DNA of 64,000 bases from an uncultured cyanobacterium (GTDB lineage: Bacteria > Cyanobacteriota > Cyanobacteriia > PCC-6307 > Cyanobiaceae): assembly GCA_903858015.1 (NCBI GenBank), contig CAIOGZ010000063.1, positions 1 to 64,000 of the forward strand, written 5' to 3'. A model generated the notes under the pieces. It did not search any database. It was not told where the DNA came from and saw nothing but the letters and a program-made list of their open reading frames with translations. Positions 1 through 64,000 of this stretch are shown here, piece after piece; the first letter of the stretch is position 1; every line of letters begins with the position of its first letter. The position numbers and the translations under genes are program-made.

Positions 1-120
1 CGTTTCCCCGCCGGCATCGACCGCGACCAGCTGCAGGCCAGCTACCGCGACGGCCTGCTGAGCGTGCGGGCCCCCAAGGCCCAGCGCGTTTCCACGGTGA
101 CGGTGAAGGTGGAGGGCTGA
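1..120 (+). CDS. Small heat-shock protein (Hsp20), C-terminal end only
   Basis: The window opens inside a gene that reads in frame to a TGA at 118-120. The visible 39 residues contain 'ASYRDGLLSVRAPK', the last beta-strands of an alpha-crystallin domain (known family pattern: ASY.DG.L.V..PK), followed by a short basic tail ending KVEG. Hsp20 proteins are ATP-independent holdases that keep unfolding proteins soluble during heat or light stress. The start lies outside the window, so total length and promoter cannot be judged. The next gene downstream is on the other strand, so this gene ends its transcription unit. Confidence 0.8.
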   Translation, partial: RFPAGIDRDQLQASYRDGLLSVRAPKAQRVSTVTVKVEG

Positions 121-296
121 GCGGAGGGGAAGGGAGGGAGGGAGGCCGAGGGGCAGCTGAGGGAGGGCTGAGGGAAGACGGAAAGTCGATCTGCGGCAGG
201 GCTGGGTGGCCGCCGGCGCTGCGGCGCCGGCCCCATCAGCCTGAGCCGATGGGTTGCTGATCCGGTTGCAGCCTGATCAACTCGTGGCCCCCGATG

Positions 297-358
297 GCCC
301 CCGGCTTTGGCTGGGGGTTGATCAAGTTCCCCGGCTTTGGCTGAGGGGTTGACCGAGT
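297..358. repeat. Two-copy 30-nt direct repeat with hairpin potential
   Basis: The 13-mer CCGGCTTTGGCTG occurs at 301 and again at 331, a 30-nt period, each followed by a G-run and a TTGA(T/C)C box. In each unit a C-run before the 13-mer can pair with the G-run after it, giving two short GC hairpins. The repeat lies in the gap between two convergent genes (hsp20 and the CsbD-like gene), where a terminator role is possible, but there is no U-tract. Confidence 0.5.
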
Positions 359-384
359 CGATCGCCACGGAACCAAGTTGAAGT

Positions 385-777
385 TCAGCTGCGATCGCTT
401 CCCAAGCCAGTGGCAGCTTTGCTGATTTTCTTAGCTACTGATGTTGCACCGTCCTTAAGATTTGCCGTGGCATCCATCGCGGTTGCTTGCGACTGCTTTG
501 CTTTGCCCTTGAGCTGCTGGCCAGGACCACCGCTCAGTTCACCCACGGCTGATTCAAGCCTGCTCCGCGCCCCTTCCGCTTTGGCATCAGCTTTAGCCTT
601 CCGATCGGATTGATTAGACGGGGCCGCGATGGCGAAGGGGGATAAGGGCTGATCGGTGAGCATCGCCATGGCTGGCAGTGGCATCAGCGTGGCCAAGCCC
701 AAGGCAATCAGCACCACGAAGGAAAAAAAGCGACGAATACCACCTCGGGAGGCATGGATGATGGTATAAAGGACCAT
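385..777 (-). CDS. Exported CsbD-like stress protein
   Basis: A 130-residue protein with a basic start and hydrophobic segment at about residues 15-38 ending 'PLPAMA', a likely signal peptide with an AxA cleavage site. The mature part (about 55-130) is rich in Ala, Lys, Gly, Gln and Ser, with 'AKAEGARSRLESAVGELSG' followed by 'LKGKAKQ', which resembles the CsbD pattern (GK.KE..G...GD) of general stress proteins. Its function is unknown even in the family; desiccation or osmotic stress induction is reported for relatives. The start ATG at 775-777 is the first in frame; no good Shine-Dalgarno is visible. Family assignment is by pattern only. Confidence 0.6.
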   Translation of the reverse strand: MVLYTIIHASRGGIRRFFSFVVLIALGLATLMPLPAMAMLTDQPLSPFAIAAPSNQSDRKAKADAKAEGARSRLESAVGELSGGPGQQLKGKAKQSQATAMDATANLKDGATSVAKKISKAATGLGSDRS

Positions 778-1018
778 GGATTTAGATCGTCACACAACAT
801 TTTAATGCTAGGCATTACTCCCCTGTGAAAGGGTTGAAGCTCCCATCAATGCGGCACTTCTGAAGCTCAATCCACCCTGCCAGATGGCAGGGTGGGCAGT
901 TGCGTGCCTTGGCCAGGACTATGCTGTAGTTGCAAGCAATCGAAGCTCATATCTGCACCCGATTTTACAGGCGTTGGGCTAAGATTAGGGATGCCATAGC
1001 GGCAGGGGCGATAGCCGC

Positions 1019-1198
1019 TCAGGATCTGTGCTCAAGAGGCAAGGCGACCGCAGATCCTGGCGCCTGATCCGCTACTACCAGGTTGGGGGCAGCGGCGACC
1101 GTCGCACAAAAGTTCTCATCGATAGGACCAATCGCTTGCCGTTCCAATTGCGCAGCCAACAACCAGAAACCAAGAGCCAACAGCCCAGTGACGTTCAA
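1019..1198 (-). CDS. Possible small exported protein, unknown function
   Basis: A 59-codon frame from a TTG at 1196-1198 to a TGA. The N-terminus is hydrophobic ('VTGLLALGFWLLAAQ'), like a signal anchor, and the rest is hydrophilic with one Cys. No ATG or clear Shine-Dalgarno supports this start, and no family is recognised. It lies in the 640-bp stretch (778-1416) between the CsbD-like gene and the Nif11-type gene, which otherwise shows no convincing coding frame. Weak call made from the membrane-like N-terminus and codon use. Confidence 0.3.
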   Translation of the reverse strand: MNVTGLLALGFWLLAAQLERQAIGPIDENFCATVAAAPNLVVADQAPGSAVALPLEHRS

Positions 1199-1416
1199 CT
1201 TGGGCCAGGGCTGCCAACAGATTCGGCGGCAGCGAGGGGCGCCCCGGCTAGGAGCCGCGGGCTCCGCACAACCGGTATCACGGCCCCAAGCGCAGCTCCG
1301 GCACCAGGGCTTCCGCTGGAGGGATCTCAGCCCCTTGGGCCGATCCGAGCTTCGCTCTTCGGCCCCGATCGCCAGGCTGGCTGGGGGGCTGGCTGGCCCC
1401 AAGCCGCGCTGCCTAC

Positions 1417-1581
1417 TCAGCCCCGCAGGTGGCGCGCCAGGCTGGCTGGCGAGAAGGCGAAGCCTTCGGCTTGGGCAATGGCCGCCACGGCGCTGGCATC
1501 GGCGGCGGCATCGACTTGGAGCTTGAGGGCGGGATTGGCTTCCACCTTGGCAAGAAAGGCGGTGAGCTGAGCTTTTGACAC
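1417..1581 (-). CDS. Nif11-type leader peptide, no visible core
   Basis: A 54-residue protein starting at GTG (1579-1581). It reads 'SKAQLTAFLAKVEANPAL', then 'LQVDAAADASAVAAIAQAEG' and 'FSPASLARHLRG', the classic Nif11 pattern (...F...V..N..L...L......A..A..AGF......L). Nif11 domains serve as leader peptides of ribosomally made natural products, e.g. prochlorosin-type lanthipeptides, or occur as short stand-alone proteins in picocyanobacteria. Here the protein ends right after the leader, without a GG-Cys/Ser/Thr-rich core, and no LanM or peptidase-transporter is in the window. It begins 16 nt downstream of the Hli gene stop, so the two are probably co-transcribed. No Shine-Dalgarno at the usual distance. 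Confidence 0.72.
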   Translation of the reverse strand: MSKAQLTAFLAKVEANPALKLQVDAAADASAVAAIAQAEGFAFSPASLARHLRG

Positions 1582-1597
1582 GTTTTGCTTTTTGTTA

Positions 1598-1780
1598 TTA
1601 CCTCAAAATTTTAGGGCTTTTTCTATCCACCTGTTGCCGTTGCCAGCGGGGCTGGGCCAGGCTGCCCTGGCCACTGAGCAGTTCGGTAGCCAGGCCGATC
1701 ACAAACCCCAGCATGGCCAAACGGCCATGCCAGATCTCGGCAAAAGGCACAAAACCAAAGCGGGGGGTGTTGGCTTTCAT
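1598..1780 (-). CDS. hli: High-light-inducible protein (single-helix Hli)
   Basis: A 60-residue single-helix chlorophyll-binding protein. The motif 'AEIWHGRLAMLGFVIGL' at about residues 14-30 matches the Hli/CAB helix I signature (E..NGR.AM.GF), with His in place of the usual Asn ligand. It acts in the thylakoid membrane, protecting photosystem assembly and chlorophyll recycling under excess light. The ATG at 1778-1780 was chosen over upstream in-frame starts because AGGAGG sits 10 nt before it. The C-terminal tail after the helix is basic and unusually long ('RWQRQQVDRKS'). The Nif11-type gene follows directly. Confidence 0.85.
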   Translation of the reverse strand: MKANTPRFGFVPFAEIWHGRLAMLGFVIGLATELLSGQGSLAQPRWQRQQVDRKSPKILR

Positions 1781-2013
1781 GGCGGCAATCCTCCTGGTGA
1801 GATGGAATTGAACAACGGGATACAGGAACAAGGAATGACCCAGCTGGCGAAGCGCCGGCCGAAGCGCCCCGTGGGCCATTTGGCTAGACCAGAGCAAATG
1901 GACTGGGCACCGAAGGGCTTCAGCAGTGATTGGATTAAGTCATGACAAGCGAAAACGGCCCATCCCGCAGCTGATGCAGCCCCAAAACCAATCCATCTTT
2001 GGATGGCCAATTG

Positions 2014-2295
2014 TCAGGGGTGATGCAGCAACGCCTTCAGCCCGATCTGTTGAAGAATCCCCTCGCCGGTAACGAACTCCAAGATCAGGCCGATCGCAAA
2101 ACCCAGCATGGCCAAGCGGCCATTGAGGAGCTCGGCGCGGCGATAAAAACCCCAGCCCTGGTCTTTGTTGACGATCCGCATGTGGGGCTCTAACGGACGG
2201 GGGTCGTCGAGGCCTTGTTCGTCTGAGCACCAGCCCTGCCCTTCCGATTCAGAAAAGCTGCGCTGAGCCAGCGAGGTTTCGCTGTCGTTGTTCAT
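2014..2295 (-). CDS. hli: High-light-inducible protein with N-terminal extension
   Basis: A 93-residue Hli protein. About 55 hydrophilic residues precede the chlorophyll-binding helix 'AELLNGRLAMLGFAIGLILE', which keeps the full ExxNGR ligand set. Synechococcus Hli proteins of this layout are common and share the photoprotective role of the short type. The start ATG at 2293-2295 has GGAG about 8 nt upstream, and the longer frame upstream of it has no such signal. It lies 233 nt upstream of the shorter Hli gene on the same strand; whether they share a promoter is unclear. Confidence 0.85.
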   Translation of the reverse strand: MNNDSETSLAQRSFSESEGQGWCSDEQGLDDPRPLEPHMRIVNKDQGWGFYRRAELLNGRLAMLGFAIGLILEFVTGEGILQQIGLKALLHHP

Positions 2296-2546
2296 CGATC
2301 CACTCCAATGGGTTTGGCGATGGGTGGCCATGGGGATCAGCCCCAGCCTTGGTTCGATCGGAGTCAATTCCATGGGCCTTGTTGCCATGGAGCTGATGGG
2401 ATGGGCCCGTGGGCCTGACTGCCCCCCTCGCTACTTCCAGCCTGCAGGCGCAATGGGTTAGCGGATCTGGCGCCGAGCTGGCTTTGTGCGGCAAATCCGC
2501 AAGCCGCCCCCCTGCCTCCAGCCGGCCAGCGTCCGCAGCCCAAGCT

Positions 2547-2585
2547 CAAGCCAATCCCTTCAAGCCAATCCCTTCAAGCCAATAA
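2547..2585. repeat. 14-nt tandem repeat, about 2.8 copies
   Basis: CAAGCCAATCCCTT is repeated head to tail at 2547 and 2561, with a partial third copy at 2575. The stop codon of rdgB (2574-2576, minus strand) falls inside the array, so copy-number change could alter the last codons of that gene. Probably slipped-strand origin. Confidence 0.6.
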
Positions 2586-3188
2586 CTGCCTCAACCCCGG
2601 CTCCAGCAGCGCAAAGGCGCGGCCCCGGTGGCCGATGCGTGCCTTGGTGGCCTTGTCGATCTCGGCGAAGCTGCGGCCCAGTTCGGGCACCAGAAACACC
2701 TGGTCGTAGCCAAAACCACCGTCGCCGCGCGGCGCTTCCAAAATCTCCCCCAGGCAGTGGCCCTCCACCTCCAGCCGCAGGCTGCCGCTTGGATCGGCGA
2801 GGGCCAGGGCTGCCGTGAAGCGGGCGCGGCGCTGGGGCGGCAGGCCTGCCGCCGCCCGCGCCTGGTTGGCGGCGGCCAATTCGGCCAGCAAGCGGCCGAT
2901 CCGCTCGGGGTCGCTGGGGGCATAGCGGGCCGACTGCACCCCCGGCGCGCCATCGAGGGCCTCCACCGCCAGCCCCGAATCATCGGCCAAGGCCCAGCAG
3001 CCCGTGGCCAACGCCACCGCGACGGCCTTGAGCCGGGCATTCTCGCCAAACGTGCCGCCCGTTTCTTCCACCTCCAAACCCTCGGGTTGGGGCCGGATCT
3101 CCAGAGCCAAATCGGCCAGCAGGGCGCTGAACTCGCGCAGCTTGCCGGCATTGCCGCTGGCGATCACCAGCGGCGTGGAAGCGGCCAT
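2574..3188 (-). CDS. rdgB: XTP/dITP pyrophosphatase (RdgB/HAM1)
   Basis: A 204-residue house-cleaning enzyme that hydrolyses non-canonical purine nucleotides (dITP, XTP) to the monophosphate and pyrophosphate. Seen: N-terminal 'VIASGNAGKLREF' (family: ..ASNN.GK..E), 'ETGGTFGENARLKA', the metal-binding 'ADDSGLAVEALDGAPGV', and 'GGFGYDQVFLVPE'. Length is typical (about 195-205). The start ATG at 3186-3188 overlaps the TGA of the upstream phosphomutase gene (ATGA), a sign of translational coupling. The 3' end lies within a 14-nt tandem repeat. Confidence 0.93.
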   Translation of the reverse strand: MAASTPLVIASGNAGKLREFSALLADLALEIRPQPEGLEVEETGGTFGENARLKAVAVALATGCWALADDSGLAVEALDGAPGVQSARYAPSDPERIGRLLAELAAANQARAAAGLPPQRRARFTAALALADPSGSLRLEVEGHCLGEILEAPRGDGGFGYDQVFLVPELGRSFAEIDKATKARIGHRGRAFALLEPGLRQLLA

Positions 3189-4657
3189 CAGATCGCCTCC
3201 GCCAGCTGCCGCGCCCAGGCCAACACCTCCGCCACCCGCTGCGCCGTCGGCGCTTCGCAATAGAGCCGCAGTAGCGGCTCCGTGCCGGAGAAGCGCAGCA
3301 TCAGCCAGTGGCTGGGGGCCAACCGCAACTTGACGCCATCGGTGCTGATCACCTCCTGGACGGGGACTCCGGCCACCGCCGCAGGCGGTGTGGCGGCCAG
3401 GAACTGCTCCAGGCGGCTGCGGGCGGCCATGTCGGGCAGGCGCAGGTCGAGGCGGTCGTAGCTGGCCCCGCCGCCGCAGCGGGCCTGCAGGGCATCGATC
3501 CGCTCGCCCAGGGGTACACCGCCCTCCACCAACGCCTCGATCAGCAGCAACGCCGCAAACGGCGCATCCCGCTCCGGCAGGTGCATGCCGAAGCCCACCC
3601 CCCCCGATTCCTCACCGCCCACCAGCACCCCCCCCGCCAGCATCTCCGCGGCGATGTACTTGAACCCCACCGGCATCTCGATCACATCGCGGCCCAGCCC
3701 TGCGGCCACCAGGGCCATCAAATCGGAGCCGCTGACGGTTTTGATCACCGTGCCGGGCAGGGCCCGGGCCCGGGCCAGGTGGTCGATGAACAGCGGCATC
3801 AATAACTGGGTGCTACAGAACCGGCCGCGCTCATCCACCGCGGCGATCCGGTCGCCGTCGCCATCAAAGACGATGCCCATCGCCGGCTGGCCAGCGGCGG
3901 TGCTGGCCAGCACGGCGGCGGTGAGCGCTTCGAGGTAGGGCGCCAGCGGTTCGGGCGGATGGCCGCCGAACAGGGGATCGCGGTTGGCGCGGATCTCGCG
4001 GATCACCCCGGCGGCCAGCGCCGGCTCGCCCAGCAGGGCCGGCAGCACCCCCGCCGCCGAACCGTGCATCGGATCCACGATCACCCGCAGGCCGAGCCGC
4101 TCCAGACCCGCCGCCAGGGCGGCCGTATCCACCTTGGCCTTGAGGCCCGCCACGTAGGCCGCGAGCGCATCGAAGCTTTGGGTTTCGCCCGGGATCGGCA
4201 CCGTAATGCCGCCGGCCGCCAGCCGCCGCTCCACCCGGGCGGTGAAATCGCCCTCCACCGAGCCACCGAATGGACCCTTGATCTTCAGGCCCAGCCACTC
4301 GGGCGGGTTGTGGCTGGCGGTGATCACCAGGGCCCCCAGGGCGCCGCGCTCCACCACCGCCCAACTGGAGGCCGGCGTGGGGGTGGGGCTCTCCGAGAGC
4401 ACGGGCACCAAGCCGGCGCCGCGCACCGCCGCCGCGATCGCCGCGGCCAGCTCCTGGGCCAGGAAGCGGCGGTCGTAGCCGAGCACCACCTCGCGGCTGC
4501 CCAGGCCCTGGGGCGCCGAAGCCTCCAGCTCCCGGGCCGCCGCCGCCGCCACCGGCAGCAGCCGCTCCACGGTGATGTCCACGCCGAGGATGCCGCGCCA
4601 TCCATCGGTGCCGAAGGCGATCGGGCTGGCCTCCAGGGGCAGGGGGGCAGAGGCCAT
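3188..4657 (-). CDS. Phosphoglucomutase/phosphomannomutase, alpha-D-phosphohexomutase family
   Basis: A 489-residue enzyme interconverting hexose 1- and 6-phosphates for glycogen and cell-envelope sugar nucleotides. Motifs in order: 'FGTDGWRG' near the N-terminus, the phosphoserine loop 'ITASHNPPEW' at about residue 110, the magnesium loop 'FDGDGDRIA', the sugar-recognition 'GGEESGG', and the phosphate-binding 'RFSGTEPLLRLY' near the C-terminus. All key residues are present. ATG at 4655-4657 gives the usual short N-terminus. Whether glucose or mannose phosphate is preferred cannot be read from sequence. It is coupled to rdgB by an ATGA overlap. Confidence 0.92.
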   Translation of the reverse strand: MASAPLPLEASPIAFGTDGWRGILGVDITVERLLPVAAAAARELEASAPQGLGSREVVLGYDRRFLAQELAAAIAAAVRGAGLVPVLSESPTPTPASSWAVVERGALGALVITASHNPPEWLGLKIKGPFGGSVEGDFTARVERRLAAGGITVPIPGETQSFDALAAYVAGLKAKVDTAALAAGLERLGLRVIVDPMHGSAAGVLPALLGEPALAAGVIREIRANRDPLFGGHPPEPLAPYLEALTAAVLASTAAGQPAMGIVFDGDGDRIAAVDERGRFCSTQLLMPLFIDHLARARALPGTVIKTVSGSDLMALVAAGLGRDVIEMPVGFKYIAAEMLAGGVLVGGEESGGVGFGMHLPERDAPFAALLLIEALVEGGVPLGERIDALQARCGGGASYDRLDLRLPDMAARSRLEQFLAATPPAAVAGVPVQEVISTDGVKLRLAPSHWLMLRFSGTEPLLRLYCEAPTAQRVAEVLAWARQLAEAI

Positions 4658-4863
4658 GGGTCGGGGCGGGCGATCGGGAGTCGTGGGCTGGTCGTAGCAG
4701 GGCCAACGGGCGCGGCGGGCGGCGCGGGTGCCGGCCTGTTGGCAGGCCACCGCCAGGACTGGGCTGGGCTGGGCTGGCTTCGGCCGGATTGGGGCCAGCG
4801 CGCTGCGGTCTTTTGGAGTGGCAGGGGCCCTAGCCTCAAGCTTCGGCTTGCTGGCTGTGCTTG

Positions 4864-6417
4864 ATGGCTGTGCCTATGCCCCCGCCGCCGCTCACCGATC
4901 GGTTGCTGCGCAGCTGGCTGCGCTGCCGCCGCCGCGCCTGGCTCGACCGCCACGGCCCCGCCGAAGCCCGGCGCTGGAGCGCCCACCGCGCCCTGGCCCT
5001 GCAAGACCAACTGCACAGCTTCCAGAGCCTGCTGCCGGCCCGGCCCGGCCACGGCGAAGCGGCCTGCCAGCGGGGCGATGGTGGGGTGGTGGGGCTGCGG
5101 CTGCGGGGCGCCGGCCCAGGCGGGCTGCCGCTGGAGGCCCATCCGCCCCTGCTGCTGCGGGTGGAGGCCCCAAGCCGCTGGGGCGGCCATGGCTATCGGC
5201 CCGTGCTGGTGCGCCAAGGCCGGCACCTGACCCGCGAACATCGGCTGGTGCTGGCCCTCTGGGGCCGGCTGCTGGCCAGCCACCAGGGGGCGCCGGTGCC
5301 CCAGGGCCTGGTGCTGGCCGGCGCCGGCCAGCAGCTGCAGCAGGAGCCCTTCAAGCTGGGGCCAGGGCTGCAGCAGCAGCTGGACGAGGTCTTGCCCCGC
5401 CTCGCCTTGGAGCTTGAGCCCGGTCGGCAGCCACCGCCGCTGGTCAACGACCGCAAGAAATGCACGCTCTGCTCGTGGCGCGGCCTTTGCGACCAGGAGG
5501 CCAGCCGCGAAGGGCACCTCAGTGAGGTGAGCGGCATCGGCGGCAAGCGCCGCGACCTGTTGCTCAGCCTCGGCATCGCCAGCCTGCCCCAGCTGGCCGC
5601 CAGCGACCCGGAGGGCCTGGCCAGCGCCCTGGAGGAGCACGGCGAACAGCACCGCGAGGTGGCCGACCAACTGGTGGCCCAGGCCCGGGTGCAGGCCGCC
5701 GGCAGCCCCCGGCGGCGGCTGCCGGGAGCAGCCCTGCCGGAGCTGGCGGGGGCCGGCGGCTTACTTCTATACGACATCGAATCCGATCCCGACGCCCGCG
5801 ACGACTTCCTGCACGGCCTGCTGCGGCTGGAGCGGGCGGCGCTGCAGGGCCCTGACCCCCGGCAGCGAGCTAGCAGCAGCTGGCCCGCGTTGGCGGCGGC
5901 GGCCCAGGCGACTTACCACCCGCTGCTCGCCCTGCAGGAGCAGGGGGAAGCCCGCCTCTGGCGGCGTCTGCGCACCCTGCTGGCGCGCTACCCCGATTGG
6001 CCGCTGCTCCACTACGGCGAAACCGAGGCGGTGGGCCTGCTGCGGCTGGCCGAACGGCAGGGGGCTTCGGAGCAGGAGCGGGCCCGGCTGCGGCGGCGCC
6101 TGATCGACGTACACCAGCGGCTCAAGCGCCACTGGCTACTGCCGGTGAACAGCTATGGCCTCAAGGCGGTGGCCAGCTGGCTGGGCTTCCGTTGGAGCCA
6201 GGGCGGCGTCGATGGCGCCCGTTGTCTGTTGTGGTGGCGCCAGTGGCGCCAGGACCGGGATCGCCCCGGCCGGCCGCCCCGGTTGGCGGCCCGGCCCCTG
6301 GAGCGGATCTTCCGCTACAACCGCGACGACAACCTGGCCACCTGGGCCGTGGCCCGCTGGCTGCTGGAGCAGGACGACCTGGCCGCAGCCAGCAGCCAAG
6401 CCCCCCCCAAGCCCTAA
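4864..6417 (+). CDS. TM0106-family RecB-like putative nuclease
   Basis: About 517 residues. The N-terminal half begins with 'WLRCRRRAWLDRHG', typical of PD-(D/E)XK RecB-like nucleases, and has a Cys cluster 'KKCTLCSWRGLCDQ' at about 200 that could be part of an iron-sulfur site. The C-terminal half is RNase H-like: 'LLLYDIESDPD' carries the first acidic pair and 'FRYNRDDNLATW' the last (D in a Y.RDD pattern). The family (TM0106) is annotated as a putative nuclease, with no proven role. A TTG at 4861 and ATGs at 4864 and 4876 are all possible starts; none has a strong ribosome site. The 3' end overlaps ygfZ on the other strand by 4 nt. Confidence 0.82.
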   Translation: MAVPMPPPPLTDRLLRSWLRCRRRAWLDRHGPAEARRWSAHRALALQDQLHSFQSLLPARPGHGEAACQRGDGGVVGLRLRGAGPGGLPLEAHPPLLLRVEAPSRWGGHGYRPVLVRQGRHLTREHRLVLALWGRLLASHQGAPVPQGLVLAGAGQQLQQEPFKLGPGLQQQLDEVLPRLALELEPGRQPPPLVNDRKKCTLCSWRGLCDQEASREGHLSEVSGIGGKRRDLLLSLGIASLPQLAASDPEGLASALEEHGEQHREVADQLVAQARVQAAGSPRRRLPGAALPELAGAGGLLLYDIESDPDARDDFLHGLLRLERAALQGPDPRQRASSSWPALAAAAQATYHPLLALQEQGEARLWRRLRTLLARYPDWPLLHYGETEAVGLLRLAERQGASEQERARLRRRLIDVHQRLKRHWLLPVNSYGLKAVASWLGFRWSQGGVDGARCLLWWRQWRQDRDRPGRPPRLAARPLERIFRYNRDDNLATWAVARWLLEQDDLAAASSQAPPKP

Positions 6418-7400
6418 GCCTTCGCCGCCCCGCCCCCTGCCACCGGCGGCGCCACAAAGGACTCGGGCAGCGAAATCAGCAACTCCACCCCACCACCTCC
6501 TGGGCCCAACCCCTCGCCAGCCACTGCACCATCCCCGCCGCCCAACCAGAGCCGCTGCTGAGCCAAGGCGGCGCGCCTGACCAGGGCCAGACCGATCCAG
6601 CCGGCGCCGCCCGGCAAGGCCAGCACGCTGGTGATCGAACCCGCCCGTTCCCCGGCGGCGCCGCGCAGCGGCGTGCCGACCGCTGGCGCCGCGCGACCGG
6701 CCTGGGCCGGGGCGAACCAGCGCCGCAGCTGCTGCTTGACGCCGTCGTAGGTGGCCAGCCGGGCGAGGGTTTCCTGGCCCACATAACAGCCCTTGCTGAG
6801 GCTGACCCGATCGGCCAGGCCCAGTTCAAACGGATTGGTGTCGTCATTGATTTCAGCGGCTGCGGCGGGCAGCCCCAGGGCGATGCGACGCCACTCCAAC
6901 GCCGCATCGGAGAGCGGCGGCAAGGCGGCCAACTCCGCCGGCATCGGGGCGCCGGCGCCCAGCACCACGGCGCGGCCCAGCCGCCAGCCCTGCCCTGCCG
7001 GCAACGACTCCCAATTCCGCTGCGGGGCCGCGCCGGCCTGGTTTCCGGGCCCTTGGGGTTCGACAGGCTCCACCCAAAGGCCCGGCTGCAGCGGCCCTAG
7101 TTGCACGGCATCGGCCGGGAACAGCACCCGATCGAGGGCCTGGCGCACCGCCTCGGCGCCGCCGGCGGTGATCACCAGCCAGGCGCCGCTGCCATCCACC
7201 AGCACCTCCGCCAGCGCCCTCAACCGGGCCGTGGGGGTGATGCAGCAGGTGCTGCACCAGGCGCCGGGCCTGGCCAGCGCCAGGTCCTGGCTGCTCTGAC
7301 CATGCAGAAAGCGCAAACTGTCGGGCCCATCCAGCCGCAACAGCGCCACCGGCTGCTCCAGGCGGGCAGGGGCGGCCGACCAGCACCAGGGGTTCAACAT
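6414..7400 (-). CDS. ygfZ: YgfZ/GcvT-like folate-binding protein
   Basis: A 328-residue protein carrying the diagnostic 'KGCYVGQET' motif (K-G-C-Y-x-G-Q-E) at about 205, with the Cys used by the family in repair or assembly of iron-sulfur enzymes with tetrahydrofolate, supporting MiaB-type tRNA modification. An N-terminal 'LRFLHGQSSQDL' is also typical. Start ATG at 7398-7400 was chosen as the first giving family length. It lies 118 nt downstream of pyrE on the same strand and converges, overlapping by 4 nt, with the nuclease gene. Confidence 0.9.
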   Translation of the reverse strand: MLNPWCWSAAPARLEQPVALLRLDGPDSLRFLHGQSSQDLALARPGAWCSTCCITPTARLRALAEVLVDGSGAWLVITAGGAEAVRQALDRVLFPADAVQLGPLQPGLWVEPVEPQGPGNQAGAAPQRNWESLPAGQGWRLGRAVVLGAGAPMPAELAALPPLSDAALEWRRIALGLPAAAAEINDDTNPFELGLADRVSLSKGCYVGQETLARLATYDGVKQQLRRWFAPAQAGRAAPAVGTPLRGAAGERAGSITSVLALPGGAGWIGLALVRRAALAQQRLWLGGGDGAVAGEGLGPGGGGVELLISLPESFVAPPVAGGGAAKA

Positions 7401-7518
7401 CGCGGCGTGGGGGGTCGGGGGCAAGGGGGGGGCAAGGAGGAGCCAGGGGAAGGGCGGCGATCAGGCAGGCGGGCCGGGCCGCAGTGGATCCTGGGGGGCA
7501 AACAGGAGCGCGAAATTC

Positions 7519-8127
7519 TCACGGGCTGGGGGCGCTACTGACGCTTGGGGCGCTGCTGGCGCTGGGGCCGGCCAACTCCTCCAATAAAAAGAGGCTGCGC
7601 AACTCCAGGCCGGCAGCACGCAAGGCCTCGGCACCCCCCTCCTGCCGATCGACGATGGCCACCACCCGCTCCACCTTGTAGCCGGCCTGGCGAAGCTGAT
7701 CGACGGCCTTGAGCGCCGAACCGCCGCTGGTCACCACATCCTCCAGCACGGTGATGCGGCTGCCTGCTGCCGGCAGCGGACCCTCCAGCCAGGCGCCGGT
7801 GCCATGGCCCTTGGCCTCCTTGCGCACGATCAGGGCATCCAGGCTGCGGCCGGCCAGGGCCGCCTGCAACGCCACGGCACTGACGAGCGGATCGGCACCG
7901 AGGGTGAGGCCGGCCACCGCCACGGCATCGGGCTCCACCGGATCGAGCAGCAAGCTACCCAGCAGCGCCAGGCCTACACCACTGAGGCTCACCGGCTTGC
8001 AATTGACGTAATGGTCGCTGCTGCGGCCGGAGGCCAGGGTGAATTGGCCGTGGCGGTAGGCCCGCTCGCCCAGCAACTGAAGCAGCAGGCGGCGCCGGTC
8101 GGTGGAGCTGGTGGGGAGGTTGGACAT
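7519..8127 (-). CDS. pyrE: Orotate phosphoribosyltransferase
   Basis: A 202-residue enzyme of pyrimidine synthesis that joins orotate and PRPP to form OMP. Seen: '[17 protein letters not shown]' near the N-terminus, substrate loop '[10 protein letters not shown]', and the PRPP-binding signature '[17 protein letters not shown]' with its acidic pair (ED) followed by TSGGS. The last 20 residues are a low-complexity Ser/Ala/Pro tail not found in most PyrE proteins. Start ATG at 8125-8127. Confidence 0.93.
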
Positions 8128-8334
8128 GGGGAGGTAGCGGGCTGGGCTGAGTTAGGTGGGCAACCGTGAACGGGAAGCCTGCACGGCAGGCGGGAGGAGA
8201 AACGGCGGGCGGAAACAACGGGATCCTCAACAACCGGACCATCCAGAACAACCTGAACGAATGGTGAAACCGGCAACTGGAGCTAGCGTTGAGTTACTAC
8301 CCAACCCATTGCCCCCCTAACCCGAGGCATCGCG

Positions 8335-8922
8335 ATGAACCAACCGATCCTGGCAGCGCTCCTCGCCGGCGGAACCCTGCTGGCGGCCCTGGCCAGCGCC
8401 AGCCCTGCCGGGGCTGGGCCCGTGGTCTGCAGCACGAGCATCGAAGCGCCGCTGGCCAGCGGTGCGCCGGTGGAGATCACCCGTTGCGGAGCCGCCCAAA
8501 CGATTCCCGAACTGATCAGCCGGCGGTTTTATAGCTACACGGCCCCCTTCGAGCGCGGTGTCGATCTCACCCACCAGGTCACCGAGCTGCTCGGCATCGC
8601 CATGGGCGGCGGCGACGGCAGCCGCATGGTGGGATTCGGCTTCCCGGATCAAACGATTGTCTTTGATGGGATGGCGGTGCAGAACACCACGGCGGCCCTG
8701 CTGGAAGCCCAGAACACTCCCATGCCCCTGCGCACCGCCGACCTCCACCCCTGCCTCAACTCCAGCCTGGCTGCTACCCATTGCGACGGCAACCGCCTAG
8801 CGACCAAGCCCAACGTCTACGGATCCTCGAATGGCTATGGCGACAGCGCCAATGGCTACCTGCGCAGCGCCAATCGAGCTGGCTTTCCCAGCGAAGCTGA
8901 GCAGGTGCGGGGCCTCTGGTGA
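8335..8922 (+). CDS. Exported protein of unknown function
   Basis: A 195-residue protein with a signal peptide (about residues 1-27, 'LLAALASASPAGAGP') and four Cys residues in the mature part ('VVCSTS', 'TRCGAAQ', 'HPCLNSS', 'THCDGN') that could form disulfides in the periplasm. The middle contains 'LLGIAMGGGDGSRMVGFGFP'; the end is rich in Asn, Ser and Gly with 'YGSSNGYGDSANGY'. I do not recognise a named domain, though proteins of this look are shared among Synechococcus and Cyanobium. It stands alone, divergent from pyrE with a 207-bp gap. Confidence 0.75.
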   Translation: MNQPILAALLAGGTLLAALASASPAGAGPVVCSTSIEAPLASGAPVEITRCGAAQTIPELISRRFYSYTAPFERGVDLTHQVTELLGIAMGGGDGSRMVGFGFPDQTIVFDGMAVQNTTAALLEAQNTPMPLRTADLHPCLNSSLAATHCDGNRLATKPNVYGSSNGYGDSANGYLRSANRAGFPSEAEQVRGLW

Positions 8923-9001
8923 GCAGCCAAGCAGCCCCCTACCGCCGCCGGCCCTGGCCGGCCTGGGGACCGTAATGTGGGCGGGGCTGCGGAGCCCGGT
9001 G

Positions 9002-9074
9002 GGGGGTCTAGCAATCTGGTGAATGCAGCGGACTCATAATCCGCCTTAGGCGAGTTCGATCCTCGCGACCCCCA
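9002..9074 (+). tRNA. tRNA-Met (CAU), no encoded CCA
   Basis: Folded by eye: acceptor 5' GGGGGTC (9002-9008) pairs with GACCCCC (9067-9073); D-arm 9011-9026; anticodon stem GCGGA/TCCGC (9028-9032 / 9040-9044) with loop CTCATAA, anticodon CAT at 9035-9037; T-arm GCGAG-TTCGATC-CTCGC (9050-9066); discriminator A at 9074. CCA is not encoded. The G1-C72 pair argues against initiator tRNA. Elongator tRNA-Met is most likely, but a lysidine-modified tRNA-Ile(CAU) cannot be excluded. Confidence 0.9.
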
Positions 9075-9128
9075 TGGCAAGCCTGGCGTCGAGCTCCATC
9101 GCGGTGATGGGGCTCGAACAGCACCAGC

Positions 9129-9500
9129 TCATTCCTCTTCGTCGCTGGCTCCGGCCGGCACAAGCCTGATTTGCTTGCGACCGAGCTTGATCTCAAACTC
9201 ATCGCCGGGACTTAAGTCCAACATCGCCGTGTAAGCCTTTCCTACAAGCAGGTTGCCGTTACCTTGAACGGTGGCCACGTAGCTGAGCCGGCGTCCGCCC
9301 TTACCAACGCCCCCCTTACCGCTCACTTCACCAAGGCTCACCCCCTTGGCTTCCAGCAAGGCCTCGTAGAAGGCGGTGAAATTCAGTCGTTCGGAGCCAT
9401 CCTTCTTGGTGCTTAGGTAACCGCAGGCGCGCACCAGATCGCTCTTGCTGGCCTCGCCCATCTCCTTGACCTTGGCGAGCAGTTCGGAACCGGTCAGCAT
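9129..9500 (-). CDS. AbrB-family transcriptional regulator (cyAbrB)
   Basis: A 123-residue DNA-binding protein of the cyanobacterial AbrB group. The N-terminal half, 'LTGSELLAKVKEMGEASKSD' and 'RACGYLS', is the conserved cyAbrB helical part; the C-terminal half, 'ATVQGNGNLLVGKAY' to 'LGRKQIRLVP', is the swapped-hairpin AbrB/SpoVT-like DNA-binding domain. cyAbrB proteins control carbon/nitrogen balance genes and can act as nucleoid-associated proteins. Start ATG at 9498-9500; the longer frame upstream is not family-like. The gene faces a tRNA and ends 55 nt from it. Confidence 0.88.
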   Translation of the reverse strand: MLTGSELLAKVKEMGEASKSDLVRACGYLSTKKDGSERLNFTAFYEALLEAKGVSLGEVSGKGGVGKGGRRLSYVATVQGNGNLLVGKAYTAMLDLSPGDEFEIKLGRKQIRLVPAGASDEEE

Positions 9501-9794
9501 GATTGAAATAAAGTCGACCTCAGAAAGATAATGGATCAACCGCGTCAATGGGGCCCTAGTCATCGGTAGAAGAAATGTTGCATCCCCAGGCTTGGGCCCA
9601 TGGGTTTGTTCGGCCCACCCCGAGCCTCTTGCAGCCGTTAAGCCATCGCAGTCGCCCTGTTGTCTGCCCCTGGGTTGTGTGGTCTCCGCAATCGGGCCTG
9701 CGTTGGGCCACCCCTAGGGGCAGCCGATGCCACCAGCCTGAACGTTGCAAGGCCGCCATACTGCCCAGCAGTATTCCCGTCGTTTCCTTCCCCC

Positions 9795-11081
9795 ATGCGC
9801 TACCTGGCGCTGGCGACCCTGCTGGCCCTGATGGCCTTCTTCGCCGCCGCTGAATTCGCCGTGATCCGGCTACGGCCGAGTCGGGTGCAGCAGCTTCAAG
9901 ACGACGAGCTGCCGGGGGCCCGCTCCGTAGCTCGCCTGCAGCAACGGCTGCGCGTGGTGCTGGTGGCCACCCAGCTCGGGGCGGTGCTGGCCCTGCTGGC
10001 GGTGGGCTGGACCGGCCGCGGCCTGGCGGGCCAGCTGGCGATGGCCCTGGGCTATCGCCTCAGCCCGATCTGGCTCGATGGACTGGTGTTTCTGCTGCTG
10101 GTGCTGCTGGCCACCGTGATCGGCGGCCTGCTGCCCAAGGCCTGGGTGCTGCACCGGCCCGAGGCCTCCGCCCTGCAGCTGGCGCCGTTACTGGAATCCC
10201 TCACCCGCAGCCTCAGCCCGCTACTGCTGCTGATCGAGCGGATCACGGCGCTGCTACTGGGCCTGCTGGGCCTTCCCCGCAACTGGGATGAGCTGGTGCC
10301 CGTGCTGTCGGCGGGCGAACTGGAAACGCTGATCGAAACCGGCGGGGTCACCGGCCTGATGCCCGATGAGCGCAGCATCCTCGAAGGCGTCTTCTCGCTG
10401 CGGGACACCCTGGTGCGAGAGGTGATGGTGCCCCGCTCCGGCATGGTCACCCTCGATCTCGATGTGAGCTTCGCCGAAATGATGCAGGCCGTGCATGCCA
10501 GCCAGCACGCCCGCTTCCCGGTGATCGGCAGCTCCCTTGATGATGTGCGCGGCATGCTCGACCTGCGCCGCCTGGCCGAACCGATCGCCCGCGGCCAGCT
10601 GCGGCCCGACACCCCCCTGGCCCCGTTCATGGTGCCGGTGGCCGAAGTTCAAGAGAGCACCCCCCTGGCCGACCTGCTCCCCTTGATCCGCAGCGGCCAG
10701 CCCCTGCTGGTGGTGGTCGATGAACACGGCGGCACCGAAGGGCTGGTCACGGTGGCCGACCTGACCAGCGAGATCGTCGGCAACGACGAAGACCCGCTCG
10801 AGGCCGCCCAGGATCTGCAGCCCCTGGTGGAGGGCGGCTGGTCGGCGGCGGGGGACCTGGAAATCTTCGAACTCAACCGCCAATTGCTGCTGCAGCTGCC
10901 GGAGGCCGAAGGACACCACACCCTGGCGGGCTTTCTGCTGGAGCGCTTCCAGCACATCCCCACACCCGGTGAAACCCTGCGCTGGAAAGGGAGTCGCTAC
11001 ACCGTGCTGAGCATGGATGGTCCCCGGATCGAACGGGTCAAGATCCTCACCGCCAACGGGGAGGGGGCTGATCATCGATAA
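9795..11081 (+). CDS. CNNM/HlyC-CorC family transporter (DUF21-CBS)
   Basis: About 428 residues. N-terminal DUF21 membrane domain with hydrophobic segments at about 1-22, 53-72, 85-120 and 135-160 ('AAAEFAVIRLRPSR' after the first); a CBS pair at about 210-335 ('REVMVPRSGMVTLD', 'VVDEHGGTEGLVTVAD'); C-terminal CorC_HlyC domain ('DLEIFELNRQ', 'HTLAGFLLERF'). The family is linked to magnesium or cobalt export/homeostasis, and older names include hemolysin-like TlyC. ATG at 9795 follows a weak upstream region; a longer frame lacks a membrane-compatible start. The next gene starts 25 nt downstream, so they may form an operon. Confidence 0.88.
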   Translation: MRYLALATLLALMAFFAAAEFAVIRLRPSRVQQLQDDELPGARSVARLQQRLRVVLVATQLGAVLALLAVGWTGRGLAGQLAMALGYRLSPIWLDGLVFLLLVLLATVIGGLLPKAWVLHRPEASALQLAPLLESLTRSLSPLLLLIERITALLLGLLGLPRNWDELVPVLSAGELETLIETGGVTGLMPDERSILEGVFSLRDTLVREVMVPRSGMVTLDLDVSFAEMMQAVHASQHARFPVIGSSLDDVRGMLDLRRLAEPIARGQLRPDTPLAPFMVPVAEVQESTPLADLLPLIRSGQPLLVVVDEHGGTEGLVTVADLTSEIVGNDEDPLEAAQDLQPLVEGGWSAAGDLEIFELNRQLLLQLPEAEGHHTLAGFLLERFQHIPTPGETLRWKGSRYTVLSMDGPRIERVKILTANGEGADHR

Positions 11082-11106
11082 TTGCAGCATCCGCGATGCC
11101 CTTGCC

Positions 11107-12099
11107 ATGAACCCTGTGCGTGTCGGGGTTATCGGCATCGGCAATATGGGTTGGCACCATGCCAGGGTGCTGAGCCTGCTGCGGGATGCGGAGCTGGTGG
11201 GGGTGGCCGACCCCGATGCCAGCCGCGGTGGCTTGGCGGTGGAGCAATTCGGTTGCCGCTGGTTCGCCGACTACCAAGCCCTGCTGGGCGAGGTGGAGGC
11301 GGTCTGCATCGCCGTGCCCACCCTGCTGCACCACCGCGTTGGCATGGAAGCGCTGCAGGCTGGCGTGCACGTGCTGATCGAAAAGCCGATCGCCGCCACC
11401 CAGGAGGAAGCCACCGCCTTGATCCACGCCGCCGAAGCGGCGGGACGGCTGTTGCAGGTGGGCCATATCGAGCGCTTCAACCCCGCCTTCCGCGAACTGC
11501 TCAAGGTGGTGGCCGGCGAGGAGATCGTGGTCTTGGAGGCCCGCCGCCACAGCCCCAACCCCGACCGCGCCAACGATGTCTCGGTGGTGCTCGACCTGAT
11601 GATCCACGACATCGACCTGGTGCTGGAGCTGGCCGGTTCGCCGGTGGTGCGCCTGGCCGCCGCCGGTGGCCGCAGCGGCGAAGGCCCGATCGACTACGTC
11701 AATGCCACCCTGGCCTTTGCCAATGGCGTGGTGGCCAGTCTGACGGCCAGCAAGATGGCCCACCGCAAGGTACGGCGGCTCTATACCCATTGCCGCAACA
11801 GCCTGATGGAAACCGATTTCCTCAAGCACAACCTGCGCATCCACCGCCGCTCCACCGGCTCGGTGAGCGCCGCCCACGGTGAACTGGTGTATCGCAACGA
11901 CGGCTTCATCGAAGAGGTGAGCACCACCTCGATCGAACCGCTCTACGCCGAACTGGAGCACTTCCTCCAGTGCGTGCGCGGCGAGGAGACGCCGGCGGTG
12001 GATGGGCTGCAGGCCTCCCGGGCCCTGCTGCTCGCCGACCTGATCGAGCAGTGCGTGGAGCAGCCCAACCTCTGCATGACCCTCAGCGAACCGATCTGA
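11107..12099 (+). CDS. Gfo/Idh/MocA-family oxidoreductase
   Basis: A 330-residue NAD(P)-dependent oxidoreductase. Rossmann motif 'VGVIGIGNMGWHHAR' at residues 5-19, then 'VCIAVPTLLHH' and the family signature 'VLIEKPIA' at about 95 with the conserved Lys. 'VVLDLMIHDIDL' (about 165-176) carries the conserved HD pair near the active site. The substrate, often a sugar nucleotide or inositol, cannot be read from sequence. 25 nt downstream of the CNNM gene on the same strand. Confidence 0.9.
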   Translation: MNPVRVGVIGIGNMGWHHARVLSLLRDAELVGVADPDASRGGLAVEQFGCRWFADYQALLGEVEAVCIAVPTLLHHRVGMEALQAGVHVLIEKPIAATQEEATALIHAAEAAGRLLQVGHIERFNPAFRELLKVVAGEEIVVLEARRHSPNPDRANDVSVVLDLMIHDIDLVLELAGSPVVRLAAAGGRSGEGPIDYVNATLAFANGVVASLTASKMAHRKVRRLYTHCRNSLMETDFLKHNLRIHRRSTGSVSAAHGELVYRNDGFIEEVSTTSIEPLYAELEHFLQCVRGEETPAVDGLQASRALLLADLIEQCVEQPNLCMTLSEPI

Positions 12100-12129
12100 G
12101 CGGGGGCCTCGGCTGCCGGCCTGGTCGGC

Positions 12130-12684
12130 CTAGCTCCGATCGGGCCCAGGCGGGCCAGGCGCTGCAGCCTGCTGGGGGGCAGCACGGCGGGAGTCGGGCT
12201 TGTCGTTCGCCTGCTGCGACCAGTTGGCCCGCTCCACGGCCATGATGTCCTCCGCCGTGCGCACAAATTGCTGGAAGCCGTCCGGGCCGCTATAGACCTG
12301 GCTGCTGCCGGTCAGGTAGAGCATCTTCTCGCGCAGCAGAGCTTCCTTGAGGGTGCGATAGCGCACCCAGTTTTCCTGATATTGGTAGAGGGCCAACAGC
12401 GAGCCGGCGATCGCGACGCCGGCGCCTGAAATCTGGAGCAGGGGCGGAATCCAGGTTTTCCACGCTCCAGGCTGGCCGGCATAGGGCGAGAGGATCGTGA
12501 TCAGGGCGCCGAGGCCGATGCCGACCACCCGATGGAACAGGAAGGCTGACTTATTGCGCTGGCTCTTCTTGCCTAGCCAGGCGAGTTGATCATCAACGCG
12601 CTGGACCATGTAGTCGTCAGGAGCCATGCTGCTGGAGCTGATCGGCTGAGCGAGGCGTCCGGAGCGGCGGCTGTCGCTATCCAT
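12130..12684 (-). CDS. DUF4231 membrane protein
   Basis: A 184-residue protein. A hydrophilic N-terminus with 'VQRVDDQLAWLGKKSQRNK' precedes two hydrophobic segments at about 50-66 ('VVGIGLGALITILSP') and 78-100 ('LLQISGAGVAIAGSLLALY'), then 'QENWVRYRTLKEALLREKM' and an ExxxE-type helix. This matches DUF4231 (SLATT-like), small two-helix membrane proteins of unknown function; some SLATT members are predicted effectors in conflict systems. No partner nuclease or nucleotide-signalling enzyme is adjacent. Converges with the oxidoreductase gene, 30 nt apart. Confidence 0.75.
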   Translation of the reverse strand: MDSDSRRSGRLAQPISSSSMAPDDYMVQRVDDQLAWLGKKSQRNKSAFLFHRVVGIGLGALITILSPYAGQPGAWKTWIPPLLQISGAGVAIAGSLLALYQYQENWVRYRTLKEALLREKMLYLTGSSQVYSGPDGFQQFVRTAEDIMAVERANWSQQANDKPDSRRAAPQQAAAPGPPGPDRS

Positions 12685-12940
12685 GCGGAACCGGAGAGAG
12701 GTTGGCCGTACAGTAATTCGCTAACGAGTTGAAAACCGCTGTTGGGAAATCAACCCTGCTGCCATGATTTTCAGCTGATCAGCGCAGATTTTTTGGCCCC
12801 AGAGTAGCGCTACTCCATGCAGTTCAAGCAGGCGATCGAGCGCCACGGGCGGGGCCTTCAACATCGGCCGGCAGCTGGTGTTGGCCTGCAGGACCTCGAT
12901 GGCGCCAGGCGGGCTGAGCTTGCGGCCTGCCGCTGGCCCC

Positions 12941-15900
12941 CTACACCTGCAGCGGCTCGCTGAGCTGCTGAACCGGCCCGGTGAGCTGCTGCAGCGCCCG
13001 CAGCTGCCAGCGCCGACAGGCCGCCGGTGAGGAACGATAAAACTGATCCCAGGCCTCGGCCTTGTGGAGGGCATAGGCCGTGATCGCGGTGGCCGGATGG
13101 CGTTCCTGCCAGCCCACCCGCACGGCGTGGCCGATCACCACATCGAGGGCCAGGTCGTCGTCGAACTGCACCTGGGGGTTGGCCGCCACAAAGGCCATCA
13201 AGGTGAGCAGCGCCTCGGTGCAGAGCTGCCGGTATTCGGGCGCCTCGATCTTGCCGAGCAACTGCTCCACCAGGGAGGCGAAGTTACGCTCGCCCGGCGT
13301 CTTCTCGCTCAGCAATGGGGCGCTCTCCAGGCGGTTGCGGCGTTCGAGCTTGTCGCCGATCACCACACCGTGGCAATGGTGGAGGAGATCCCAAATGCCG
13401 GGGTAGAAATCGCGGGGCACCCTGCCCAGGGCCCCGAGTCGCATCCGGTGCTGCAGCCAGTCTTCGCCCTTGGGCAGCTCCTCCAGCGGATCGGGCACCT
13501 CCCAGCGCACCCGGCCGCGCAGGTGCAACTGCTCCTTGCGCTGCAGCGCGGCGCGGGCGTGGTCGACGTCGGCGAGCACGGCGCGCAGCCGGCGGCGAAT
13601 CGCATGGGGCGGCTGGCTGCAGAGGGCCTCAAACGCCTCGCTGGGGCTGAGGTTTTCCGCCGCCGCCAGCTCGCCGGTGAGCAGCAGCAGCAATTGGCCG
13701 AGCTGGAGGGTGAGGCTGCCACTGAGCAGATCCGGCTCCAGCCGGGCCAGGCCATCCACCGCCAGCAGCAGCTCCTGCTGCAGCATCCACTCGCGGCCAT
13801 CCTCGCCACTGAAGCGCCGGATCATGGCGGCGATCGTCTTGCTGCCCTTGGGCTGGCTGATCAGGGAGTCGCTGGTGTAGTTGCGGCCCACCACCACCTG
13901 CTTCTGGCGCACCAGCAGGTCGGTGAGGGCGTCCTCCAACTGGGGGTGGACCAGGCCCATCGCCCCGGCGGCCCGCCGCACCACGTTCCAATCGGCCTGC
14001 TCCAGGGCGCGCTGGTACACCTCCTCCAGCAGCGCCATCACCACCACCGGCTCCGCGCCCCTGACACCCTGCAGCAGGGCCCGGGGGCCAAGCCGGCGGG
14101 CCAGCAGCTCCAGCAGCTCGGCCTGCTCCGGCAGGGAGGTGCTGGACCACAACCGCTGCCGCAGGTCCGCCACGGAGATGTCGTCGAGTTCCTGTTCCTG
14201 GCGGGCGGTGAGCGGCGCCCGGCTGGTGCTGGGCGGTAGCAGGGTCTGGGAGCGGGGCCAGAGGTCGGCGGCGGCCACGGCCCCGGGCGGCAGCTCCACC
14301 CAACTGGCCTGCAGCACCAGATCCTCGGGCGACGCCAGCTGCACCGGCACCTCCTCGAGGCTGCCGCTGGCCAAGAGGCGGCCGAGGGCCAAGAAGGCCT
14401 CCGGATCGCGCCGGAAGGGGCCGGCCGGCACCGGGATCAGCAACACCGGCGAGCCGGCACCGCGCCAGTGGCGTTGCAGCAGCCGCAGTTCGCTGGCCAC
14501 CGCATCGACCAGCTGCTGCGGATCGTCGGCCAGATAAAAGGTGTTGTCTTCCAGCACGGCCGGCAGGAAGGCGATCGGCTCGCCGGCGCAGCGATACAAC
14601 CGGGCCGTGGCCATCGTTTCCATCCGCACCGGCGGGTGGCCGGAGAGGCCCAGCCGCCGGTTGGCCCCCAGCGTGGCCATCCGCTGGCCGAGCTCCCGGG
14701 AGCTGGCCAGCCGCAGCGGCGGGTCGTCGTTGGGCAGGGAAGCAAGGGAGGCCAGGGGCACGCCGGCTTCAGGGCGGCAGCCTGGGGCCAGGGCCAGGGC
14801 CGGGTCCTGCACCGGCAGGCCCGCCGCCCGCAGCGCCGCCGCCACCGCCGAATCGGCCGCCGCCAGGGCCACGAGCACCTCGGAGGCGCCGAGCGGCAGG
14901 CCCAGCCGGCGGCCGCTGGGATCGAGGTCCTCGGGTTGGATCAAACCCTCCAGCAGCAGATCCCCCAGCCAGGTGAGGCTTTGGGTCCAGAGCAGCGGTA
15001 CGTTCTCGTTGGCGATGCGGGCCTGGCTGCCGGGGTTGCGGCGTTCGGCGGCCAGGGCCGGCTCGGGCACCAGGTAGAGCTCCGGCAGCAGGGCCACCCC
15101 ATCCACGTTGAGGCTGAGCTCCGCCAGCCGTTGCCGCCACTGGCGCGCCTCGCCCCAGCGCTGCTCGCAGCAGGCGGTAACCAGCTCAAAGGCCAAAAAC
15201 AGCGGCCACTCGCATTCGATCTGCTCGAACTGGGCGAGCTCCTCGCGCTCGTAGTGCAGCCGGCTCACGTCTTCGTTGACGCACTGGTGGCCATCGCGGC
15301 GGAAGCGCTTGTAGCCGTAGCGGCCCCCGAGCTCGCGGCGGATTTTGGTGCGGGTGCGCTCCACCAGCTGGGGATCCTCCACCGCCCAGGCGGGGTAGCC
15401 GATCACCGCCAAACAGGCGCTATCCACCTCCTTGCTGGCCGATTCCCGCGGCAGCAGGCTGGCCAGGGCCCGCCGCAGCCGCACGATCGCATCGTGGGGG
15501 ATGGTGAGGCAGCAGTTGCCGTCGCCGTGGGGGCCATACAGATCGAGGCCTTCGAGGGCCTCCAGGGCCGCCTTGACCAGGCCGATCGAACTGGCATTGC
15601 GCTCCGGCAGGCCGTGGTTGCCCTTATCGCCCCGCTCCCAGATGCCGTAATCGGCCACCCGGTAGGCCCGGGCCACGTAATACACCAGGTTCTGGATGAA
15701 ATCCCGTTCATGGCTGCTCCGCACCACCACCAGGCCGCCGCGGGTGAGCTGGGCGAGCTGCAGCAGGAACAGGGCGGTGGCATCGAGCTGCAGGTGGCCC
15801 CAGCCGTCGTCGGGCACCACCGGATCGCCCGTGGCGGTATCAAATTTGGCGTGGATGGCGTCGAGCCGGTTGAGGCTGGTTTTGAAGCGCTCCACCTTGG

Positions 15901-16330
15901 CCGCCTGGCGCAGCATGGCGGTGAGCAGGCCCCGCATCAACAGCAGCACCCGCTGCTCGAGCTCGTAGGCGCGGCGGCAGGGGCCCCGCAGGCGGCGGTA
16001 GGCCAGGGCCAGCCCCCAGACGCACTGCACCGAATAGACGCAATCGCGCACCCAGGCATCGCCGTAGTTGCCATGCACCGTGTTGGCCGTACTGGCCGGC
16101 AATAAGCCCGTGATCGGGTGCTGCCGCACCAGCAGCACCGCATCGATCTGGCGGTCGAGCTCCTGCAGACGGCGCCAGGCGACGCTGGCGCTGGGCGACA
16201 GCGGTGGGGAATCGGGGGGCAGTTCGGGGGGCTCCCCATGCGGCGGCGCCGCCGCAGGCGCTGGGTTGGATCCCGCAACGGGGGAGGGCAGGGCGGAACC
16301 GGGGCTGTTGGTGGCGGGGTTGCGGACCAT
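12941..16330 (-). CDS. Large GH15 / phosphorylase-kinase-alpha-like protein
   Basis: About 1129 residues, by far the largest protein here with the SNF2 helicase. After a Pro/Ala/Ser-rich N-terminus (about 1-55) it has a glucoamylase-like (alpha/alpha)6 domain: 'NTVHGNYGDAWVRDCVYSVQ' at about 80-100, 'GWGHLQLDATALFLLQL', 'KGNHGLPERNASSIG', and 'DGHQCVNEDVSRLHYE'. The C-terminal half resembles the phosphorylase kinase alpha/beta C-terminal region. Cyanobacterial homologues are annotated GH15; the substrate is unproven. Two starts are possible: ATG at 16328-16330 with AGGA a few bases upstream (used here) or ATG at 16352-16354. Transcribed away from the WecG/TagA gene. Confidence 0.85.
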   Translation of the reverse strand: MVRNPATNSPGSALPSPVAGSNPAPAAAPPHGEPPELPPDSPPLSPSASVAWRRLQELDRQIDAVLLVRQHPITGLLPASTANTVHGNYGDAWVRDCVYSVQCVWGLALAYRRLRGPCRRAYELEQRVLLLMRGLLTAMLRQAAKVERFKTSLNRLDAIHAKFDTATGDPVVPDDGWGHLQLDATALFLLQLAQLTRGGLVVVRSSHERDFIQNLVYYVARAYRVADYGIWERGDKGNHGLPERNASSIGLVKAALEALEGLDLYGPHGDGNCCLTIPHDAIVRLRRALASLLPRESASKEVDSACLAVIGYPAWAVEDPQLVERTRTKIRRELGGRYGYKRFRRDGHQCVNEDVSRLHYEREELAQFEQIECEWPLFLAFELVTACCEQRWGEARQWRQRLAELSLNVDGVALLPELYLVPEPALAAERRNPGSQARIANENVPLLWTQSLTWLGDLLLEGLIQPEDLDPSGRRLGLPLGASEVLVALAAADSAVAAALRAAGLPVQDPALALAPGCRPEAGVPLASLASLPNDDPPLRLASSRELGQRMATLGANRRLGLSGHPPVRMETMATARLYRCAGEPIAFLPAVLEDNTFYLADDPQQLVDAVASELRLLQRHWRGAGSPVLLIPVPAGPFRRDPEAFLALGRLLASGSLEEVPVQLASPEDLVLQASWVELPPGAVAAADLWPRSQTLLPPSTSRAPLTARQEQELDDISVADLRQRLWSSTSLPEQAELLELLARRLGPRALLQGVRGAEPVVVMALLEEVYQRALEQADWNVVRRAAGAMGLVHPQLEDALTDLLVRQKQVVVGRNYTSDSLISQPKGSKTIAAMIRRFSGEDGREWMLQQELLLAVDGLARLEPDLLSGSLTLQLGQLLLLLTGELAAAENLSPSEAFEALCSQPPHAIRRRLRAVLADVDHARAALQRKEQLHLRGRVRWEVPDPLEELPKGEDWLQHRMRLGALGRVPRDFYPGIWDLLHHCHGVVIGDKLERRNRLESAPLLSEKTPGERNFASLVEQLLGKIEAPEYRQLCTEALLTLMAFVAANPQVQFDDDLALDVVIGHAVRVGWQERHPATAITAYALHKAEAWDQFYRSSPAACRRWQLRALQQLTGPVQQLSEPLQV

Positions 16331-16382
16331 CAATCCTGGGCGATTCCTAGCCATAGATTCTGTTCCGCCGCCGCGCCCCTCC

Positions 16383-17111
16383 ATGGCAGCAACGATCACC
16401 ACCCCGCTCCGCGCCCGCGTGTTGGGGGTGCCGGTGCATGTATGCGGCGATGTTGTCGCCGCCGCCCTGGCCCTGCACGCCAAGGGCGGCGGCCAGATCG
16501 TGACCCTCAACGCCGAGATGACGATGGCGGCAAGGGCCGATCCGGAGCTGGGCGCCGTGATCGAGGCGGCCGAGCTGGTGATCCCCGATGGGGCCGGCGT
16601 GGTCTGGGCGCTGGGGCGCCAGGGCCGGCGGGTGCGCCGCGCGCCGGGCATCGAGCTGGCCCGCCGGCTGCTGGAGCACGCCGCCAGCCACGGCTGGCGG
16701 GTGGCCCTGGTGGGCGGCAGCCCGGCGGTGATGGCCAGCCTGCAACGCCGCCTGGCCGCCGAACTGCCCGGCCTCGATTTAGTGGTGGCCAGCCACGGCT
16801 ACCTGGGCCCGGCCGAATGGCCGCCGCTGCAGCGCCAGCTGCTGGCGGCCCCGCCCGACCTGGTGCTGGTGGCCCTGGGGGTGCCCCGCCAGGAAACCTG
16901 GATCCGCGGCCTACCCGGCCGCCGCAGCGGCCTTTGGATGGGCGTCGGCGGCAGCTTCGATGTGTGGGCCGGCAGCAAAAAGCGCGCCCCCGCCTGGATG
17001 GGCGCCCTGCAGATCGAATGGCTGTATCGCCTCGTACAGGAACCCAGCCGCTGGCGGCGGATGCTGGCCCTGCCGGAGTTTGCGGCGGCGGTGTTGCGGC
17101 AACGGGGCTGA
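16383..17111 (+). CDS. WecG/TagA/CpsF-family glycosyltransferase
   Basis: A 242-residue GT26 enzyme that moves a sugar (ManNAc type in known members) onto a lipid-linked intermediate in cell-surface polysaccharide synthesis. Seen: 'RVLGVPVHVC', 'IVTLNAEMTMAARADPEL' (family: T.N...........), 'IPDGAGVVWALG', 'VALVGGSP', 'LVLVALGVPRQETWI', and the C-terminal 'GVGGSFDVWAGSKKRAP' and 'IEWLYRLVQEPSRWRRM'. All conserved blocks are intact. A decayed copy of its 3' third lies at 18671-18804, beyond the toxin-antitoxin cluster that starts right after this gene. Confidence 0.92.
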   Translation: MAATITTPLRARVLGVPVHVCGDVVAAALALHAKGGGQIVTLNAEMTMAARADPELGAVIEAAELVIPDGAGVVWALGRQGRRVRRAPGIELARRLLEHAASHGWRVALVGGSPAVMASLQRRLAAELPGLDLVVASHGYLGPAEWPPLQRQLLAAPPDLVLVALGVPRQETWIRGLPGRRSGLWMGVGGSFDVWAGSKKRAPAWMGALQIEWLYRLVQEPSRWRRMLALPEFAAAVLRQRG

Positions 17112-17124
17112 GGAGCCGGGATCA

Positions 17125-17453
17125 TCAGGAGCCCGTGAGCCGCTGATCCAGCCGAAAGGGAACCTGATCGAGCAACACCACGGTGGTGATGGTGGGATGG
17201 AGGGGGTTGAGCATCAGGTTGCGGGCCTGAGGCACCACCACCGAGGGCAGCACCAGAGCCAACTGACCGGCTTCGCGGAGCCAGGGGCCACCGAAGGCTG
17301 CGCTGGAGCGGCTGTGGGGAATGGCATCCCAGCCCGGCGGGAGATCGCTGGGATCGGGCCGGGCGGATTCCAACGCTGCCCATCGCGGGAGGCGCCAAGA
17401 CCGGAGAGATCGGCGGCATAGCGCGCCTTGCTCAGCCGCCATGCCTTGATCAC
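17125..17453 (-). pseudogene. RES-domain toxin remnant with internal deletion
   Basis: Two pieces in different frames. N-terminal piece: GTG at 17451-17453, 'IKAWRLSKARYAADLSGLGA' to 'GQRWN' (about 29 residues, to near 17367), the classic RES start (.W.R...RYA....G.GA...GGRWN). C-terminal piece from about 17355: 'DLPPGWDAIPHSRSS', 'VVVPQARNLMLNPLHP' and 'PFRLDQRLTGS'. About 50 codons of the middle are missing and the frame is shifted. RES toxins deplete NAD+. Just upstream, a frame ending 'RRLLQAMEQGAPV' stops at 17450-17452, overlapping the GTG (GTGA); this is probably the tail of the matching Xre/DUF2384 antitoxin, cut off by yoeB. Confidence 0.75.
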
Positions 17454-17513
17454 ACCGGAGCACCCTGCTCCATCGCCTGCAGGAGCCGCCGCACCTGGGC
17501 GGCCCGCGTTGAA

Positions 17514-17810
17514 TCACCGGTCGTGATACCGGCAGGCAAGGATCACCAGCACCCTGCCCTCCAGCCGGTAGACGAGACGATGCTCCTGATCGATCCGGCG
17601 CGACCAGCACCCGGCGAGGTTTTCACGCAAAGGTTCCGGCTTGCCGATGCCCGCAAACGGATCACGCAGAGCAGCCTGGATCAGTTGGTTGATCCGCCGC
17701 AGTTGTTGGCGGTCGTGACCCTGCCATTGAAGGTAGTCGTCCCATGCCGCCGGCGTCCAAGCCAGCCGCTCAGCTTCCGGCACCAGCTTGGTCCGGCTCG
17801 ATGAGGGCAT
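17514..17810 (-). CDS. yoeB: Txe/YoeB-family toxin (ribosome-dependent mRNase)
   Basis: A 98-residue toxin that cleaves mRNA on the ribosome. It aligns by eye with YoeB across its length: 'AWDDYLQWQ', 'INQLIQAALRDPF', 'GIGKPEPLRENLAGCWSRRI', 'EHRLVYRLEG', 'ACRYHDR'. The catalytic Glu (KPEPL), Arg (EHRLVY) and His (RYH) are kept, but the Tyr that follows the His in E. coli YoeB is Asp here. Its start (ATG 17808-17810) lies inside the antitoxin gene, a 41-nt overlap, the usual antitoxin-first order. The gene sits among broken toxin genes. Confidence 0.88.
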   Translation of the reverse strand: MPSSSRTKLVPEAERLAWTPAAWDDYLQWQGHDRQQLRRINQLIQAALRDPFAGIGKPEPLRENLAGCWSRRIDQEHRLVYRLEGRVLVILACRYHDR

Positions 17811-18045
17811 GCTCAAGCCATTCACCGCGCTCGGCCTGCTCCAGCGAGCGCTGCAGATGGGCGGCATTCGCGGGCGAACGGAGCAGATGCACGGTTTCCA
17901 TGAGGCTGTTGTAGGTGGCGAGCGACATCAGCACTGCACCCTGGGCATGGCGACGGGTGATCAGGGTCACATCGGCGTCAGCCTCGACGCGATCGAGGAC
18001 GGCCTTGAAACTCTCGCGGGCTTCCGAAAAACTCACCACCTGCAT
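17770..18045 (-). CDS. yefM: YefM/Phd-family antitoxin
   Basis: A 91-residue antitoxin for the overlapping YoeB. N-terminal DNA-binding part 'MQVVSFSEARESFKAVLD' and 'VTLITRRHAQGAVLMSL', then 'ATYNSLMETVHLLRSPANA', typical of the family. It binds and neutralises the toxin and represses the operon. ATG at 18043-18045 is the family start. The same reading frame stays open upstream without a stop for about 120 more codons through a Uma2-like scrap and the end of a PIN domain, so a longer fusion protein is formally possible but unlikely. Confidence 0.87.
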   Translation of the reverse strand: MQVVSFSEARESFKAVLDRVEADADVTLITRRHAQGAVLMSLATYNSLMETVHLLRSPANAAHLQRSLEQAERGEWLEHALIEPDQAGAGS

Positions 18046-18159
18046 CGGTGTCGTCCAGCTCGACGTACAACAGCCTAGGGCCGCGCCGGGGCCGTTGGAG
18101 GCGCGCCAGATCTCCACGGCCCGCTGCTCGGGGATCAGCAGCCAGCTACAGAGTGCCCA
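18046..18159 (-). pseudogene. Uma2-like nuclease fragment
   Basis: A stretch of about 38 codons between the PIN-domain remnant and yefM, in the yefM frame, reading 'SWLLIPEQRAVEIWRASNGP'. This resembles the C-terminal strands of Uma2 (DUF820) PD-(D/E)XK proteins, in which GWLI.P....VEI.R is common. The rest of such a gene is absent. It is a short match made by memory of the family. Confidence 0.4.
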
Positions 18160-18548
18160 TGCATCCAGCAGGTTTTCGAGGCTCTCTCCACCAGGGAGTC
18201 GGACGATCCCGAAGTCGCGTCGATCGAGGGTGGCGATTCGCCGCAGCCCCTGCTCCTGGGCCACCCAGAGCAGCGAAGCGTCAGCCAGATCGATCGGCAA
18301 ATCGCCGACCTGCCGCATCCAGCCCGCCATCAACGCCAGGGCAGATCCACTCAGCTCCGCAACATTCAGGCCACCGAGCGACACCCAGGCGAGAAAGCTT
18401 GGTGCCACCTCGGCCGGGATCAGATGGCAGACCTCGGTGAGAACCGGCCAAGTGGAGGCGAAAGCACCGTTGTGCTTTTGAAAAAGGCCGCACAGATGCC
18501 ATGGTCGTGGTCACTGCGGTCGAACCAGGCGATCAATGGGCCGGTACC
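18160..18548 (-). pseudogene. PIN-domain toxin (VapC-like), frameshifted
   Basis: Two frames join into one PIN protein. Upstream frame (from 18548): 'GTGPLIAWFDRSDHDHGICA' then 'AFF'. Downstream frame: 'WPVLTEVCHLIPAEVAPSFL', then 'LPIDLADASLLWVAQEQGL' and 'IATLDRRDFGIVRLP'. The join is at the T/A-run 18476-18485, where one base appears missing. The usual first catalytic Asp (DTGPLIA) is Gly here; later acidic residues (ADASL, TLDRRDF) are kept. No start codon is evident. The minus-strand stretch just upstream (18549-18670) reads 'ILGQTLGLSQTEVVKAGLDL', perhaps what is left of a ribbon-helix-helix antitoxin. Confidence 0.72.
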
Positions 18549-18670
18549 GAGGCAGGTGGCACCCCGATAGCGGGCTGCAACAAGTCAAGGCCAGCCTTGA
18601 CCACCTCGGTCTGGCTGAGGCCAAGGGTCTGGCCGAGGATGTCGGCGCGGATCAGGGGAGGTGCGCTGAA

Positions 18671-18804
18671 GACAGCCGCCAGGGAGGCCTGTGGAGGCGC
18701 GTGGGCAGCAGCTTCGACGAGTGAGCCGGCACCAAACAACGCGCCCCGAAATGGATGCGCGCCCTGCAGATCGAATGGCCCTACCGGCTGGTGCAGTTTT
18801 GGGG
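18671..18804 (+). pseudogene. Decayed 3' fragment of a WecG/TagA glycosyltransferase gene
   Basis: Read from 18671 in one frame it gives 'DSRQGGLWRRVGSSFDE', a stop, then 'AGTKQRAPKWMRALQIEWPY' and 'RLVQFWGS'. This follows residue by residue the end of the intact protein encoded at 16383-17111 (GLWMGVGGSFDVWAGSKKRAPAW...). The Trp codon of 'DVWAG' has become TGA. A 21-nt block is identical between the two loci (17002-17022 and 18759-18779). Overall similarity is well below identity, so it is an old copy or a remnant of a paralogue. Confidence 0.75.
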
Positions 18805-18811
18805 GTCCACG

Positions 18812-18949
18812 TCACTGCAGGGCGTACAGCCGCAGGATGTTTCGTGCGCTCGTATCGCCACCGGTCGGGGTGATCGGAATCAGCTGGCCACTGGTGCTGA
18901 GCTCCAGCACGGCATCGGGATTGGCCGCACGAAAAGTCCAACCCTTGCC
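18812..18949 (-). pseudogene. C-terminal scrap of an unrecognised protein
   Basis: About 45 codons ending at a TGA (18812-18814) read 'WTFRAANPDAVLELSTSGQL' then 'TPTGGDTSARNILRLYALQ' with coding-like third positions. The frame has no start and no recognisable domain. It points toward the WecG/TagA fragment and is probably the end of a gene lost in the same rearrangements. Confidence 0.35.
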
Positions 18950-19024
18950 AGCCTGCCTAAAATCGTCTCTGCCCTGGGGCCGAAGTTAAGCGCCAGTTCA
19001 AGATGTTAAGCGCAGCCGCAAGTT

Positions 19025-19215
19025 TGCCAAGATCTGATTGTGGGATTAAAAATCTGGGCAAGCACAACCAGCTGGGGAAAGTCAACCAGCGTGGCTGCGA
19101 CCAGTAGAGAAGGGCTGCACTGGATCAGTGACCCGATCAGGCCGAGTGCTCCTCTGCCGTGGCAAAGCTCAAGCGGAAAGAGCCAAAGCTAATGACATTG
19201 AGCATAGAAGCAATA
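19025..19215 (-). pseudogene. Ghost copy of an HpsJ-like membrane protein gene
   Basis: Minus-strand translation gives 'ASMLNVISFGSFRLSFAT', a stop, then in another frame 'LIGSLIQCSPSLLVAATLV' and 'AQIFNP'. These follow the second and third hydrophobic segments of the intact protein at 20435-21187 ('SALNAIIFGSFPLKLGT', 'LIGALLSSGFSFLVGATLIV', 'AQLLNP'). Stops, a frameshift and a small insertion show decay. The nucleotide match is also visible, e.g. GGGATT(A/T)AAAA.CTGGGCAA on the plus strand at 19042 and 20928. Confidence 0.7.
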
Positions 19216-19242
19216 AAAAAATCCTCCCCTGGCGGGGAGGAT
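19215..19242 (-). terminator. Rho-independent terminator
   Basis: On the minus strand a perfect 9-bp stem, ATCCTCCCC/GGGGAGGAT (arms 19234-19242 and 19221-19229, loop of 4), is followed by six Ts (19215-19220). It lies 40 nt downstream of the stop of the PEP-CTERM-like gene and is the clearest intrinsic terminator in the window. Confidence 0.9.
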
Positions 19243-19281
19243 CAAAGCAAAGCGACAAAAATGCTAAGTAGTGATTACGAT

Positions 19282-19989
19282 TCAAGCAGAAAGCTTGATG
19301 CGGCTACGAAGTTTGCGGGAGAAGCCGAAAGCAGCTCCTGCACCCAAGAGCGGAAGGGGCCCCGGGGTTGGCGTTGTTACAGGTGGCGCCCACAAGGTAG
19401 AAGTTGAGAACTGATTCATTTGACCGGCCGTTACACTCATTGACGCGGTGAAGGTTTCAGACCTAAGGGAAGGAGTGGGGTAAACATAGCTAGGACTAGA
19501 GGATAAATTGACGCCAAAAGCTACAAAACCATTTGAAGTTATGGAAGGCCCAGAAGCGGCATTAAAAGTCATCGTAGCAGTGCTGTTGTTCACGGGAGGA
19601 GCGCTACTTGCAACCGTACCTGTATATTCCTGAATAACGAGATTAGATGGATCGGGACTAAAACGAGAAAATGTATAGCTAAAACTATTATTGCCTGTAA
19701 AGCCTGGAGTTGGCTTGCTGGAGGAGAGCCCAAGGGTAGTTGGAGTTGAACTGACAATCAGCGAGTTGCCTGAGGTGAATCCAGAAGCAAAGGAATTAAG
19801 CGTGAAACAAAAACCATTGCCGGCATCATAAGAGTTGCCAAGTGTAAATCCTCCGAAAGTACTGTTACCTCCACCTGGCATAGTGTTACCTGCTCCTGTG
19901 CAAGCAGCCTGGGCAGGACTGACATTGACAAGGGCAATTGTCCCTGCTGCGAAGAGCACCGAGGCGCCCAACTTTAATGGCTTTTGCAT
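19282..19989 (-). CDS. Exported PEP-CTERM-like surface protein
   Basis: A 235-residue protein with a signal peptide ('LGASVLFAAGTIALVNVSPA' then QAA), a Ser/Thr/Asn/Gly-rich mature region with many short beta-like stretches, and a C-terminal sorting tail: 'TPGPLPLLGAGAAFGFSRKL' then 'RSRIKLSA'. That P-G-P-L-P-L-L-G-A plus hydrophobic helix plus Arg/Lys cluster is the cyanobacterial PEP-CTERM-type signal recognised by exosortase-like enzymes. Such proteins are exported and often tied to extracellular polysaccharide. No exosortase is in the window. AT-richer codon use than the neighbours suggests a different history. A strong terminator follows. Confidence 0.82.
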   Translation of the reverse strand: MQKPLKLGASVLFAAGTIALVNVSPAQAACTGAGNTMPGGGNSTFGGFTLGNSYDAGNGFCFTLNSFASGFTSGNSLIVSSTPTTLGLSSSKPTPGFTGNNSFSYTFSRFSPDPSNLVIQEYTGTVASSAPPVNNSTATMTFNAASGPSITSNGFVAFGVNLSSSPSYVYPTPSLRSETFTASMSVTAGQMNQFSTSTLWAPPVTTPTPGPLPLLGAGAAFGFSRKLRSRIKLSA

Positions 19990-20434
19990 TTCGAGAAAAA
20001 AACACTCACGCGATCATAGCAGAGCGTTGCGTCCCAGGGGAAATCAAAGTGTCTTGATTTCCTGATTTCTTCATTTTTGGCTGCTGCGCATGCCTGGAGC
20101 TTTCGTTGGAGCAACAACAGCGGCCTAGGCCATGGCCGCTGCCGCAGTCCCCGATTTCCAGATCTGGAGCCCAGCTCCGTGGTAAGTAGAGAAGCTTAGC
20201 ATCTTTCGAGTGCGAGCCGAAAGCCCGATTGGGCTGTGCGCTGAGGTGGGGCTGCTGTTGTAAACTAGACGAAACAGCTAGCTCTTTTCGCGGCTTGGGG
20301 TCAGTTCGAAAAATCCAAAATCACAACAAGACGACCAGGATCAAAAGGCAGACATAGCCTTGCTAGATGGGCCCTGAATGAGTCTCGTGCTAGACGAACC
20401 CGAGTCGGTTGTTTCTCGAACTACCCGTAACTGA
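19990..20434. other. Intergenic stretch without a recognisable gene
   Basis: AT-richer than average. It contains a 7-bp hairpin (AGCGGCC, 20119-20125, with GGCCGCT, 20134-20140) upstream of the PEP-CTERM-like gene, possibly in its leader or promoter region, and downstream sequence of the HpsJ-like gene. I see no coding frame, repeat or RNA gene. Confidence 0.5.
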
Positions 20435-21187
20435 CTATAGCAATTCATAAAATAACCGCGTGACTAGATTCTCGGACTTGCTAGAAAGATTGGCCAATGT
20501 CGAAAAGGCTGCCGCCATCAAGATTGCCTGCGAAGAATTCCTAATCGCTTCTTTCATAAAGAGCTGGAACGCTTCGGACTTTCGAGATTCAGCATTGGTT
20601 TTTACGGCATTAATCTGAAATTTAATATTCTCAACTGCGCGCTGCTTGATCACTGGGAAATCGGCATCAAAGCGGGCAGGCAGCGGTGGCGGATTGGGCA
20701 GGGAAGCAACATAAGCGCGCATTTCAAGCTCGGAGTTGCTAGCAGCTATTTTATTGCTGAAAGTATTTAATGCCTCGATGGCTTTGGCAGCGGAGATCTC
20801 TATGTTCTTCAATGCTCGTGAGCCCAGAAAATACTGAACTGGGATAATCAGTATCAGCAAAATGGCAAACCAAGCGGACAGCCGGCTCATGCTGAGTTGC
20901 CAGCTTTGCAAGGTACTGTCTTTGGGATTTAAAAGCTGGGCAACCACAATCAGCGTGGCACCAACCAAAAAGCTAAAGCCAGATGAAAGCAGTGCCCCGA
21001 TCAAGTTGAGCTGCCACTCGACTGTGCCTAGCTTTAGCGGAAAAGAACCGAAGATAATGGCATTGAGCGCGGAACCAATTATTAACCAGCCAACAAGCCC
21101 TAAGGTTAGGGAGGATTTTGCTCGAATGCGTCTGCGTCGGACGGAGCTTGATTCGGCCACCAAGTCTGTTCCTTCTATTAATTCCAT
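20435..21187 (-). CDS. HpsJ-like membrane protein
   Basis: A 250-residue protein. A basic, hydrophilic N-terminus (about 1-27) is followed by hydrophobic segments at about 28-48 ('LTLGLVGWLIIGSALNAIIF'), 62-86 ('LIGALLSSGFSFLVGATLIV') and 107-122 ('WFAILLILIIPVQYFLG'), then a charged helical cytoplasmic or periplasmic region to about 215 and a weak hydrophobic C-terminus. The pattern 'GSFPLKLGTVEWQL' followed by a membrane helix matches cyanobacterial HpsJ-like proteins, named after a hormogonium-polysaccharide locus; no biochemical role is known. AT-rich codon use. A ghost copy lies at 19025-19215. Confidence 0.65.
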   Translation of the reverse strand: MELIEGTDLVAESSSVRRRRIRAKSSLTLGLVGWLIIGSALNAIIFGSFPLKLGTVEWQLNLIGALLSSGFSFLVGATLIVVAQLLNPKDSTLQSWQLSMSRLSAWFAILLILIIPVQYFLGSRALKNIEISAAKAIEALNTFSNKIAASNSELEMRAYVASLPNPPPLPARFDADFPVIKQRAVENIKFQINAVKTNAESRKSEAFQLFMKEAIRNSSQAILMAAAFSTLANLSSKSENLVTRLFYELL

Positions 21188-21374
21188 TTTTCGGGGTGCA
21201 TTTGGAGTGAGTAAAAGCTAAAATAAACTCAAGCAAAAGTTTAACATGTATCAGGCCTCGAGGCCAAGCTCGGGAGAATGCCGTCGGAACGGAGATGAAA
21301 CTGTCATAAAACCTGTTTCCAGTGTAAGCGGCATGCCAGACTAGTAGATTGGCTCCTCCTATGTACAGGGGGAT

Positions 21375-21680
21375 TGCCTTGGGGCTGGCCCCAAACGGCC
21401 AGCGGCAAGAATAGGGGAATAATTGGCAGAATCTCCCCCAGGGGCCGAAGTCCTGCTAATCATCTGGCAGCTGGGCCAAGCAGGTTGGCGAAGGAAGCGA
21501 AATGGCCACTAAGAGTAGCTCTATGGGTATCTGGGAGCCCTTGGAGCGGACCGTTGCGGTGGAGCCGCAACGGTTTGACCATAAAGCCCTAGGCCAGGAA
21601 GTCAAATCCTCTACAAAATATGCGGCGGTGCTGGCCATGAGCGTGGCTGAGTGCAGCAGGGTGGGCTTCACGGGGCTCGA
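21375..21680 (-). pseudogene. Decayed copy of the tgt 3' end plus psbK
   Basis: Minus-strand translation gives 'STAAYFVEDLTSWPRALW' and, in the same frame, 'IPIELLLVAISLPSPTCLAQ' then 'LPDD' and a stop. It parallels the intact psbK unit at 22141-22440, where the same positions read '[18 protein letters not shown]' and '[20 protein letters not shown]' then 'LPEAY'. Nucleotide similarity continues over the lost psbK membrane part (plus strand: AACGGCCAGCGGCAAGA near 21395 versus AAAGGCCAGCAGCAAGA near 22174; CTGGCAGCTGGGCCAA near 21464 versus CGGGCAGCTGGGCCAG). The start codon is ATA or lost, a premature stop is present, and small indels occur. Confidence 0.78.
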
Positions 21681-22140
21681 ATCCCGCGGCCATGGCGCGC
21701 CTAGACCTGCAGCTATTGCAGCAGGCCCTGTTCCACAAAACGTTGGAGCTGGTGATCTACATTTTGGTGCACATCTGAGAAGAAATGATCCCTACAAAGA
21801 GGGATGTCGCCCCCATGATCTAAAGCCGGCAGACCAGGCGATTGACAAGATTAGGGAAACAGGGCAAATATAGTTGTAAAAATATCGCCCCTGGCGAAGG
21901 ACCCTCCAGACGCAGCTCTCTGTTCATATCTAAACTGTTTGCAAGAATGGCTGATTACGAATTGGCCGAACCTAGAACTTGTGAGCTCTGCCTTGACCCC
22001 TACCATCCCATGCTTCCGTTCACAAACTAGGGGCGAATCTGTTCCAAGGGAGACCAGAAAGGGAGGTAGCCTCCAGCTGGGCAACAGAAAGAAAGCTCAA
22101 CTCTTCCGTGGATGTCCCTTGGCATGCTGAGGCTAAAAGG
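21681..22140. other. Gene-poor stretch between psbK and its decayed copy
   Basis: About 460 bp of AT-richer sequence with no convincing gene. A plus-strand frame at about 21694-21777 reads 'LDLQLLQQALFHKTLELVIY', coding-like but with no family or start, and may be a scrap. Nothing else was recognised. Confidence 0.4.
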
Positions 22141-22305
22141 TTAGCGGAACCCAACTGAGGCCTGCCACACAAAGGCCAGCAGCAAGAAGAAGAAAGGAAT
22201 GATCGGCAGGATATCCACCAACGGGCCGAAGGCCTGGTAGGCCTCGGGCAGCTGGGCCAGCAGGGTGCCGTGGGAAGCGAGACCGGCCAGCAGGAGGTGC
22301 GCCAT
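22141..22305 (-). CDS. psbK: Photosystem II reaction-centre protein PsbK
   Basis: A 54-residue single-helix subunit of photosystem II. A short cleavable N-terminus ('[18 protein letters not shown]') is followed by the highly conserved mature protein: '[20 protein letters not shown]', then '[16 protein letters not shown]', which ends exactly like PsbK elsewhere. ATG at 22303-22305. In cyanobacteria I recall psbK directly after tgt; here a broken Rpn-type gene and a duplicated scrap of tgt lie between them. This is the only intact psbK in the window. Confidence 0.95.
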
Positions 22306-22339
22306 GGGGAGTTGGGGCCCTTGCAGCGGCCCGGTGCGG

Positions 22340-22440
22340 TGGTTGGAAGCTACCACGTGGGGGCCGCCGCGTAAGGCCGATCGCCAGGCAGCGAAATCCT
22401 CTGCAAAACAAGCGGCGCCGCTGGCCGGGGCCATGCCGCA
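22340..22440 (-). pseudogene. Duplicated scrap of the tgt 3' end
   Basis: Directly upstream of psbK, the minus strand reads '[13 protein letters not shown]' and then a segment that in tgt's alternate frame reads '[10 protein letters not shown]' and here '[10 protein letters not shown]'. The core plus-strand match is ATCCTCTGCAAAACAAGC (22388-22405) to ATCCTCTGAAAAGCAAC at the real tgt end (23609). It shows that the tgt end was copied and then drifted. The same scrap occurs a third time at about 21590-21640. Confidence 0.6.
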
Positions 22441-22633
22441 GGGCGAAGCCCAGGTGCCGGTAGCGGGCCTCCAGGCTCGCGGGCACGATCGGAGCGGAGA
22501 TCCCAGCCATGGCGGAGGTTTGGGAATCGGTGCGGCCGAAATGGTGCGGCTGCTGAGTGGGGCCGCTGAGCGCTGCTGGTCAAACGTGAGGCTGAGGTTG
22601 GCAAGAGCCAGGTGGATGGCGCCGCTTGTGGGC

Positions 22634-23496
22634 TCAGCTGGCGTGGCGGTTCAACCAGGCCTTGAGGTCCTCGGGTCCCTGGAAGTCGAGCAGGGCATCG
22701 GCCAGGTTTTCGAGATCGCTGAGGGGCAGGCCCTGGATGAGGGCCTGTTGGTTGGGGTTGAGCGAGCCGCAACGGCACTGGAGCAACCGGAGGGTAAGAG
22801 CGGCAGCTTCGGCTTGGCGGCCCTTTTGCTCGCCCTGGCCAAAGATCTCGCGGTAGGCGACGCTGCTCGTGAAGTCGTCGACGGTGATCCCACCCATGGC
22901 GCAGATCTCGGGAACGGTGCGGCCGTTGAAGCGTGACACCAAGATAGCGGCGATCACATCGTCGATCTCGGCATCGAGGCTGGTGCCGGCGACTTCGGCT
23001 CGAATCGCCTTCGAGCAATCGGGCAGCTGCTCTTCCGGCAGCAGCAGCATCCCAAGGGCCCTTTGCAGGGGTGGCGCCGTTGGGGGCAAGCGCTCGGGGA
23101 GCAATTCGATCCACACCACCCGCCGCTCCACAAACTCCTGAACCGGTGTGGGGTCACCGAAATGGAGCTCCCGAGATGGGCAGATAACCACCACCTGCCA
23201 GTGGCGGATCGGCCGGCCCTGGCGTTGCTGCTGTTGCAGCAACGCCCCGTTTCGGCATTGAGCCGCAGCAGGAAGTCTGGATCGGCCGCCATCTGGGCCT
23301 CCAGGATCACTACCGGCAACTCGGGCTGATCGGTCGGCGGCAGGAACAGCCCATCGAGCCGGTATTCCCCTTCCTTCAGCACCGGCGCGCTGAACCCATA
23401 GCCCTCCATCCTCGGCAGGAGGGCAGCCACCAAGGGCTGCAGGCGCTCGGCATGTTGCTGGAACAGCCAGTAGAAGAGCTTGTCGCTGGCGACCAC
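22634..23496 (-). pseudogene. Rpn-family nuclease (DUF2887/DUF4351), frameshifted
   Basis: N-terminal part from GTG 23494-23496: 'SDKLFYWLFQQHAERL', 'LDGLFLPPTDQPELPVVILE', 'DPDFLLRLNAETG'. It then continues in another frame: 'LLQQQQRQGRPIRHWQVVVI', 'FVERRVVWIELLPE', ending with 'LRLLQCRCGSLNPNQQALI' and 'DLENLADALLDFQGPEDLKAW', a DUF4351-like tail. The frames join at 23241-23250 in a run of four Cs, where one base seems lost. Rpn proteins are PD-(D/E)XK nucleases related to transposases and promote recombination. The catalytic Asp/Glu of the first part (LDGLF, ILEAQ) are visible. It sits between tgt and psbK. Confidence 0.8.
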
Positions 23497-23538
23497 GGAG
23501 AAGGTTCCGGCTACCTCACGGCGCAGGCGATGCCACGC

Positions 23539-24699
23539 TCAAGCCGTTGGCGCCGATGCAGGCCACCAGGTGTGCGCCGCCGCAGAGCCCTGCTCCCAGG
23601 GGGCGAAATCCTCTGAAAAGCAACCGTCCTGGATCGCCTGGCCCATCGCCGAGCTGAAGCGCTGCAAGGTGGTGAGGTTGTGGAGGCTGAGCAGGCTGCG
23701 GCCGAGCATTTCGCCGCAGCGGATCAGGTGGTGCAGGTAGGCGCGGCTGTGCAGCCGGCAGGCCAGGCAGGGGCAGCTCGCATCGAGGGGGCTGTGGTCG
23801 TGGCGGAAGCGGGCGTTGCGCAGGTTCCAGCGCTCGCCCCCCACCAGGGCCGTGCCGTGGCGGCCGAGCCGGGTGGGCAGCACGCAATCAAATAGATCAA
23901 AGCCCTGGGCCACCGCGATCGCCATCTCCCGCAGACTGCCCACCCCCATCAAGTAGTGGGGTTTCGCCTCGGGCAGCAGCGGCCCCAGCTGCCGCACGAT
24001 CCGGTGCATCTCCTCCACCGGCTCGCCCACGCTCACGCCGCCCACGGCGATGCCCGGCAGATCAAAGCCGGCCACCACCCGGGCTGATTCCGCCCGCAGC
24101 GCCGGGAAGCAGCCCCCCTGAACGATCCCGAACAGGGCCTGGTCGCCGCGGTCGTGCACCGCCAAACAGCGCTCCAGCCAGGCGTGGGTGCGGCGGCAGG
24201 CGGCGGCCACCTCGGCCTCGCTGGCCGGGTAGGGGGGGCACTGGTCGAAGGCCATCACCACATCCGCCCCCAGGGCCGCCTGGATCGCCAGCGAGCGCTC
24301 CGGCGTGAGCTCAATGCGGGCGCCATCGCGGGGCGAGCGGAAGACCACGCCCTGGTCGTCGATGCGGTTGATGGCGCCGAGGCTGAACACCTGGTAACCG
24401 CCCGAATCGGTGAGCAGCGGCCCCGGCCATCCCATGAAGCGGTGCAGCCCACCGGCCGCCGCCACCACGGCCTCACCGGGCTGCAGGTGCAGGTGGTAGG
24501 TGTTGGCCAGCACCATCTCGGCGCCGGTTTCGGCCAGCTGGGGGATGGCGACGCCCTTCACCGTGGCGGCCGTACCCACCGGCATGAAGCGGGGGGTGCT
24601 GACCACGCCGTGGGGGGTGTGGAAACAACCGCAGCGGGCCCGGCTGTGGGGGCAGCGGGCCGTAACCGTGAAACTGAAGTCGGCGGGGTTCGTCGACAC
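23539..24699 (-). CDS. tgt: Queuine/preQ1 tRNA-guanosine transglycosylase
   Basis: About 386 residues. It replaces guanine-34 in GUN-anticodon tRNAs with preQ1. Motifs: '[15 protein letters not shown]', '[10 protein letters not shown]', the catalytic '[13 protein letters not shown]', '[12 protein letters not shown]', 'GIVQGGCF', 'GGVSVGEP', '[11 protein letters not shown]', and zinc ligands '[17 protein letters not shown]' near the C-terminus. GTG at 24697-24699 was taken as start; it gives family length and leaves 85 bp to the divergent cobS. The last residues ('[16 protein letters not shown]') are duplicated twice downstream as scraps next to psbK. Confidence 0.93.
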
Positions 24700-24784
24700 G
24701 CGGGCGGCTTCCGGATGCAAGGGTGAAGGGCGGGCTTCAGGCCTGCCACCGGCCCCCGTCCAGCCCGACGCTACGCGCCACCCG

Positions 24785-25603
24785 ATGAGCCGCCCCTCCA
24801 CCCCGCCCCAACCCCGGGCCCCCGCCTGGCTGCGCGACCTGGCCGGGGCCTGGATCTTCTATTCGGTGCTACCCGCCTGGCCCTGGCCGCCGCCGCGCTT
24901 CGAGCGGATCGCCCGCTTCGCCCCCTGGGTGGGGGTGGTGCTGGGGGGCCTGCAGGGCCTGCTGTGGTGGGCCCTGCAGGGGCGGGTGCCGCTGCTCGCC
25001 CAGGTTGCGTTAGTGCTGGCGGCCGGCCTGCTGCTCTCGGGCGGCCTGCACATGGATGGCGCCATGGATACCGCCGATGGGCTGGCCGCCGGCGAACGGC
25101 TGCTGGAGGCGATGGACGACAGCCGGGTCGGGGCCAGCGGCGCCCAAGCCCTGGCGCTGCTGTTACTGCTGCGCAGCGCCGCCCTGGCCAGCCTGGCGGC
25201 CGTCGCCCCGATCGCCGCCCCGATCGCCCTGGTCTGGGCTGCCCTGTGGGGCAGGGTGGCGCCGCTAGTGGCGATCGCCCGCTTCGCCTACCTCAGGCCG
25301 GGCGGCACGGCCAGCTTTCACCGCGAGCACTGGCGGGGGCTGGCCGCCGAGCTGCGGCCCACGGCGCTGCTGCTGGCCCTGCTGCTCTTGCCGAGCTGCT
25401 GGCTGGCCCAACCAGCCCAGCCGGTCCAGCTGGCAGCGGTGGCCGGCCTGCTGCCCGCCCTGCTGGTGCCCCACTGGCTGGGGCGGCGGCTCGGCGGCCA
25501 CAGCGGCGACAGCTACGGGGCCTGTGTGGAATGGGTCGAGACCCTCAGCCTGCTGCTGGCGGCGCTGCTGCTGCTGGTGCTCAGGGCCCCGCCGGCAGGC
25601 TGA
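24785..25603 (+). CDS. cobS: Adenosylcobinamide-GDP ribazoletransferase (cobalamin synthase)
   Basis: A 272-residue integral membrane enzyme that joins adenosylcobinamide-GDP and alpha-ribazole in the last steps of (pseudo)cobalamin synthesis. Diagnostic '[18 protein letters not shown]' at about 85-102, with the acidic metal-binding cluster, then '[17 protein letters not shown]' and '[15 protein letters not shown]' near the C-terminus. Several hydrophobic helices. ATG at 24785. It overlaps the convergent histidine kinase gene by 23 nt at the 3' end. Confidence 0.93.
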
Positions 25604-26696
25604 GGCGGAAGCCATTGCCCTCGGCAGGCAGCTGCGGATCAATGGCCTGGGGAGGACTCAGCAGCTGCAGATCCCCCCCCAGGCTGCGGGCCAGGTCGCG
25701 GGCCAAGGCCAAACCCAGGCCCGTGCCCGGCAACACCAGCCCGCTGCGGCCCCGCACGCCGCGCCGGAAGATCGCCTCCCGTTCGGCCGGATCGATCGGC
25801 GGGCCCCCATCCCACACCGTGAGCGCCAGGCCGCTGGCGCTGCTCTGGGCGTGGAGGCCAACGGCGCTGCCCTGGGGGCTGTAGCGGAAGGCGTTTTCAA
25901 GCAGATTGGCGATGATCTCGGCCACGGCGCCGCTATCGCCGCGCCAGGCGGGCAGCTGCTGTGGGGCGCTCCAGGGCCGCCCCTGCAGGCTGGCGGTGGC
26001 GGCGGCCCGCTGCAGCAGCGGCAGCAGCGGTTCGGCCAGGGGCTGACCGCCCGGCCCACTGAGCAGCGGTGGCAGCAGCAGCGGCTGGGGATCGGGCGCC
26101 GCGGCGATCAAGGCCTCGGGGCCCGTCAGATCGCTGATCGCATCCACATAGCGCTGCAACTGACGCTCTTCCGCCAACAGCCCCTCCACCAAACTGCGGT
26201 TGTCGCTATCCGGCCCCAGCCGGCGCAGCAATAACTGGCCGAAGGTGCGCAGGGCGGTCAGGGGGTTGCGCAACTGGTGCACCAGCAGGCGCAGCTGCTC
26301 ATCCTGGAGGGCCAGCCGCTGCCGCAGCTGCTGGCCCTCCTGATCGAGCCGCAGCGCTTCGGCCAGGGCCAGGGCCACCGCCTGCAGGCGCTGGCGCAGG
26401 GGATCGGACCAGGGGATGGTTTCGGTTTCCACCTGCAGGGCGCCGAGCAGCACCGAGCCATCGCGGAGCGGCAACCAGCGGCGCTGCTCGGCCGGTACCC
26501 GCAACTGGCTGGCCCCATCCACCGCCGCCAGGGCCCGGCCATCGGCGGGCCAATGGCCCACCGGTACGAGGCTGGGGGCCGCTTCGTCAATGGCGTGGGT
26601 CACATACACCACCAGCGAACGGACCTCGCGGCAATCCACGAACTGCCCGAGCTGGTGGGCCAGCAAGGCAAGAAACCTGTCTGAGACTGGGATCAC
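25581..26696 (-). CDS. Sensor histidine kinase, soluble, GAF-like sensor
   Basis: A 371-residue kinase without membrane segments. Residues about 1-115 look like a GAF-type input region. The dimerisation/phospho-acceptor helix is 'LLVHQLRNPLTALRTFGQLL' (H-box His at about 139), and the ATPase part shows 'NLLENAFRYSP' (N box), 'VWDGGPPIDP' (G1) and 'PGTGLGLALARDLA' (G2). It lacks a response regulator neighbour, so its partner is encoded elsewhere. GTG at 26694-26696 is the start. Confidence 0.88.
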   Translation of the reverse strand: MIPVSDRFLALLAHQLGQFVDCREVRSLVVYVTHAIDEAAPSLVPVGHWPADGRALAAVDGASQLRVPAEQRRWLPLRDGSVLLGALQVETETIPWSDPLRQRLQAVALALAEALRLDQEGQQLRQRLALQDEQLRLLVHQLRNPLTALRTFGQLLLRRLGPDSDNRSLVEGLLAEERQLQRYVDAISDLTGPEALIAAAPDPQPLLLPPLLSGPGGQPLAEPLLPLLQRAAATASLQGRPWSAPQQLPAWRGDSGAVAEIIANLLENAFRYSPQGSAVGLHAQSSASGLALTVWDGGPPIDPAEREAIFRRGVRGRSGLVLPGTGLGLALARDLARSLGGDLQLLSPPQAIDPQLPAEGNGFRLSLPAGP

Positions 26697-27224
26697 GGCC
26701 GGTCAGCAGCGGGCGACGGGGAGACTGCCACAGCAATTTTCTGCAAATCTGCGGGAAAACCGAAAATTCGGCCTATGGTGGCTGTATCGACAACTACTCC
26801 GCAGTCCGCTCCCTGCGGACGGCTGACCGCCGTCGACCCGACCGGGATTCCTGGTTCGACCATGACTTGAGCAGGGGCAACCTCCCCTGTCCAGATCTGG
26901 ATTCGCGACCTAGACCTCGTTCTGGCCCTTAATCGGGCCTTATCCGCGACCAAAGGTTGCACTTCGCCCGCAGCCGAGGCTACAGCAATGGGTGAAGGTT
27001 CCTCCCCCGTCGCAGCGCATCAGATCTGATGCGCTGAGCGCCTGATCGCTGCGACCTACTCCAGGCCGCTGCGAGCAGACGACTGATCCAGGGGAAGGGA
27101 TCGCCATCCGCCGGGTTCGGAATCCGTCAGGGCTGCCGCCCGCGCTTTGCTGTGCGGCCAAGGCGATCCACCCATTCCAGCATCCTCCCCCTCCTCCTCC
27201 AGCTCCTATCTAGGCCCCCGTTCC
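26697..27224. other. Structured non-coding stretch, possible RNA gene
   Basis: A 528-bp gap with no convincing coding frame but many perfect hairpins: GTCCGC/GCGGAC (26804-26809 / 26815-26820), CAGGGG/CCCCTG (26872-26877 / 26884-26889), the palindrome CCAGATCTGG (26891-26900), GGCCC/GGGCC (26924-26928 / 26935-26939), and a 24-nt perfect palindrome at 27013-27036. I compared it by eye with tmRNA, RNase P RNA, SRP RNA and 6S RNA signatures and found no match. A structured small RNA or a long structured leader for the DUF3155 gene are both possible. Confidence 0.4.
27013..27036. repeat. 24-nt perfect palindrome with competing outer stem
   Basis: The dyad centre is AGATCT and the arms are CAGCGCATC / GATGCGCTG. 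The left arm overlaps GTCGCAGCG (27009-27017), which can instead pair with CGCTGCGAC (27047-27055), so two mutually exclusive folds exist. It could be a protein operator, a terminator-less hairpin or part of an RNA switch. Confidence 0.6.
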
Positions 27225-27596
27225 ATGTCCAAGAAGCGCAAGCGGATCAGTCGCCGTCGCCTTGCCGGCCAACGCGTCCTGGCCCACGTTCCCACCTTCA
27301 ACCTCGAAACCGGCGCCCACAAACCGGTCACCGCTGCCCGGCGCTACATCGCCGAGTCCGAGTTGATGCCACCCGCCATCCTCAACGTACGCCGCAACGA
27401 ACACACCACCGACCACTTCTTCTGGGGTGAGAAAGGTCTGTTCAGTGCCCAATACGCTGAAGAGAACCACTTCCTCTTCCCCTCCCTGCGCCTGATCGTC
27501 GACCGCATCGGTGAAGAGGTGCTGTTCGAGGGCCTCGAAGCCCTTGCCTCCGACGACTGGGAAGAGATGGAAGAGTACGAATACGCCTTCGTCTGA
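27225..27596 (+). CDS. DUF3155 conserved cyanobacterial protein
   Basis: A 123-residue protein with a strongly basic N-terminus ('SKKRKRISRRRLAGQRVLAH') and an acidic C-terminus ('DDWEEMEEYEYAF'). The middle reads 'PVTAARRYIAESELMPPAIL' and 'RRNEHTTDHFFWGEKGLFSA'. This matches DUF3155, confined to cyanobacteria and of unknown role; the charge split suggests nucleic-acid or ribosome contact, which is inference. ATG at 27225. A strong hairpin follows the stop by about 30 nt. Confidence 0.88.
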   Translation: MSKKRKRISRRRLAGQRVLAHVPTFNLETGAHKPVTAARRYIAESELMPPAILNVRRNEHTTDHFFWGEKGLFSAQYAEENHFLFPSLRLIVDRIGEEVLFEGLEALASDDWEEMEEYEYAFV

Positions 27597-27627
27597 TCCA
27601 CTCCAGTCGAAGCCTGGCGCTGAAGCC

Positions 27628-27662
27628 GGCCCCCCCATCCCCCTGACCGGGATGGGGGGGCC
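27628..27662 (+). terminator. Strong GC hairpin terminator
   Basis: A perfect 14-bp stem (arms 27628-27641 and 27649-27662, loop of 7) follows the DUF3155 stop. The 3' side continues GCTTTGGTTTGG, a weak T-rich tail. It also separates the convergent hydrolase gene. Confidence 0.75.
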
Positions 27663-27681
27663 GCTTTGGTTTGGGAAGCGA

Positions 27682-28359
27682 TCAGGCCCAGCCTGCCGCC
27701 AGGGCGGCCCGAATCGGCTCAAACAGAGCTGGATCGATGCCATGGCCACCGGCGAATCCCAGCCGCTGCACCCTGGCTCCGACAGCCAGCAGCATCTCCT
27801 CAAGGGCCCCGCTGGCGGCATAGGGCACCACCGGATCCTGTTGGCCATGGGTGAGCAGCACCGCCGGCAGGGGCTGGCGCGGCCTCCAGCCCGGATGGGG
27901 GTAGCCGCTGCAAGAGATCAGACTGGCCAAGGGCAACCCTGCCGCCCCGGCGCCGTCGCCGCAGCCCACGTCGAGGGCCATGGCGGCACCCTGGGAGAAG
28001 CCCAGCAGGGCGGTGGCCTCCAGGGGCACGCTCTCGCCTAGGGCCTCCAGCCTGGCGCGGAGTTGAACCCGAGATTCGGGAAGCTCCGGCCAATTGGGCT
28101 GCTGCAGGTCGTACCACTGGCGGCCCATGCCGGCGGGATGGGGCCAGGGCGCCCTCAACGCCACCAGACTGACACTGCCATCCACCAGCTCCCGGCCCAG
28201 ATCGAGCAGGTCATCGGCGTCGGCACCCCAGCCGTGGAGCACCACCAGCCGGCGGCTGGCCCGCTCCGGCCCCAGCCAGAGGGCATCGGCCTGGGAGCCG
28301 GCTGAGCCTGCGGCGGTCATTGCCGGCGGATCGGCCCGATCCAAGGGGGACTGGCTCAT
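27682..28359 (-). CDS. Alpha/beta hydrolase, carboxylesterase/phospholipase type
   Basis: A 225-residue serine hydrolase. 'LVVLHGWGADADDLLDLG' carries the oxyanion-hole HG, 'LLGFSQGAAMAL' is the nucleophile elbow (GFSQG, the type seen in the phospholipase/carboxylesterase family), 'LTHGQQDPVVPYAA' provides the acid and 'FAGGHGID' the His. The catalytic triad is complete. The natural substrate is unknown. ATG at 28357-28359. Divergent from purH, 155 bp apart. Confidence 0.88.
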   Translation of the reverse strand: MSQSPLDRADPPAMTAAGSAGSQADALWLGPERASRRLVVLHGWGADADDLLDLGRELVDGSVSLVALRAPWPHPAGMGRQWYDLQQPNWPELPESRVQLRARLEALGESVPLEATALLGFSQGAAMALDVGCGDGAGAAGLPLASLISCSGYPHPGWRPRQPLPAVLLTHGQQDPVVPYAASGALEEMLLAVGARVQRLGFAGGHGIDPALFEPIRAALAAGWA

Positions 28360-28514
28360 GGCAGCAGACGCAGCAACAGAGGAGACGCAGCAGGGACTAT
28401 GCAGCAGGAAGGGGCGCCAGCGCAGCCCCACGCCAGGAACGCCGCGCTGCAGAGCTCTGGGTGCGGGGCTCTGCTGCTTCGTAGGTTGGCCCTTCCACCG
28501 CCACCGCCGCCGCC

Positions 28515-30065
28515 ATGGCCCCCACGGCCCTCCTGAGCGTGTCCGACAAGCAGGGCCTGGTAGCCCTGGCCGAAGGCCTGCTGGCCCAGGGCTACCGCCT
28601 CCTCTCCAGCGGCGGCACGGCCGCCGCCCTGGCCGCTGCGGGCCTGCCGGTCACCAAGGTGGCCGACCACACCGGCGCCCCCGAGATCCTTGGCGGCCGG
28701 GTGAAGACCCTCCACCCCCGCATCCATGGCGGCATCCTGGCCAACCGCTCCGATCCCAGCCACCGGGCCGACCTGGCGGCCCAGTCGATCGAACCGATCG
28801 ACCTGGTGGTGGTGAACCTCTACCCCTTCCGCCGCACGGTGGCCGATCCCGAGGTGGCCTGGGAGACGGCGGTTGAAACGATCGACATCGGCGGCCCGGC
28901 GATGGTGCGCGCCGCCGCCAAAAACCACGCCGACGTGGCCGTCCTCACCGATCCGGCCCAATACCCCGGCTTCCTGGAGGCCCTGGCGGCCGGCGGGCCC
29001 GACGCAGCCCTGCGGCGCCGCCTGGCCCTAGCCGCCTTCGCCCACACCGCCGCCTACGACGCCGCGATCGCCACCTGGTTGGCGGGGCGCCTGGCCGACG
29101 AGGCGACCCCAGCGCTGCAGATCGAACTGCCGGCCCGCCAGAGCCTGCGCTACGGCGAGAACCCCCACCAGGGCGCCATCTGGTACGGCAGTAGCGAAGC
29201 CGGCTGGGGGGCGGCCCGCCAACTGCAGGGCAAGGAGCTCAGCTACAACAACCTGCTGGACCTCGAGGCGGCCCTGGCCACGGTGCGCGAGTTCGGCTAC
29301 GGCGGCAGCCCCGGCTTGGACCTGCCGGCCGCCGTGGTGATCAAGCACACCAACCCCTGTGGGGTGGCCAGCGGCGGCGATGGCGCCGAAGCCCTGCGGC
29401 GGGCCCTCGATGCCGACCGGGTGTCGGCCTTCGGCGGCATCGTGGCGCTCAACCGGCCGGTGGATGGCGCCGCCGCCGAGCTGCTGGCGGGCCTGTTCCT
29501 GGAGTGCGTCGTGGCCCCGGGCTTTTTGCCCGCCGCCCGGGAGCGGCTGGCCGCCAAAGCCAACCTGCGCTTGCTGGAGCTGGATCCCGCCGCCATCGCC
29601 GCGGCCGACCGGCGCCAGCTGCGCAGCCTGCTGGGGGGGGTGCTGGTCCAGGAGCTCGACGACGCACCGATCGATCCGGCGCTCTGGCAGGTGGTGAGCC
29701 AGCGCCAACCCAGCGAACGGGAATGGGCCGACCTCCGCTTTGCCTGGCGGGTGGTGCGCCACGTGCGCTCCAACGCCATCGTGGTGGCCGCCAACGGCCA
29801 GAGCCTCGGCATCGGAGCCGGCCAGATGAACCGGGTGGGCTCGGTCCAGCTGGCCCTCGCCGCCGCTGGCGAGCGGGCCCAAGGCGCCGTGCTGGCCAGC
29901 GACGGCTTCTTCCCCTTCGATGACAGCGTGCGCCTCGCCGCCAGCTTGGGCATCGCCGCCGTGATCCAGCCGGGCGGCAGCGTGCGCGACGCCGACTCGA
30001 TTCAAGCCTGCGATCAACTCGGCCTCGCGATGGTCAGCACCGGACGGCGGCATTTTTTACACTGA
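28515..30065 (+). CDS. purH: Bifunctional AICAR formyltransferase / IMP cyclohydrolase
   Basis: A 516-residue enzyme for the last two steps of IMP synthesis. The N-terminal MGS-like cyclohydrolase domain shows 'LLSVSDKQGLVALAEGL', 'LSSGGTAAALAAAGLPVTKV', 'GGRVKTLHPRIHGGIL'; the transformylase domain has 'LRYGENPHQGAIWYG', 'IKHTNPCGVASG' with the catalytic Lys-His, and 'VQPGGSVRDADSI'. It ends 'TGRRHFLH' as in the family. Length is typical. Confidence 0.96.
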   Translation: MAPTALLSVSDKQGLVALAEGLLAQGYRLLSSGGTAAALAAAGLPVTKVADHTGAPEILGGRVKTLHPRIHGGILANRSDPSHRADLAAQSIEPIDLVVVNLYPFRRTVADPEVAWETAVETIDIGGPAMVRAAAKNHADVAVLTDPAQYPGFLEALAAGGPDAALRRRLALAAFAHTAAYDAAIATWLAGRLADEATPALQIELPARQSLRYGENPHQGAIWYGSSEAGWGAARQLQGKELSYNNLLDLEAALATVREFGYGGSPGLDLPAAVVIKHTNPCGVASGGDGAEALRRALDADRVSAFGGIVALNRPVDGAAAELLAGLFLECVVAPGFLPAARERLAAKANLRLLELDPAAIAAADRRQLRSLLGGVLVQELDDAPIDPALWQVVSQRQPSEREWADLRFAWRVVRHVRSNAIVVAANGQSLGIGAGQMNRVGSVQLALAAAGERAQGAVLASDGFFPFDDSVRLAASLGIAAVIQPGGSVRDADSIQACDQLGLAMVSTGRRHFLH

Positions 30066-30100
30066 ATCTCCTGACCTGGCAAGCCCGGCCTGGGGGCAAG

Positions 30101-30146
30101 TGATCGCAGTCCGCGCTGGCGGCTGGTGATCGCAGTCCGGGCTGGG
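30101..30146. repeat. Two-copy 26-nt direct repeat
   Basis: TGATCGCAGTCCG occurs at 30101 and 30127, each followed by a near-identical (C/G)GCTGG(C/G), just after purH. A second short doublet, AGCGCCAGCACCG, follows within 60 nt. Small and of unknown meaning. Confidence 0.5.
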
Positions 30147-30249
30147 CGCCGGTAATCAGCGCCAGCACCGCAAGCGTTAGCGCCAGCACCGAAGCCATCA
30201 CCCGGTGAGCAGTAGCGTCAGCCAAATCGTTCGCCTGGGCTCCAGCACC

Positions 30250-30729
30250 ATGCCAATCGCGCTTCCCAGCTCCGTGGCCTATGGCCTCAATTTTGTCCAC
30301 CCCGTGCTGATGTGGGCGCTGCTCGCCCTCAGTGGCTACGGACTGTTCCTCGGAATCAAGGCCAAAAAAACCCGCACGGCCGCCACGGCTGAGGAACGCA
30401 AGCCGCTGATCAAGGGGCAGTACGCCCAGCGCCACCAGCGCATCGGCCAGCTGATCCTGGGCTTGATGGTGCTGGGCACCCTGGGGGGCATGGCGGTGAC
30501 GTACCTCAACAACGGCAAACTGTTCGTGGGACCCCACCTGCTGGTGGGGCTCGGCATGACCACCCTGGTGGCGATTGCCGCCTCGCTCACCGCGCCGATG
30601 CAGCAGGGCAATCTGGTCGCCCGCAAAGTCCACGTCGGCCTGAACATGACCGTGCTGACCCTGTTCGCTTGGCAGGCCTTCACCGGGGTTCAGATCGTGC
30701 TGAAGCTGCTCCAGCCCGAGGTGGTCTGA
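30250..30729 (+). CDS. DUF4079 membrane protein
   Basis: A 159-residue protein with four hydrophobic segments at about 10-34 ('FVHPVLMWALLALSGYGLFL'), 70-92 ('LILGLMVLGTLGGMAVTYL'), 99-122 and 135-155, and a conserved His in the first helix ('NFVHPVLMW') plus 'RHQRIGQLILG' and 'RKVHVGLN'. This fits DUF4079, found in cyanobacteria and plastids. The conserved His residues suggest haem binding, which is inference. ATG at 30250 was preferred to a start at 30205, which adds a non-family tail. Confidence 0.82.
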   Translation: MPIALPSSVAYGLNFVHPVLMWALLALSGYGLFLGIKAKKTRTAATAEERKPLIKGQYAQRHQRIGQLILGLMVLGTLGGMAVTYLNNGKLFVGPHLLVGLGMTTLVAIAASLTAPMQQGNLVARKVHVGLNMTVLTLFAWQAFTGVQIVLKLLQPEVV

Positions 30730-30760
30730 GGCCTAGCAGCCCGGGGCTGGTAGGCAGCCT

Positions 30761-31465
30761 TCAGAACCGCGCCCGCCGCCGCGGCGGGCACGGGATGCCA
30801 TGGCTGGCATGGAAATCCTCCTGCACCTTCCAGGTGAGCTTGCGCGACACCTGCCGCACGATCTGGCGCAGCAGGTGGTCGCCGCTGCTCTGCACCAGGC
30901 CTTCCGGCAGGATCGTGACCATCGCCGGTAGCTTGATCCACACGGACAAATCCAGGTCCCAGCGCACCAGGGTGTGGGCCATGAGGCCATCCACCTCCTC
31001 GGCGGAGATCTCAGGGCCAAGCTGCTGGCCATCCGCCTCATCGAGACGCAAGGCCGCATTGAACTCCACGTCGTAGAGGGCGGCCAGGGCGGCATCCGCA
31101 TCGGCCACCGGCACGGTCTGGATGCGGTAGATGCCCTCGGCCTGGGGCAGCAATTCGAGCCCGATGGTGGGCTCCACCTCAAAGCCAAAGTTGCCGAATC
31201 GCCCCAGGGTGAGCACATAACCATTGCGCTCCAGCGCCGTGACGGTCATCGGTGCAGCGCAGCGCCGAAACCAGCCCTGATGCTGGTCCAGGTAGGCGCC
31301 CACCACCGAGGCCGGAGCCCGCATCTCCATCAAATCGGCAAAACTGCTGGCGTAGCGGCGCACCCGCCCATCCTGGCTGGCCCGCAGGCCATCGCCGCCG
31401 TCTCCGTTGCCTGCGTCGGGGCCGGAGGAACGCTCAGTCGGTGCGGGAGAGGCCAGACGGGACAA
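30761..31465 (-). CDS. DUF1997 family protein
   Basis: Up to 234 residues. After a low-complexity N-terminus, the conserved part begins 'RRYASSFADLMEMRAPASVV' and continues 'GAYLDQHQGWFRRCAAPMTV', 'FGNFGFEVEPTIGLELLP' and 'LSVWIKLPAMVTILPEGLVQ'. This is the cyanobacterial/plastid DUF1997 family, a lipid-binding-like START/Coq10-type fold by appearance, role unknown. The first start is TTG at 31465; a GTG at 31361-31363 that begins just before the conserved block may be the true start. Confidence 0.8.
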   Translation of the reverse strand: MSRLASPAPTERSSGPDAGNGDGGDGLRASQDGRVRRYASSFADLMEMRAPASVVGAYLDQHQGWFRRCAAPMTVTALERNGYVLTLGRFGNFGFEVEPTIGLELLPQAEGIYRIQTVPVADADAALAALYDVEFNAALRLDEADGQQLGPEISAEEVDGLMAHTLVRWDLDLSVWIKLPAMVTILPEGLVQSSGDHLLRQIVRQVSRKLTWKVQEDFHASHGIPCPPRRRARF

Positions 31466-31660
31466 AGGCGACGGACGCGTCGGTGTGAATGAGGGGGAGT
31501 TAACGAGGAGGAGTTAACGAGGAGCTGCCGAACCGGGGCTCGGCAGGGCGCCATCGGCAGCGCAGCGGGAGCGAATGGGGATCGAAAAGGAGCGACAGGA
31601 ATCCAACGGGAGTGAACGTACAACCAGATCGCTCTGTTTCCAACCTAAGGCGGCCCCGGT

Positions 31661-32887
31661 TCAGGGGGAGCTCAGGGCGATCAGGCGCTGGATCACATCC
31701 TCCACCACCCGGTCCGGCGTCGAGGCACCGGAGGTGATCCCCACCCGGATCGCTCCCTCCGGCAGGAAGGGCTCCACCAGGTCGAGCTCACCGCCCAGCG
31801 GTTTGTGCTCAATCCGGTTGCCGGGACCGATCCGATCGGGGGTGTCGATATGGAAGGAGCGGATGCCGCGGCTCACGGCGATCTCCTGCAGGTGGGTGGT
31901 GTTGGAGGAGTTGTAACCACCAATCACCACCATCAGATCCAGGGGTTCATCCACCAGGGCAAACATGGCGTCCTGGCGCTCTTGGGTGGCGTCGCAGATG
32001 GTGTTGAAGGCCAGGAAATGCTCGGGCAGGTTGACCGGACCGAAACGCTGCAGCATGGTGCGCTCGAACAGCCGGCCGATTTCCTCGGTTTCACTTTTGA
32101 GCATGGTGGTCTGGTTGGCGACGCCAACCCGGCTCAGGTCGCGGTCGGGATCGAAGCCGGGCGAACTGGCCTTGGCAAACCGGGCCATGAAGGCGCCGCG
32201 GGCAGCGGCCCGCTCGGCCGGATCGGCGCTGCTGCCGCTGGCCAGGATGTAGTCACACACCATCTGGGCCTCGGCCAGATCGAGTACCACGAGATAAGTG
32301 CCCGCAAACGAGCTGGTGGCTAGAGTTTCTTCATGCTTAACCTTGCCATGGATAATCGAAGTAAACTCAAGTTTTTTATGCTTTTCCACCGTATTCCACA
32401 CCTTCGACACCCAGGGACAGGTGGTGTCCACAATATGGCAACCCCGTTCGTTAAGCAACTGCATTTCCTGCACTGTGGCGCCGAAAGCCGGCAGGATCAC
32501 CACATCACCGCAGGCCACCTTGGAAAAGTCCTTGACACCATCCTCCACGGAGATGAACAGCACGTCCATCTCACGTAGATGGTCGTTCACCGAGGGATTG
32601 TGGATAATCTCGTTGGTGATCCAGATCCGCTCGGTGGGGTAGTGGCGACGGGTTTCGTAGGCCATCGCCACCGCCCGCTCCACCCCCCAGCAGAAACCAA
32701 ACGCCTCCGCCAGCCGCACCGTGAGCCGGCCTTGCCGCAGCTCCTGGCCGTTGGCGCGCAGGCTGGCGATCAGATCGCTCTGATAGGCCGTCTGCAGACT
32801 GCCGGCCACCTCCTCACCGAGGCCGAAACCGCGACGGTTGTAGCGCTCTGAGTGGTGCAGCGAGCGCTTGAAAGCACGGGTATCCAT
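31661..32887 (-). CDS. ispH: 4-hydroxy-3-methylbut-2-enyl diphosphate reductase
   Basis: A 408-residue [4Fe-4S] enzyme that makes IPP and DMAPP in the last step of the MEP pathway, feeding carotenoid, chlorophyll phytol and quinone synthesis. The three cluster Cys are seen in '[17 protein letters not shown]', '[16 protein letters not shown]' and '[16 protein letters not shown]'. Catalytic '[10 protein letters not shown]' and 'IHGKVKHEE' are present. The length and N-terminal extension are those of the cyanobacterial/plant type, which takes electrons from ferredoxin. ATG at 32885-32887. Confidence 0.95.
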
Positions 32888-32996
32888 CGCAGCAGGCGCA
32901 ACCTGCTCCGACTCTATGGGCGCCAGGGACCCGCAGGCGGGGCCCCGCAGCCGGGGACGACCCGGAGGCGGAGACGGCCGCAGGCGGAGACGGCCC

Positions 32997-33755
32997 TCAG
33001 CCGGGCTGGCGCTCCAGCACCGCCGCCAGCCCCTGCCAGTAGACCGCGTCGGCCGTGAAGGCATAGCGGCAGGGCAGCACCTCCACCCCGGCCGCCAATG
33101 CCGTGCGGAACAGCTCGCCATAGCGGCGATCGGCGGCGTCACCAGGGGCAAAGCGGCTCACATCAGCGCGGCTGAGGCAGGGCAGCAGCACCGCCCGGGC
33201 TGCGGGCAGCAGGGCGGTGAGTTCGCGCAAGTGTTTCTGGCCCCGTTCGGTCACGGTGTCGGGGAAGAGGGCCAGCTCGCCGATCGACCAGGTGGTGTTC
33301 TTCACCTCCAAATAGATCGGCCTGGGGTCGGCCGGCGGCGCCCCATCCGGGCCGGCGGCGGGGCTGAGCAAGAGGTCGATGCGGCTGCGGCGGCCCTCGC
33401 CGTAGGGCACCTCGGCGCGAATCGCCCCGATCGGCCCGAGCCAGGGCTCCAGCAGGCCCGCTTCGATCGTGGCCCGCACCAGCCGGTTGGGCAGCGCCGT
33501 GTTGATCCCCACCCAAATCGGGGCGCCATCGGCGCCGCTGGTTTCGGCCTGCTCCCAGGTCCAGGCGAGCTTGCGGCTGGGGGAGGGGGCATGGCGCAGG
33601 CGCACCCGCCCGCCCGGATGGAGCACCCCCGTCATCGGGCCTGTGTTGGGGCAGTGCACCGTGACCACCTGGCCATCGGCCAGCTCCACGTCGGCCAGAA
33701 ACCGCTTGTAGCGCTTCAGCAGCACCCCCTCCAGCAGCGGCTCCAGCGCCAGCAC
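32997..33755 (-). CDS. sfsA: SfsA family protein (sugar fermentation stimulation)
   Basis: About 252 residues. '[14 protein letters not shown]', '[16 protein letters not shown]', '[11 protein letters not shown]', '[13 protein letters not shown]', 'YLEVKNTTW' and '[19 protein letters not shown]' follow SfsA block by block. The E-V-K and R-x-D residues fit a PD-(D/E)XK nuclease-like fold with an OB-like N-terminus; the in vivo role is unsettled. GTG at 33753-33755 gives the family N-terminus; a longer GTG/ATG frame would overlap divergent murJ. Confidence 0.9.
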
Positions 33756-33889
33756 CTGGCAGGGGGCGATGGCAGCGGCAGCCGCCGAGGCTGGATCTGG
33801 CGATTCCAGGGCTTGGGCAGGGGGCACGGATCGGGGCAAGGGCTGGCGGCCATACTGCCGTGCGTCCCGCAGGCTCCAGGCCCCGGCCC

Positions 33890-35509
33890 ATGGCGAAATC
33901 ACTGCGAAGGATTGCCCTGGTGGTGGCCCTGGCCACCGCCTTGAGCAAGGTGGTGGGCCTGCTGCGCCAGCAGGTGATCGCCGCCGCCTTCGGGGTGGGC
34001 GCCGCCTACGACGCCTACAACTACGCCTACGTGCTGCCGGGCTTCCTGCTGATCCTGCTGGGGGGGATCAACGGACCGTTCCATAGCGCCATGGTGAGCG
34101 TGCTCTCGCGCCGCGATCGCAGCGAAGGGGCCCATGTGCTGGCGGCGATCAACACCCTGGTGGGGGCCGCCCTGCTGGCGGTGACCCTGCTGCTGATCGT
34201 GGCCGCCGATCCGCTGATCACCCTGGTGGGGCCGGGCCTGGATGCCAGCCGCCACCAGCTGGCCGTGGTGCAGATGCGCTGGATGGCCCCGATGGCCCTG
34301 TTCGCCGGCCTGATCGGCCTGGGCTTCGGCGCCCTCAACGCCGCCGATGAATTCTGGCTGCCGGCCGTCAGCCCGCTGCTCTCCAGCCTGGCGGTGATTG
34401 GCGGCATCGCGCTGCTCTGGTGGCAGCTGGGCACGGCGATCCTGCTGCCCGAATGGGCGATGCAGGGCGGCATCGTGCTGGCGGCCAGCACCACCTTGGG
34501 GGCGGTGTTGCAGTGGCTGATCCAGCTGCCCGCCCTGGCCAAGCAAGGCCTCAACAAATTCCAGCTCGTCTGGGACTGGAAGCACCCGGGCGTCAAGGAG
34601 GTGCTGGGGGTGATGGGGCCGGCGACCCTCTCCTCGGGGATGCTGCAAATCAATGTGTTCGTGGACCTGTTCTTCGCCTCGGGGATCGTGGGGGCGGCGG
34701 CGGGCCTGGGCTACGCCAACCTGCTGGTGCAAACCCCCCTGGGGCTGCTCTCCAACGCCCTGCTGGTGCCGCTGCTGCCGGTCTACGCCCGGCTCACCGC
34801 CCCGGCCGACCGGCCCGAGTTGGTCGCCCGCATTCGCCAGGGCCTGATGCTCTCCAGCGCCAGCATGTTGCCGCTGGGGGCCCTGATGGTGGGCCTGGCG
34901 GTGCCGATCGTGAAGCTGGTGTACGAACGGGGCGCCTTCAACCACGGGGCCGCCCAACTGGTGGCAGGCCTGTTGATCGCCTACGGGGTGGGGATGCCGG
35001 TGTATCTGGGCCGCGATGTGCTGGTGCGGGTGTTCTATGCCCTCGGCGATGGCGTCACCCCCTTCCGCTGGTCGCTGGCCGGCATCGGCCTGAATGCCTT
35101 TTTTGATTGGTTTCTGGTGGGGGGGCCCAGCCCCTGGGGCCTGCAGCTGCCAGCCCTCAACTTCGGCGCCCCCGGCGTGGTGCTGGCCACCGTGGCCGTG
35201 AACCTGATCACCTGCGGGGGCTTGGTGGTGGCCCTGGCGGCCCGGCTCGGCGGGCTGCCGCTGCGGGCCTGGGGCCGCGACACCCTGCTGCTGCTGCTGG
35301 CGGCGGTGGCGGCCGGCGGCGTCGGCTGGACGGCGGCGGGCTGGGTGGGCTGGCCGGCGGGCTGGCTCGGCCTGCTGCTCCAGAACGCGATCAGCGCCGG
35401 CTTGGCCCTAGCCACCTATGGCCTGATCGGCAGCCTGGCGGGGGTGCCGGAGGTGCGGCAGTTGCTGGCGCTGGCGCTGAGAAAACGGAAACCGGCCAGC
35501 GGGGCCTGA
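33890..35509 (+). CDS. murJ: Lipid II flippase MurJ
   Basis: A 539-residue MOP-superfamily transporter with about 14 hydrophobic helices that moves lipid II across the inner membrane for peptidoglycan synthesis. Seen: 'ALSKVVGLLRQQVIAAAFG' with the conserved Arg, 'AYNYAYVLPGFL', 'LPEWAMQGG', 'INVFVDLFFASGIVGAAAGL' and 'ERGAFNHGAAQLVAGLLIAY'. ATG at 33890. It is divergent from sfsA and followed by a repeat-bearing gap. Confidence 0.93.
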   Translation: MAKSLRRIALVVALATALSKVVGLLRQQVIAAAFGVGAAYDAYNYAYVLPGFLLILLGGINGPFHSAMVSVLSRRDRSEGAHVLAAINTLVGAALLAVTLLLIVAADPLITLVGPGLDASRHQLAVVQMRWMAPMALFAGLIGLGFGALNAADEFWLPAVSPLLSSLAVIGGIALLWWQLGTAILLPEWAMQGGIVLAASTTLGAVLQWLIQLPALAKQGLNKFQLVWDWKHPGVKEVLGVMGPATLSSGMLQINVFVDLFFASGIVGAAAGLGYANLLVQTPLGLLSNALLVPLLPVYARLTAPADRPELVARIRQGLMLSSASMLPLGALMVGLAVPIVKLVYERGAFNHGAAQLVAGLLIAYGVGMPVYLGRDVLVRVFYALGDGVTPFRWSLAGIGLNAFFDWFLVGGPSPWGLQLPALNFGAPGVVLATVAVNLITCGGLVVALAARLGGLPLRAWGRDTLLLLLAAVAAGGVGWTAAGWVGWPAGWLGLLLQNAISAGLALATYGLIGSLAGVPEVRQLLALALRKRKPASGA

Positions 35510-35689
35510 GAACGAAGCCAAGCCACCAGGGCCTGCGATCGAACCCAAGCCGGCGATCGATTCGGGCCATGGCAAAGGGCCCAGTCCGCCCAGGCAGGGA
35601 GAGCGCCAGGGGTCGCGGTTTTCGATGGCGGCCGCATTCTCTGAAAAGGGATGGGGAGGCGGTTGCGGTAAGGCCGACGCCATCAGGCT

Positions 35690-35770
35690 GGTAGCCAATC
35701 GACAGTCGCGTGGCAGCCAATCAAGGGCCGAGCGGCAGCCGATCAACAGCCACCTGGCGACCAATGACAT
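35690..35770. repeat. 22-nt tandem repeat, four units
   Basis: Units begin at 35690, 35712, 35734 and 35756, an exact 22-nt spacing. The core is GG(T/C)AGCC(A/G)ATC(G/A)A, with the fourth unit (GGCGACCAATGAC) more diverged. As 22 is not a multiple of 3, the array is not coding. Two helical turns of DNA per unit would place any bound protein on one face. It lies about 180 bp after murJ and about 100 bp before the small frame at 35865. Confidence 0.8.
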
Positions 35771-35864
35771 TTTTGCTACATGAAATGTACGGTCCTCGGG
35801 CTTGCGGAGGAGTGAGGGCTAGTCCTTCATTCATCCCAGCACAAACCAACGCGCGACTTAGACC

Positions 35865-36125
35865 ATGGCCGAACCTACCGCCCCCGCTCCTGGCCCCATC
35901 CCCTATAGCTACTGGACCTCCCCCGTACCCGAAGGATTTCTTGCCATCTTTAAGGCTGCAGTGCCACCCCAGCCAGGCCCAGCCCCCGGCCATGCGTTTC
36001 TTTGCATAGCCAATCAAGCCGCCAAACAGAGGGCGGTCAAAGTCTACATCAAGCAATTACCCCAAGGCGATGGGCGTCCCCCGATACCCGTTATCATCGA
36101 AATGGTAGATGTATGCCCAGAATAG
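35865..36125 (+). CDS. Possible small protein, unknown function
   Basis: An 86-residue frame starting ATG GCC GAA. It is Pro-rich at the start ('PTAPAPGPIPYSYWTSPVPE'), then 'GFLAIFKAAVPP' and 'AAKQRAVKVYIKQLPQGDG', ending 'IIEMVDVCPE'. Third codon positions are moderately GC-rich. No Shine-Dalgarno or known family is seen. The opposite strand carries a rival 58-residue frame (36057-36233, 'MPKPSLRGPWALVMGWGGKA', 'AGGAYLFWAYIYHF') that could be a small membrane protein, and both cannot be under normal coding constraint where they overlap (36057-36125). Base composition here is lower in GC than the neighbours. The rest of the gap to 36488 shows nothing. Confidence 0.3.
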   Translation: MAEPTAPAPGPIPYSYWTSPVPEGFLAIFKAAVPPQPGPAPGHAFLCIANQAAKQRAVKVYIKQLPQGDGRPPIPVIIEMVDVCPE

Positions 36126-36488
36126 ATACGCACCCCCAGCCAATTTAGCAATCGGCTCCATCGAGCCAACGTAGGCCTTGCCTCCCCAGCCCATGACTAG
36201 CGCCCAAGGCCCACGGAGTGATGGTTTAGGCATGGCTTTCAGGGCAGTTCGAACCAGGCCGGGCTCGCCGCAGTCCGGCGAGTAAGCCTCCTTATTGCAA
36301 CGCATGCGGCTCGATCCGATGGCAACGCCAAAAGTATTGCTTTGAGCTGCCTTCTTTCCAGATCTGTTCGCATTTCGCGGTCCTGCCACCCTCAGCATCA
36401 ATCCCGCCTCAACCGTCCAATTCGGGCTGCTGGCGCATGCCGATTTGATGCTGCGGCTGGCCCTCCAGCCTTGGCGAGAAAGTCCCGC

Positions 36489-37127
36489 CTACCCCTGTCC
36501 CAACAGGTGGCTCAACGTCACGAAAGTGAACTGTTTCTTCTGCAACTTTGGCACCACCGCCTGCAGCGTGTGGCGTGTGGCGGGATTGGCCGCAATCGTG
36601 TCGTGCAACACGACGATCCCACCAGGATGGGCGAACCGCTCCACGAACCAGCGTTGGGCCTGCTCGGGAGGGCCGTAGCTGTCCAGGGGCCAGATCGAGC
36701 CCAGCACGGTGCGGTAGCCGCGGGATTGGGCCCATTCCACCATCGGCGGGTGGGGCCAACCGCCACTAGGGCGAAACCACCGCAGCGGCGCGGTCTGTCC
36801 TGCAGCGGCTAGGTCCTCGTTGATGGCCACCGAGGTGGCATCTAGCTGCTGAAGAAAATCCTCACGTCCGAGCGTGAGCGACCATTGGTCACGCCACATG
36901 TGGTTGCCCAGCTCATGGCCCCTTTCCACGGCCCGGGCCGCCATGCCCGGGTGCTTGCGCACTAGCTCGCCGATCGCGAAGAAGGTGGCGGGGATAGCCA
37001 GCTCGCGCAGCAGATCGAGCAGGGCCATCGTTCCAGACCCGGCCTGGTCGGCGCCGGAGCTAGGGAAGTCGTCGACTGTGAGGGCCAGCATCCGAGAGTC
37101 GCTGGGGCCATGGAAGATGAGTTGCAT
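36489..37127 (-). CDS. Polysaccharide deacetylase family protein (NodB-like)
   Basis: A 212-residue NodB-homology protein. Motif 1 is 'LALTVDDFPSSG' with the two Asp; motif 2 is 'GHELGNHMWRDQ', where the usual second metal His (H-S/T-x-x-H) is Asp; motif 3 'RWFRPSGGWP'; motif 5 'GIVVLHDT'. Such enzymes remove N- or O-acetyl groups from peptidoglycan or exopolysaccharide. No signal peptide is visible. The HxxxD change may alter metal binding. ATG at 37125-37127. Confidence 0.82.
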   Translation of the reverse strand: MQLIFHGPSDSRMLALTVDDFPSSGADQAGSGTMALLDLLRELAIPATFFAIGELVRKHPGMAARAVERGHELGNHMWRDQWSLTLGREDFLQQLDATSVAINEDLAAAGQTAPLRWFRPSGGWPHPPMVEWAQSRGYRTVLGSIWPLDSYGPPEQAQRWFVERFAHPGGIVVLHDTIAANPATRHTLQAVVPKLQKKQFTFVTLSHLLGQG

Positions 37128-37428
37128 CGAATGCCGGGTCGCAACAAGAATAAAGGCTAGCTCGATTCTGGCTAATTCCGTACCATTTCATTCCTAGACA
37201 ATGCCTCTGCAGCCCTGATCGTTTAGAGCAGAGACTCAAGGAAGTGGCGGCGCGCGTAGCAACGTGGCCTCGAATGACTACGGGATCGGCAGGCAATCCT
37301 GCCTCGGCTGATACCAGTCGATCCTGCTGTCCTTCCAGTGATGCCCCTGTCCAGCGCCCCCCTCAGCGGGTGGGTGCCGAAATCGTGGCCTTTGGTGTAT
37401 CTGGGGATCGCTCGGTACTGCATGGCGG

Positions 37429-37650
37429 TTGGAAGCCTCCCGTCAAGCTCGCCTTTACGGCATCGCTTCCGCCTACGACGGCCGCCTGGCCCAGCCCTAC
37501 CCCGGCAAAACCCAGCAACCTGGACGCATCGTTTGCGACTCCTCCTGGCACCACTCCATCAACATCAACATCAACGCCAATGCCGTGGTCTGCATCGATT
37601 CCGATGAATCAATCAACGGCATCGATGGTGGTGGAGTGGCCACCGCGAAG
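37429..37650 (+). pseudogene. Coding-like fragment of an unrecognised protein
   Basis: Within the 551-bp gap between the deacetylase and alaS, the plus strand reads 'ASRQARLYGIASAYDGRLAQ', then 'PGRIVCDSSWHHSININI' and 'VVCIDSDESINGID' with strongly G/C-biased third positions, as in real genes here. It lacks a believable start and runs into the 3' end of alaS on the other strand. The 'IVCDSSWHHSININI' stretch looks conserved, but I cannot name the family. The rest of the gap (37128-37428) shows nothing clear. Confidence 0.35.
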
Positions 37651-37678
37651 GCAGGTCCCAAGCTTGCCCCTGGCCGGC

Positions 37679-40411
37679 TCAGTCCGCCAAGGCCTTCGCC
37701 AGCGCAGCCCGCGCCGCCGCCAGCGCCCCATCCAGGGCCGCGCCATCCTTGCCGCCGGCCTGGGCCAGGTTGGGACGGCCGCCGCCGCCGCCGCCGCAGG
37801 CCTTGGCCACCCCACCGATGAAAGCTCCGGCCTTTGGGCCGGCCGCCACCACGGCCGGCCCAAAGGCCGCCACCAGGATCACCTTGCCCAGGTCAGCGGG
37901 ATCGGGCAGGCCGCCCAGCACCACGGCGGCGCCCTCGCCCAACTGATCCACCAATCCCTGGGCGGCGCTTTGGAGGCCGGCCCCCTCCACCCCATCGAGG
38001 CGGGCCACCAGCAGCGCATAGGGCTCGCCGCAGCGGGCCGAACCGGCCGGCATCACGCCTACCGCCGCCGCCTGCCCCACCAGCGCCGCCGCCTTGGCCA
38101 GCGCCAGCTCGGCCCGGGCCGCCGCCAGGGCCTTGCCGCTGGCCTTGAGCTCCTCCTGCAAGGCCGCCACCCGCTCCACGATCTCGCCCGGCTGAGCCTT
38201 GAAGCGATCGCCCAGGGCCTTGACCACGGCGTCGCGGTCGTTGAGGTAGGCGAGCACCGCCGGCCCGGCCACCGCCTCGATGCGGCGGATGCCGGCCGCC
38301 ACGCCGGATTCGGCCACGATCTTGAACAGGCCGATCTCGGCGGTGTTGGCCACATGGGTGCCGCCGCAGAGCTCCATCGATACCCCCGGTACATCCACCA
38401 CCCGCACCACGTCGGCATATTTCTCGCCGAACATCGCCACGGCGCCAGCGGCCTTGGCCTGCTCGATCGCCATCTCCTGGATCTCGAGCTCGTGGGCGGC
38501 GGCGATCCAGCCATTGATCAGGGCCTCGATCCGCTCCAGCTCGGCGGCCGTGACGGCCCGGGGGGAATGGAAATCAAAGCGAAGGCGATCGAAATCCACC
38601 AGTGAGCCGGCCTGGCCGATAGCGGGATCCACCACCTGCTTGAGGGCCGCCTGCAGCAGGTGGGTGGCGGTGTGGTGGGCCTGGGCGCGGCGGCGACAGG
38701 CCCGGTCCACCCGGGCGTTGAGCCGATCGCCCACCGCCAGCGCACCCCGCTCCACCCGGCCGCTGTGCACGAACACACTGCGGTTGCGGCTCACCGCCTC
38801 GATTACCACGCTCACATCAGCCTCAGGACCGCCCTCGGATCCAGCCTCGGGGCCAGCGCCGCTGAGCACACCGCGGTCACCCACCTGGCCGCCGCCTTCG
38901 CCATAAAAGGGGGTGGAATCGAGCACGCACTGGATCCCATCCCCCGCCACCGCCCGCTCGGCCGGCTGGCCGTTCACCACCAGGGCCAGCACGCAGCAGG
39001 GATGCTCCAGGGCGCCGTAGCCCTTGAAGGCGGTGGCCTCCAGTTCGGCGGCCATCTGCTCGATCGCCCCCTGCAGGGTGAGGTCGATGCTCACGGCCGC
39101 CGCCTTGGCCCGCTGGCGCTGGGCCTCCATCGCCGCCTCGAAACCGGCCAGATCCACCGCAATGCCATGCTCTTCGGCGATCTCCTCGGTGAGTTCCAAC
39201 GGGAAGCCGTAGGTGTCGTAGAGCTCGAAGGCCTGCTCGCCGGAGATCTGCTGCGGGTTGGCGGCCAGCACCTCCGCCAACAACTTCTCTCCCCGCTCCA
39301 GGGTTTCGAGGAAGCGCGCCTCCTCCCGTTCCAGCTCCGCCAGGATCAGCGCCCGCCGCTCCAGCAGTTGGGGATAGGCCGCCGCCATCAGCGCGATCGC
39401 CGCCTCGCCCATGGCCGGCAGAAAAGCTTTCTCGATGCCCAGCAGCCGCCCATGGCGCACCACCCGCCGCAGCAGGCGGCGCAGGATGTAGCCACGGCCG
39501 AGGTTGCTGGCGGTCACGCCATCGCAGATCAGCTGGGTGATGGCGCGGCTGTGGTCGCCGATCACCTTGAGCGATGTTTTCCCCTTCTCATCGAGGGCGT
39601 GATAGTCAACCCCGGCCAGGCTGGCGGCGGTTTCGATCAGGGGATAGATCAGATCGGTTTCGTAGTTATTGGCCTTGCCCTGCAGGATCTGGGCCATGCG
39701 CTCCAGGCCCATGCCGGTGTCGATGTTGCGGTTGGCCAGCGGCGTGAGGCTACCCTCGGCGTCGCGGTTGTACTGCATGAACACGAGGTTGTAGAACTCG
39801 ATGAAGCGGGAGTCGTCCTCCAGATCAATCAGGTCGTCGCCGAGTTCAGGCTTGAAGTCGTAGTAGATCTCCGAGCAGGGGCCGCAGGGGCCGGTGGGGC
39901 CGGTGGCCCAGAAGTTATCGGCCTCATCCATGCGGATGATCCGCTTGGGGCTAACGCCCACTTGATCGCGCCAGATCGCTGCGGCCTCATCATCTTCGCG
40001 GAAAACGCTCACCACCAGGTTGCTTGGATTCAAACCAAACACCTCTGTACTCAACTGCCAGGCCCAGGCAATGGCCTGGGCCTTACAATAATCTCCAAAC
40101 GAGAAGTTGCCGAGCATCTCGAAGTAGGTATGGTGCCGCGCCGTGCGACCCACGTTCTCGATGTCGTTGGTGCGGATGCACTTCTGGGCGCTGGTGGCCC
40201 GCGCCGCCGGCCGCTGCGCCTGGCCGAGGAACACCGGCTTGAAGGGCAACATGCCGGCGATGGTGAGCAGCACCGTGGGGTCGTCGGGCACCAGGGAGGC
40301 GCTGGGCATGGGGCGATGGCCCCGCTCCTCGTAGAAGCGCAGAAAGGCCGCGCGGATCTCGGCGCCGCTGCGGGGGCGAGGGGCGGTGGGGCGGGAGGAG
40401 GCAGCAGCCAT
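37679..40411 (-). CDS. alaS: Alanyl-tRNA synthetase
   Basis: A 910-residue class II synthetase charging tRNA-Ala. N-terminal catalytic core: '[19 protein letters not shown]', 'PFKPVFLGQ', '[20 protein letters not shown]', '[16 protein letters not shown]', '[11 protein letters not shown]'. The editing domain has '[12 protein letters not shown]' and '[20 protein letters not shown]' with the zinc/editing His and Cys; the C-terminal domain ends '[15 protein letters not shown]'. ATG at 40409-40411 gives a slightly extended Ala/Ser/Pro-rich N-terminus. All key motifs are intact. Confidence 0.97.
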
Positions 40412-40693
40412 CGACTGGAACGAAGCAGGGGAGCGAAAGGAAAGCCCCGAAAGGGCCGGGGCTGGCCGGCGCTGGAATCGCCGGCGCCGGGTTGGCCAGG
40501 CGAGCGGCCGGCGGCGGCTGGCCCGGGCCGTGGGCACGACCTGACGGGCATGATCGCCCAGCGGCCCGAGTTGGCTGCGCCGGCCCCTGGCAGACACCGG
40601 AGGCAGCGACAGCCACCGCAGGCCAGAGGCAAGCAGCCGGAGCACCGGCAGGCATGATGGCCCCACCCCAGACGGCCGCTAAGACTGTTGCCG

Positions 40694-41155
40694 ATGGAGA
40701 ACCGCCTGCGGCTCCGGCTCCATTCCCTTGCCTGGGCCCTGATCGGGGCTGGCGTGGCTGCCGCGACAGCCTCAACGCTGGCGCTGGTGACTGCTCCCAG
40801 CCCGGCCCCCAGCGCCTGGGCGCTGCTCGATGCGGTGCTGCGCTCTTCCGGTTGCGGCTTCTTTTACGGCCTGCTGGCCTTCCACCTGCAGCGGGTCGAT
40901 CCCGACGACGGCCACCTGCAGGCGGGCCTGGTCGGTGCGGTCTGCGGCATCCGCAGCCTGGGGGCCGCCAGCGGTCTGCAGCCGCTCACGATCGCCCCGG
41001 CCGACGCCGCCACGGTCGCCAGGCTTGCGCCATCCCTGATGATGGAGCTTGTCTTGGCCTGGCTGCCGCTCTGGTTGCCCCTGATCGCCAGCGCCCTGCT
41101 GTTGCACGGCCTCCGGCACCTGACGCCCTCCCCGCTGCCTCCCCTGCGGCCATGA
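40694..41155 (+). CDS. Small membrane protein, DUF3611-like or unknown
   Basis: A 153-residue protein with hydrophobic segments at about 9-32 ('LAWALIGAGVAAATASTLAL'), 43-62, 75-95 and 118-140 ('VLAWLPLWLPLIASALLLHG'). No catalytic motif is visible and I do not recognise the family with confidence. ATG at 40694 (an upstream in-frame TTG exists at 40688). It lies 39 bp before the SNF2 helicase on the same strand and may share its transcript. Confidence 0.65.
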   Translation: MENRLRLRLHSLAWALIGAGVAAATASTLALVTAPSPAPSAWALLDAVLRSSGCGFFYGLLAFHLQRVDPDDGHLQAGLVGAVCGIRSLGAASGLQPLTIAPADAATVARLAPSLMMELVLAWLPLWLPLIASALLLHGLRHLTPSPLPPLRP

Positions 41156-41194
41156 ACCTGCGGCCCGGCCGTTTCCCGGCCCGATGAGCGCCCG

Positions 41195-44100
41195 ATGAGT
41201 CTGCTGCACGCCACCTGGCTCTATCCCCCCAAGGGGGCCGGTGGCCGCTTGCTGCTATGGGCCGACACCTGGCGGGTGGCCACACCGGTGCAGCCCGGCC
41301 TCGAGGTGCCCGGCCACCCCCTGGCCCTCGACCTCGACGCCATCGGCGGCTGGCTCGACGACCACGACCTCTGGACCGACGACCTCCGCCCGGCCGAGGC
41401 CGTGCTCAGCCTGCCGAGCCGCAGCCAGGCGGCCCGCGGCAAGCGCAAAACCAGCGATGGAGCCTGGAGTGGCCTGCCGCTGCAGGCCGGCGAACCGATC
41501 CCGAAGGAACCGCAGTGGTGGCCCTGGCATGTGGAAGGTTGGGCCCTCGAAGCCGGCGCAGCTGCGGAATGGCTCAGCCGCCTTCCCCTCTCCGGCTACC
41601 ACCCCGACCTGGCCGATGAACTGCGCTGGTGGAGCCACCTGCAGCGCTGGGCCCTAAGCCTGATCGCCCGCGGCCGCTGGCTGCCCTTGGTGGAGGCGGG
41701 CCAGGCCCGCTGGTTACCGCTGCTGAACCGGGAGGGCGACCGGCGACGCCTGGAGGACATGGCGAGCCGGCTGCCCCAGGTGGCCACCTGCGCGATCGGG
41801 CCCGGTTCCGTGGGCGAGAAGGCCCTGGCCTGCCGCCGGCCCGGCAGTGGCCGGCTGCGGGTGGCGAGCCTGCTGGAGGCCCTGCTGGCCGGCCAATTGC
41901 GCGCCGGCTTCAAGCCCCCCAGCGCCGGCCTCGATCCCCTGGTGGCGGCCTGGCAACGGGCCCTGGGGCCTGGCGATAGCCGCATTGGCCTGGATGCCGA
42001 GGCCAACGAACGCCTGGAGATCGCCACCCACCATTGGCGCGAAGCGGTGGCAGGAAGGGTGGCGCCGGCCCGGGCCTGCCTGGAGCTGTTTGCGCCGCCC
42101 CCGGAGGAGGAGCTCTGGGAGCTGCGCTTTTCGCTGCAGGCCGAAGCCGAACCCAGCCTGAGGCTGCCAGCCGGGGTCGTCTGGAGTGCCGGCGACACCA
42201 CCCTGCAGATGGCCGAGGTGGAGGTGAACCAGCCCGGCCTGCTGCTGCTGGAGGGGCTGGGCCGCGCCCTGCAGGTGTTCGAGCCGATCGAGCGGGGCCT
42301 CGACACCGCCGCGCCGGAAACGATGCAGCTCACCCCGGCCGAGGCGTTCGTGCTGGTGCGTACCGCCGCCAGCAAGCTGCGGGACGTCGGCGTGGGCGTG
42401 GTGCTGCCCGCCAGCCTCAGCGGCGGTCTGGCCAGCCGCCTCGGGCTCTCGATCGAAGCCGAACTGCCCAACCGCTCCCGGGGCTTCAGCCTCGGCGAAG
42501 GCCTGAATTGGAAATGGGAGCTGATGATCGGTGGCGTCACCCTCAGCCTCAAGGATCTCGAACGCCTCTCGGCCAAGCGCAGCCCCCTGGTGCAACACAA
42601 GGGGGCCTGGATTGAATTACGCCCCACCGACCTGCGCAACGCCGAACGCTTCTGCGCCGCCGATCCAGCCCTCAGCCTGGACGATGCCCTTCGCCTCACC
42701 GCCACCGACGGCGACACCCTGATGCGCCTACCGGTGCATCGCTTCCTGGCCGGACCAAGGCTGCAGGCGGTCCTGGAGCAATACCACCAACAGAAGGCGC
42801 CCGATCCGCTGCCGGCGCCGGAGGGTTTCGCCGGCCAGCTACGGCCCTACCAGGAGCGGGGCCTGGGCTGGCTGGCCTTCCTGCACCGCTTCGACCAGGG
42901 CGCCTGCCTCGCCGACGACATGGGCCTGGGCAAAACAATCCAGCTGCTCGCCTTCCTGCAGCACCTCAAGGTGGAGGAAGAATTGCGGCGGCCCGTGCTG
43001 CTGGTGGCCCCCACCTCGGTGCTCACCAACTGGAAGCGGGAGGCGGCCGGCTTCACGCCGGAGCTGGTGGTGCGGGAGCATTACGGCCCCCGCCGCCCCA
43101 CCAGCGAAGCGGCCCTGAAGCAGGCCCTCGCTGGCGTCGATCTGGTGCTCACCAGCTATGGACTGCTACAGCGCGACAGCGAAGTGCTCGAAACCATCGA
43201 CTGGCAGGGGGTGGTGATCGACGAGGCCCAGGCGATCAAAAACCCCGCCGCCAAGCAAAGCCAGGCCGCCCGCGACCTGGGCCGACCGGGCAAAACGGGC
43301 CGCTTTCGAATCGCCCTCACCGGCACCCCGGTGGAAAACCGGGTGAGCGAATTGTGGGCGCTGATGGACTTCCTCAATCCCAAGGTGCTGGGGGATGAGC
43401 CCTTCTTCCGCCAACGCTATCGACTGCCGATTGAGCGCTACGGCGACATGAGCTCCCTGCGGGACCTCAAGGCCCGGGTGGGGCCGTTCATCCTGCGCCG
43501 CCTCAAGACGGACCGCTCGATCATCTCCGACCTACCGGAAAAGGTGGAACTGCGCGAATGGGTGGGCCTCAGCAGCGAGCAGAAAAAGCTCTATACCAAA
43601 ACGGTCGAAGAAAGCCTCGATGCGATCGCCCGCTCCCCGCTTGGACAGAAGCACGGCCAGGTGCTGGCCCTGCTCACCAAACTCAAGCAGATCTGCAACC
43701 ATCCCGCCCTGGCCCTCAAGGAGCAGGCGGTGGATAGCCGTTTTGCGGCCCGCAGCGCCAAGGTGCAGCGGCTGGAAGAGATCCTTGAGGAGGTGATCGA
43801 AGCGGGCGACCGGGCCCTGTTATTCACCCAATTCGCGGAATGGGGCCACCTGCTCAAGACCCACCTCGAACGCCGCTGGCGCCAAGATGTTCCCTTCCTG
43901 CATGGCGGCACCAGCAAGGCGGAGCGTCAGGCGATGGTGGATCGTTTCCAGGAGGATCCCCGCGGCCCCCAACTGTTCCTGCTCTCGCTCAAGGCCGGTG
44001 GCGTGGGCCTCAACCTCACCCGGGCTAGCCACGTCTTCCACGTGGATCGCTGGTGGAATCCGGCCGTGGAGAACCAAGCCACCGACCGCGCCTACCGGAT

Positions 44101-44305
44101 CGGCCAAACCAACCGGGTGCTCGTGCATAAGTTCATCACCAGCGGCTCGGTTGAAGAGCGCATCGACCGCATGATTCACGAGAAAGCGCGGTTGGCCGAA
44201 GATATCGTGGGATCCGGTGAAGAATGGTTGGGCGGTCTTGGCGTCAGCCAGCTGCGGGATCTGGTAGCCCTCAGCGACGACAACGACGACGACAAGCGCG
44301 ACTAA
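41195..44305 (+). CDS. SNF2-family DEAD/DEAH-box helicase
   Basis: A 1036-residue protein. Residues about 1-540 form the bacterial SNF2-associated region (DUF3670-like, 'VELRP'-type motifs). The ATPase core follows: 'LRPYQERGLGWLAFL', Walker A 'LADDMGLGKTIQLLAFLQ', motif Ia 'LLVAPTSVLTNWKRE', DExx box 'VVIDEAQAIKNP', motif III 'ALTGTPVENRVSELW', and in the second lobe 'FLHGGTSKAERQAMVDRF', 'LFLLSLKAGGVGLNLTRA' and 'ATDRAYRIGQ'. It probably remodels protein-DNA complexes. In related genomes I recall a SWIM zinc-finger gene next to it; here that gene is at 46.8 kb. Confidence 0.94.
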   Translation: MSLLHATWLYPPKGAGGRLLLWADTWRVATPVQPGLEVPGHPLALDLDAIGGWLDDHDLWTDDLRPAEAVLSLPSRSQAARGKRKTSDGAWSGLPLQAGEPIPKEPQWWPWHVEGWALEAGAAAEWLSRLPLSGYHPDLADELRWWSHLQRWALSLIARGRWLPLVEAGQARWLPLLNREGDRRRLEDMASRLPQVATCAIGPGSVGEKALACRRPGSGRLRVASLLEALLAGQLRAGFKPPSAGLDPLVAAWQRALGPGDSRIGLDAEANERLEIATHHWREAVAGRVAPARACLELFAPPPEEELWELRFSLQAEAEPSLRLPAGVVWSAGDTTLQMAEVEVNQPGLLLLEGLGRALQVFEPIERGLDTAAPETMQLTPAEAFVLVRTAASKLRDVGVGVVLPASLSGGLASRLGLSIEAELPNRSRGFSLGEGLNWKWELMIGGVTLSLKDLERLSAKRSPLVQHKGAWIELRPTDLRNAERFCAADPALSLDDALRLTATDGDTLMRLPVHRFLAGPRLQAVLEQYHQQKAPDPLPAPEGFAGQLRPYQERGLGWLAFLHRFDQGACLADDMGLGKTIQLLAFLQHLKVEEELRRPVLLVAPTSVLTNWKREAAGFTPELVVREHYGPRRPTSEAALKQALAGVDLVLTSYGLLQRDSEVLETIDWQGVVIDEAQAIKNPAAKQSQAARDLGRPGKTGRFRIALTGTPVENRVSELWALMDFLNPKVLGDEPFFRQRYRLPIERYGDMSSLRDLKARVGPFILRRLKTDRSIISDLPEKVELREWVGLSSEQKKLYTKTVEESLDAIARSPLGQKHGQVLALLTKLKQICNHPALALKEQAVDSRFAARSAKVQRLEEILEEVIEAGDRALLFTQFAEWGHLLKTHLERRWRQDVPFLHGGTSKAERQAMVDRFQEDPRGPQLFLLSLKAGGVGLNLTRASHVFHVDRWWNPAVENQATDRAYRIGQTNRVLVHKFITSGSVEERIDRMIHEKARLAEDIVGSGEEWLGGLGVSQLRDLVALSDDNDDDKRD

Positions 44306-44411
44306 GCCAAGCGCCCAGCCCAGAAACCGGCTGCAGAGCAACCCGAGGGAGAGAAGGGTTAGGGAACCTTCGGCTGCGGATCGATGGCGCCGCGGCAACC
44401 GAGCCCACGCT

Positions 44412-45617
44412 TTAACCGGCCGCCCCAGGTGCTGCGGCCATGCCGGCGGCGAACCGCTGCAGCGCTTGGGCCAGCAGCCCCTCAGCCGTGGCAAAGCAGA
44501 ACCGCACATGGCCGCGGCCGCCGGTGCCGAACCAGCGTTCACTGCCGGGCACCAAAGCCAGACCATGCTGGTGCCGCAACCGCTCGACCAAATCTTCGGC
44601 GCTTTCGCCGCCGGCTGGCAGGCCCACAAAGGCCACGTAGGTGGCATCAGGGGTGGTCAGCGTGAGGCCCGGTATCGAGGCGAGCGCGGCCATCGTCTGG
44701 TCACGGCGCTGCCGCAGGTGGGTTTGAAAGGCGGCCAACCAAGCCAGCCCCTCCGGGCTGTAGGCCGCCGCTGCGGCCACCTGGCTGAGGGTCGCCACCC
44801 CGTCCACGGTGGCGGTCTGCCCACTCGTGGCCAGCAGCTGCGCCAGGGCGGCCGGATCCGCCATCGCCACATAGCCCACCCGCAACCCGGCCAGACCAAA
44901 CCCCTTCGAGAAGCCATGCACCACCGCACCATTGGCCGCCAGGGCCGGATCCAGGGCCAGCCAACTGGTGAACACCGCCGGCGGATAGACAATGTCGCTC
45001 CAGACCTCATCACTGAGCACCCGGATGCGCCGCTCCAGGCAGAAGCTTCCCAGGGCCTCCAGTTCGTCACGGCGCCAGCAGCGGCCGAGCGGATTGTGGG
45101 GATTGCAAAGGCAAAGCAGGCGGGTGCGGGGTGTGAGCAGGCTCTCCAGCAGCTGCAGGTCGAGCGGATCATGACGACCGATCGACCAGGACACGGGCAC
45201 GCCGCCGGCGGCTTTGACGCAATGGCCAAACAGAAAATCAACCGGGTTGCCCACAATCGCCTCATCACCAGGCTGGAGCCAGTGCCGCGTCAGCAGGGCC
45301 AAGCCCGCCGCCGCGCTATTCACCGCCATCACCCCATCGGGGCCCACCGCCGCCCCGCGCCGATGGCCCAAGTCGCTGGCCACGGCCCGCCGAAACAGGG
45401 GCAGACCGCCCGCTGGGCCGTAGCTGAACAGCCCATCGCGGGCGTAATCGATCACCGCCTGCCGAATCACGGGAGCTGCGGCGAAATCGGGATCCGCTGC
45501 CGTGAGTGGAATCACCCCATCGGGCTGCTCGGCCCAGCGCAGATTGAAAGCCCGCTGCCGCAGCAGCGCCAGGGGCACGTCTGGATCGCCAAAGCGGTAG
45601 ATCGGATTGACCTTCAT
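44412..45617 (-). CDS. PLP-dependent aminotransferase, class I/II (MalY/PatB-like)
   Basis: A 401-residue fold-type I enzyme. 'DGVIPLTAADPDFAAAPVIR' at about 33, 'LFSYGPAGGLPLFRRAVAS', 'LCLCNPHNPLGRCW' (substrate-binding N-P-H-N-P), 'VLSDEVWSDIVYP' (the Asp that contacts the PLP ring nitrogen) and 'HGFSKGFGLAGLRVGY' with the PLP Lys. The SDEVWSDI and NPHNP forms resemble MalY/PatB C-S lyases as well as aminotransferases, so the reaction is open. It is downstream of, and overlaps by 4 nt (ATGA), the FAD monooxygenase, which points to one pathway. Both are inverted between the SNF2 and SWIM genes. Confidence 0.88.
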   Translation of the reverse strand: MKVNPIYRFGDPDVPLALLRQRAFNLRWAEQPDGVIPLTAADPDFAAAPVIRQAVIDYARDGLFSYGPAGGLPLFRRAVASDLGHRRGAAVGPDGVMAVNSAAAGLALLTRHWLQPGDEAIVGNPVDFLFGHCVKAAGGVPVSWSIGRHDPLDLQLLESLLTPRTRLLCLCNPHNPLGRCWRRDELEALGSFCLERRIRVLSDEVWSDIVYPPAVFTSWLALDPALAANGAVVHGFSKGFGLAGLRVGYVAMADPAALAQLLATSGQTATVDGVATLSQVAAAAAYSPEGLAWLAAFQTHLRQRRDQTMAALASIPGLTLTTPDATYVAFVGLPAGGESAEDLVERLRHQHGLALVPGSERWFGTGGRGHVRFCFATAEGLLAQALQRFAAGMAAAPGAAG

Positions 45618-46717
45618 GGGGCCACCGGCAGCATGCCCAGGCTCGGACCGGGGGCGACGAAGGTTGCTGCCATGCTGCGCCCGGCCAGGCTGTAATGGCG
45701 GATCAGGGGCAAGCGCAGCCGCTCATAGGTCTCCAAGGCCGCCGTGACCTCGCCGGGATCGCGGCGATCACGCAGCAGATCCCGCAGGATCCAGGCATCC
45801 TCAAGGGCCAGATTCGCCCCCTGGCTGGTGAACGGAAGCATCGGATGGGCCGCATCCCCCAGCAGAGCCAGGTTGGGACCCACCAGCTTGGCCTGGGGGT
45901 CAAGATCCAGGGGCTGCCAGTGGCGCGCCGTCCGATCGGAGGCGGCGATCGTCTGCTGCAGCCAGGCCGGACAGGCCACCAGCAACCGCTCAAGAAAGCT
46001 GCCCAGGGCGCCGGGCGCCGGGCGCCCGTAGCGGGCGGTGTCGAATTGCACAAACCACACCAATCTGTCGCTGCTGAGCGGCAACAGCCCCACCGCCAAC
46101 CCCCCCCCCGGATCCTGGACCTTGAGCAGGCCGGAACCGAGCCGGGCCGCCAGCCAGGGGTCCTGCGCCAGGGCCACAACTTCCTGCACCCGCGCCAGGG
46201 GCCCCGGAGTCCACTGATCGTTGCGCCGATCCAATAGGGCACGACGACATCGGGAGGCCGCGCCATCGGCGCCGAAGACCAGATCCGCAGGCATTTGCCG
46301 CCCGCCGCCGAAACGCACCGCCTCCACCCGCCCCTGGCTGTGGCACAGCCCCTCGAACGGCCAACCAACCAACAACTTTGCGGCATCCAACTTCTGCCTC
46401 AAGACAGCCAGCAGGCGGGGAAGCTCCAAGGCCATGGTGCCCGCATGGAATCGGTGCACAGCGATGGTCTTCCCCGCCAGGGTGACCAGGCGGGCATGGT
46501 CGATGGGATGGCCGCCAAGCTCCTTGCAGGGGTCGACGCCAAGGGCCTGCAGGGCCCGCCGGCCCCGGGGCAGCAGCAGAAATCCCAACCCCTGGCAGCC
46601 TGGCGCCACAGCCCTCTCGCACAGGAACGGCGCGGCGCCATGGGCCTGCTGCCAGCCCACCGCCAAGGCCAGGCCTGCCACACCTGCACCGATAATCAGA
46701 GGTTGAAACTGTGACAT
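45614..46717 (-). CDS. FAD-dependent monooxygenase (UbiH/PHBH type)
   Basis: A 367-residue flavoprotein. N-terminal dinucleotide fold 'PLIIGAGVAGLALAVG', middle 'LVFGADGAASRCRRALL' (the DG motif) and 'ALLGDAAHPMLPFTSQGANL' (GD...P) define the class A aromatic-hydroxylase group; the tail 'LALEDAWILRDLL' is also typical. It likely inserts oxygen into a ring or small molecule using NAD(P)H. First gene of a two-gene operon with the aminotransferase. The family covers ubiquinone, antibiotic and zeaxanthin-epoxidase-like enzymes; which substrate applies here is unknown. ATG at 46715-46717. Confidence 0.88.
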   Translation of the reverse strand: MSQFQPLIIGAGVAGLALAVGWQQAHGAAPFLCERAVAPGCQGLGFLLLPRGRRALQALGVDPCKELGGHPIDHARLVTLAGKTIAVHRFHAGTMALELPRLLAVLRQKLDAAKLLVGWPFEGLCHSQGRVEAVRFGGGRQMPADLVFGADGAASRCRRALLDRRNDQWTPGPLARVQEVVALAQDPWLAARLGSGLLKVQDPGGGLAVGLLPLSSDRLVWFVQFDTARYGRPAPGALGSFLERLLVACPAWLQQTIAASDRTARHWQPLDLDPQAKLVGPNLALLGDAAHPMLPFTSQGANLALEDAWILRDLLRDRRDPGEVTAALETYERLRLPLIRHYSLAGRSMAATFVAPGPSLGMLPVAP

Positions 46718-46803
46718 TTGAGTCAGTCCTGAAAAAGCCTCTGGGGATGGACAAGGGACAAGGCAAACTGACCATCAACGACCGGCGCTTGACTGGGGCA
46801 ACC

Positions 46804-47709
46804 ATGCTCGTTTCCACACCAGGAGGCAGTGGCGGTATCACCACGCAACTAGGCCAACAGGGCCTTGGCCAGCAGCCATGGTGGGTAGAGCAGTGGATGG
46901 AGCTGATCAACACCTTCCGCTTTAAAAAGCGATTGGAGAGGGCATGGGATTACGCCCGCTCCGGCAATGTGGTGTCAATCCGTTTTGAGGGGCGGCGCGT
47001 GCATGCCCGGGTCCAGGGCTCAGGCGAGGAACCCTACAAAGTGAAGCTCTGGCTCGATGTGCTCAATGATGAAGACTGGGGCTACGTGCTTGAAGCCCTG
47101 AGCCAGAAAGCGCGATGGTCGGCGCAGCTCCTAGCAGGAATAATGCCACAAGATATCGAACGCGCCTTCGCTGCGAGCGGAAAGCGGCTGTTCCCCTTCA
47201 AGCTGCAGGAAATACGCAGCGAGTGCAGCTGCCCAGACAAAACCAACCCCTGCAAGCACGTCAGTGCCGTCTACTACTTGATGGGCGATCGCTTCTCGGA
47301 GGATCCCTTCGTGCTGTTCCAGCTGCGGGGCCGCACCCGCAGCCAACTGCTGGCCGATCTGGCCGAGCGGCGCCGCCGGGGCACGGCGCCGCGGCTGGAG
47401 CACACCCCCCATGCGGTGCATGCCGCCATCAGTGATCCAGCCCGCTGGTGGCACTACGACGCCGCCCTGGATCCCGACCTGGTGGTGATCACCCCAGCCC
47501 TGGAGGGGGAATCCGGGCTGGAGGGCGCCGGTCCCCTCCCCCTCGCCGAGGAACCCCGCTTTCCCGAGTCCAACCAGCTCTTTCTCAACCACCTCCAAAG
47601 CCACAGGATCGCCATCGGCGAACTAGCCATGGCCCGGGCCATGGCCACCGGCATCGCCCCGGAGCCCGCTGGCCTCGAAAGCGGCACCAGCCCGAAGGAG
47701 CCAACCTAA
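46804..47709 (+). CDS. SWIM zinc-finger protein
   Basis: About 301 residues. 'GQQGLGQQPWWVEQWMELI' near the start, 'RFKKRLERAWDYARSGNVVS', then the SWIM finger 'SECSCPDKTNPCKHVSAVYY' (CxC...CxH) at about 140, and 'GDRFSEDPFVLFQLRGRTR'. SWIM domains bind DNA or proteins, and this type is the usual companion of bacterial SNF2 helicases. ATG at 46804 matches the family start; GTG 46711 and ATG 46747 are also in frame. Divergent from the monooxygenase. Confidence 0.9.
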   Translation: MLVSTPGGSGGITTQLGQQGLGQQPWWVEQWMELINTFRFKKRLERAWDYARSGNVVSIRFEGRRVHARVQGSGEEPYKVKLWLDVLNDEDWGYVLEALSQKARWSAQLLAGIMPQDIERAFAASGKRLFPFKLQEIRSECSCPDKTNPCKHVSAVYYLMGDRFSEDPFVLFQLRGRTRSQLLADLAERRRRGTAPRLEHTPHAVHAAISDPARWWHYDAALDPDLVVITPALEGESGLEGAGPLPLAEEPRFPESNQLFLNHLQSHRIAIGELAMARAMATGIAPEPAGLESGTSPKEPT

Positions 47710-48046
47710 ACTTCTCACTGCGATTCATGCATGCTCAACCAGCCCCTGGCGACAGCGAATCGCCCTTACCGCAACCTTGGGCAGCTTGAACTTGCCAGGA
47801 CAAATCCGGTAGCAAAGCCGGGGCTGCCTACAGGATGAAACAGGTGATTAGTCGCCTGCATAATCCCTGCGGCATTATCATCACAGCGCAAGCCAAGATT
47901 TTGTCGATGCATTCTGGCCGCGGCACTGCCCCCCTGGGGTTGCGCCAACAGCTGCGCCCTTGCTGCCAATCAGGGAGCTCCGGCCCAACGGCGCAAGCCC
48001 TCCCGATCGACGGCCAAAGTAAGCAAGCCCGTGCCGCTCGCCATCG
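47710..48046. other. Intergenic stretch, nothing recognised
   Basis: A 337-bp gap between the SWIM and MEKHLA genes. I see no coding frame with gene-like codon use, no repeat, and only weak inverted repeats (e.g. ATAAT...ATTAT near 47861-47879). Confidence 0.5.
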
Positions 48047-48520
48047 ATGGGGGAAGCTCCCTGGCTGCTGGCCCCGCAGCTCCAACTGAGCGGCTGGATC
48101 CGCGATTCCCATCAGCGGGCCTGGGGCCTGCCGCTGCGGGCGGGCCTGAACAACTGCACGCTTCAACAGGCGGCCCAAGAGTTGTTTGCCGCCAACACCG
48201 TGCTGCTTGCCCACGACAACAGCGCCGATCCCCGCCTGATCTATGCCAACGCTGCCGCATTGCGGCTCTGGCGACGTCCCTGGGCCGCCATGGTGGGGCT
48301 ACCTTCCCGTCTGACCGCCCAACCAACCGAACGCCAGGCCCGGGCCCAGGCCCTCGCCGTCGCCCAGGCCCAAAGCAAATTTGCCAACTACGGCGGCATC
48401 CGCATCGATAGCCGCGGCCGCCGTTTCCGCATCGAGGGAGCACGGCTGTGGACCCTGACGGACGACGCAGGCAAGGCTCGCGGCCAGGTGGCCTGCTTCG
48501 AGAACTGGTGGTGGCTATAA
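48047..48520 (+). CDS. MEKHLA-domain protein
   Basis: A 157-residue PAS-like protein. 'LFAANTVLLAHDNSADPRLI', 'YANAAALRLWRRPWAAMVGL', 'PSRLTAQPTERQARAQAL' and 'YGGIRIDSRGRRFRIEGARL' match the MEKHLA domain known from plants and cyanobacteria, related to PAS sensors. No output domain is attached, so it may sense a ligand and signal by protein contact. ATG at 48047. Role unknown. Confidence 0.85.
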   Translation: MGEAPWLLAPQLQLSGWIRDSHQRAWGLPLRAGLNNCTLQQAAQELFAANTVLLAHDNSADPRLIYANAAALRLWRRPWAAMVGLPSRLTAQPTERQARAQALAVAQAQSKFANYGGIRIDSRGRRFRIEGARLWTLTDDAGKARGQVACFENWWWL

Positions 48521-48676
48521 ACCGAAGCCATCGCCGCGGCCCCGAGCTTGCCTTGCCTGCGGCCAGGGGCGGCCCGCAGCGGCGCAGCCTTTGGCCTCAC
48601 CCCAATCGCCACACCCCAAGAAACCGAGACCTGCCTACAGTTTCGGCCACCTGTTCCGGAGTGGAAGGAGAAAGCA

Positions 48677-50503
48677 ATGCGTTCCAGTCCCAGCAGCTCC
48701 GCGGGCAGCCCCCAAGCCAGCAACGCAACCAGGCCCGAGGCCGGCGCCAACAGCGCCACCATCGCGCCGCCCCCGCAGCGGCTCTCCCTGCAGCAGCAGG
48801 AGATCGCCGCCGATACCACCACGATCCGCTCCCTCGACTGGGACCGCAGCCGCTTCGACATCGAGTTCGGCCTGCGCAACGGCACCACCTACAACGCCTT
48901 CCTGGTGCGGGGCGAGCGCACCGCCCTGATCGATACGAGCCACGCCAAGTTCCGGTCCACCTGGCTGCCCCTGCTCGAGCAGTTGATCGATCCCAGCACG
49001 ATCGATCAACTGATCGTGAGCCATACCGAGCCCGACCATTCCGGCCTGATCGGCGACCTGATCGAGCGCAACCCCGAGATCGAGATCGTGGGCTCCAAGG
49101 TGGCGATCCAATTCTTAGAAAATCAGGTGCATCGCCCCTTCCGCTCCCGGGCGGTGAAGAGCGGCGATGTTCTGGATCTGGGCATCAACCCCAGCAGCGG
49201 CGTGGCCCACCGCTTCGAATTCCTCAGTGCCCCCAACCTGCACTGGCCCGACACGATTTTCTCCTTCGACCACGGCACCGGCACCCTCTACACCTGTGAT
49301 GCCTTCGGGCTTCACTACTGCTCCGAGCAACTCTTCGATACCGATCCCGGTGCCATCGCCCCCGATTTCCGCTTCTACTACGACTGCCTGATGGGCCCCA
49401 ATGCCCGCAGCGTGCTGCAGGCGCTCAAACGCATGGAAGCCCTGCCCCAGGTCCAGACCATTGCCGTAGGCCATGGCCCGCTGCTGCGCCACCACCTGGA
49501 TCTCTGGCTGGGCGACTACCGCGACTGGAGCACCGGCCGCAGCAAGGGGGAGGCCTATGCGGCCGTTTGTTATCTGAGCCAGTACGGCTTCTGTGACCGG
49601 ATCAGCCAGGCGATCGCCCGGGGCATCAGCAAGGCCGAGGCCCAGGTGCAGCTGGTGGATCTGCGCGCCACCGATGCCCAGGAGCTGGCCGCCCTGGTGG
49701 GGGAGGCGAGCGCCGTGGTGGTGCCCACCTGGCCGGCCCAGCCCGATGCGGAGCTGCAGGCCTCGATCGGCACCCTGCTGGCGGCCCTGCAGAGCGGCCA
49801 GTGGGTGGGCAGCTACGACGCCTACGGCGGCAACGACGAGGCGATCGACACCGTGGCCTCCCAGCTGCGGGGGCTGGGCCAGAAGCAGGCCTTCGAGCCG
49901 CTCCGCATCCGCCAGGTGCCCCAGGCTGAGGATTACCAACGCTGCGAGGAGGCCGGCACCGACCTGGGCCAGTTGCTCAGCCGCGCCAAAACGATCGCGG
50001 CGATGAAGAGCCTCGATGGCGACCTCGACAAGGCCCTCGGCCGGCTCTCCGGCGGCCTCTATGTGGTCACGGCCCGCCAAGTTGATGGCGGATCGGGCCG
50101 CAGCGGCGCCATGGTGGCCAGCTGGGTGAGCCAAGCCAGCTTCGATCCGCCCGGCCTCACCGTGGCGGTGGCCAAGGACCGCGCCATCGAGGCCCTGATG
50201 CAGGTGGGTGACCGCTTCGTACTCAACGTGCTGCGGGAGGACAACCACCAGCAACTGCTGCGCCACTTCCTGCGCCGCTTCCCGCCGGGCGCCGATCGTT
50301 TCGCCGGGATCTTCACCCTCGATGGCGTTGCCGCCGGCGGGCCCGTGCTGGGCGATGCCCTGGCCTACCTGGGCTGCCGTGTGGCCCAGCGGCTTGAGGG
50401 GCCAGACCACTGGATCATCTACGCGGTGGTGGAAGAGGGCAATGTGGCCGACAGCACCGCCAGCACGGCCGTGCACCACCGCAAGGTTGGCAATCACTAC
50501 TGA
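48677..50503 (+). CDS. flv3: Flavodiiron protein Flv3
   Basis: A 608-residue protein that, with Flv1, reduces O2 to water at the acceptor side of photosystem I (Mehler-like reaction). A metallo-beta-lactamase-like diiron domain has complete ligands: 'IVSHTEPDHSGLIG' (HxExDH), 'LHWPDT', 'LYTCDAFGLHYC' and 'AVGHGPLLRHH'. A flavodoxin-like domain follows ('YDAYGGNDEAIDTVASQLRG'), then a C-terminal flavin-reductase domain ('GAMVASWVSQASFDPPGLTV'). Full ligand retention is the mark of Flv3-type as opposed to Flv1. ATG at 48677 has AAGGAG upstream. Its TGA shares one base with the flv1 ATG. Confidence 0.93.
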   Translation: MRSSPSSSAGSPQASNATRPEAGANSATIAPPPQRLSLQQQEIAADTTTIRSLDWDRSRFDIEFGLRNGTTYNAFLVRGERTALIDTSHAKFRSTWLPLLEQLIDPSTIDQLIVSHTEPDHSGLIGDLIERNPEIEIVGSKVAIQFLENQVHRPFRSRAVKSGDVLDLGINPSSGVAHRFEFLSAPNLHWPDTIFSFDHGTGTLYTCDAFGLHYCSEQLFDTDPGAIAPDFRFYYDCLMGPNARSVLQALKRMEALPQVQTIAVGHGPLLRHHLDLWLGDYRDWSTGRSKGEAYAAVCYLSQYGFCDRISQAIARGISKAEAQVQLVDLRATDAQELAALVGEASAVVVPTWPAQPDAELQASIGTLLAALQSGQWVGSYDAYGGNDEAIDTVASQLRGLGQKQAFEPLRIRQVPQAEDYQRCEEAGTDLGQLLSRAKTIAAMKSLDGDLDKALGRLSGGLYVVTARQVDGGSGRSGAMVASWVSQASFDPPGLTVAVAKDRAIEALMQVGDRFVLNVLREDNHQQLLRHFLRRFPPGADRFAGIFTLDGVAAGGPVLGDALAYLGCRVAQRLEGPDHWIIYAVVEEGNVADSTASTAVHHRKVGNHY

Positions 50504-52407
50504 TGACCACCAGCTCCTTCGCCTCCCCCAGCCCGCCACCCCCCCCGGCAGCGGCCAGCGGCATCCCGGCGCCCACCAGCAGCAACGCCGACCGTTCGGT
50601 GATCGTGCTGCCAATCGATCCGGGCCTCACCTGCCTGCGGGGTCTGAGTCCGCGGCGGCTGCGGTTTGAGGTGGAATACGGCCTGGAGCGGGGCACCAGT
50701 GCCAACAGCTTCCTGTTCGACGCCGGCTGCACCAGCAATGGACAGCCGCTACCACCGGTGCTCGTGCATCCGCCCGGTGCCTCCTTCGCAACGCCTTACC
50801 TCGAAGCGCTGTCGGCCCTGGTCCCCGCCGATGCGGCCCTCAAAGTGGTTGTGGGCCATGTCAACCCCAACCGGGTGGCGCTGCTGCGCCAGTTGGCGGA
50901 GCGCTGGCCCGGCCTGATGCTGGTGGCCTCGAACACCGGCGCCCTGCTGCTGCACGAGCTTTGGAGCCAGCGGCAGCCCGTCCCAGCGGCGAGCGGCAGC
51001 AGCCCTGAAGCCCAACCGCCGCTGCTGCCCCCCCTGCCCCCGATCGATGTGGTGAAGCAGGAGCTGAGCCGCGAGCTGGGCGGCGGCCACCGTCTCACCC
51101 TGATCCCGGTGCCCACCCCCCGCTGGCCCGGTGGCCTGGTGGCCTTCGAGGAGCGCACGGGGCTGCTGATGAGCGGCAAGTTCTTCGCCGCCCACCTCTG
51201 CGGCGAGAGCTTCGCCGAGGCCAACCCCAGCAGCACCGAGGAAGACCGCCGCTACTACTACGACTGCCTGATGGCGCCGATGGCCCGCCAGGTGGAGGCG
51301 GTGGTGGACCGACTCGATCAGCTGCCGATCCGCACCATCGCCCCCGGCCACGGCCCGGCGATCGCCACCAGCTGGCGCAGCCTGCTGGCCGATTACCGCC
51401 GCTGGGGCGAAAGCCAGGGCCGCTCGGGCCTCACCGTGACCCTCCTCTACGCCAGCGCCTACGGCAACACCGCCGCCATCGCCGATGCCCTCGCCCAGGG
51501 CGTGGCCCGCAGCGGCGTGCGGGTGGAGAGCCTTAATTGCGAGTTCGCCCCGAGCGAGCAGTTGGTCGGCGCGATCCGCAGCGGTGATGCCCTCTTGATT
51601 GGCTCCCCCACCCTGGGGGGCCACGCCCCCACACCGATTGTGTCCGCCCTGGGCACGGTGCTGGCGGAGGGCGATCGCGATAAGCCGGTGGGGGTGTTTG
51701 GCAGCTTCGGCTGGAGCGGCGAAGCCATCGACCTGCTCGAAACCAAGCTGCGCGATGGCGGCTTCCGCTTTGCCTTCGAGCCGATCCGGGTGAAGTTCAG
51801 CCCGGATGCGGCCACCCTCCACACCCTGGAAGAAACGGGCATCGGCCTGGGCCGCCAGTTGCAGGCCGAGCAACGCCGCAGCCAACGCCGCAGCGGCAGC
51901 GGTGGGCTGGAGGAAAGCCGCAGCAACCCCGCCGTCCAGGCCCTCGGCCGGCTGGTGGGCTCCCTCTGCGTGGTCACGGCGCGCAAGGGGGAGGGCGACG
52001 CAGCCCTCGGCGGCGCCATGCTGGCTAGCTGGGTGAGCCAGGCCAGCTTCAGCCCACCGGGCTTCACGGTGGCCGTGGCCCGGGATCGAGCCGTGGAAAG
52101 CCTGCTGCACGTGGGCGATTGCTTCGCCCTCAACGTGCTGGCGGCTGGCCGCGAAACCGGCCCGATGCGCCAGTTCCTGCAGCCCTTCCCCCCCGGCGCC
52201 GACCGGTTTGCGGGCCTGGAGCTCGAAACCAGCCCGGCTGGCCAGCCGATCCTGCCGGAGGCCCTGGCCTGGTTGGAAGCCCAGGTGGTATCCCGCATGG
52301 AATGCGGCGACCACTGGCTGCTCTACGCCCAGGTGGGCCACGGCGGCCTGCTCGATTCGGCCGGCAGCACGGCGGTGCACCAGCGCCGCAGCGGCGCGAA
52401 CTACTGA
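50503..52407 (+). CDS. flv1: Flavodiiron protein Flv1
   Basis: A 634-residue partner of Flv3 with the same three domains. The diiron site is gutted, as known for Flv1: the HxExDH segment reads 'VVGHVNPNRVALL', the next ligand region is 'PVPTPRWPGGLVAF' and the Asp position is Lys in 'LLMSGKFFAAHLCG'. The flavodoxin-like domain 'TLLYASAYGNTAAIADALAQ' and flavin-reductase domain 'GAMLASWVSQASFSPPGFTV' are intact. It therefore likely acts as an electron-transfer subunit in a Flv1/Flv3 heterodimer. The N-terminus has a Pro/Ala-rich lead. Translationally coupled (TGATG) to flv3. Confidence 0.93.
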   Translation: MTTSSFASPSPPPPPAAASGIPAPTSSNADRSVIVLPIDPGLTCLRGLSPRRLRFEVEYGLERGTSANSFLFDAGCTSNGQPLPPVLVHPPGASFATPYLEALSALVPADAALKVVVGHVNPNRVALLRQLAERWPGLMLVASNTGALLLHELWSQRQPVPAASGSSPEAQPPLLPPLPPIDVVKQELSRELGGGHRLTLIPVPTPRWPGGLVAFEERTGLLMSGKFFAAHLCGESFAEANPSSTEEDRRYYYDCLMAPMARQVEAVVDRLDQLPIRTIAPGHGPAIATSWRSLLADYRRWGESQGRSGLTVTLLYASAYGNTAAIADALAQGVARSGVRVESLNCEFAPSEQLVGAIRSGDALLIGSPTLGGHAPTPIVSALGTVLAEGDRDKPVGVFGSFGWSGEAIDLLETKLRDGGFRFAFEPIRVKFSPDAATLHTLEETGIGLGRQLQAEQRRSQRRSGSGGLEESRSNPAVQALGRLVGSLCVVTARKGEGDAALGGAMLASWVSQASFSPPGFTVAVARDRAVESLLHVGDCFALNVLAAGRETGPMRQFLQPFPPGADRFAGLELETSPAGQPILPEALAWLEAQVVSRMECGDHWLLYAQVGHGGLLDSAGSTAVHQRRSGANY

Positions 52408-52429
52408 GGGCGGGCGGGCTGCGGGCAGG

Positions 52430-53353
52430 TCAGAAGCGGAAGGTCACCCCCGCGCCCACGTGATGCACCCAGCCAGCCATGCCGACCTGGGTGTTGTACA
52501 TCGGTTGCCAGTGGGTGAACAGCACGGTGCGGGAGCTGAGCGGGTAGGTCAGTTCGATCTCGCCGCCCCAATCAACCCGCCCGCCGAGGCCGGAATAGCT
52601 GCCCGGCTGGTAAAAGCGCGGCCCCGCATCCATGGTCAGGTTGAGCAGGTCCACGTTGAAACCCAGGCCCAGGCGGGTGTCGGTGTAATTCCCCAGGTAC
52701 GTGCCGGTGGAATCCCAGCCGTTGCGGTTCTCCACCGCGAGAAAGAGGCCATCGGCAATGGTCTCGAGCCCATCGCCCAGCGCGAAGTTCACATCACCAT
52801 CACCCAGCGCCAGGGTGCCGGCCAGCGAGAGCTGCTGGCGCAGGCCGCGTACATCTTCACCCTGGCTGGTCGTGATCAGGTAAGGCATCCACTCGGCGCT
52901 CAGTTCGAGGCGACGGCTGGGCTGATACACCAATTGCAGCCGGCCCTTGATGTCGGTGCGGCGCCAGTTCGAACCCGGCAGCCCGTGGTGATCGTGCTCC
53001 TCCTCGCCGGCGGGTTCCACCCGGCCATAGAAGTGCTCGGCTTCACCCCACACAAAGGCCGGGCCCAGTTCCATCTCGATGGCGAACACGCCACCTTGAT
53101 TGAGACCCCACTCCAGCACCGTGCCCATCTGGGCATCGATGGCGTAGTGGCGGGGCTGGCCCTCGATGTTGTTCTCAAAGCCGCCGTGGCCCTCGATCGT
53201 GATCAGCGGCAGCACGCGGAACTGGCCCGGAGCCACCCGGCCGGCCTGGCCATCGGCGCCATGGCTCAGGGCAGGTGCGCCGCAGAGCAGCAGCAGCCCT
53301 GCCAGGCCTGAGCTGAGCGGCGAGCGGAAGCGGCAGGAGAGCAGAACAGCCAT
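52430..53353 (-). CDS. Outer-membrane beta-barrel-type protein beside zinc-uptake genes
   Basis: A 307-residue protein with a signal peptide ('SSGLAGLLLLCGAPALSHG') and alternating polar/hydrophobic strands to a C-terminal Phe ('HHVGAGVTFRF'), the usual end of an outer-membrane barrel. A His/acid-rich loop 'PAGEEEHDHHGLPG' (about 120-133) could bind zinc. It is 99 nt downstream of znuA on the same strand and may be co-transcribed and zinc-regulated. The idea that it passes zinc through the outer membrane is inference. ATG at 53351-53353. Confidence 0.75.
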   Translation of the reverse strand: MAVLLSCRFRSPLSSGLAGLLLLCGAPALSHGADGQAGRVAPGQFRVLPLITIEGHGGFENNIEGQPRHYAIDAQMGTVLEWGLNQGGVFAIEMELGPAFVWGEAEHFYGRVEPAGEEEHDHHGLPGSNWRRTDIKGRLQLVYQPSRRLELSAEWMPYLITTSQGEDVRGLRQQLSLAGTLALGDGDVNFALGDGLETIADGLFLAVENRNGWDSTGTYLGNYTDTRLGLGFNVDLLNLTMDAGPRFYQPGSYSGLGGRVDWGGEIELTYPLSSRTVLFTHWQPMYNTQVGMAGWVHHVGAGVTFRF

Positions 53354-53452
53354 GACGGAATCGCGGATGAAGGGACGACGGGAAGGAGGGATTGGCCGAA
53401 AGCTGGACGATCGCGGCAAAGCGGGCTGCTACGCCGAGGTGCGCCGCAGCAC

Positions 53453-54475
53453 TCAGCGAATGGCCGCCCAGCGGCGCGCCAGTTGCTGGCCGCCGGGCCT
53501 GTCGCAGCTGCCGCCCTGACCCTCCACGAAGGTGCAGACATTGGCGGTGAAGGTATCCACGTAACTGGCCTTGGCTGCCAGGCCATCGGCCACGAGGGCG
53601 ACAGAACTGATCGGGACTCCGCTGCGCTGGGAGATGCGCCGCAGGGCTTTCGAGGGCGGAAGACGATCCGGGAAAATGACGCGAGCGCCGGAACGCTGCA
53701 AGGCATCACTCACCTGATTGAGTCCCTGGGGCCGCAGCAGGCCGGCGGTACTGAAGGATTCGATCACCGCCAGCTCCCGGATGCCGTAGCGACGGGCGAA
53801 GCTGCGGAAGGCACGATGGCCGCTGGCCAGCACCCGGGCAGGGGGGGGCAGCGTCGCGATCTGTCGCGCGGTCCAGGCATCGAGATCGGTGAGCACCCCA
53901 GCGGCCTGCTGGCTGCGGGAGCTCAGCCGGCTGTCCTGGTCGGTGAAGGCAGCCAGGCGTGCCGCGATCAGCCGCACCATCGCGGCGCCCTGGCGGGGGT
54001 CATGCCAGACATGGGGGTCGCGCACACCGCCGGCACCCTCGAAGCTGGGGCTGTTGGGCACCGCCAGCTCCGCCACCGCCACCTGGGGCCGACGCCCCTG
54101 CACCTTGCTGAGGGCGGGGGTGAGGCCATAGCCATTCACCAGCACCAGATCGGACTGGGCCAGAACCTGGCGATCGCTGGGCCGCAGCGCCGCTTGGTGA
54201 GGGTCCTGGCTGGCGGGCAGGAGGCAGACCACCGTGATCAGCCCGTCCGCCAGGGTGCGGCTGAGGTCGCAGAGCACGCCGTCCGCAGCGACGACGGTGG
54301 CCGCCCGGGCAGGGGGAGGCGGCAGCAGCAAGGCGGCGCCCAGCAGGAGGGTGGCCAGCCATGGCCCGGAAACGGAGCTTCGCCGGCCCTGAACGCGAAA
54401 CCGCCTGAAACCGGAGCCCTGATGAGGTGACAGCAGCGACACAAGCCAACCAACAACCCCGCAAACGATAACCAT
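53453..54475 (-). CDS. znuA: Zinc ABC transporter substrate-binding protein
   Basis: Up to 340 residues, cluster A-I metal-binding protein. An N-terminal hydrophobic segment ending 'LLLPPPPARA' is the signal sequence. 'VVCLLPASQDPHQAALRPSD' carries the first metal His, 'GGVRDPHVWHDPRQG' the second, 'VLASGHRAFRSFARRYGI' the third, and 'LVADGLAAKASYVDTFTAN' the Asp. The long His-rich loop of many ZnuA proteins is absent. Divergent from znuC-znuB-zur. ATG at 54473-54475 overlaps a possible Zur box; GTG at 54440-54442 is an alternative start. Confidence 0.88.
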   Translation of the reverse strand: MVIVCGVVGWLVSLLSPHQGSGFRRFRVQGRRSSVSGPWLATLLLGAALLLPPPPARAATVVAADGVLCDLSRTLADGLITVVCLLPASQDPHQAALRPSDRQVLAQSDLVLVNGYGLTPALSKVQGRRPQVAVAELAVPNSPSFEGAGGVRDPHVWHDPRQGAAMVRLIAARLAAFTDQDSRLSSRSQQAAGVLTDLDAWTARQIATLPPPARVLASGHRAFRSFARRYGIRELAVIESFSTAGLLRPQGLNQVSDALQRSGARVIFPDRLPPSKALRRISQRSGVPISSVALVADGLAAKASYVDTFTANVCTFVEGQGGSCDRPGGQQLARRWAAIR

Positions 54476-54480
54476 TCCCA
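54466..54480. promoter_or_regulatory. Possible Zur box between znuA and znuC
   Basis: The sequence CGATAACCATTCCCA lies in the 85-bp divergent gap and resembles the cyanobacterial Fur/Zur-type dyad TGATAAT.ATTATCA at about 10 of 15 positions. Its place between two zinc-uptake units and near zur supports it; the imperfect match and overlap with one possible znuA start weaken it. Confidence 0.35.
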
Positions 54481-54560
54481 CCGCTGGCCGCCCTAGGCTT
54501 GTGCCGGATGGATCCCGTTCCCCGCGCATCCGATCGCAGCGCAATCCCGACCCACCCCCC

Positions 54561-55235
54561 ATGCTTCAGGTTCAGGGCGTCAGTTACCGCTATCCAGGCA
54601 AGGCTTCCCCCACGGTTCTGGCGGACGTGAGTTTCAGCCTCGGGCCCGGCAGCCTCACGGCGCTGCTCGGCCCGAATGGCGCCGGCAAATCCACCCTGCT
54701 GAACCTGCTGCTCGGCCAGCTCACCCCAAGCCAGGGAAGGCTGCTCTGGTCTGGCCAGGCCATGGCCCCGCGACGGCCGCGGCTGGCCCTGGTCCCCCAG
54801 CGCAGCGCCATCCAATGGCAGATGCCGATCACCGTCCGGGATCTCGTGGCCCTCGGCACGCTGGCAGCCCCCGCGCCCCAACCGCGGCTGGATATCGCCG
54901 AGGCGTTGCAGTCCATGGGTCTGGCCTCCCTGGCGGAAACGCGTCTTTCCCAGCTCTCCGGGGGCCAGCAGCAGCGAGCCCTGCTGGCCCGGGCCCTGGT
55001 CCAGAAGGCCGACCTGCTGCTCCTGGACGAACCCTTCACCTACCTGGATCCCCCGACCCGCCAGCAGCTGCTGGCGGTGCTGCGCCAGCAGGCCGCCCAG
55101 GGACGCATCGTGCTGGTGAGCAGCCACGACTGGGGTGAGTCCCTACAGGGGTACGACCGGGCCCTGCTGCTGGATACAACGCTTCGCGCCGATGACCGGC
55201 CCGATCGCGTCCTGGAGCGGTTGCAGCGGCGATGA
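54561..55235 (+). CDS. znuC: Zinc ABC transporter ATP-binding protein
   Basis: A 224-residue ABC ATPase. Walker A 'LLGPNGAGKSTLLNLLLG', Q-loop 'ALVPQRSAIQWQMPITV' (the W-x-x-P form typical of the Mn/Zn group), signature 'LSGGQQQRALLARALVQ', Walker B 'LLLLDEPFTYLDPPT', and 'VSSHDWGE' with the switch His. It powers metal uptake with the ZnuB permease. ATG at 54561. It overlaps znuB by 4 nt. Confidence 0.93.
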   Translation: MLQVQGVSYRYPGKASPTVLADVSFSLGPGSLTALLGPNGAGKSTLLNLLLGQLTPSQGRLLWSGQAMAPRRPRLALVPQRSAIQWQMPITVRDLVALGTLAAPAPQPRLDIAEALQSMGLASLAETRLSQLSGGQQQRALLARALVQKADLLLLDEPFTYLDPPTRQQLLAVLRQQAAQGRIVLVSSHDWGESLQGYDRALLLDTTLRADDRPDRVLERLQRR

Positions 55236-56050
55236 GTTCAGACCCGACCACGATCGCCTGGTGGCTGCTCCCCCTGCTGATGGCGCTGCTGAGCGGTGCC
55301 ATGGGCGGCGTGGCCGGCCCGCTTCTGGTGGTGCGACGCCGGGTGCTGCACAGCAACCTGATCGCCCATGCCGTGCTGCCGGGTGTAGCCCTGGCCCTGG
55401 CGGCGGGGATCGACCCCCTGCTGGGAGGGCTGGCCAGTGGACTGGGCGCCACCTGGCTCGCGGAGCGGCTCAGCAGCCGTCACCTGCCGGATGACGCGGG
55501 CCAGGAGGTGGTGGCCAACACGCTGCTCGCCGCCAGCCTGGGGCTGGGGGTCCTGCTGATCTCGGCCCTCGATGGCGACGGGGACCTCAATAACCTTCTG
55601 TTCGGCGATCTGCTGACAGCGGGGCCGGCAGACCTGCTGCGGGCCGCGATCGCCCTGGGCTTGCTGCTGCTGCTGGTCTGCAGCCGCTATCAGCAGCTGG
55701 TGTTCCTGGCTGTGGATCCGGAAGGGGCCGCGGCTGCAGGGCTGCCGGTGCGACGGCTGCAGCGGCTGCTCAGCCTCGCCACGACCCTGGTGATCGTTAG
55801 CGGCATGGCCGCCGTGGGGTTGATTCTGGCGATTGCCCTCTATAGCGCCCCGGCCCTGATCGGGCTGCGCTCCGCAGCAAGCCTCTGGGGAGCCCTGGGG
55901 CGCTCGGCCGCGATCGGCATGGCGGTGGCGGTGGCTGGATTCGGGCTCAGCCTGCTGCTCGACAGCCCCCCGGGCCCCGTGATCGCCTGCCTGTGTGTGC
56001 CACTGCTGGGGATAAGCGCCGCAGCGCCCGATCGGGGGGGGCGCCGATAG
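55232..56050 (+). CDS. znuB: Zinc ABC transporter permease
   Basis: A 272-residue ABC-3 family permease with about eight hydrophobic helices. 'GPLLVVRRRVLHSNLIAHAV' followed by 'LPGVALA' is the conserved start of the family, 'DLNNLLFGDLLTAGPADL' a mid-protein motif, and 'ATTLVIVSGMAAVGLILAIA' then 'APALIGL' the coupling region. The start ATG overlaps the znuC stop (ATGA). zur follows 42 nt later. Confidence 0.93.
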   Translation: MSSDPTTIAWWLLPLLMALLSGAMGGVAGPLLVVRRRVLHSNLIAHAVLPGVALALAAGIDPLLGGLASGLGATWLAERLSSRHLPDDAGQEVVANTLLAASLGLGVLLISALDGDGDLNNLLFGDLLTAGPADLLRAAIALGLLLLLVCSRYQQLVFLAVDPEGAAAAGLPVRRLQRLLSLATTLVIVSGMAAVGLILAIALYSAPALIGLRSAASLWGALGRSAAIGMAVAVAGFGLSLLLDSPPGPVIACLCVPLLGISAAAPDRGGRR

Positions 56051-56092
56051 GGTCCCTAAGGTCGGATCAGCGCGGACTCCCCAACCCAGGAG

Positions 56093-56653
56093 ATGAGCAG
56101 CACCACCAACCTCAGCTCCGGCCAGGTGCCGCTCACGCCCCGCCAGCAACTGCTGCTGGATGCCCTGCGCGATGCGGGCGCCGAACTGAGCAACCAGGAT
56201 CTCCATCACCGGCTGAGTCAGTGCCACCAAAGCATCGGATTGGCCACGATCTACCGCCAGATGCGCTGGCTGCAACAGCGGGGCCTGGTGCGCAGTCGTC
56301 TGCTGCCCACTGGCGAGACCCTCTACGCGCCGGTCGACCACGACGCCCACCACCTCACCTGTGTGCTCTGTGGGAGCAGCGTCACCCTGCCGGTGTGCCC
56401 CATGCACGATCAGCCCCTGCCGACTGAGCTGCGCGGAGGCTTCCTGCCCTTGTTCCACACCTTGGAATACTACGGACATTGCGCCGCCTGCCGCTCGGCG
56501 GTGGCCGAACCCGAAGCATCCCCCGGGCTGCCCCGCCATCGCCAGGCTGCGCCGCCGAGCCGCCCGGCCGCTCACCTCGCCGGCCAGGCGGCGGAGGGGG
56601 AATCGCCAACCAACGCCAAGCACCCAGCTCATACCCATTCCGACTTCGCCTAA
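56093..56653 (+). CDS. zur: Fur-family zinc regulator (Zur)
   Basis: A 186-residue repressor. The winged helix includes 'NQDLHHRLSQCHQSIGLATI' and 'YRQMRWLQQRGLVRSRLLP'; the sensory part 'VDHDAHHLTCVLCGSSVTLP' and 'YGHCAACRSAV' holds the two CxxC pairs of a structural zinc site and the His cluster. Position after znuCB argues for Zur rather than Fur. The C-terminus is extended by about 45 mostly low-complexity residues ending 'HPAHTHSDFA', a His-containing tail not usual in the family. Confidence 0.88.
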   Translation: MSSTTNLSSGQVPLTPRQQLLLDALRDAGAELSNQDLHHRLSQCHQSIGLATIYRQMRWLQQRGLVRSRLLPTGETLYAPVDHDAHHLTCVLCGSSVTLPVCPMHDQPLPTELRGGFLPLFHTLEYYGHCAACRSAVAEPEASPGLPRHRQAAPPSRPAAHLAGQAAEGESPTNAKHPAHTHSDFA

Positions 56654-56678
56654 GATCCCAGCACGACACCAAGGCCCC

Positions 56679-57392
56679 ATGGACCTCTCCAAGCCCGGCA
56701 CCCTGGCCAACCTCGAAGCCGCCTTCGGCGGCGAGAGCATGGCCAACCGCAAATACCTGTTCTTCGCCCAGGTGGCCCAGCAGCTCGGCCACAAGGAGCT
56801 GGCCCGGCTGTTCAAGGACACGGCCAACCAGGAAACCGAGCACGCCTTCGCCCACTTCCGCCTGCTCCATCCCGAGCTTGTGGTCGCCGACCCCGACGGC
56901 CTCGATCCAACCCAGAAGCAGGCGATCCTGGCCCGCTGCCTGGAGCTGGCGATTGAAGGCGAAACCTACGAGTACACCACCATGTACCCGGAGTTCGCCG
57001 CACGGGCCCGCGCCGAGCGCGATGCCGGCGCCACGGCCGAATTCGAGGGGCAGATCGCCGAATCCCAGGACCACGCCGGCAGCTTCCGCACCGCAGCCCG
57101 CAACTTCGGCCTGCTGAGCCCGATCGAAAAGCACCACGCCGAGCGTTACGGGGTAGCGCTAGAGGCCCTGCAAGGCAAAGGAATGGCCGGCCGCGCGGCA
57201 GCGCCGGTGAGCGGCCAATGGATCTGCAAGGTGTGCTCAATGATCTACGACCCCACCGTGGGGGATCCGGATTCGGGCATCGCCGCCGGCACCCCATTTG
57301 AGGCGATTCCAGATAGCTGGAGCTGCCCGATCTGCGGCACGATCAAGGCAAACTTCGTCCCCTACCACGAGCCAGAATTACAGCCAGCTTGA
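56679..57392 (+). CDS. Rubrerythrin
   Basis: A 237-residue protein with a four-helix diiron domain ('MANRKYLFFAQVAQQLG', 'DTANQETEHAFAHF', 'EGETYEYTTMYPEFA', 'AESQDHAGSFRTA') and a C-terminal rubredoxin domain ('GQWICKVCSMIYDP', 'SWSCPICGTIKANF') with both CxxC knuckles. It reduces hydrogen peroxide. It follows zur by 25 nt, so it may be co-expressed with it, linking zinc control to oxidative stress. ATG at 56679. Confidence 0.94.
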   Translation: MDLSKPGTLANLEAAFGGESMANRKYLFFAQVAQQLGHKELARLFKDTANQETEHAFAHFRLLHPELVVADPDGLDPTQKQAILARCLELAIEGETYEYTTMYPEFAARARAERDAGATAEFEGQIAESQDHAGSFRTAARNFGLLSPIEKHHAERYGVALEALQGKGMAGRAAAPVSGQWICKVCSMIYDPTVGDPDSGIAAGTPFEAIPDSWSCPICGTIKANFVPYHEPELQPA

Positions 57393-57426
57393 GACAACCC
57401 AAGCCGGCCTCAGCAGGGCATGGGAT

Positions 57427-57630
57427 TCAGGCGGCGTGGGGTGGCGTGGGCCCGCCGCCGCCGCCGACCTGGAAGGGAAGCACCAACGTGGCCCAATGGT
57501 CGGGACGCTCCGGACGGGGCCGCCGGGCCCGGCGCACGCCGAAGGGCACCCTTACCACATTGGTGCCTTCAATGCGCTGGATGCCGGCGGCCGCCGCCGG
57601 AGGATAGGTACCGCTGCCGTCGCCCTTCAT
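57427..57630 (-). CDS. Possible small protein, unknown function
   Basis: A 67-residue frame whose ATG (57628-57630) is preceded by AGGGGA at a good distance. It reads 'TYPPAAAAGIQRIEGTNVVR', 'VPFGVRRARRPRPERPDHWA', 'TLVLPFQVGGGGGPTPPHAA'. The Gly/Pro tail and Arg-rich middle suit a small soluble protein. No family is recognised. It lies in the 349-bp gap between rubrerythrin and gcvP; otherwise the gap is empty. Confidence 0.5.
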   Translation of the reverse strand: MKGDGSGTYPPAAAAGIQRIEGTNVVRVPFGVRRARRPRPERPDHWATLVLPFQVGGGGGPTPPHAA

Positions 57631-57741
57631 GGTCCCCTGTGATGAATGGCTGAATGGCCGATATCCCCTGCCATTAGGGCGGAGACTAGCCTTTGCTCAA
57701 TGATGCGTCATCCACGGCCCGCAGAGTAGCCCAGGGAACCC

Positions 57742-60700
57742 TTAGGCGGCCAGTTCGCTGACTGCCACTTCCTCCACCGAAGGGCAGGTGCAGACCAGGT
57801 TTCGATCGCCGTAGGCGTTGTCGATGCGGGCGACGGCGGGCCAGATCTTGCTGGCTAACTGGGCGCTGCCGGCCGGGAAGCCAGCTTGGCTGCGGCTATA
57901 GCTGCGATCCCAGGTGTCGGCGGTGACGGCGGCCAGGGTGTGGGGGGCGCGCTTCAGCGGATTGTCGAGGGGATCGGCGGCGCCCGATTCGAGCGCCGCC
58001 ACTTCGGCGCGGATCGCCACCATGGCGGCGCAAAAGCGATCCAGCTCGGGCAGCGATTCGCTTTCGGTGGGCTCCACCATCACCGTGCCGGCCACCGGCC
58101 AGCTCACGGTGGGGGCATGGAAGCCGTAATCCATCAACCGCTTGGCCAGATCGTCGACCTCCAAGCCGCAGCTGCGCTTCAAGGGCCGCAGGTCGAGGAT
58201 GCACTCGTGGGCCACCCGGCCGCCGGCGCCGCGGTAGAGCACCGGGAAGTGGGGATCCAGCCGTTCGGCGATCAGGTTGGCGGCCAGGAGGGCCACCTGG
58301 CTGGCGGTGCGCAGGCCAGCACCACCCATCATGCGGATATACATCCAGCTGATCGGCAAGATGCCAGCGCTGCCCCAGGGCGCCGCCGACACCGGCCCGA
58401 TCGCGAGGCCGGCCAGCTCGTCGGCGGGCTGGCCAGCCGAACCCCCCAGCGCAGCAAGGGGATGGCCCGGCAGGAAGGGCACCAGATGGGAGGCCACGCC
58501 AATCGGACCGACGCCGGGGCCGCCACCGCCGTGGGGGATGCAAAAGGTTTTGTGGAGGTTGAGATGGCAAACATCGGCGCCGTACAGCCCCGGCTTGCAG
58601 AGGCCCACTTGGGCGTTGAGGTTGGCGCCATCGAGATACACCTGGCCGCCATGGTCATGCACTAGCTGGCAGATGCGGCGGATGCCGGTTTCAAACACAC
58701 CGTGGGTCGAGGGATAGGTGACCATCAGGGCCGCCAGGTCGGCGGCGTGGGTGATGGTCTTGGCTTCGAGGTCGGCGAGATCAATATTGCCGGCCTCGTC
58801 GCAGGCCACGGCCACCACCTGCATGCCGGCCATCACCGCACTGGCGGGGTTGGTGCCGTGGGCGCTGGTGGGGATCAGGCAGATGCGGCGGTGGCCCTCA
58901 CCGCGACTGCGGTGCCAGGCGCGAATCACCATCAGGCCGGCGTATTCGCCCTGGGAGCCGGCATTGGGCTGGAGCGATACCCCGGCAAAGCCGGTAATCG
59001 CCCCCAGCCAGGCCTCCAGATCGGCCACTAGCCGGGCATAGCCGCCGGTCTGGTCGGCCGGGGCGAAAGGATGGAGCTGGGCGAAGGCGGGCCAGCTCAC
59101 CGGCGCCAGTTCGGCAGCGGCGTTGAGCTTCATGGTGCAACTGCCCAGGGGGATCATGCCGTGCACCAACGACAGGTCCTTGGACACCAGATACTGGATA
59201 TAACGCATCAACTCGGTTTCGCTGCGGTAGCGGTGGAAGACCGGTTGGCTCAGCCACGGATCCCGGCGTAGCGGCAGGCCAGCCAGGGCCAAGGGCGAGG
59301 CCTCCGGGGCCAGCGCTAGCCTGGCATTGAGCAAGGCCACGGCCCTGGCGGCGGCGGCCGGATCGGCAGCGAGGGCCCTGAGCAGTTGCTCCAGTTCGGC
59401 CGGATGGGTGAGCTCATCGAGGCTGATCGCCAAGGCATCAGCCGCCGTGGCCGCCAACCCATCCACCCCGACGCGCAAGTTGAACCCTGCGGCCACGGCC
59501 CGCTGGCGCAGCTGGGTCGCCCCGGAGCTGCGCAGCACCAGGGTGTCGAACCCCGGGCCGGGATCGGCGGCTAGGCCGAGGACCGCCAGCGCCTCGGCCA
59601 GGGCCTGCCGCTGCGAAAGGATGCGGCGGGCGATCGCCGTCAGGCCATCGGGGCCATGGTGCACGGCATAGAAGCTCGCCATCACCGCCAGCAACACCTG
59701 GGCGGTGCAGATGTTGCTGGTGGCCTTGTCTCGGCGGATGTGCTGCTCGCGGGTCTGCAGGGCCAAGCGCAGGGCAGGATTGCCTTCGGCATCGCGCGAT
59801 TGGCCCACCAGCCGCCCCGGAATCTGACGTTTGTAGGCCTCCGTGGTGGCGAAAAAGGCGGCGTGGGGCCCACCGAATCCCATCGGCACACCGAAGCGCT
59901 GCAGGCTGCCCACGGCGATGTCGGCGCCGAGATGGCCCACGGGCGCCAGCAAAACCTGGGCGAGGGGATCGACGGCGGCGGTGACGATCAGGCCGGCGGC
60001 GCGGGCGGCGGCCAGCAGCGGGGCCGGATCCCAGAGGCGCCCCTCCACCCCAGGCAACTGAATCAGCAGGCCAAAGGCATCCTCGGCAAACGGGAGGCCA
60101 TCCGCCAGCGAAGCGGTGGCAAGGGAGCTGCTGGCATGGGCTGACGCCAGGGCCTCGGCATCCACCAGCTCGACGTTGATGCCCAGCGGTTCGGCCCGGG
60201 TGGTGATCACCGCCAGGGTCTGGGGGAACACGGCCCGATCCACCAAATAGCGGCGGGCTCCAGGCCGCTGACAGACCGCCAGGGAGAGCGCCATCGCCTC
60301 GGCCGCCGCCGTGCCCTCATCCAGCAGGGAGGCATTGGCGATCGGCAGGCCGGTGAGGTCACTGACCAGGGTCTGGAAGTTGAGCAGCGCTTCCAGACGT
60401 CCCTGGGCGATCTCGGCCTGATAAGGGGTATAGGCGGTGTACCAACAGGGGTTTTCCAGTACGTGCCGCTGGATCAAAGCCGGGGTGGCGGTGCCGTGAT
60501 AGCCGAGACCGATCAGGCTGCGGGCAGGGCTGTTATCGGCGGCAATGCGGGCCAATTCAGCCAGGGCCTCCGCCTCGGAGCAGGCCTCGGGCAACCCCTC
60601 GCTGGCGGCGCTAGCCGGTAGCAGGATGTCGGCGGGCACCACGGCGGCGGCCAGATCCTCAAGGGACTCGAGGCCCAGTTCAGCCAGCATCCGCTGCTGA

Positions 60701-60747
60701 TCCTCAGCCCCGGGCCCCAGGTGCCGAATCAGAAACGGTGCTGCCAC
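57742..60747 (-). CDS. gcvP: Glycine dehydrogenase (decarboxylating), P-protein
   Basis: A 1001-residue PLP enzyme of the glycine cleavage system, important in photorespiration. The N-terminal half has '[20 protein letters not shown]' and '[20 protein letters not shown]'; the C-terminal half has '[20 protein letters not shown]' and the PLP site '[19 protein letters not shown]' with the Lys. GTG at 60745-60747 is the start and the only one giving a family N-terminus ('FLIRHLGP'). It lies 109 nt downstream of gcvH on the same strand. Confidence 0.97.
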
Positions 60748-60856
60748 GAAACCGGCTTCAAGGTGGGGGAATCTTAAGAAAATTCAACAGCGATCGCCAA
60801 GGATCAGGGCGGAGCAGGATCCGGCCCCGGCCCCTGGCCCAGATCAAGCCGGAGGC

Positions 60857-61246
60857 TCAGTGGCCTTCTACGGCGGCGCCGTAGGCAGCGGCATCCATCA
60901 GGCCCTCCAGCTGCAGGGGATCGGAAGGACGCACGACCAGCAGCCAACCCTCCCCGTAGGGATCGTTCTGCAGTTCTTCTGGGCTAGCGAGCACCGCCTC
61001 GTTGCGGGCCTCCACCACGCCACTGATCGGAGCCAGCAACTCTTCGACGGCCTTCACCGATTCCACCGAACCAAAGCTGCTGCCCTGGCTGATGGTGGCC
61101 CCCACCTCAGGCAGCTCCACAAAGACGATGTCGCCGAGCTGGTCCACCGCAAAGGCACTGATGCCCACCCGTGCACTGTCGCCCTCCGGGCGGGCGTACT
61201 CATGGCTGTCGGCGTAGCGACAGTCTTCGGGAATGGGCAGGGCCAT
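60857..61246 (-). CDS. gcvH: Glycine cleavage system H protein
   Basis: A 129-residue lipoyl carrier that shuttles the aminomethyl group between P, T and L proteins. 'YADSHEYARPEGDSARVGIS', 'LGDIVFVELPEVGATISQG' and the lipoylation site 'GSVESVKAVEELLAPISG' (Lys in SVKAVEE) are complete, as is 'LNDPYG'-like 'LQNDPYGEGWLL'. ATG at 61244-61246. gcvT is not in the window. Confidence 0.96.
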   Translation of the reverse strand: MALPIPEDCRYADSHEYARPEGDSARVGISAFAVDQLGDIVFVELPEVGATISQGSSFGSVESVKAVEELLAPISGVVEARNEAVLASPEELQNDPYGEGWLLVVRPSDPLQLEGLMDAAAYGAAVEGH

Positions 61247-61306
61247 GGCGCGGACGATGGATCGGGAAGCGGTCCCAGTCTGTAGGAAGCTGGGCCGCCG
61301 CGCCGT

Positions 61307-62599
61307 TCAGAGCGCAACCAGACCCGCCTCGGCCAGGGCCACCAGGGCCCGCTCCAGGGCGATCGCCTGGTGGCTGTGGTGGGTGCCGCCCTGGGCGTAG
61401 AGCACGTAGGGCTGGCGCAGGGGCGCATCGGCGGAAAACTCGCTGGTGCTGCCATCGATGAAGGTGCCACCCGCCATCACGAGATCGCTGGCGTAGCCGG
61501 GCATCGGCGCCGGCACCGGATCGAGGTAAGCGCCCACCGGCGATGCAGCCTGGAAAGCCCGGCAGACGATCTTGAGCGCCTCGGGGCTGCCCAGCCGCAC
61601 CGCCTGGATGCCATCGCTGCGCTCGGCGCCGGGCAGGGGATTCACGGCGAAGCCGAGGTCGGCGAACACCCGGGCCACCAGCTCGGCGCCGATCAGGGCC
61701 TCGGCGACCATCTGGGGTGCCAGGAACAGCCCCTGAAACAGCAGCCGGTGCAGATCGAAGCCGCTGCCACCTTCGCTGCCGATACCGGGAGCGGTGAGTC
61801 GACAACAGGCCTGCTCCACCAGCTCGGTGGTTCCCGCCACATAACCGCCGCCGGGGGCGAGGGTGCCGCCAAGGTTCTTGATCAGCGAACCGGCGATCAG
61901 GTCAGCGCCCACGGCGGTGGGTTCGAGCTCCTCGACCAGCTCGCCGTAGCAGTTGTCGACGAAGCAGATGCAACCCGGTTGGAGGGCCTTCACCCGCTCG
62001 CAGAGGCGACCGATCAACGCCACCGGCAGGGAAGGGCGCCAGCTGTAACCACAGCTGCGCTGGATCAGCACCATGCGGGTGGGCAGGGCCAGCGCCTCGG
62101 CTAGCCGCTGCTCATCCACCAGGCCATTGGCGGTGAGGGGCAGCTCGTCGTAAGCGATGCCGAATTCGGCCAGGGAGCCGGCACCGCGACCCCGCAGGCC
62201 GATCACCTCCTCCAGGGTGTCGTAGGGGCGACCGGTGAGCGAGAGCAGCCGATCGCCCGGCCGCAGCACGCCAAACAGGGCGGCGGCGATGGCGTGGGTG
62301 CCACTCACAAACTGCACCCGTACGGCAGCAGCTTCGGCCTGGAGCACCCGGGCAAACACCCGATCGAGGGTCTCGCGGCCCAGATCCCCATGGCCGTAGC
62401 CGCTCACCGAAGCGAAGTGCTGCACCGCTAGCCGCTCTGCCGCGAAAGCCGCCAGCACCCGCTCCAGCCGGGGCCGCACGGCGGCGGTGCGGGCGGCCGC
62501 GAGCGGGGCGATCGCCGCCAGGGCGAGGGCGATGCGGGCCTGGGCCGCGGCCAGGGCCTGCCGGCCCCCTGGTTGCGCTTCCCTTTCGATCGGACCCAA
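61307..62599 (-). CDS. Methionine gamma-lyase family PLP enzyme
   Basis: A 430-residue fold-type I PLP protein of the Met_gamma_lyase/aluminium-resistance family. 'SVSGYGHGDLGRETLDRVFA' at about 65, 'VQFVSGTHAIAAALFGVLRP', 'CFVDNCYGELVEELEPTAVG' and the Lys site 'IAGSLIKNLGGTLAPGGGYV' are diagnostic. Substrate unproven in cyanobacteria. TTG at 62597-62599 is the start, with GGAG 6-9 nt upstream and no ATG nearby. It is 60 nt upstream of gcvH and probably forms one unit with gcvH-gcvP. Confidence 0.87.
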   Translation of the reverse strand: MGPIEREAQPGGRQALAAAQARIALALAAIAPLAAARTAAVRPRLERVLAAFAAERLAVQHFASVSGYGHGDLGRETLDRVFARVLQAEAAAVRVQFVSGTHAIAAALFGVLRPGDRLLSLTGRPYDTLEEVIGLRGRGAGSLAEFGIAYDELPLTANGLVDEQRLAEALALPTRMVLIQRSCGYSWRPSLPVALIGRLCERVKALQPGCICFVDNCYGELVEELEPTAVGADLIAGSLIKNLGGTLAPGGGYVAGTTELVEQACCRLTAPGIGSEGGSGFDLHRLLFQGLFLAPQMVAEALIGAELVARVFADLGFAVNPLPGAERSDGIQAVRLGSPEALKIVCRAFQAASPVGAYLDPVPAPMPGYASDLVMAGGTFIDGSTSEFSADAPLRQPYVLYAQGGTHHSHQAIALERALVALAEAGLVAL

Positions 62600-63098
62600 T
62601 AGCGCTCCAGCCCTGTGGCCAGATAGTACGTTGCTGATCCGCCAGGATCTTTACAACCCGCCAGGGACATTCAACCCGCCGATAGACTATGAGCCTGACC
62701 AGTAGTTTCGAGGCTCGGACGTACTTATCAAGCATCAAACTATGTTTCGAACCCGCCGGCAGCTGCAGGGCTGGGCTAGGAAAAACTCTGTAAAACCGCC
62801 ATTTTGGCGATCCTGACAACCGGGAACCTTGGCGGTAGCTGGCCCCATGGAGCGGGAGCTCGGTTTTCCAAGGCTTGCTTAGGGCACCTGGCATGGCCCT
62901 GAATCCCAGCAGGCGCCCAACGGCTCCACGGTGCAGAAACTGGCTTGCTGCCCCCTGGCCAGGGCGGGTTGGCCATGGTGCGGTGCGCCCCGAGCCCCGC
63001 CTGATCCGAGCCTGCGGGAGCGACACAGCGGCGGCGGCCCCCTTTCTCATAGAGTCTCGTTCTGCGCGGGCCGCCGCGCCGTTGCCCCCATCTGCCGC
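62600..63098. other. Divergent intergenic region
   Basis: About 500 bp between the PLP enzyme and the desaturase. It must hold both promoters. I see no gene-like frame, no clear tRNA or riboswitch, and only scattered short inverted repeats (e.g. GGCCAGGG/CCCTGGCC near 62957). Confidence 0.5.
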
Positions 63099-64000
63099 AT
63101 GCCCCTCTCCGTCGCCGCGGGCTCTTCGCCACCGGCAGACCGCACGGTCAGCCCCGCCGGCGTCCCCCGCGAGCTGCGCCTGCGGGCTGGCCTGGTGGCC
63201 CCCAGGCCAGCCCTGCCCCGCCGCCAACGCAAGCTCAAGGGCGGCACCACCAGCTTCATGCTGGCCCTGCATGTGGGCGCCGTGGCAGCCCTGCTGCCCC
63301 GCTTCTGGAGTTGGCAGGGCCTGATCGCCCTGGCGGTGCTCTATTGGATGACGGTGTTGGGTGTGACGCTCGGTCTGCATCGCTTGCTGGCCCATCGCAG
63401 CTTTGATGCACCGCGCTGGCTGGAGCGCCTCCTGGTGCTGATGGGCACCCTGGCCTGCCAGAGCGGCCCGATCGAATGGGTGGGCCTGCACCGGCACCAC
63501 CACCTCCACTCCGACCAGCCCATCGACCACCACGATGCTGCCCGCGGCCTCTGGTGGTCCCACAGCGAATGGATGCTGCACGAGATCCCTGCCCTACGGG
63601 AGATCCACCGCTTCACAGCTGATCTGCGCCGCGATCCCTTCTATCGCTGGCTCGACCGCTGGTTCCTGCTGGTCCAGCTTCCCCTCGGGCTGGCCCTCTG
63701 GTTTTATGGCGAGCACGCCGGCGTGCATGGCGGCGGCCTCGGCCTCGTGCTGTGGGCGATCCCGCTGCGGTTGGTGGTGGTTTATCACGTGACCTGGCTG
63801 GTGAATTCGGCGACCCATGCCTTCGGTTACCGCAATTTCGATAGTCCAGACCTCTCCCGCAATTGCTGGTGGGTGGCCCTGCTCAGTTTTGGCGAAGGCT
63901 GGCACAACAACCATCACGCCCACCCCCACTCGGCCCGGCATGGCTTGCGCTGGTTTGAATTCGATATCACCTGGCAGCACATTCGGCTGCTGCGGGCCCT
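63099..64000 (+). CDS. Acyl-lipid (delta-9 type) fatty acid desaturase, 3' end outside
   Basis: At least 300 residues, cut off by the window end. After about 50 basic, disordered residues come membrane helices and the three His boxes of the di-iron desaturases: 'LHRLLAHRSF' (HxxxxH), 'LHRHHHLHSD' (HxxHH) and 'GEGWHNNHHAHPHSAR' (HxxHH), with 'NSATHAFGY' between. This is the DesC-like delta-9 class that introduces the first double bond in membrane lipids, with a role in cold fluidity. ATG at 63099 was taken as start; it is divergent from the PLP enzyme. Confidence 0.92.
   Translation, partial: MPLSVAAGSSPPADRTVSPAGVPRELRLRAGLVAPRPALPRRQRKLKGGTTSFMLALHVGAVAALLPRFWSWQGLIALAVLYWMTVLGVTLGLHRLLAHRSFDAPRWLERLLVLMGTLACQSGPIEWVGLHRHHHLHSDQPIDHHDAARGLWWSHSEWMLHEIPALREIHRFTADLRRDPFYRWLDRWFLLVQLPLGLALWFYGEHAGVHGGGLGLVLWAIPLRLVVVYHVTWLVNSATHAFGYRNFDSPDLSRNCWWVALLSFGEGWHNNHHAHPHSARHGLRWFEFDITWQHIRLLRA

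Follow-up and report, generated by a model that had tools for sequence, protein, structure and literature searches.

In the cyanobacterial DNA analyzed here (64,000 nucleotides, the whole of which is called the window), a Rpn-like gene lies between tgt and psbK, and copies of the tgt-psbK junction flank it on both sides. According to the explanation that we consider probable as a whole, the last codon and stop codon of tgt (TGG TAG), which overlap the likely extended −10 element of psbK in insert-free picocyanobacteria, would have done so in the ancestor too, and DNA carrying a Rpn-like (DUF2887-DUF4351) gene would have come to rest right after the TGG, flanked on each side by ~58 bp of the junction. 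The upstream copy would have stayed the tgt C terminus, now ending at a TGA within the rpn leader, and the downstream copy would have stayed the psbK promoter while its coding sequence drifted. The repeat may have arisen in the joining event itself, most likely by repair or a template switch that recopied the 58 bp, and homologous recombination involving tgt, psbK, and the flanking genes would have carried the arrangement from species to species. Extra psbK copies would have arisen at times, one locally in the window lineage and others beside Rpn-like genes elsewhere, and would be decaying without the motif. The locus thus offers a concrete case of a nuclease-family gene that settled between core genes, one of them of photosystem II, and crossed species by recombination. 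It is also a natural experiment in which a stop codon was split from the promoter overlapping it, which would reveal the bases needed by each gene. No paper on a tgt-psbK split was found among the matches listed, as judged by titles and the starts of abstracts. The features of the locus are collected in Table 1.

Table 1. Features of the tgt-psbK-wecG region of the window
Feature	Position	Strand	Basis or remark
tgt ORF (queuine tRNA-ribosyltransferase)	23539..24801	−	Pfam TGT 1.7e-139; stop analysis
Junction repeat, upstream copy (~58 bp)	23566..23623	−	Encodes tgt C terminus, without the psbK −10 motif; edges by eye
Rpn-like DUF2887+DUF4351 gene, frameshift near 23242	22634..23496	−	PF11103 in two frames, PF14261
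Scrap of Rpn-like gene, 3' of the Rpn-like gene	22495..22538	−	Matches 22882-22925, 82% over 44 nt
Junction repeat, downstream copy	22353..22411	−	tgt coding decayed; runs into psbK promoter-like motif; edges by eye
TGGTAGCTT, likely extended −10 of psbK	22347..22355	−	Same motif overlaps tgt stop in most insert-free genomes
Live psbK, 54 aa, stop included	22141..22305	−	Pfam 1.1e-23; NCBIfam 4.4e-26
Dead copy, junction tail + psbK	21380..21660	−	Self-BLASTN, diagnostic sites
HpsJ-like, cyanoexosortase A-associated protein	20435..21187	−	Below curated cutoff; inside variable psbK-wecG interval
wecG-type glycosyltransferase	16350..17105	+	Conserved far edge of variable interval

Among the best 80 psbK loci of at least 149 relatives in a named-genome scan, tgt lies upstream of psbK in 79 (L123 ends too early), and the gap between the two genes is at most 181 bp in 75. 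The gap is 1141 to 2012 bp and holds a Rpn-like gene in four of the 80 (L061, L062, L063, and L064, from genomes G010, G021, G028, and G032, respectively). Together with the window and G025 (L041), these make six genomes with a Rpn-like gene between tgt and psbK. Loci with both genes (79 of the best 80, the window, and G025a) number 81, of which 75 are without rpn. The tgt stop is the TAR of TGGTARNNT in 73 of these 75 insert-free loci among the best 80, the exceptions being L088 and L136. In all six rpn loci, the tgt stop is a TGA, and the motif is found 51 to 53 nt before psbK; in the window, the tgt C terminus continues past the position of the usual TGG-TAG.

Conservation of the motif follows psbK. 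The 125-nt windows upstream of live psbK genes contain TGNTANNNT in 79 of 82 cases, compared with 1.1 expected by shuffling (it is absent from those of o082, x077, and x088), and the psbK windows of more distant cyanobacteria contain it in 21 of 22, compared with 2.8 expected. The latter set comprises 21 of 23 class-level genomes (all except G052 and G059) plus L136. The motif lies at −60 to −69 from a point ~12 nt inside psbK in 17 of 21, or roughly 50 nt before the ATG. Of the 23 class-level genomes, 19 were examined for tgt, which was adjacent to psbK in 7, with a stop that overlaps the motif in 2 (G046 and G055), and did not adjoin psbK in 12, none of which ends in TGG-TAR. Because the motif is kept at distant psbK genes and is found at none of the unlinked tgt genes, its bases track psbK rather than tgt. 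TGGTARNNT is likely the extended −10 promoter of psbK, as indicated by its resemblance to the consensus, and in this reading the psbK transcript would start a few bases 3' of TGGTAGNTT. At one locus, L082, psbK lies ~177 bp from tgt, and the 125 nt before psbK contain no motif although the tgt stop carries one. L077, a cyanobacterial tgt-psbK locus, is filed under the title of a Bifidobacterium breve MAG and looks mislabeled.

The ~58-bp junction repeat is present on both sides of the Rpn-like gene in all six rpn loci. Judged by eye, it extends from about TTGTTTTGCAGAGG to the TGG codon, or 58 to 59 bp in the window; since the two window copies are only about 71% alike, the original length and edges are estimates. 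The sequences show that the two copies divide the roles of the overlap between them. When compared with G024a, the upstream copies keep 15 or 16 of 20 tgt residues and none has the motif, whereas the downstream copies keep 8 to 14 of the residues and all six have the motif; insert-free rows keep 17 to 20. In duplication-degeneration-complementation (subfunctionalization), two copies each keep one of two ancestral functions. The junction copies likewise each seem to keep one ancestral function, but whole genes are not what was divided here; the unit is a ~58-bp stretch in which a stop codon and a likely promoter overlap. The first-pass annotation had attributed the separation of psbK from tgt to copying of the junction, which is not supported. 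The Rpn-like gene stands between the two genes with the junction on both sides in six genomes, and the tgt scrap beside psbK holds the likely psbK promoter, retained in every one of them.

Two other routes to the same structure have to be weighed. The repeat could predate the insert, had a tandem duplication (tgt-tail-psbK-tail-psbK) come first and had the Rpn-like gene then overwritten the first psbK. The window does hold a tandem tail-psbK copy, itself a local duplicate, but psbK queries detected nothing in the stretch from tgt to rpn of the rpn loci (they would overlook a remnant that is short or decayed), and the rpn leader begins within about ten codons of the tgt TGG, so we regard this order of events as unlikely. 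The unit rpn-spacer-tail-psbK could also have been built at another site, such as the second rpn locus found in G010 and G024, and have recombined in via psbK with its own promoter tail. Consistent with this, C81 of G024 has rpn-spacer-tail-psbK away from tgt, C123 of G010 has the corresponding rpn locus, where psbK was not found, the rpn leader is common to the loci, and the foreign tract of G021 ends inside psbK. However, the dead G024 copy falls within the cassette group and may equally derive from a tgt-psbK locus, and assembly at another site seems to us doubtful. The preferred reading, insertion with copying of the overlap, could be extended into a rule by which Rpn-like genes enter overlapping junctions through such an event, so that both neighbors stay functional and the host is spared. 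We offer that extension as a tentative idea that is probably wrong; if true, overlap copying would open places between core genes, tgt and psbK among them, to Rpn-like genes.

The repeats within the window were examined by self-BLASTN of 20500-25500, and local alignment scores were judged against 300 shuffles. The self-comparison proposed in the first-pass annotation places the region 21375-21680 in a match with the psbK region (21380-21636 and 22156-22426; 71% over 273 columns, E 1.8e-28), and a wider local alignment of the dead and live tail-psbK copies scores 226, compared with a shuffle maximum of 47. The tgt end (23562-23651) matches 22349-22438 with 71% identity over 91 columns (E 1.2e-5; score, 80; shuffle maximum, 39). 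The three-part repeat reported earlier is therefore borne out as an observation. Aligned directly, the tgt end and the dead copy match weakly (score, 32, compared with a shuffle maximum of 31), and the link of the third scrap to tgt therefore runs mainly via the second. A further repeat, absent from the earlier account, pairs the scrap of the Rpn-like gene with the gene itself (Table 1), and all three repeats found by self-comparison of 20500-25500 are on one strand. Drafts make up most of the genomes compared, and an assembly error or chance might be suspected, but with the tgt-rpn-psbK structure present in six genomes and an E value of 2e-28 inside the window, the probability of either is negligible.

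The live psbK is intact and matches the PsbK models of Pfam and NCBIfam above their cutoffs. It is the only place in this genome reported by a protein search at E 10, which missed the fossil because the latter is too decayed. The dead copy has a stop just after LAQLPDD, frame breaks, and no promoter-like motif. The earlier description of one live and one dead psbK thus stands. At diagnostic sites, the fossil sides with the live copy by 23:6 over G010, 20:5 over G025a, 24:4 over G024a, 24:6 over G063, and 18:6 over G021. Raw BLAST identity is 74% to relatives over shorter stretches and 71% over 273 columns to its own live copy, so that raw identity does not settle the origin of the fossil, but the diagnostic sites do. 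Judged by those sites, the window fossil was copied locally from the live psbK, as had been claimed. The tgt-rpn-psbK arrangement is common to the six genomes, and the fossil is confined to the window lineage.

Alternatively, an imported rpn-psbK unit might have displaced the native psbK, of which the dead copy would be the remnant. Its location between the live psbK and wecG is the expected place of a displaced native gene, and the stretch upstream of it is not clearly foreign to tgt coding sequence (the score with tgt of G025a was reached by 12 of 500 shuffles). However, the diagnostic sites given above for G024a, G010, and G025a favor the live copy, and the upstream stretch is most like the post-rpn spacer of G025a (0 of 500 shuffles). 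It is less similar to the spacers of G000, G010, and G032 (6 of 500 each), not clearly similar to those of G021, G028, and G024b (24, 70, and 230 of 500, respectively), and poorly similar to the window's own tgt coding sequence (86 of 500). The upstream-stretch comparison is weak either way, and displacement of a native gene, which we set aside on the diagnostic sites, appears very unlikely.

Extra copies of psbK are rare. The gene was found in 58 of the 60 genomes searched (the window's own included), and a second strong match was found only in G024 and G025. The second psbK of G024 contains a stop; that of G025 is open and has S and P where the window psbK has L. Both sit beside Rpn-like genes at other loci, and, counting the window fossil, all three extra copies are without the motif. 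In L040 (1895-8735), several copies of the Rpn-like gene surround the second, motif-less psbK of G025. A viral source of psbK was rejected, as none of 170 pattern-matching stretches in viral contigs proved to be a relative by tblastn.

Trees of the flanking genes place G025 with o072 (L072, CCALA 015) and o074 (L074, A. saxicola) (100/100) and G021, G028, and G032 with o082 (L082) (100/100). The wecG-side tree groups G000, G063, G010, and G024 (100/100), while the tgt-side flank tree (tgt, cobS, and kinase) does not resolve G000, G063, G010, and G024, and the tree of tgt by itself is mostly unresolved. In contrast to the flank trees, the tree of the tail plus psbK unites the rpn-genome units (89/96), and the extra copies fall within this group. 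The psbK coding sequence by itself yields a tree in which no branch is starred and G021, G028, and G032 are not united with the remaining rpn genomes. Identities of segments along the locus explain the conflict between the flank and tail-psbK trees. G025 and o074 are 94% identical in the histidine kinase gene and cobS but 83% in tgt and 74% in wecG, and then 93% again, whereas G025 and G010 are 91% identical in tgt and 95% in wecG. In G025, a tract that resembles G010 thus runs from tgt to wecG and is bordered by flanks that resemble o074. Codons 1 to 16 of G021 psbK are 94% identical to those of G010 and G025 (51 nt) and 71% to those of the flank sister o082 (45 nt), whereas codons 19 to 54 are 96% identical to o082 (114 nt) and 88 to 89% to G010 and G025. 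These pieces are short (45 to 114 nt), and they show that G021 has a foreign psbK leader and codons 1 to 16 in an otherwise native locus. Together, the trees of the flanks and the identities of the segments show that recombination tracts carried the arrangement between species. In G024, which is sister to G010 in the flanks, rpn is absent from tgt-psbK, but rpn-tail-dead psbK is present at another locus, where G010 has rpn and no psbK was found; gain, loss, and exchange may thus have come in more than one order.

The Rpn-like gene of the window is frameshifted, and intact relatives are present in L041, L061, and L063. Pfam lists only DUF2887 and DUF4351 on the intact protein and does not list PF04754, and the match to the Rpn family model TIGR01784 is 16.6 bits (cutoff, 52.1). 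The predicted fold has a mean pLDDT of 60, with residues 1 to 77 under 50, and is too weak for use in judging a PD-(D/E)XK fold. With the family match under its cutoff and a weak fold model, the label "Rpn" denotes a resemblance. The only two sequence matches to solved structures, both weak (E 0.009 and 0.17), are not nucleases by name, and a PADLOC search left the Rpn-like protein, the HpsJ-like protein, and the antitoxin ORF without a match. The flanking repeat, at ~58 bp, is not the short target duplication of an IS-type transposon, and no inverted repeat with one arm at each gene end was found among the 25 longest of 71 pairs. Insertion linked to a tRNA was rejected; the two tRNA calls of the window are at 9002 and 59530. 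G010 carries separate DUF4351 genes, namely, two additional copies in tandem, both open, of the third of the Rpn-like gene that encodes DUF4351 (L061:4351-4970); they resemble RpnS genes.

Two accounts of rpn genes bear comparison with this locus, one of them the preprint of Zhong et al. (PMC10327210). According to that preprint, rpn genes move horizontally, occur in tandem arrays and alongside separate DUF4351 genes, and show no target-site duplications. The locus here resembles those systems in the tandem partial DUF4351-end copies of G010 and in being multicopy, patchy, and horizontally moving, but differs in the ~58-bp junction repeat that flanks the gene. Kingston et al. (PMC5350276) describe E. 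coli rpnC, which appears to have entered one locus twice and for which template switching was proposed. There, as here, a nuclease-family gene lies between two core genes (panC and panD for rpnC) in some relatives, and phylogenies of flank and insert conflict. In contrast to rpnC, the gene here has DUF2887 and DUF4351 with no PF04754 listed by Pfam, and a junction repeat flanks it, splitting an overlapping stop codon and promoter-like motif. The Rpn-like nuclease might itself have driven the insertion and later copying in a homing-like manner. RpnA-type enzymes raise RecA-independent recombination, and the ends they leave can prime template switching, as PMC5350276 states, and the apparent double entry of rpnC agrees with such activity. 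However, tracts of homologous recombination already account for the spread, the window gene is frameshifted, its family match is under the cutoff, and a role of Rpn proteins as transposases is judged highly unlikely in PMC10327210, from another group. Accordingly, we think it rather improbable that the nuclease was the driver.

Beyond psbK, the gene order kinase-cobS-tgt-psbK-wecG is kept across the loci compared, and the psbK-wecG interval (17106-22140 in the window) is as short as 28 bp and as long as 5 kb in the 11 genomes compared for it. A HpsJ-like gene lies in this interval in G000, G010, and G025. Within the interval, 17770-18408 of the window matches a Phd/YefM antitoxin and has a weak PIN-like stretch before the match; similar DNA (92% over 79 nt) is found after the second psbK of G025 in L040.
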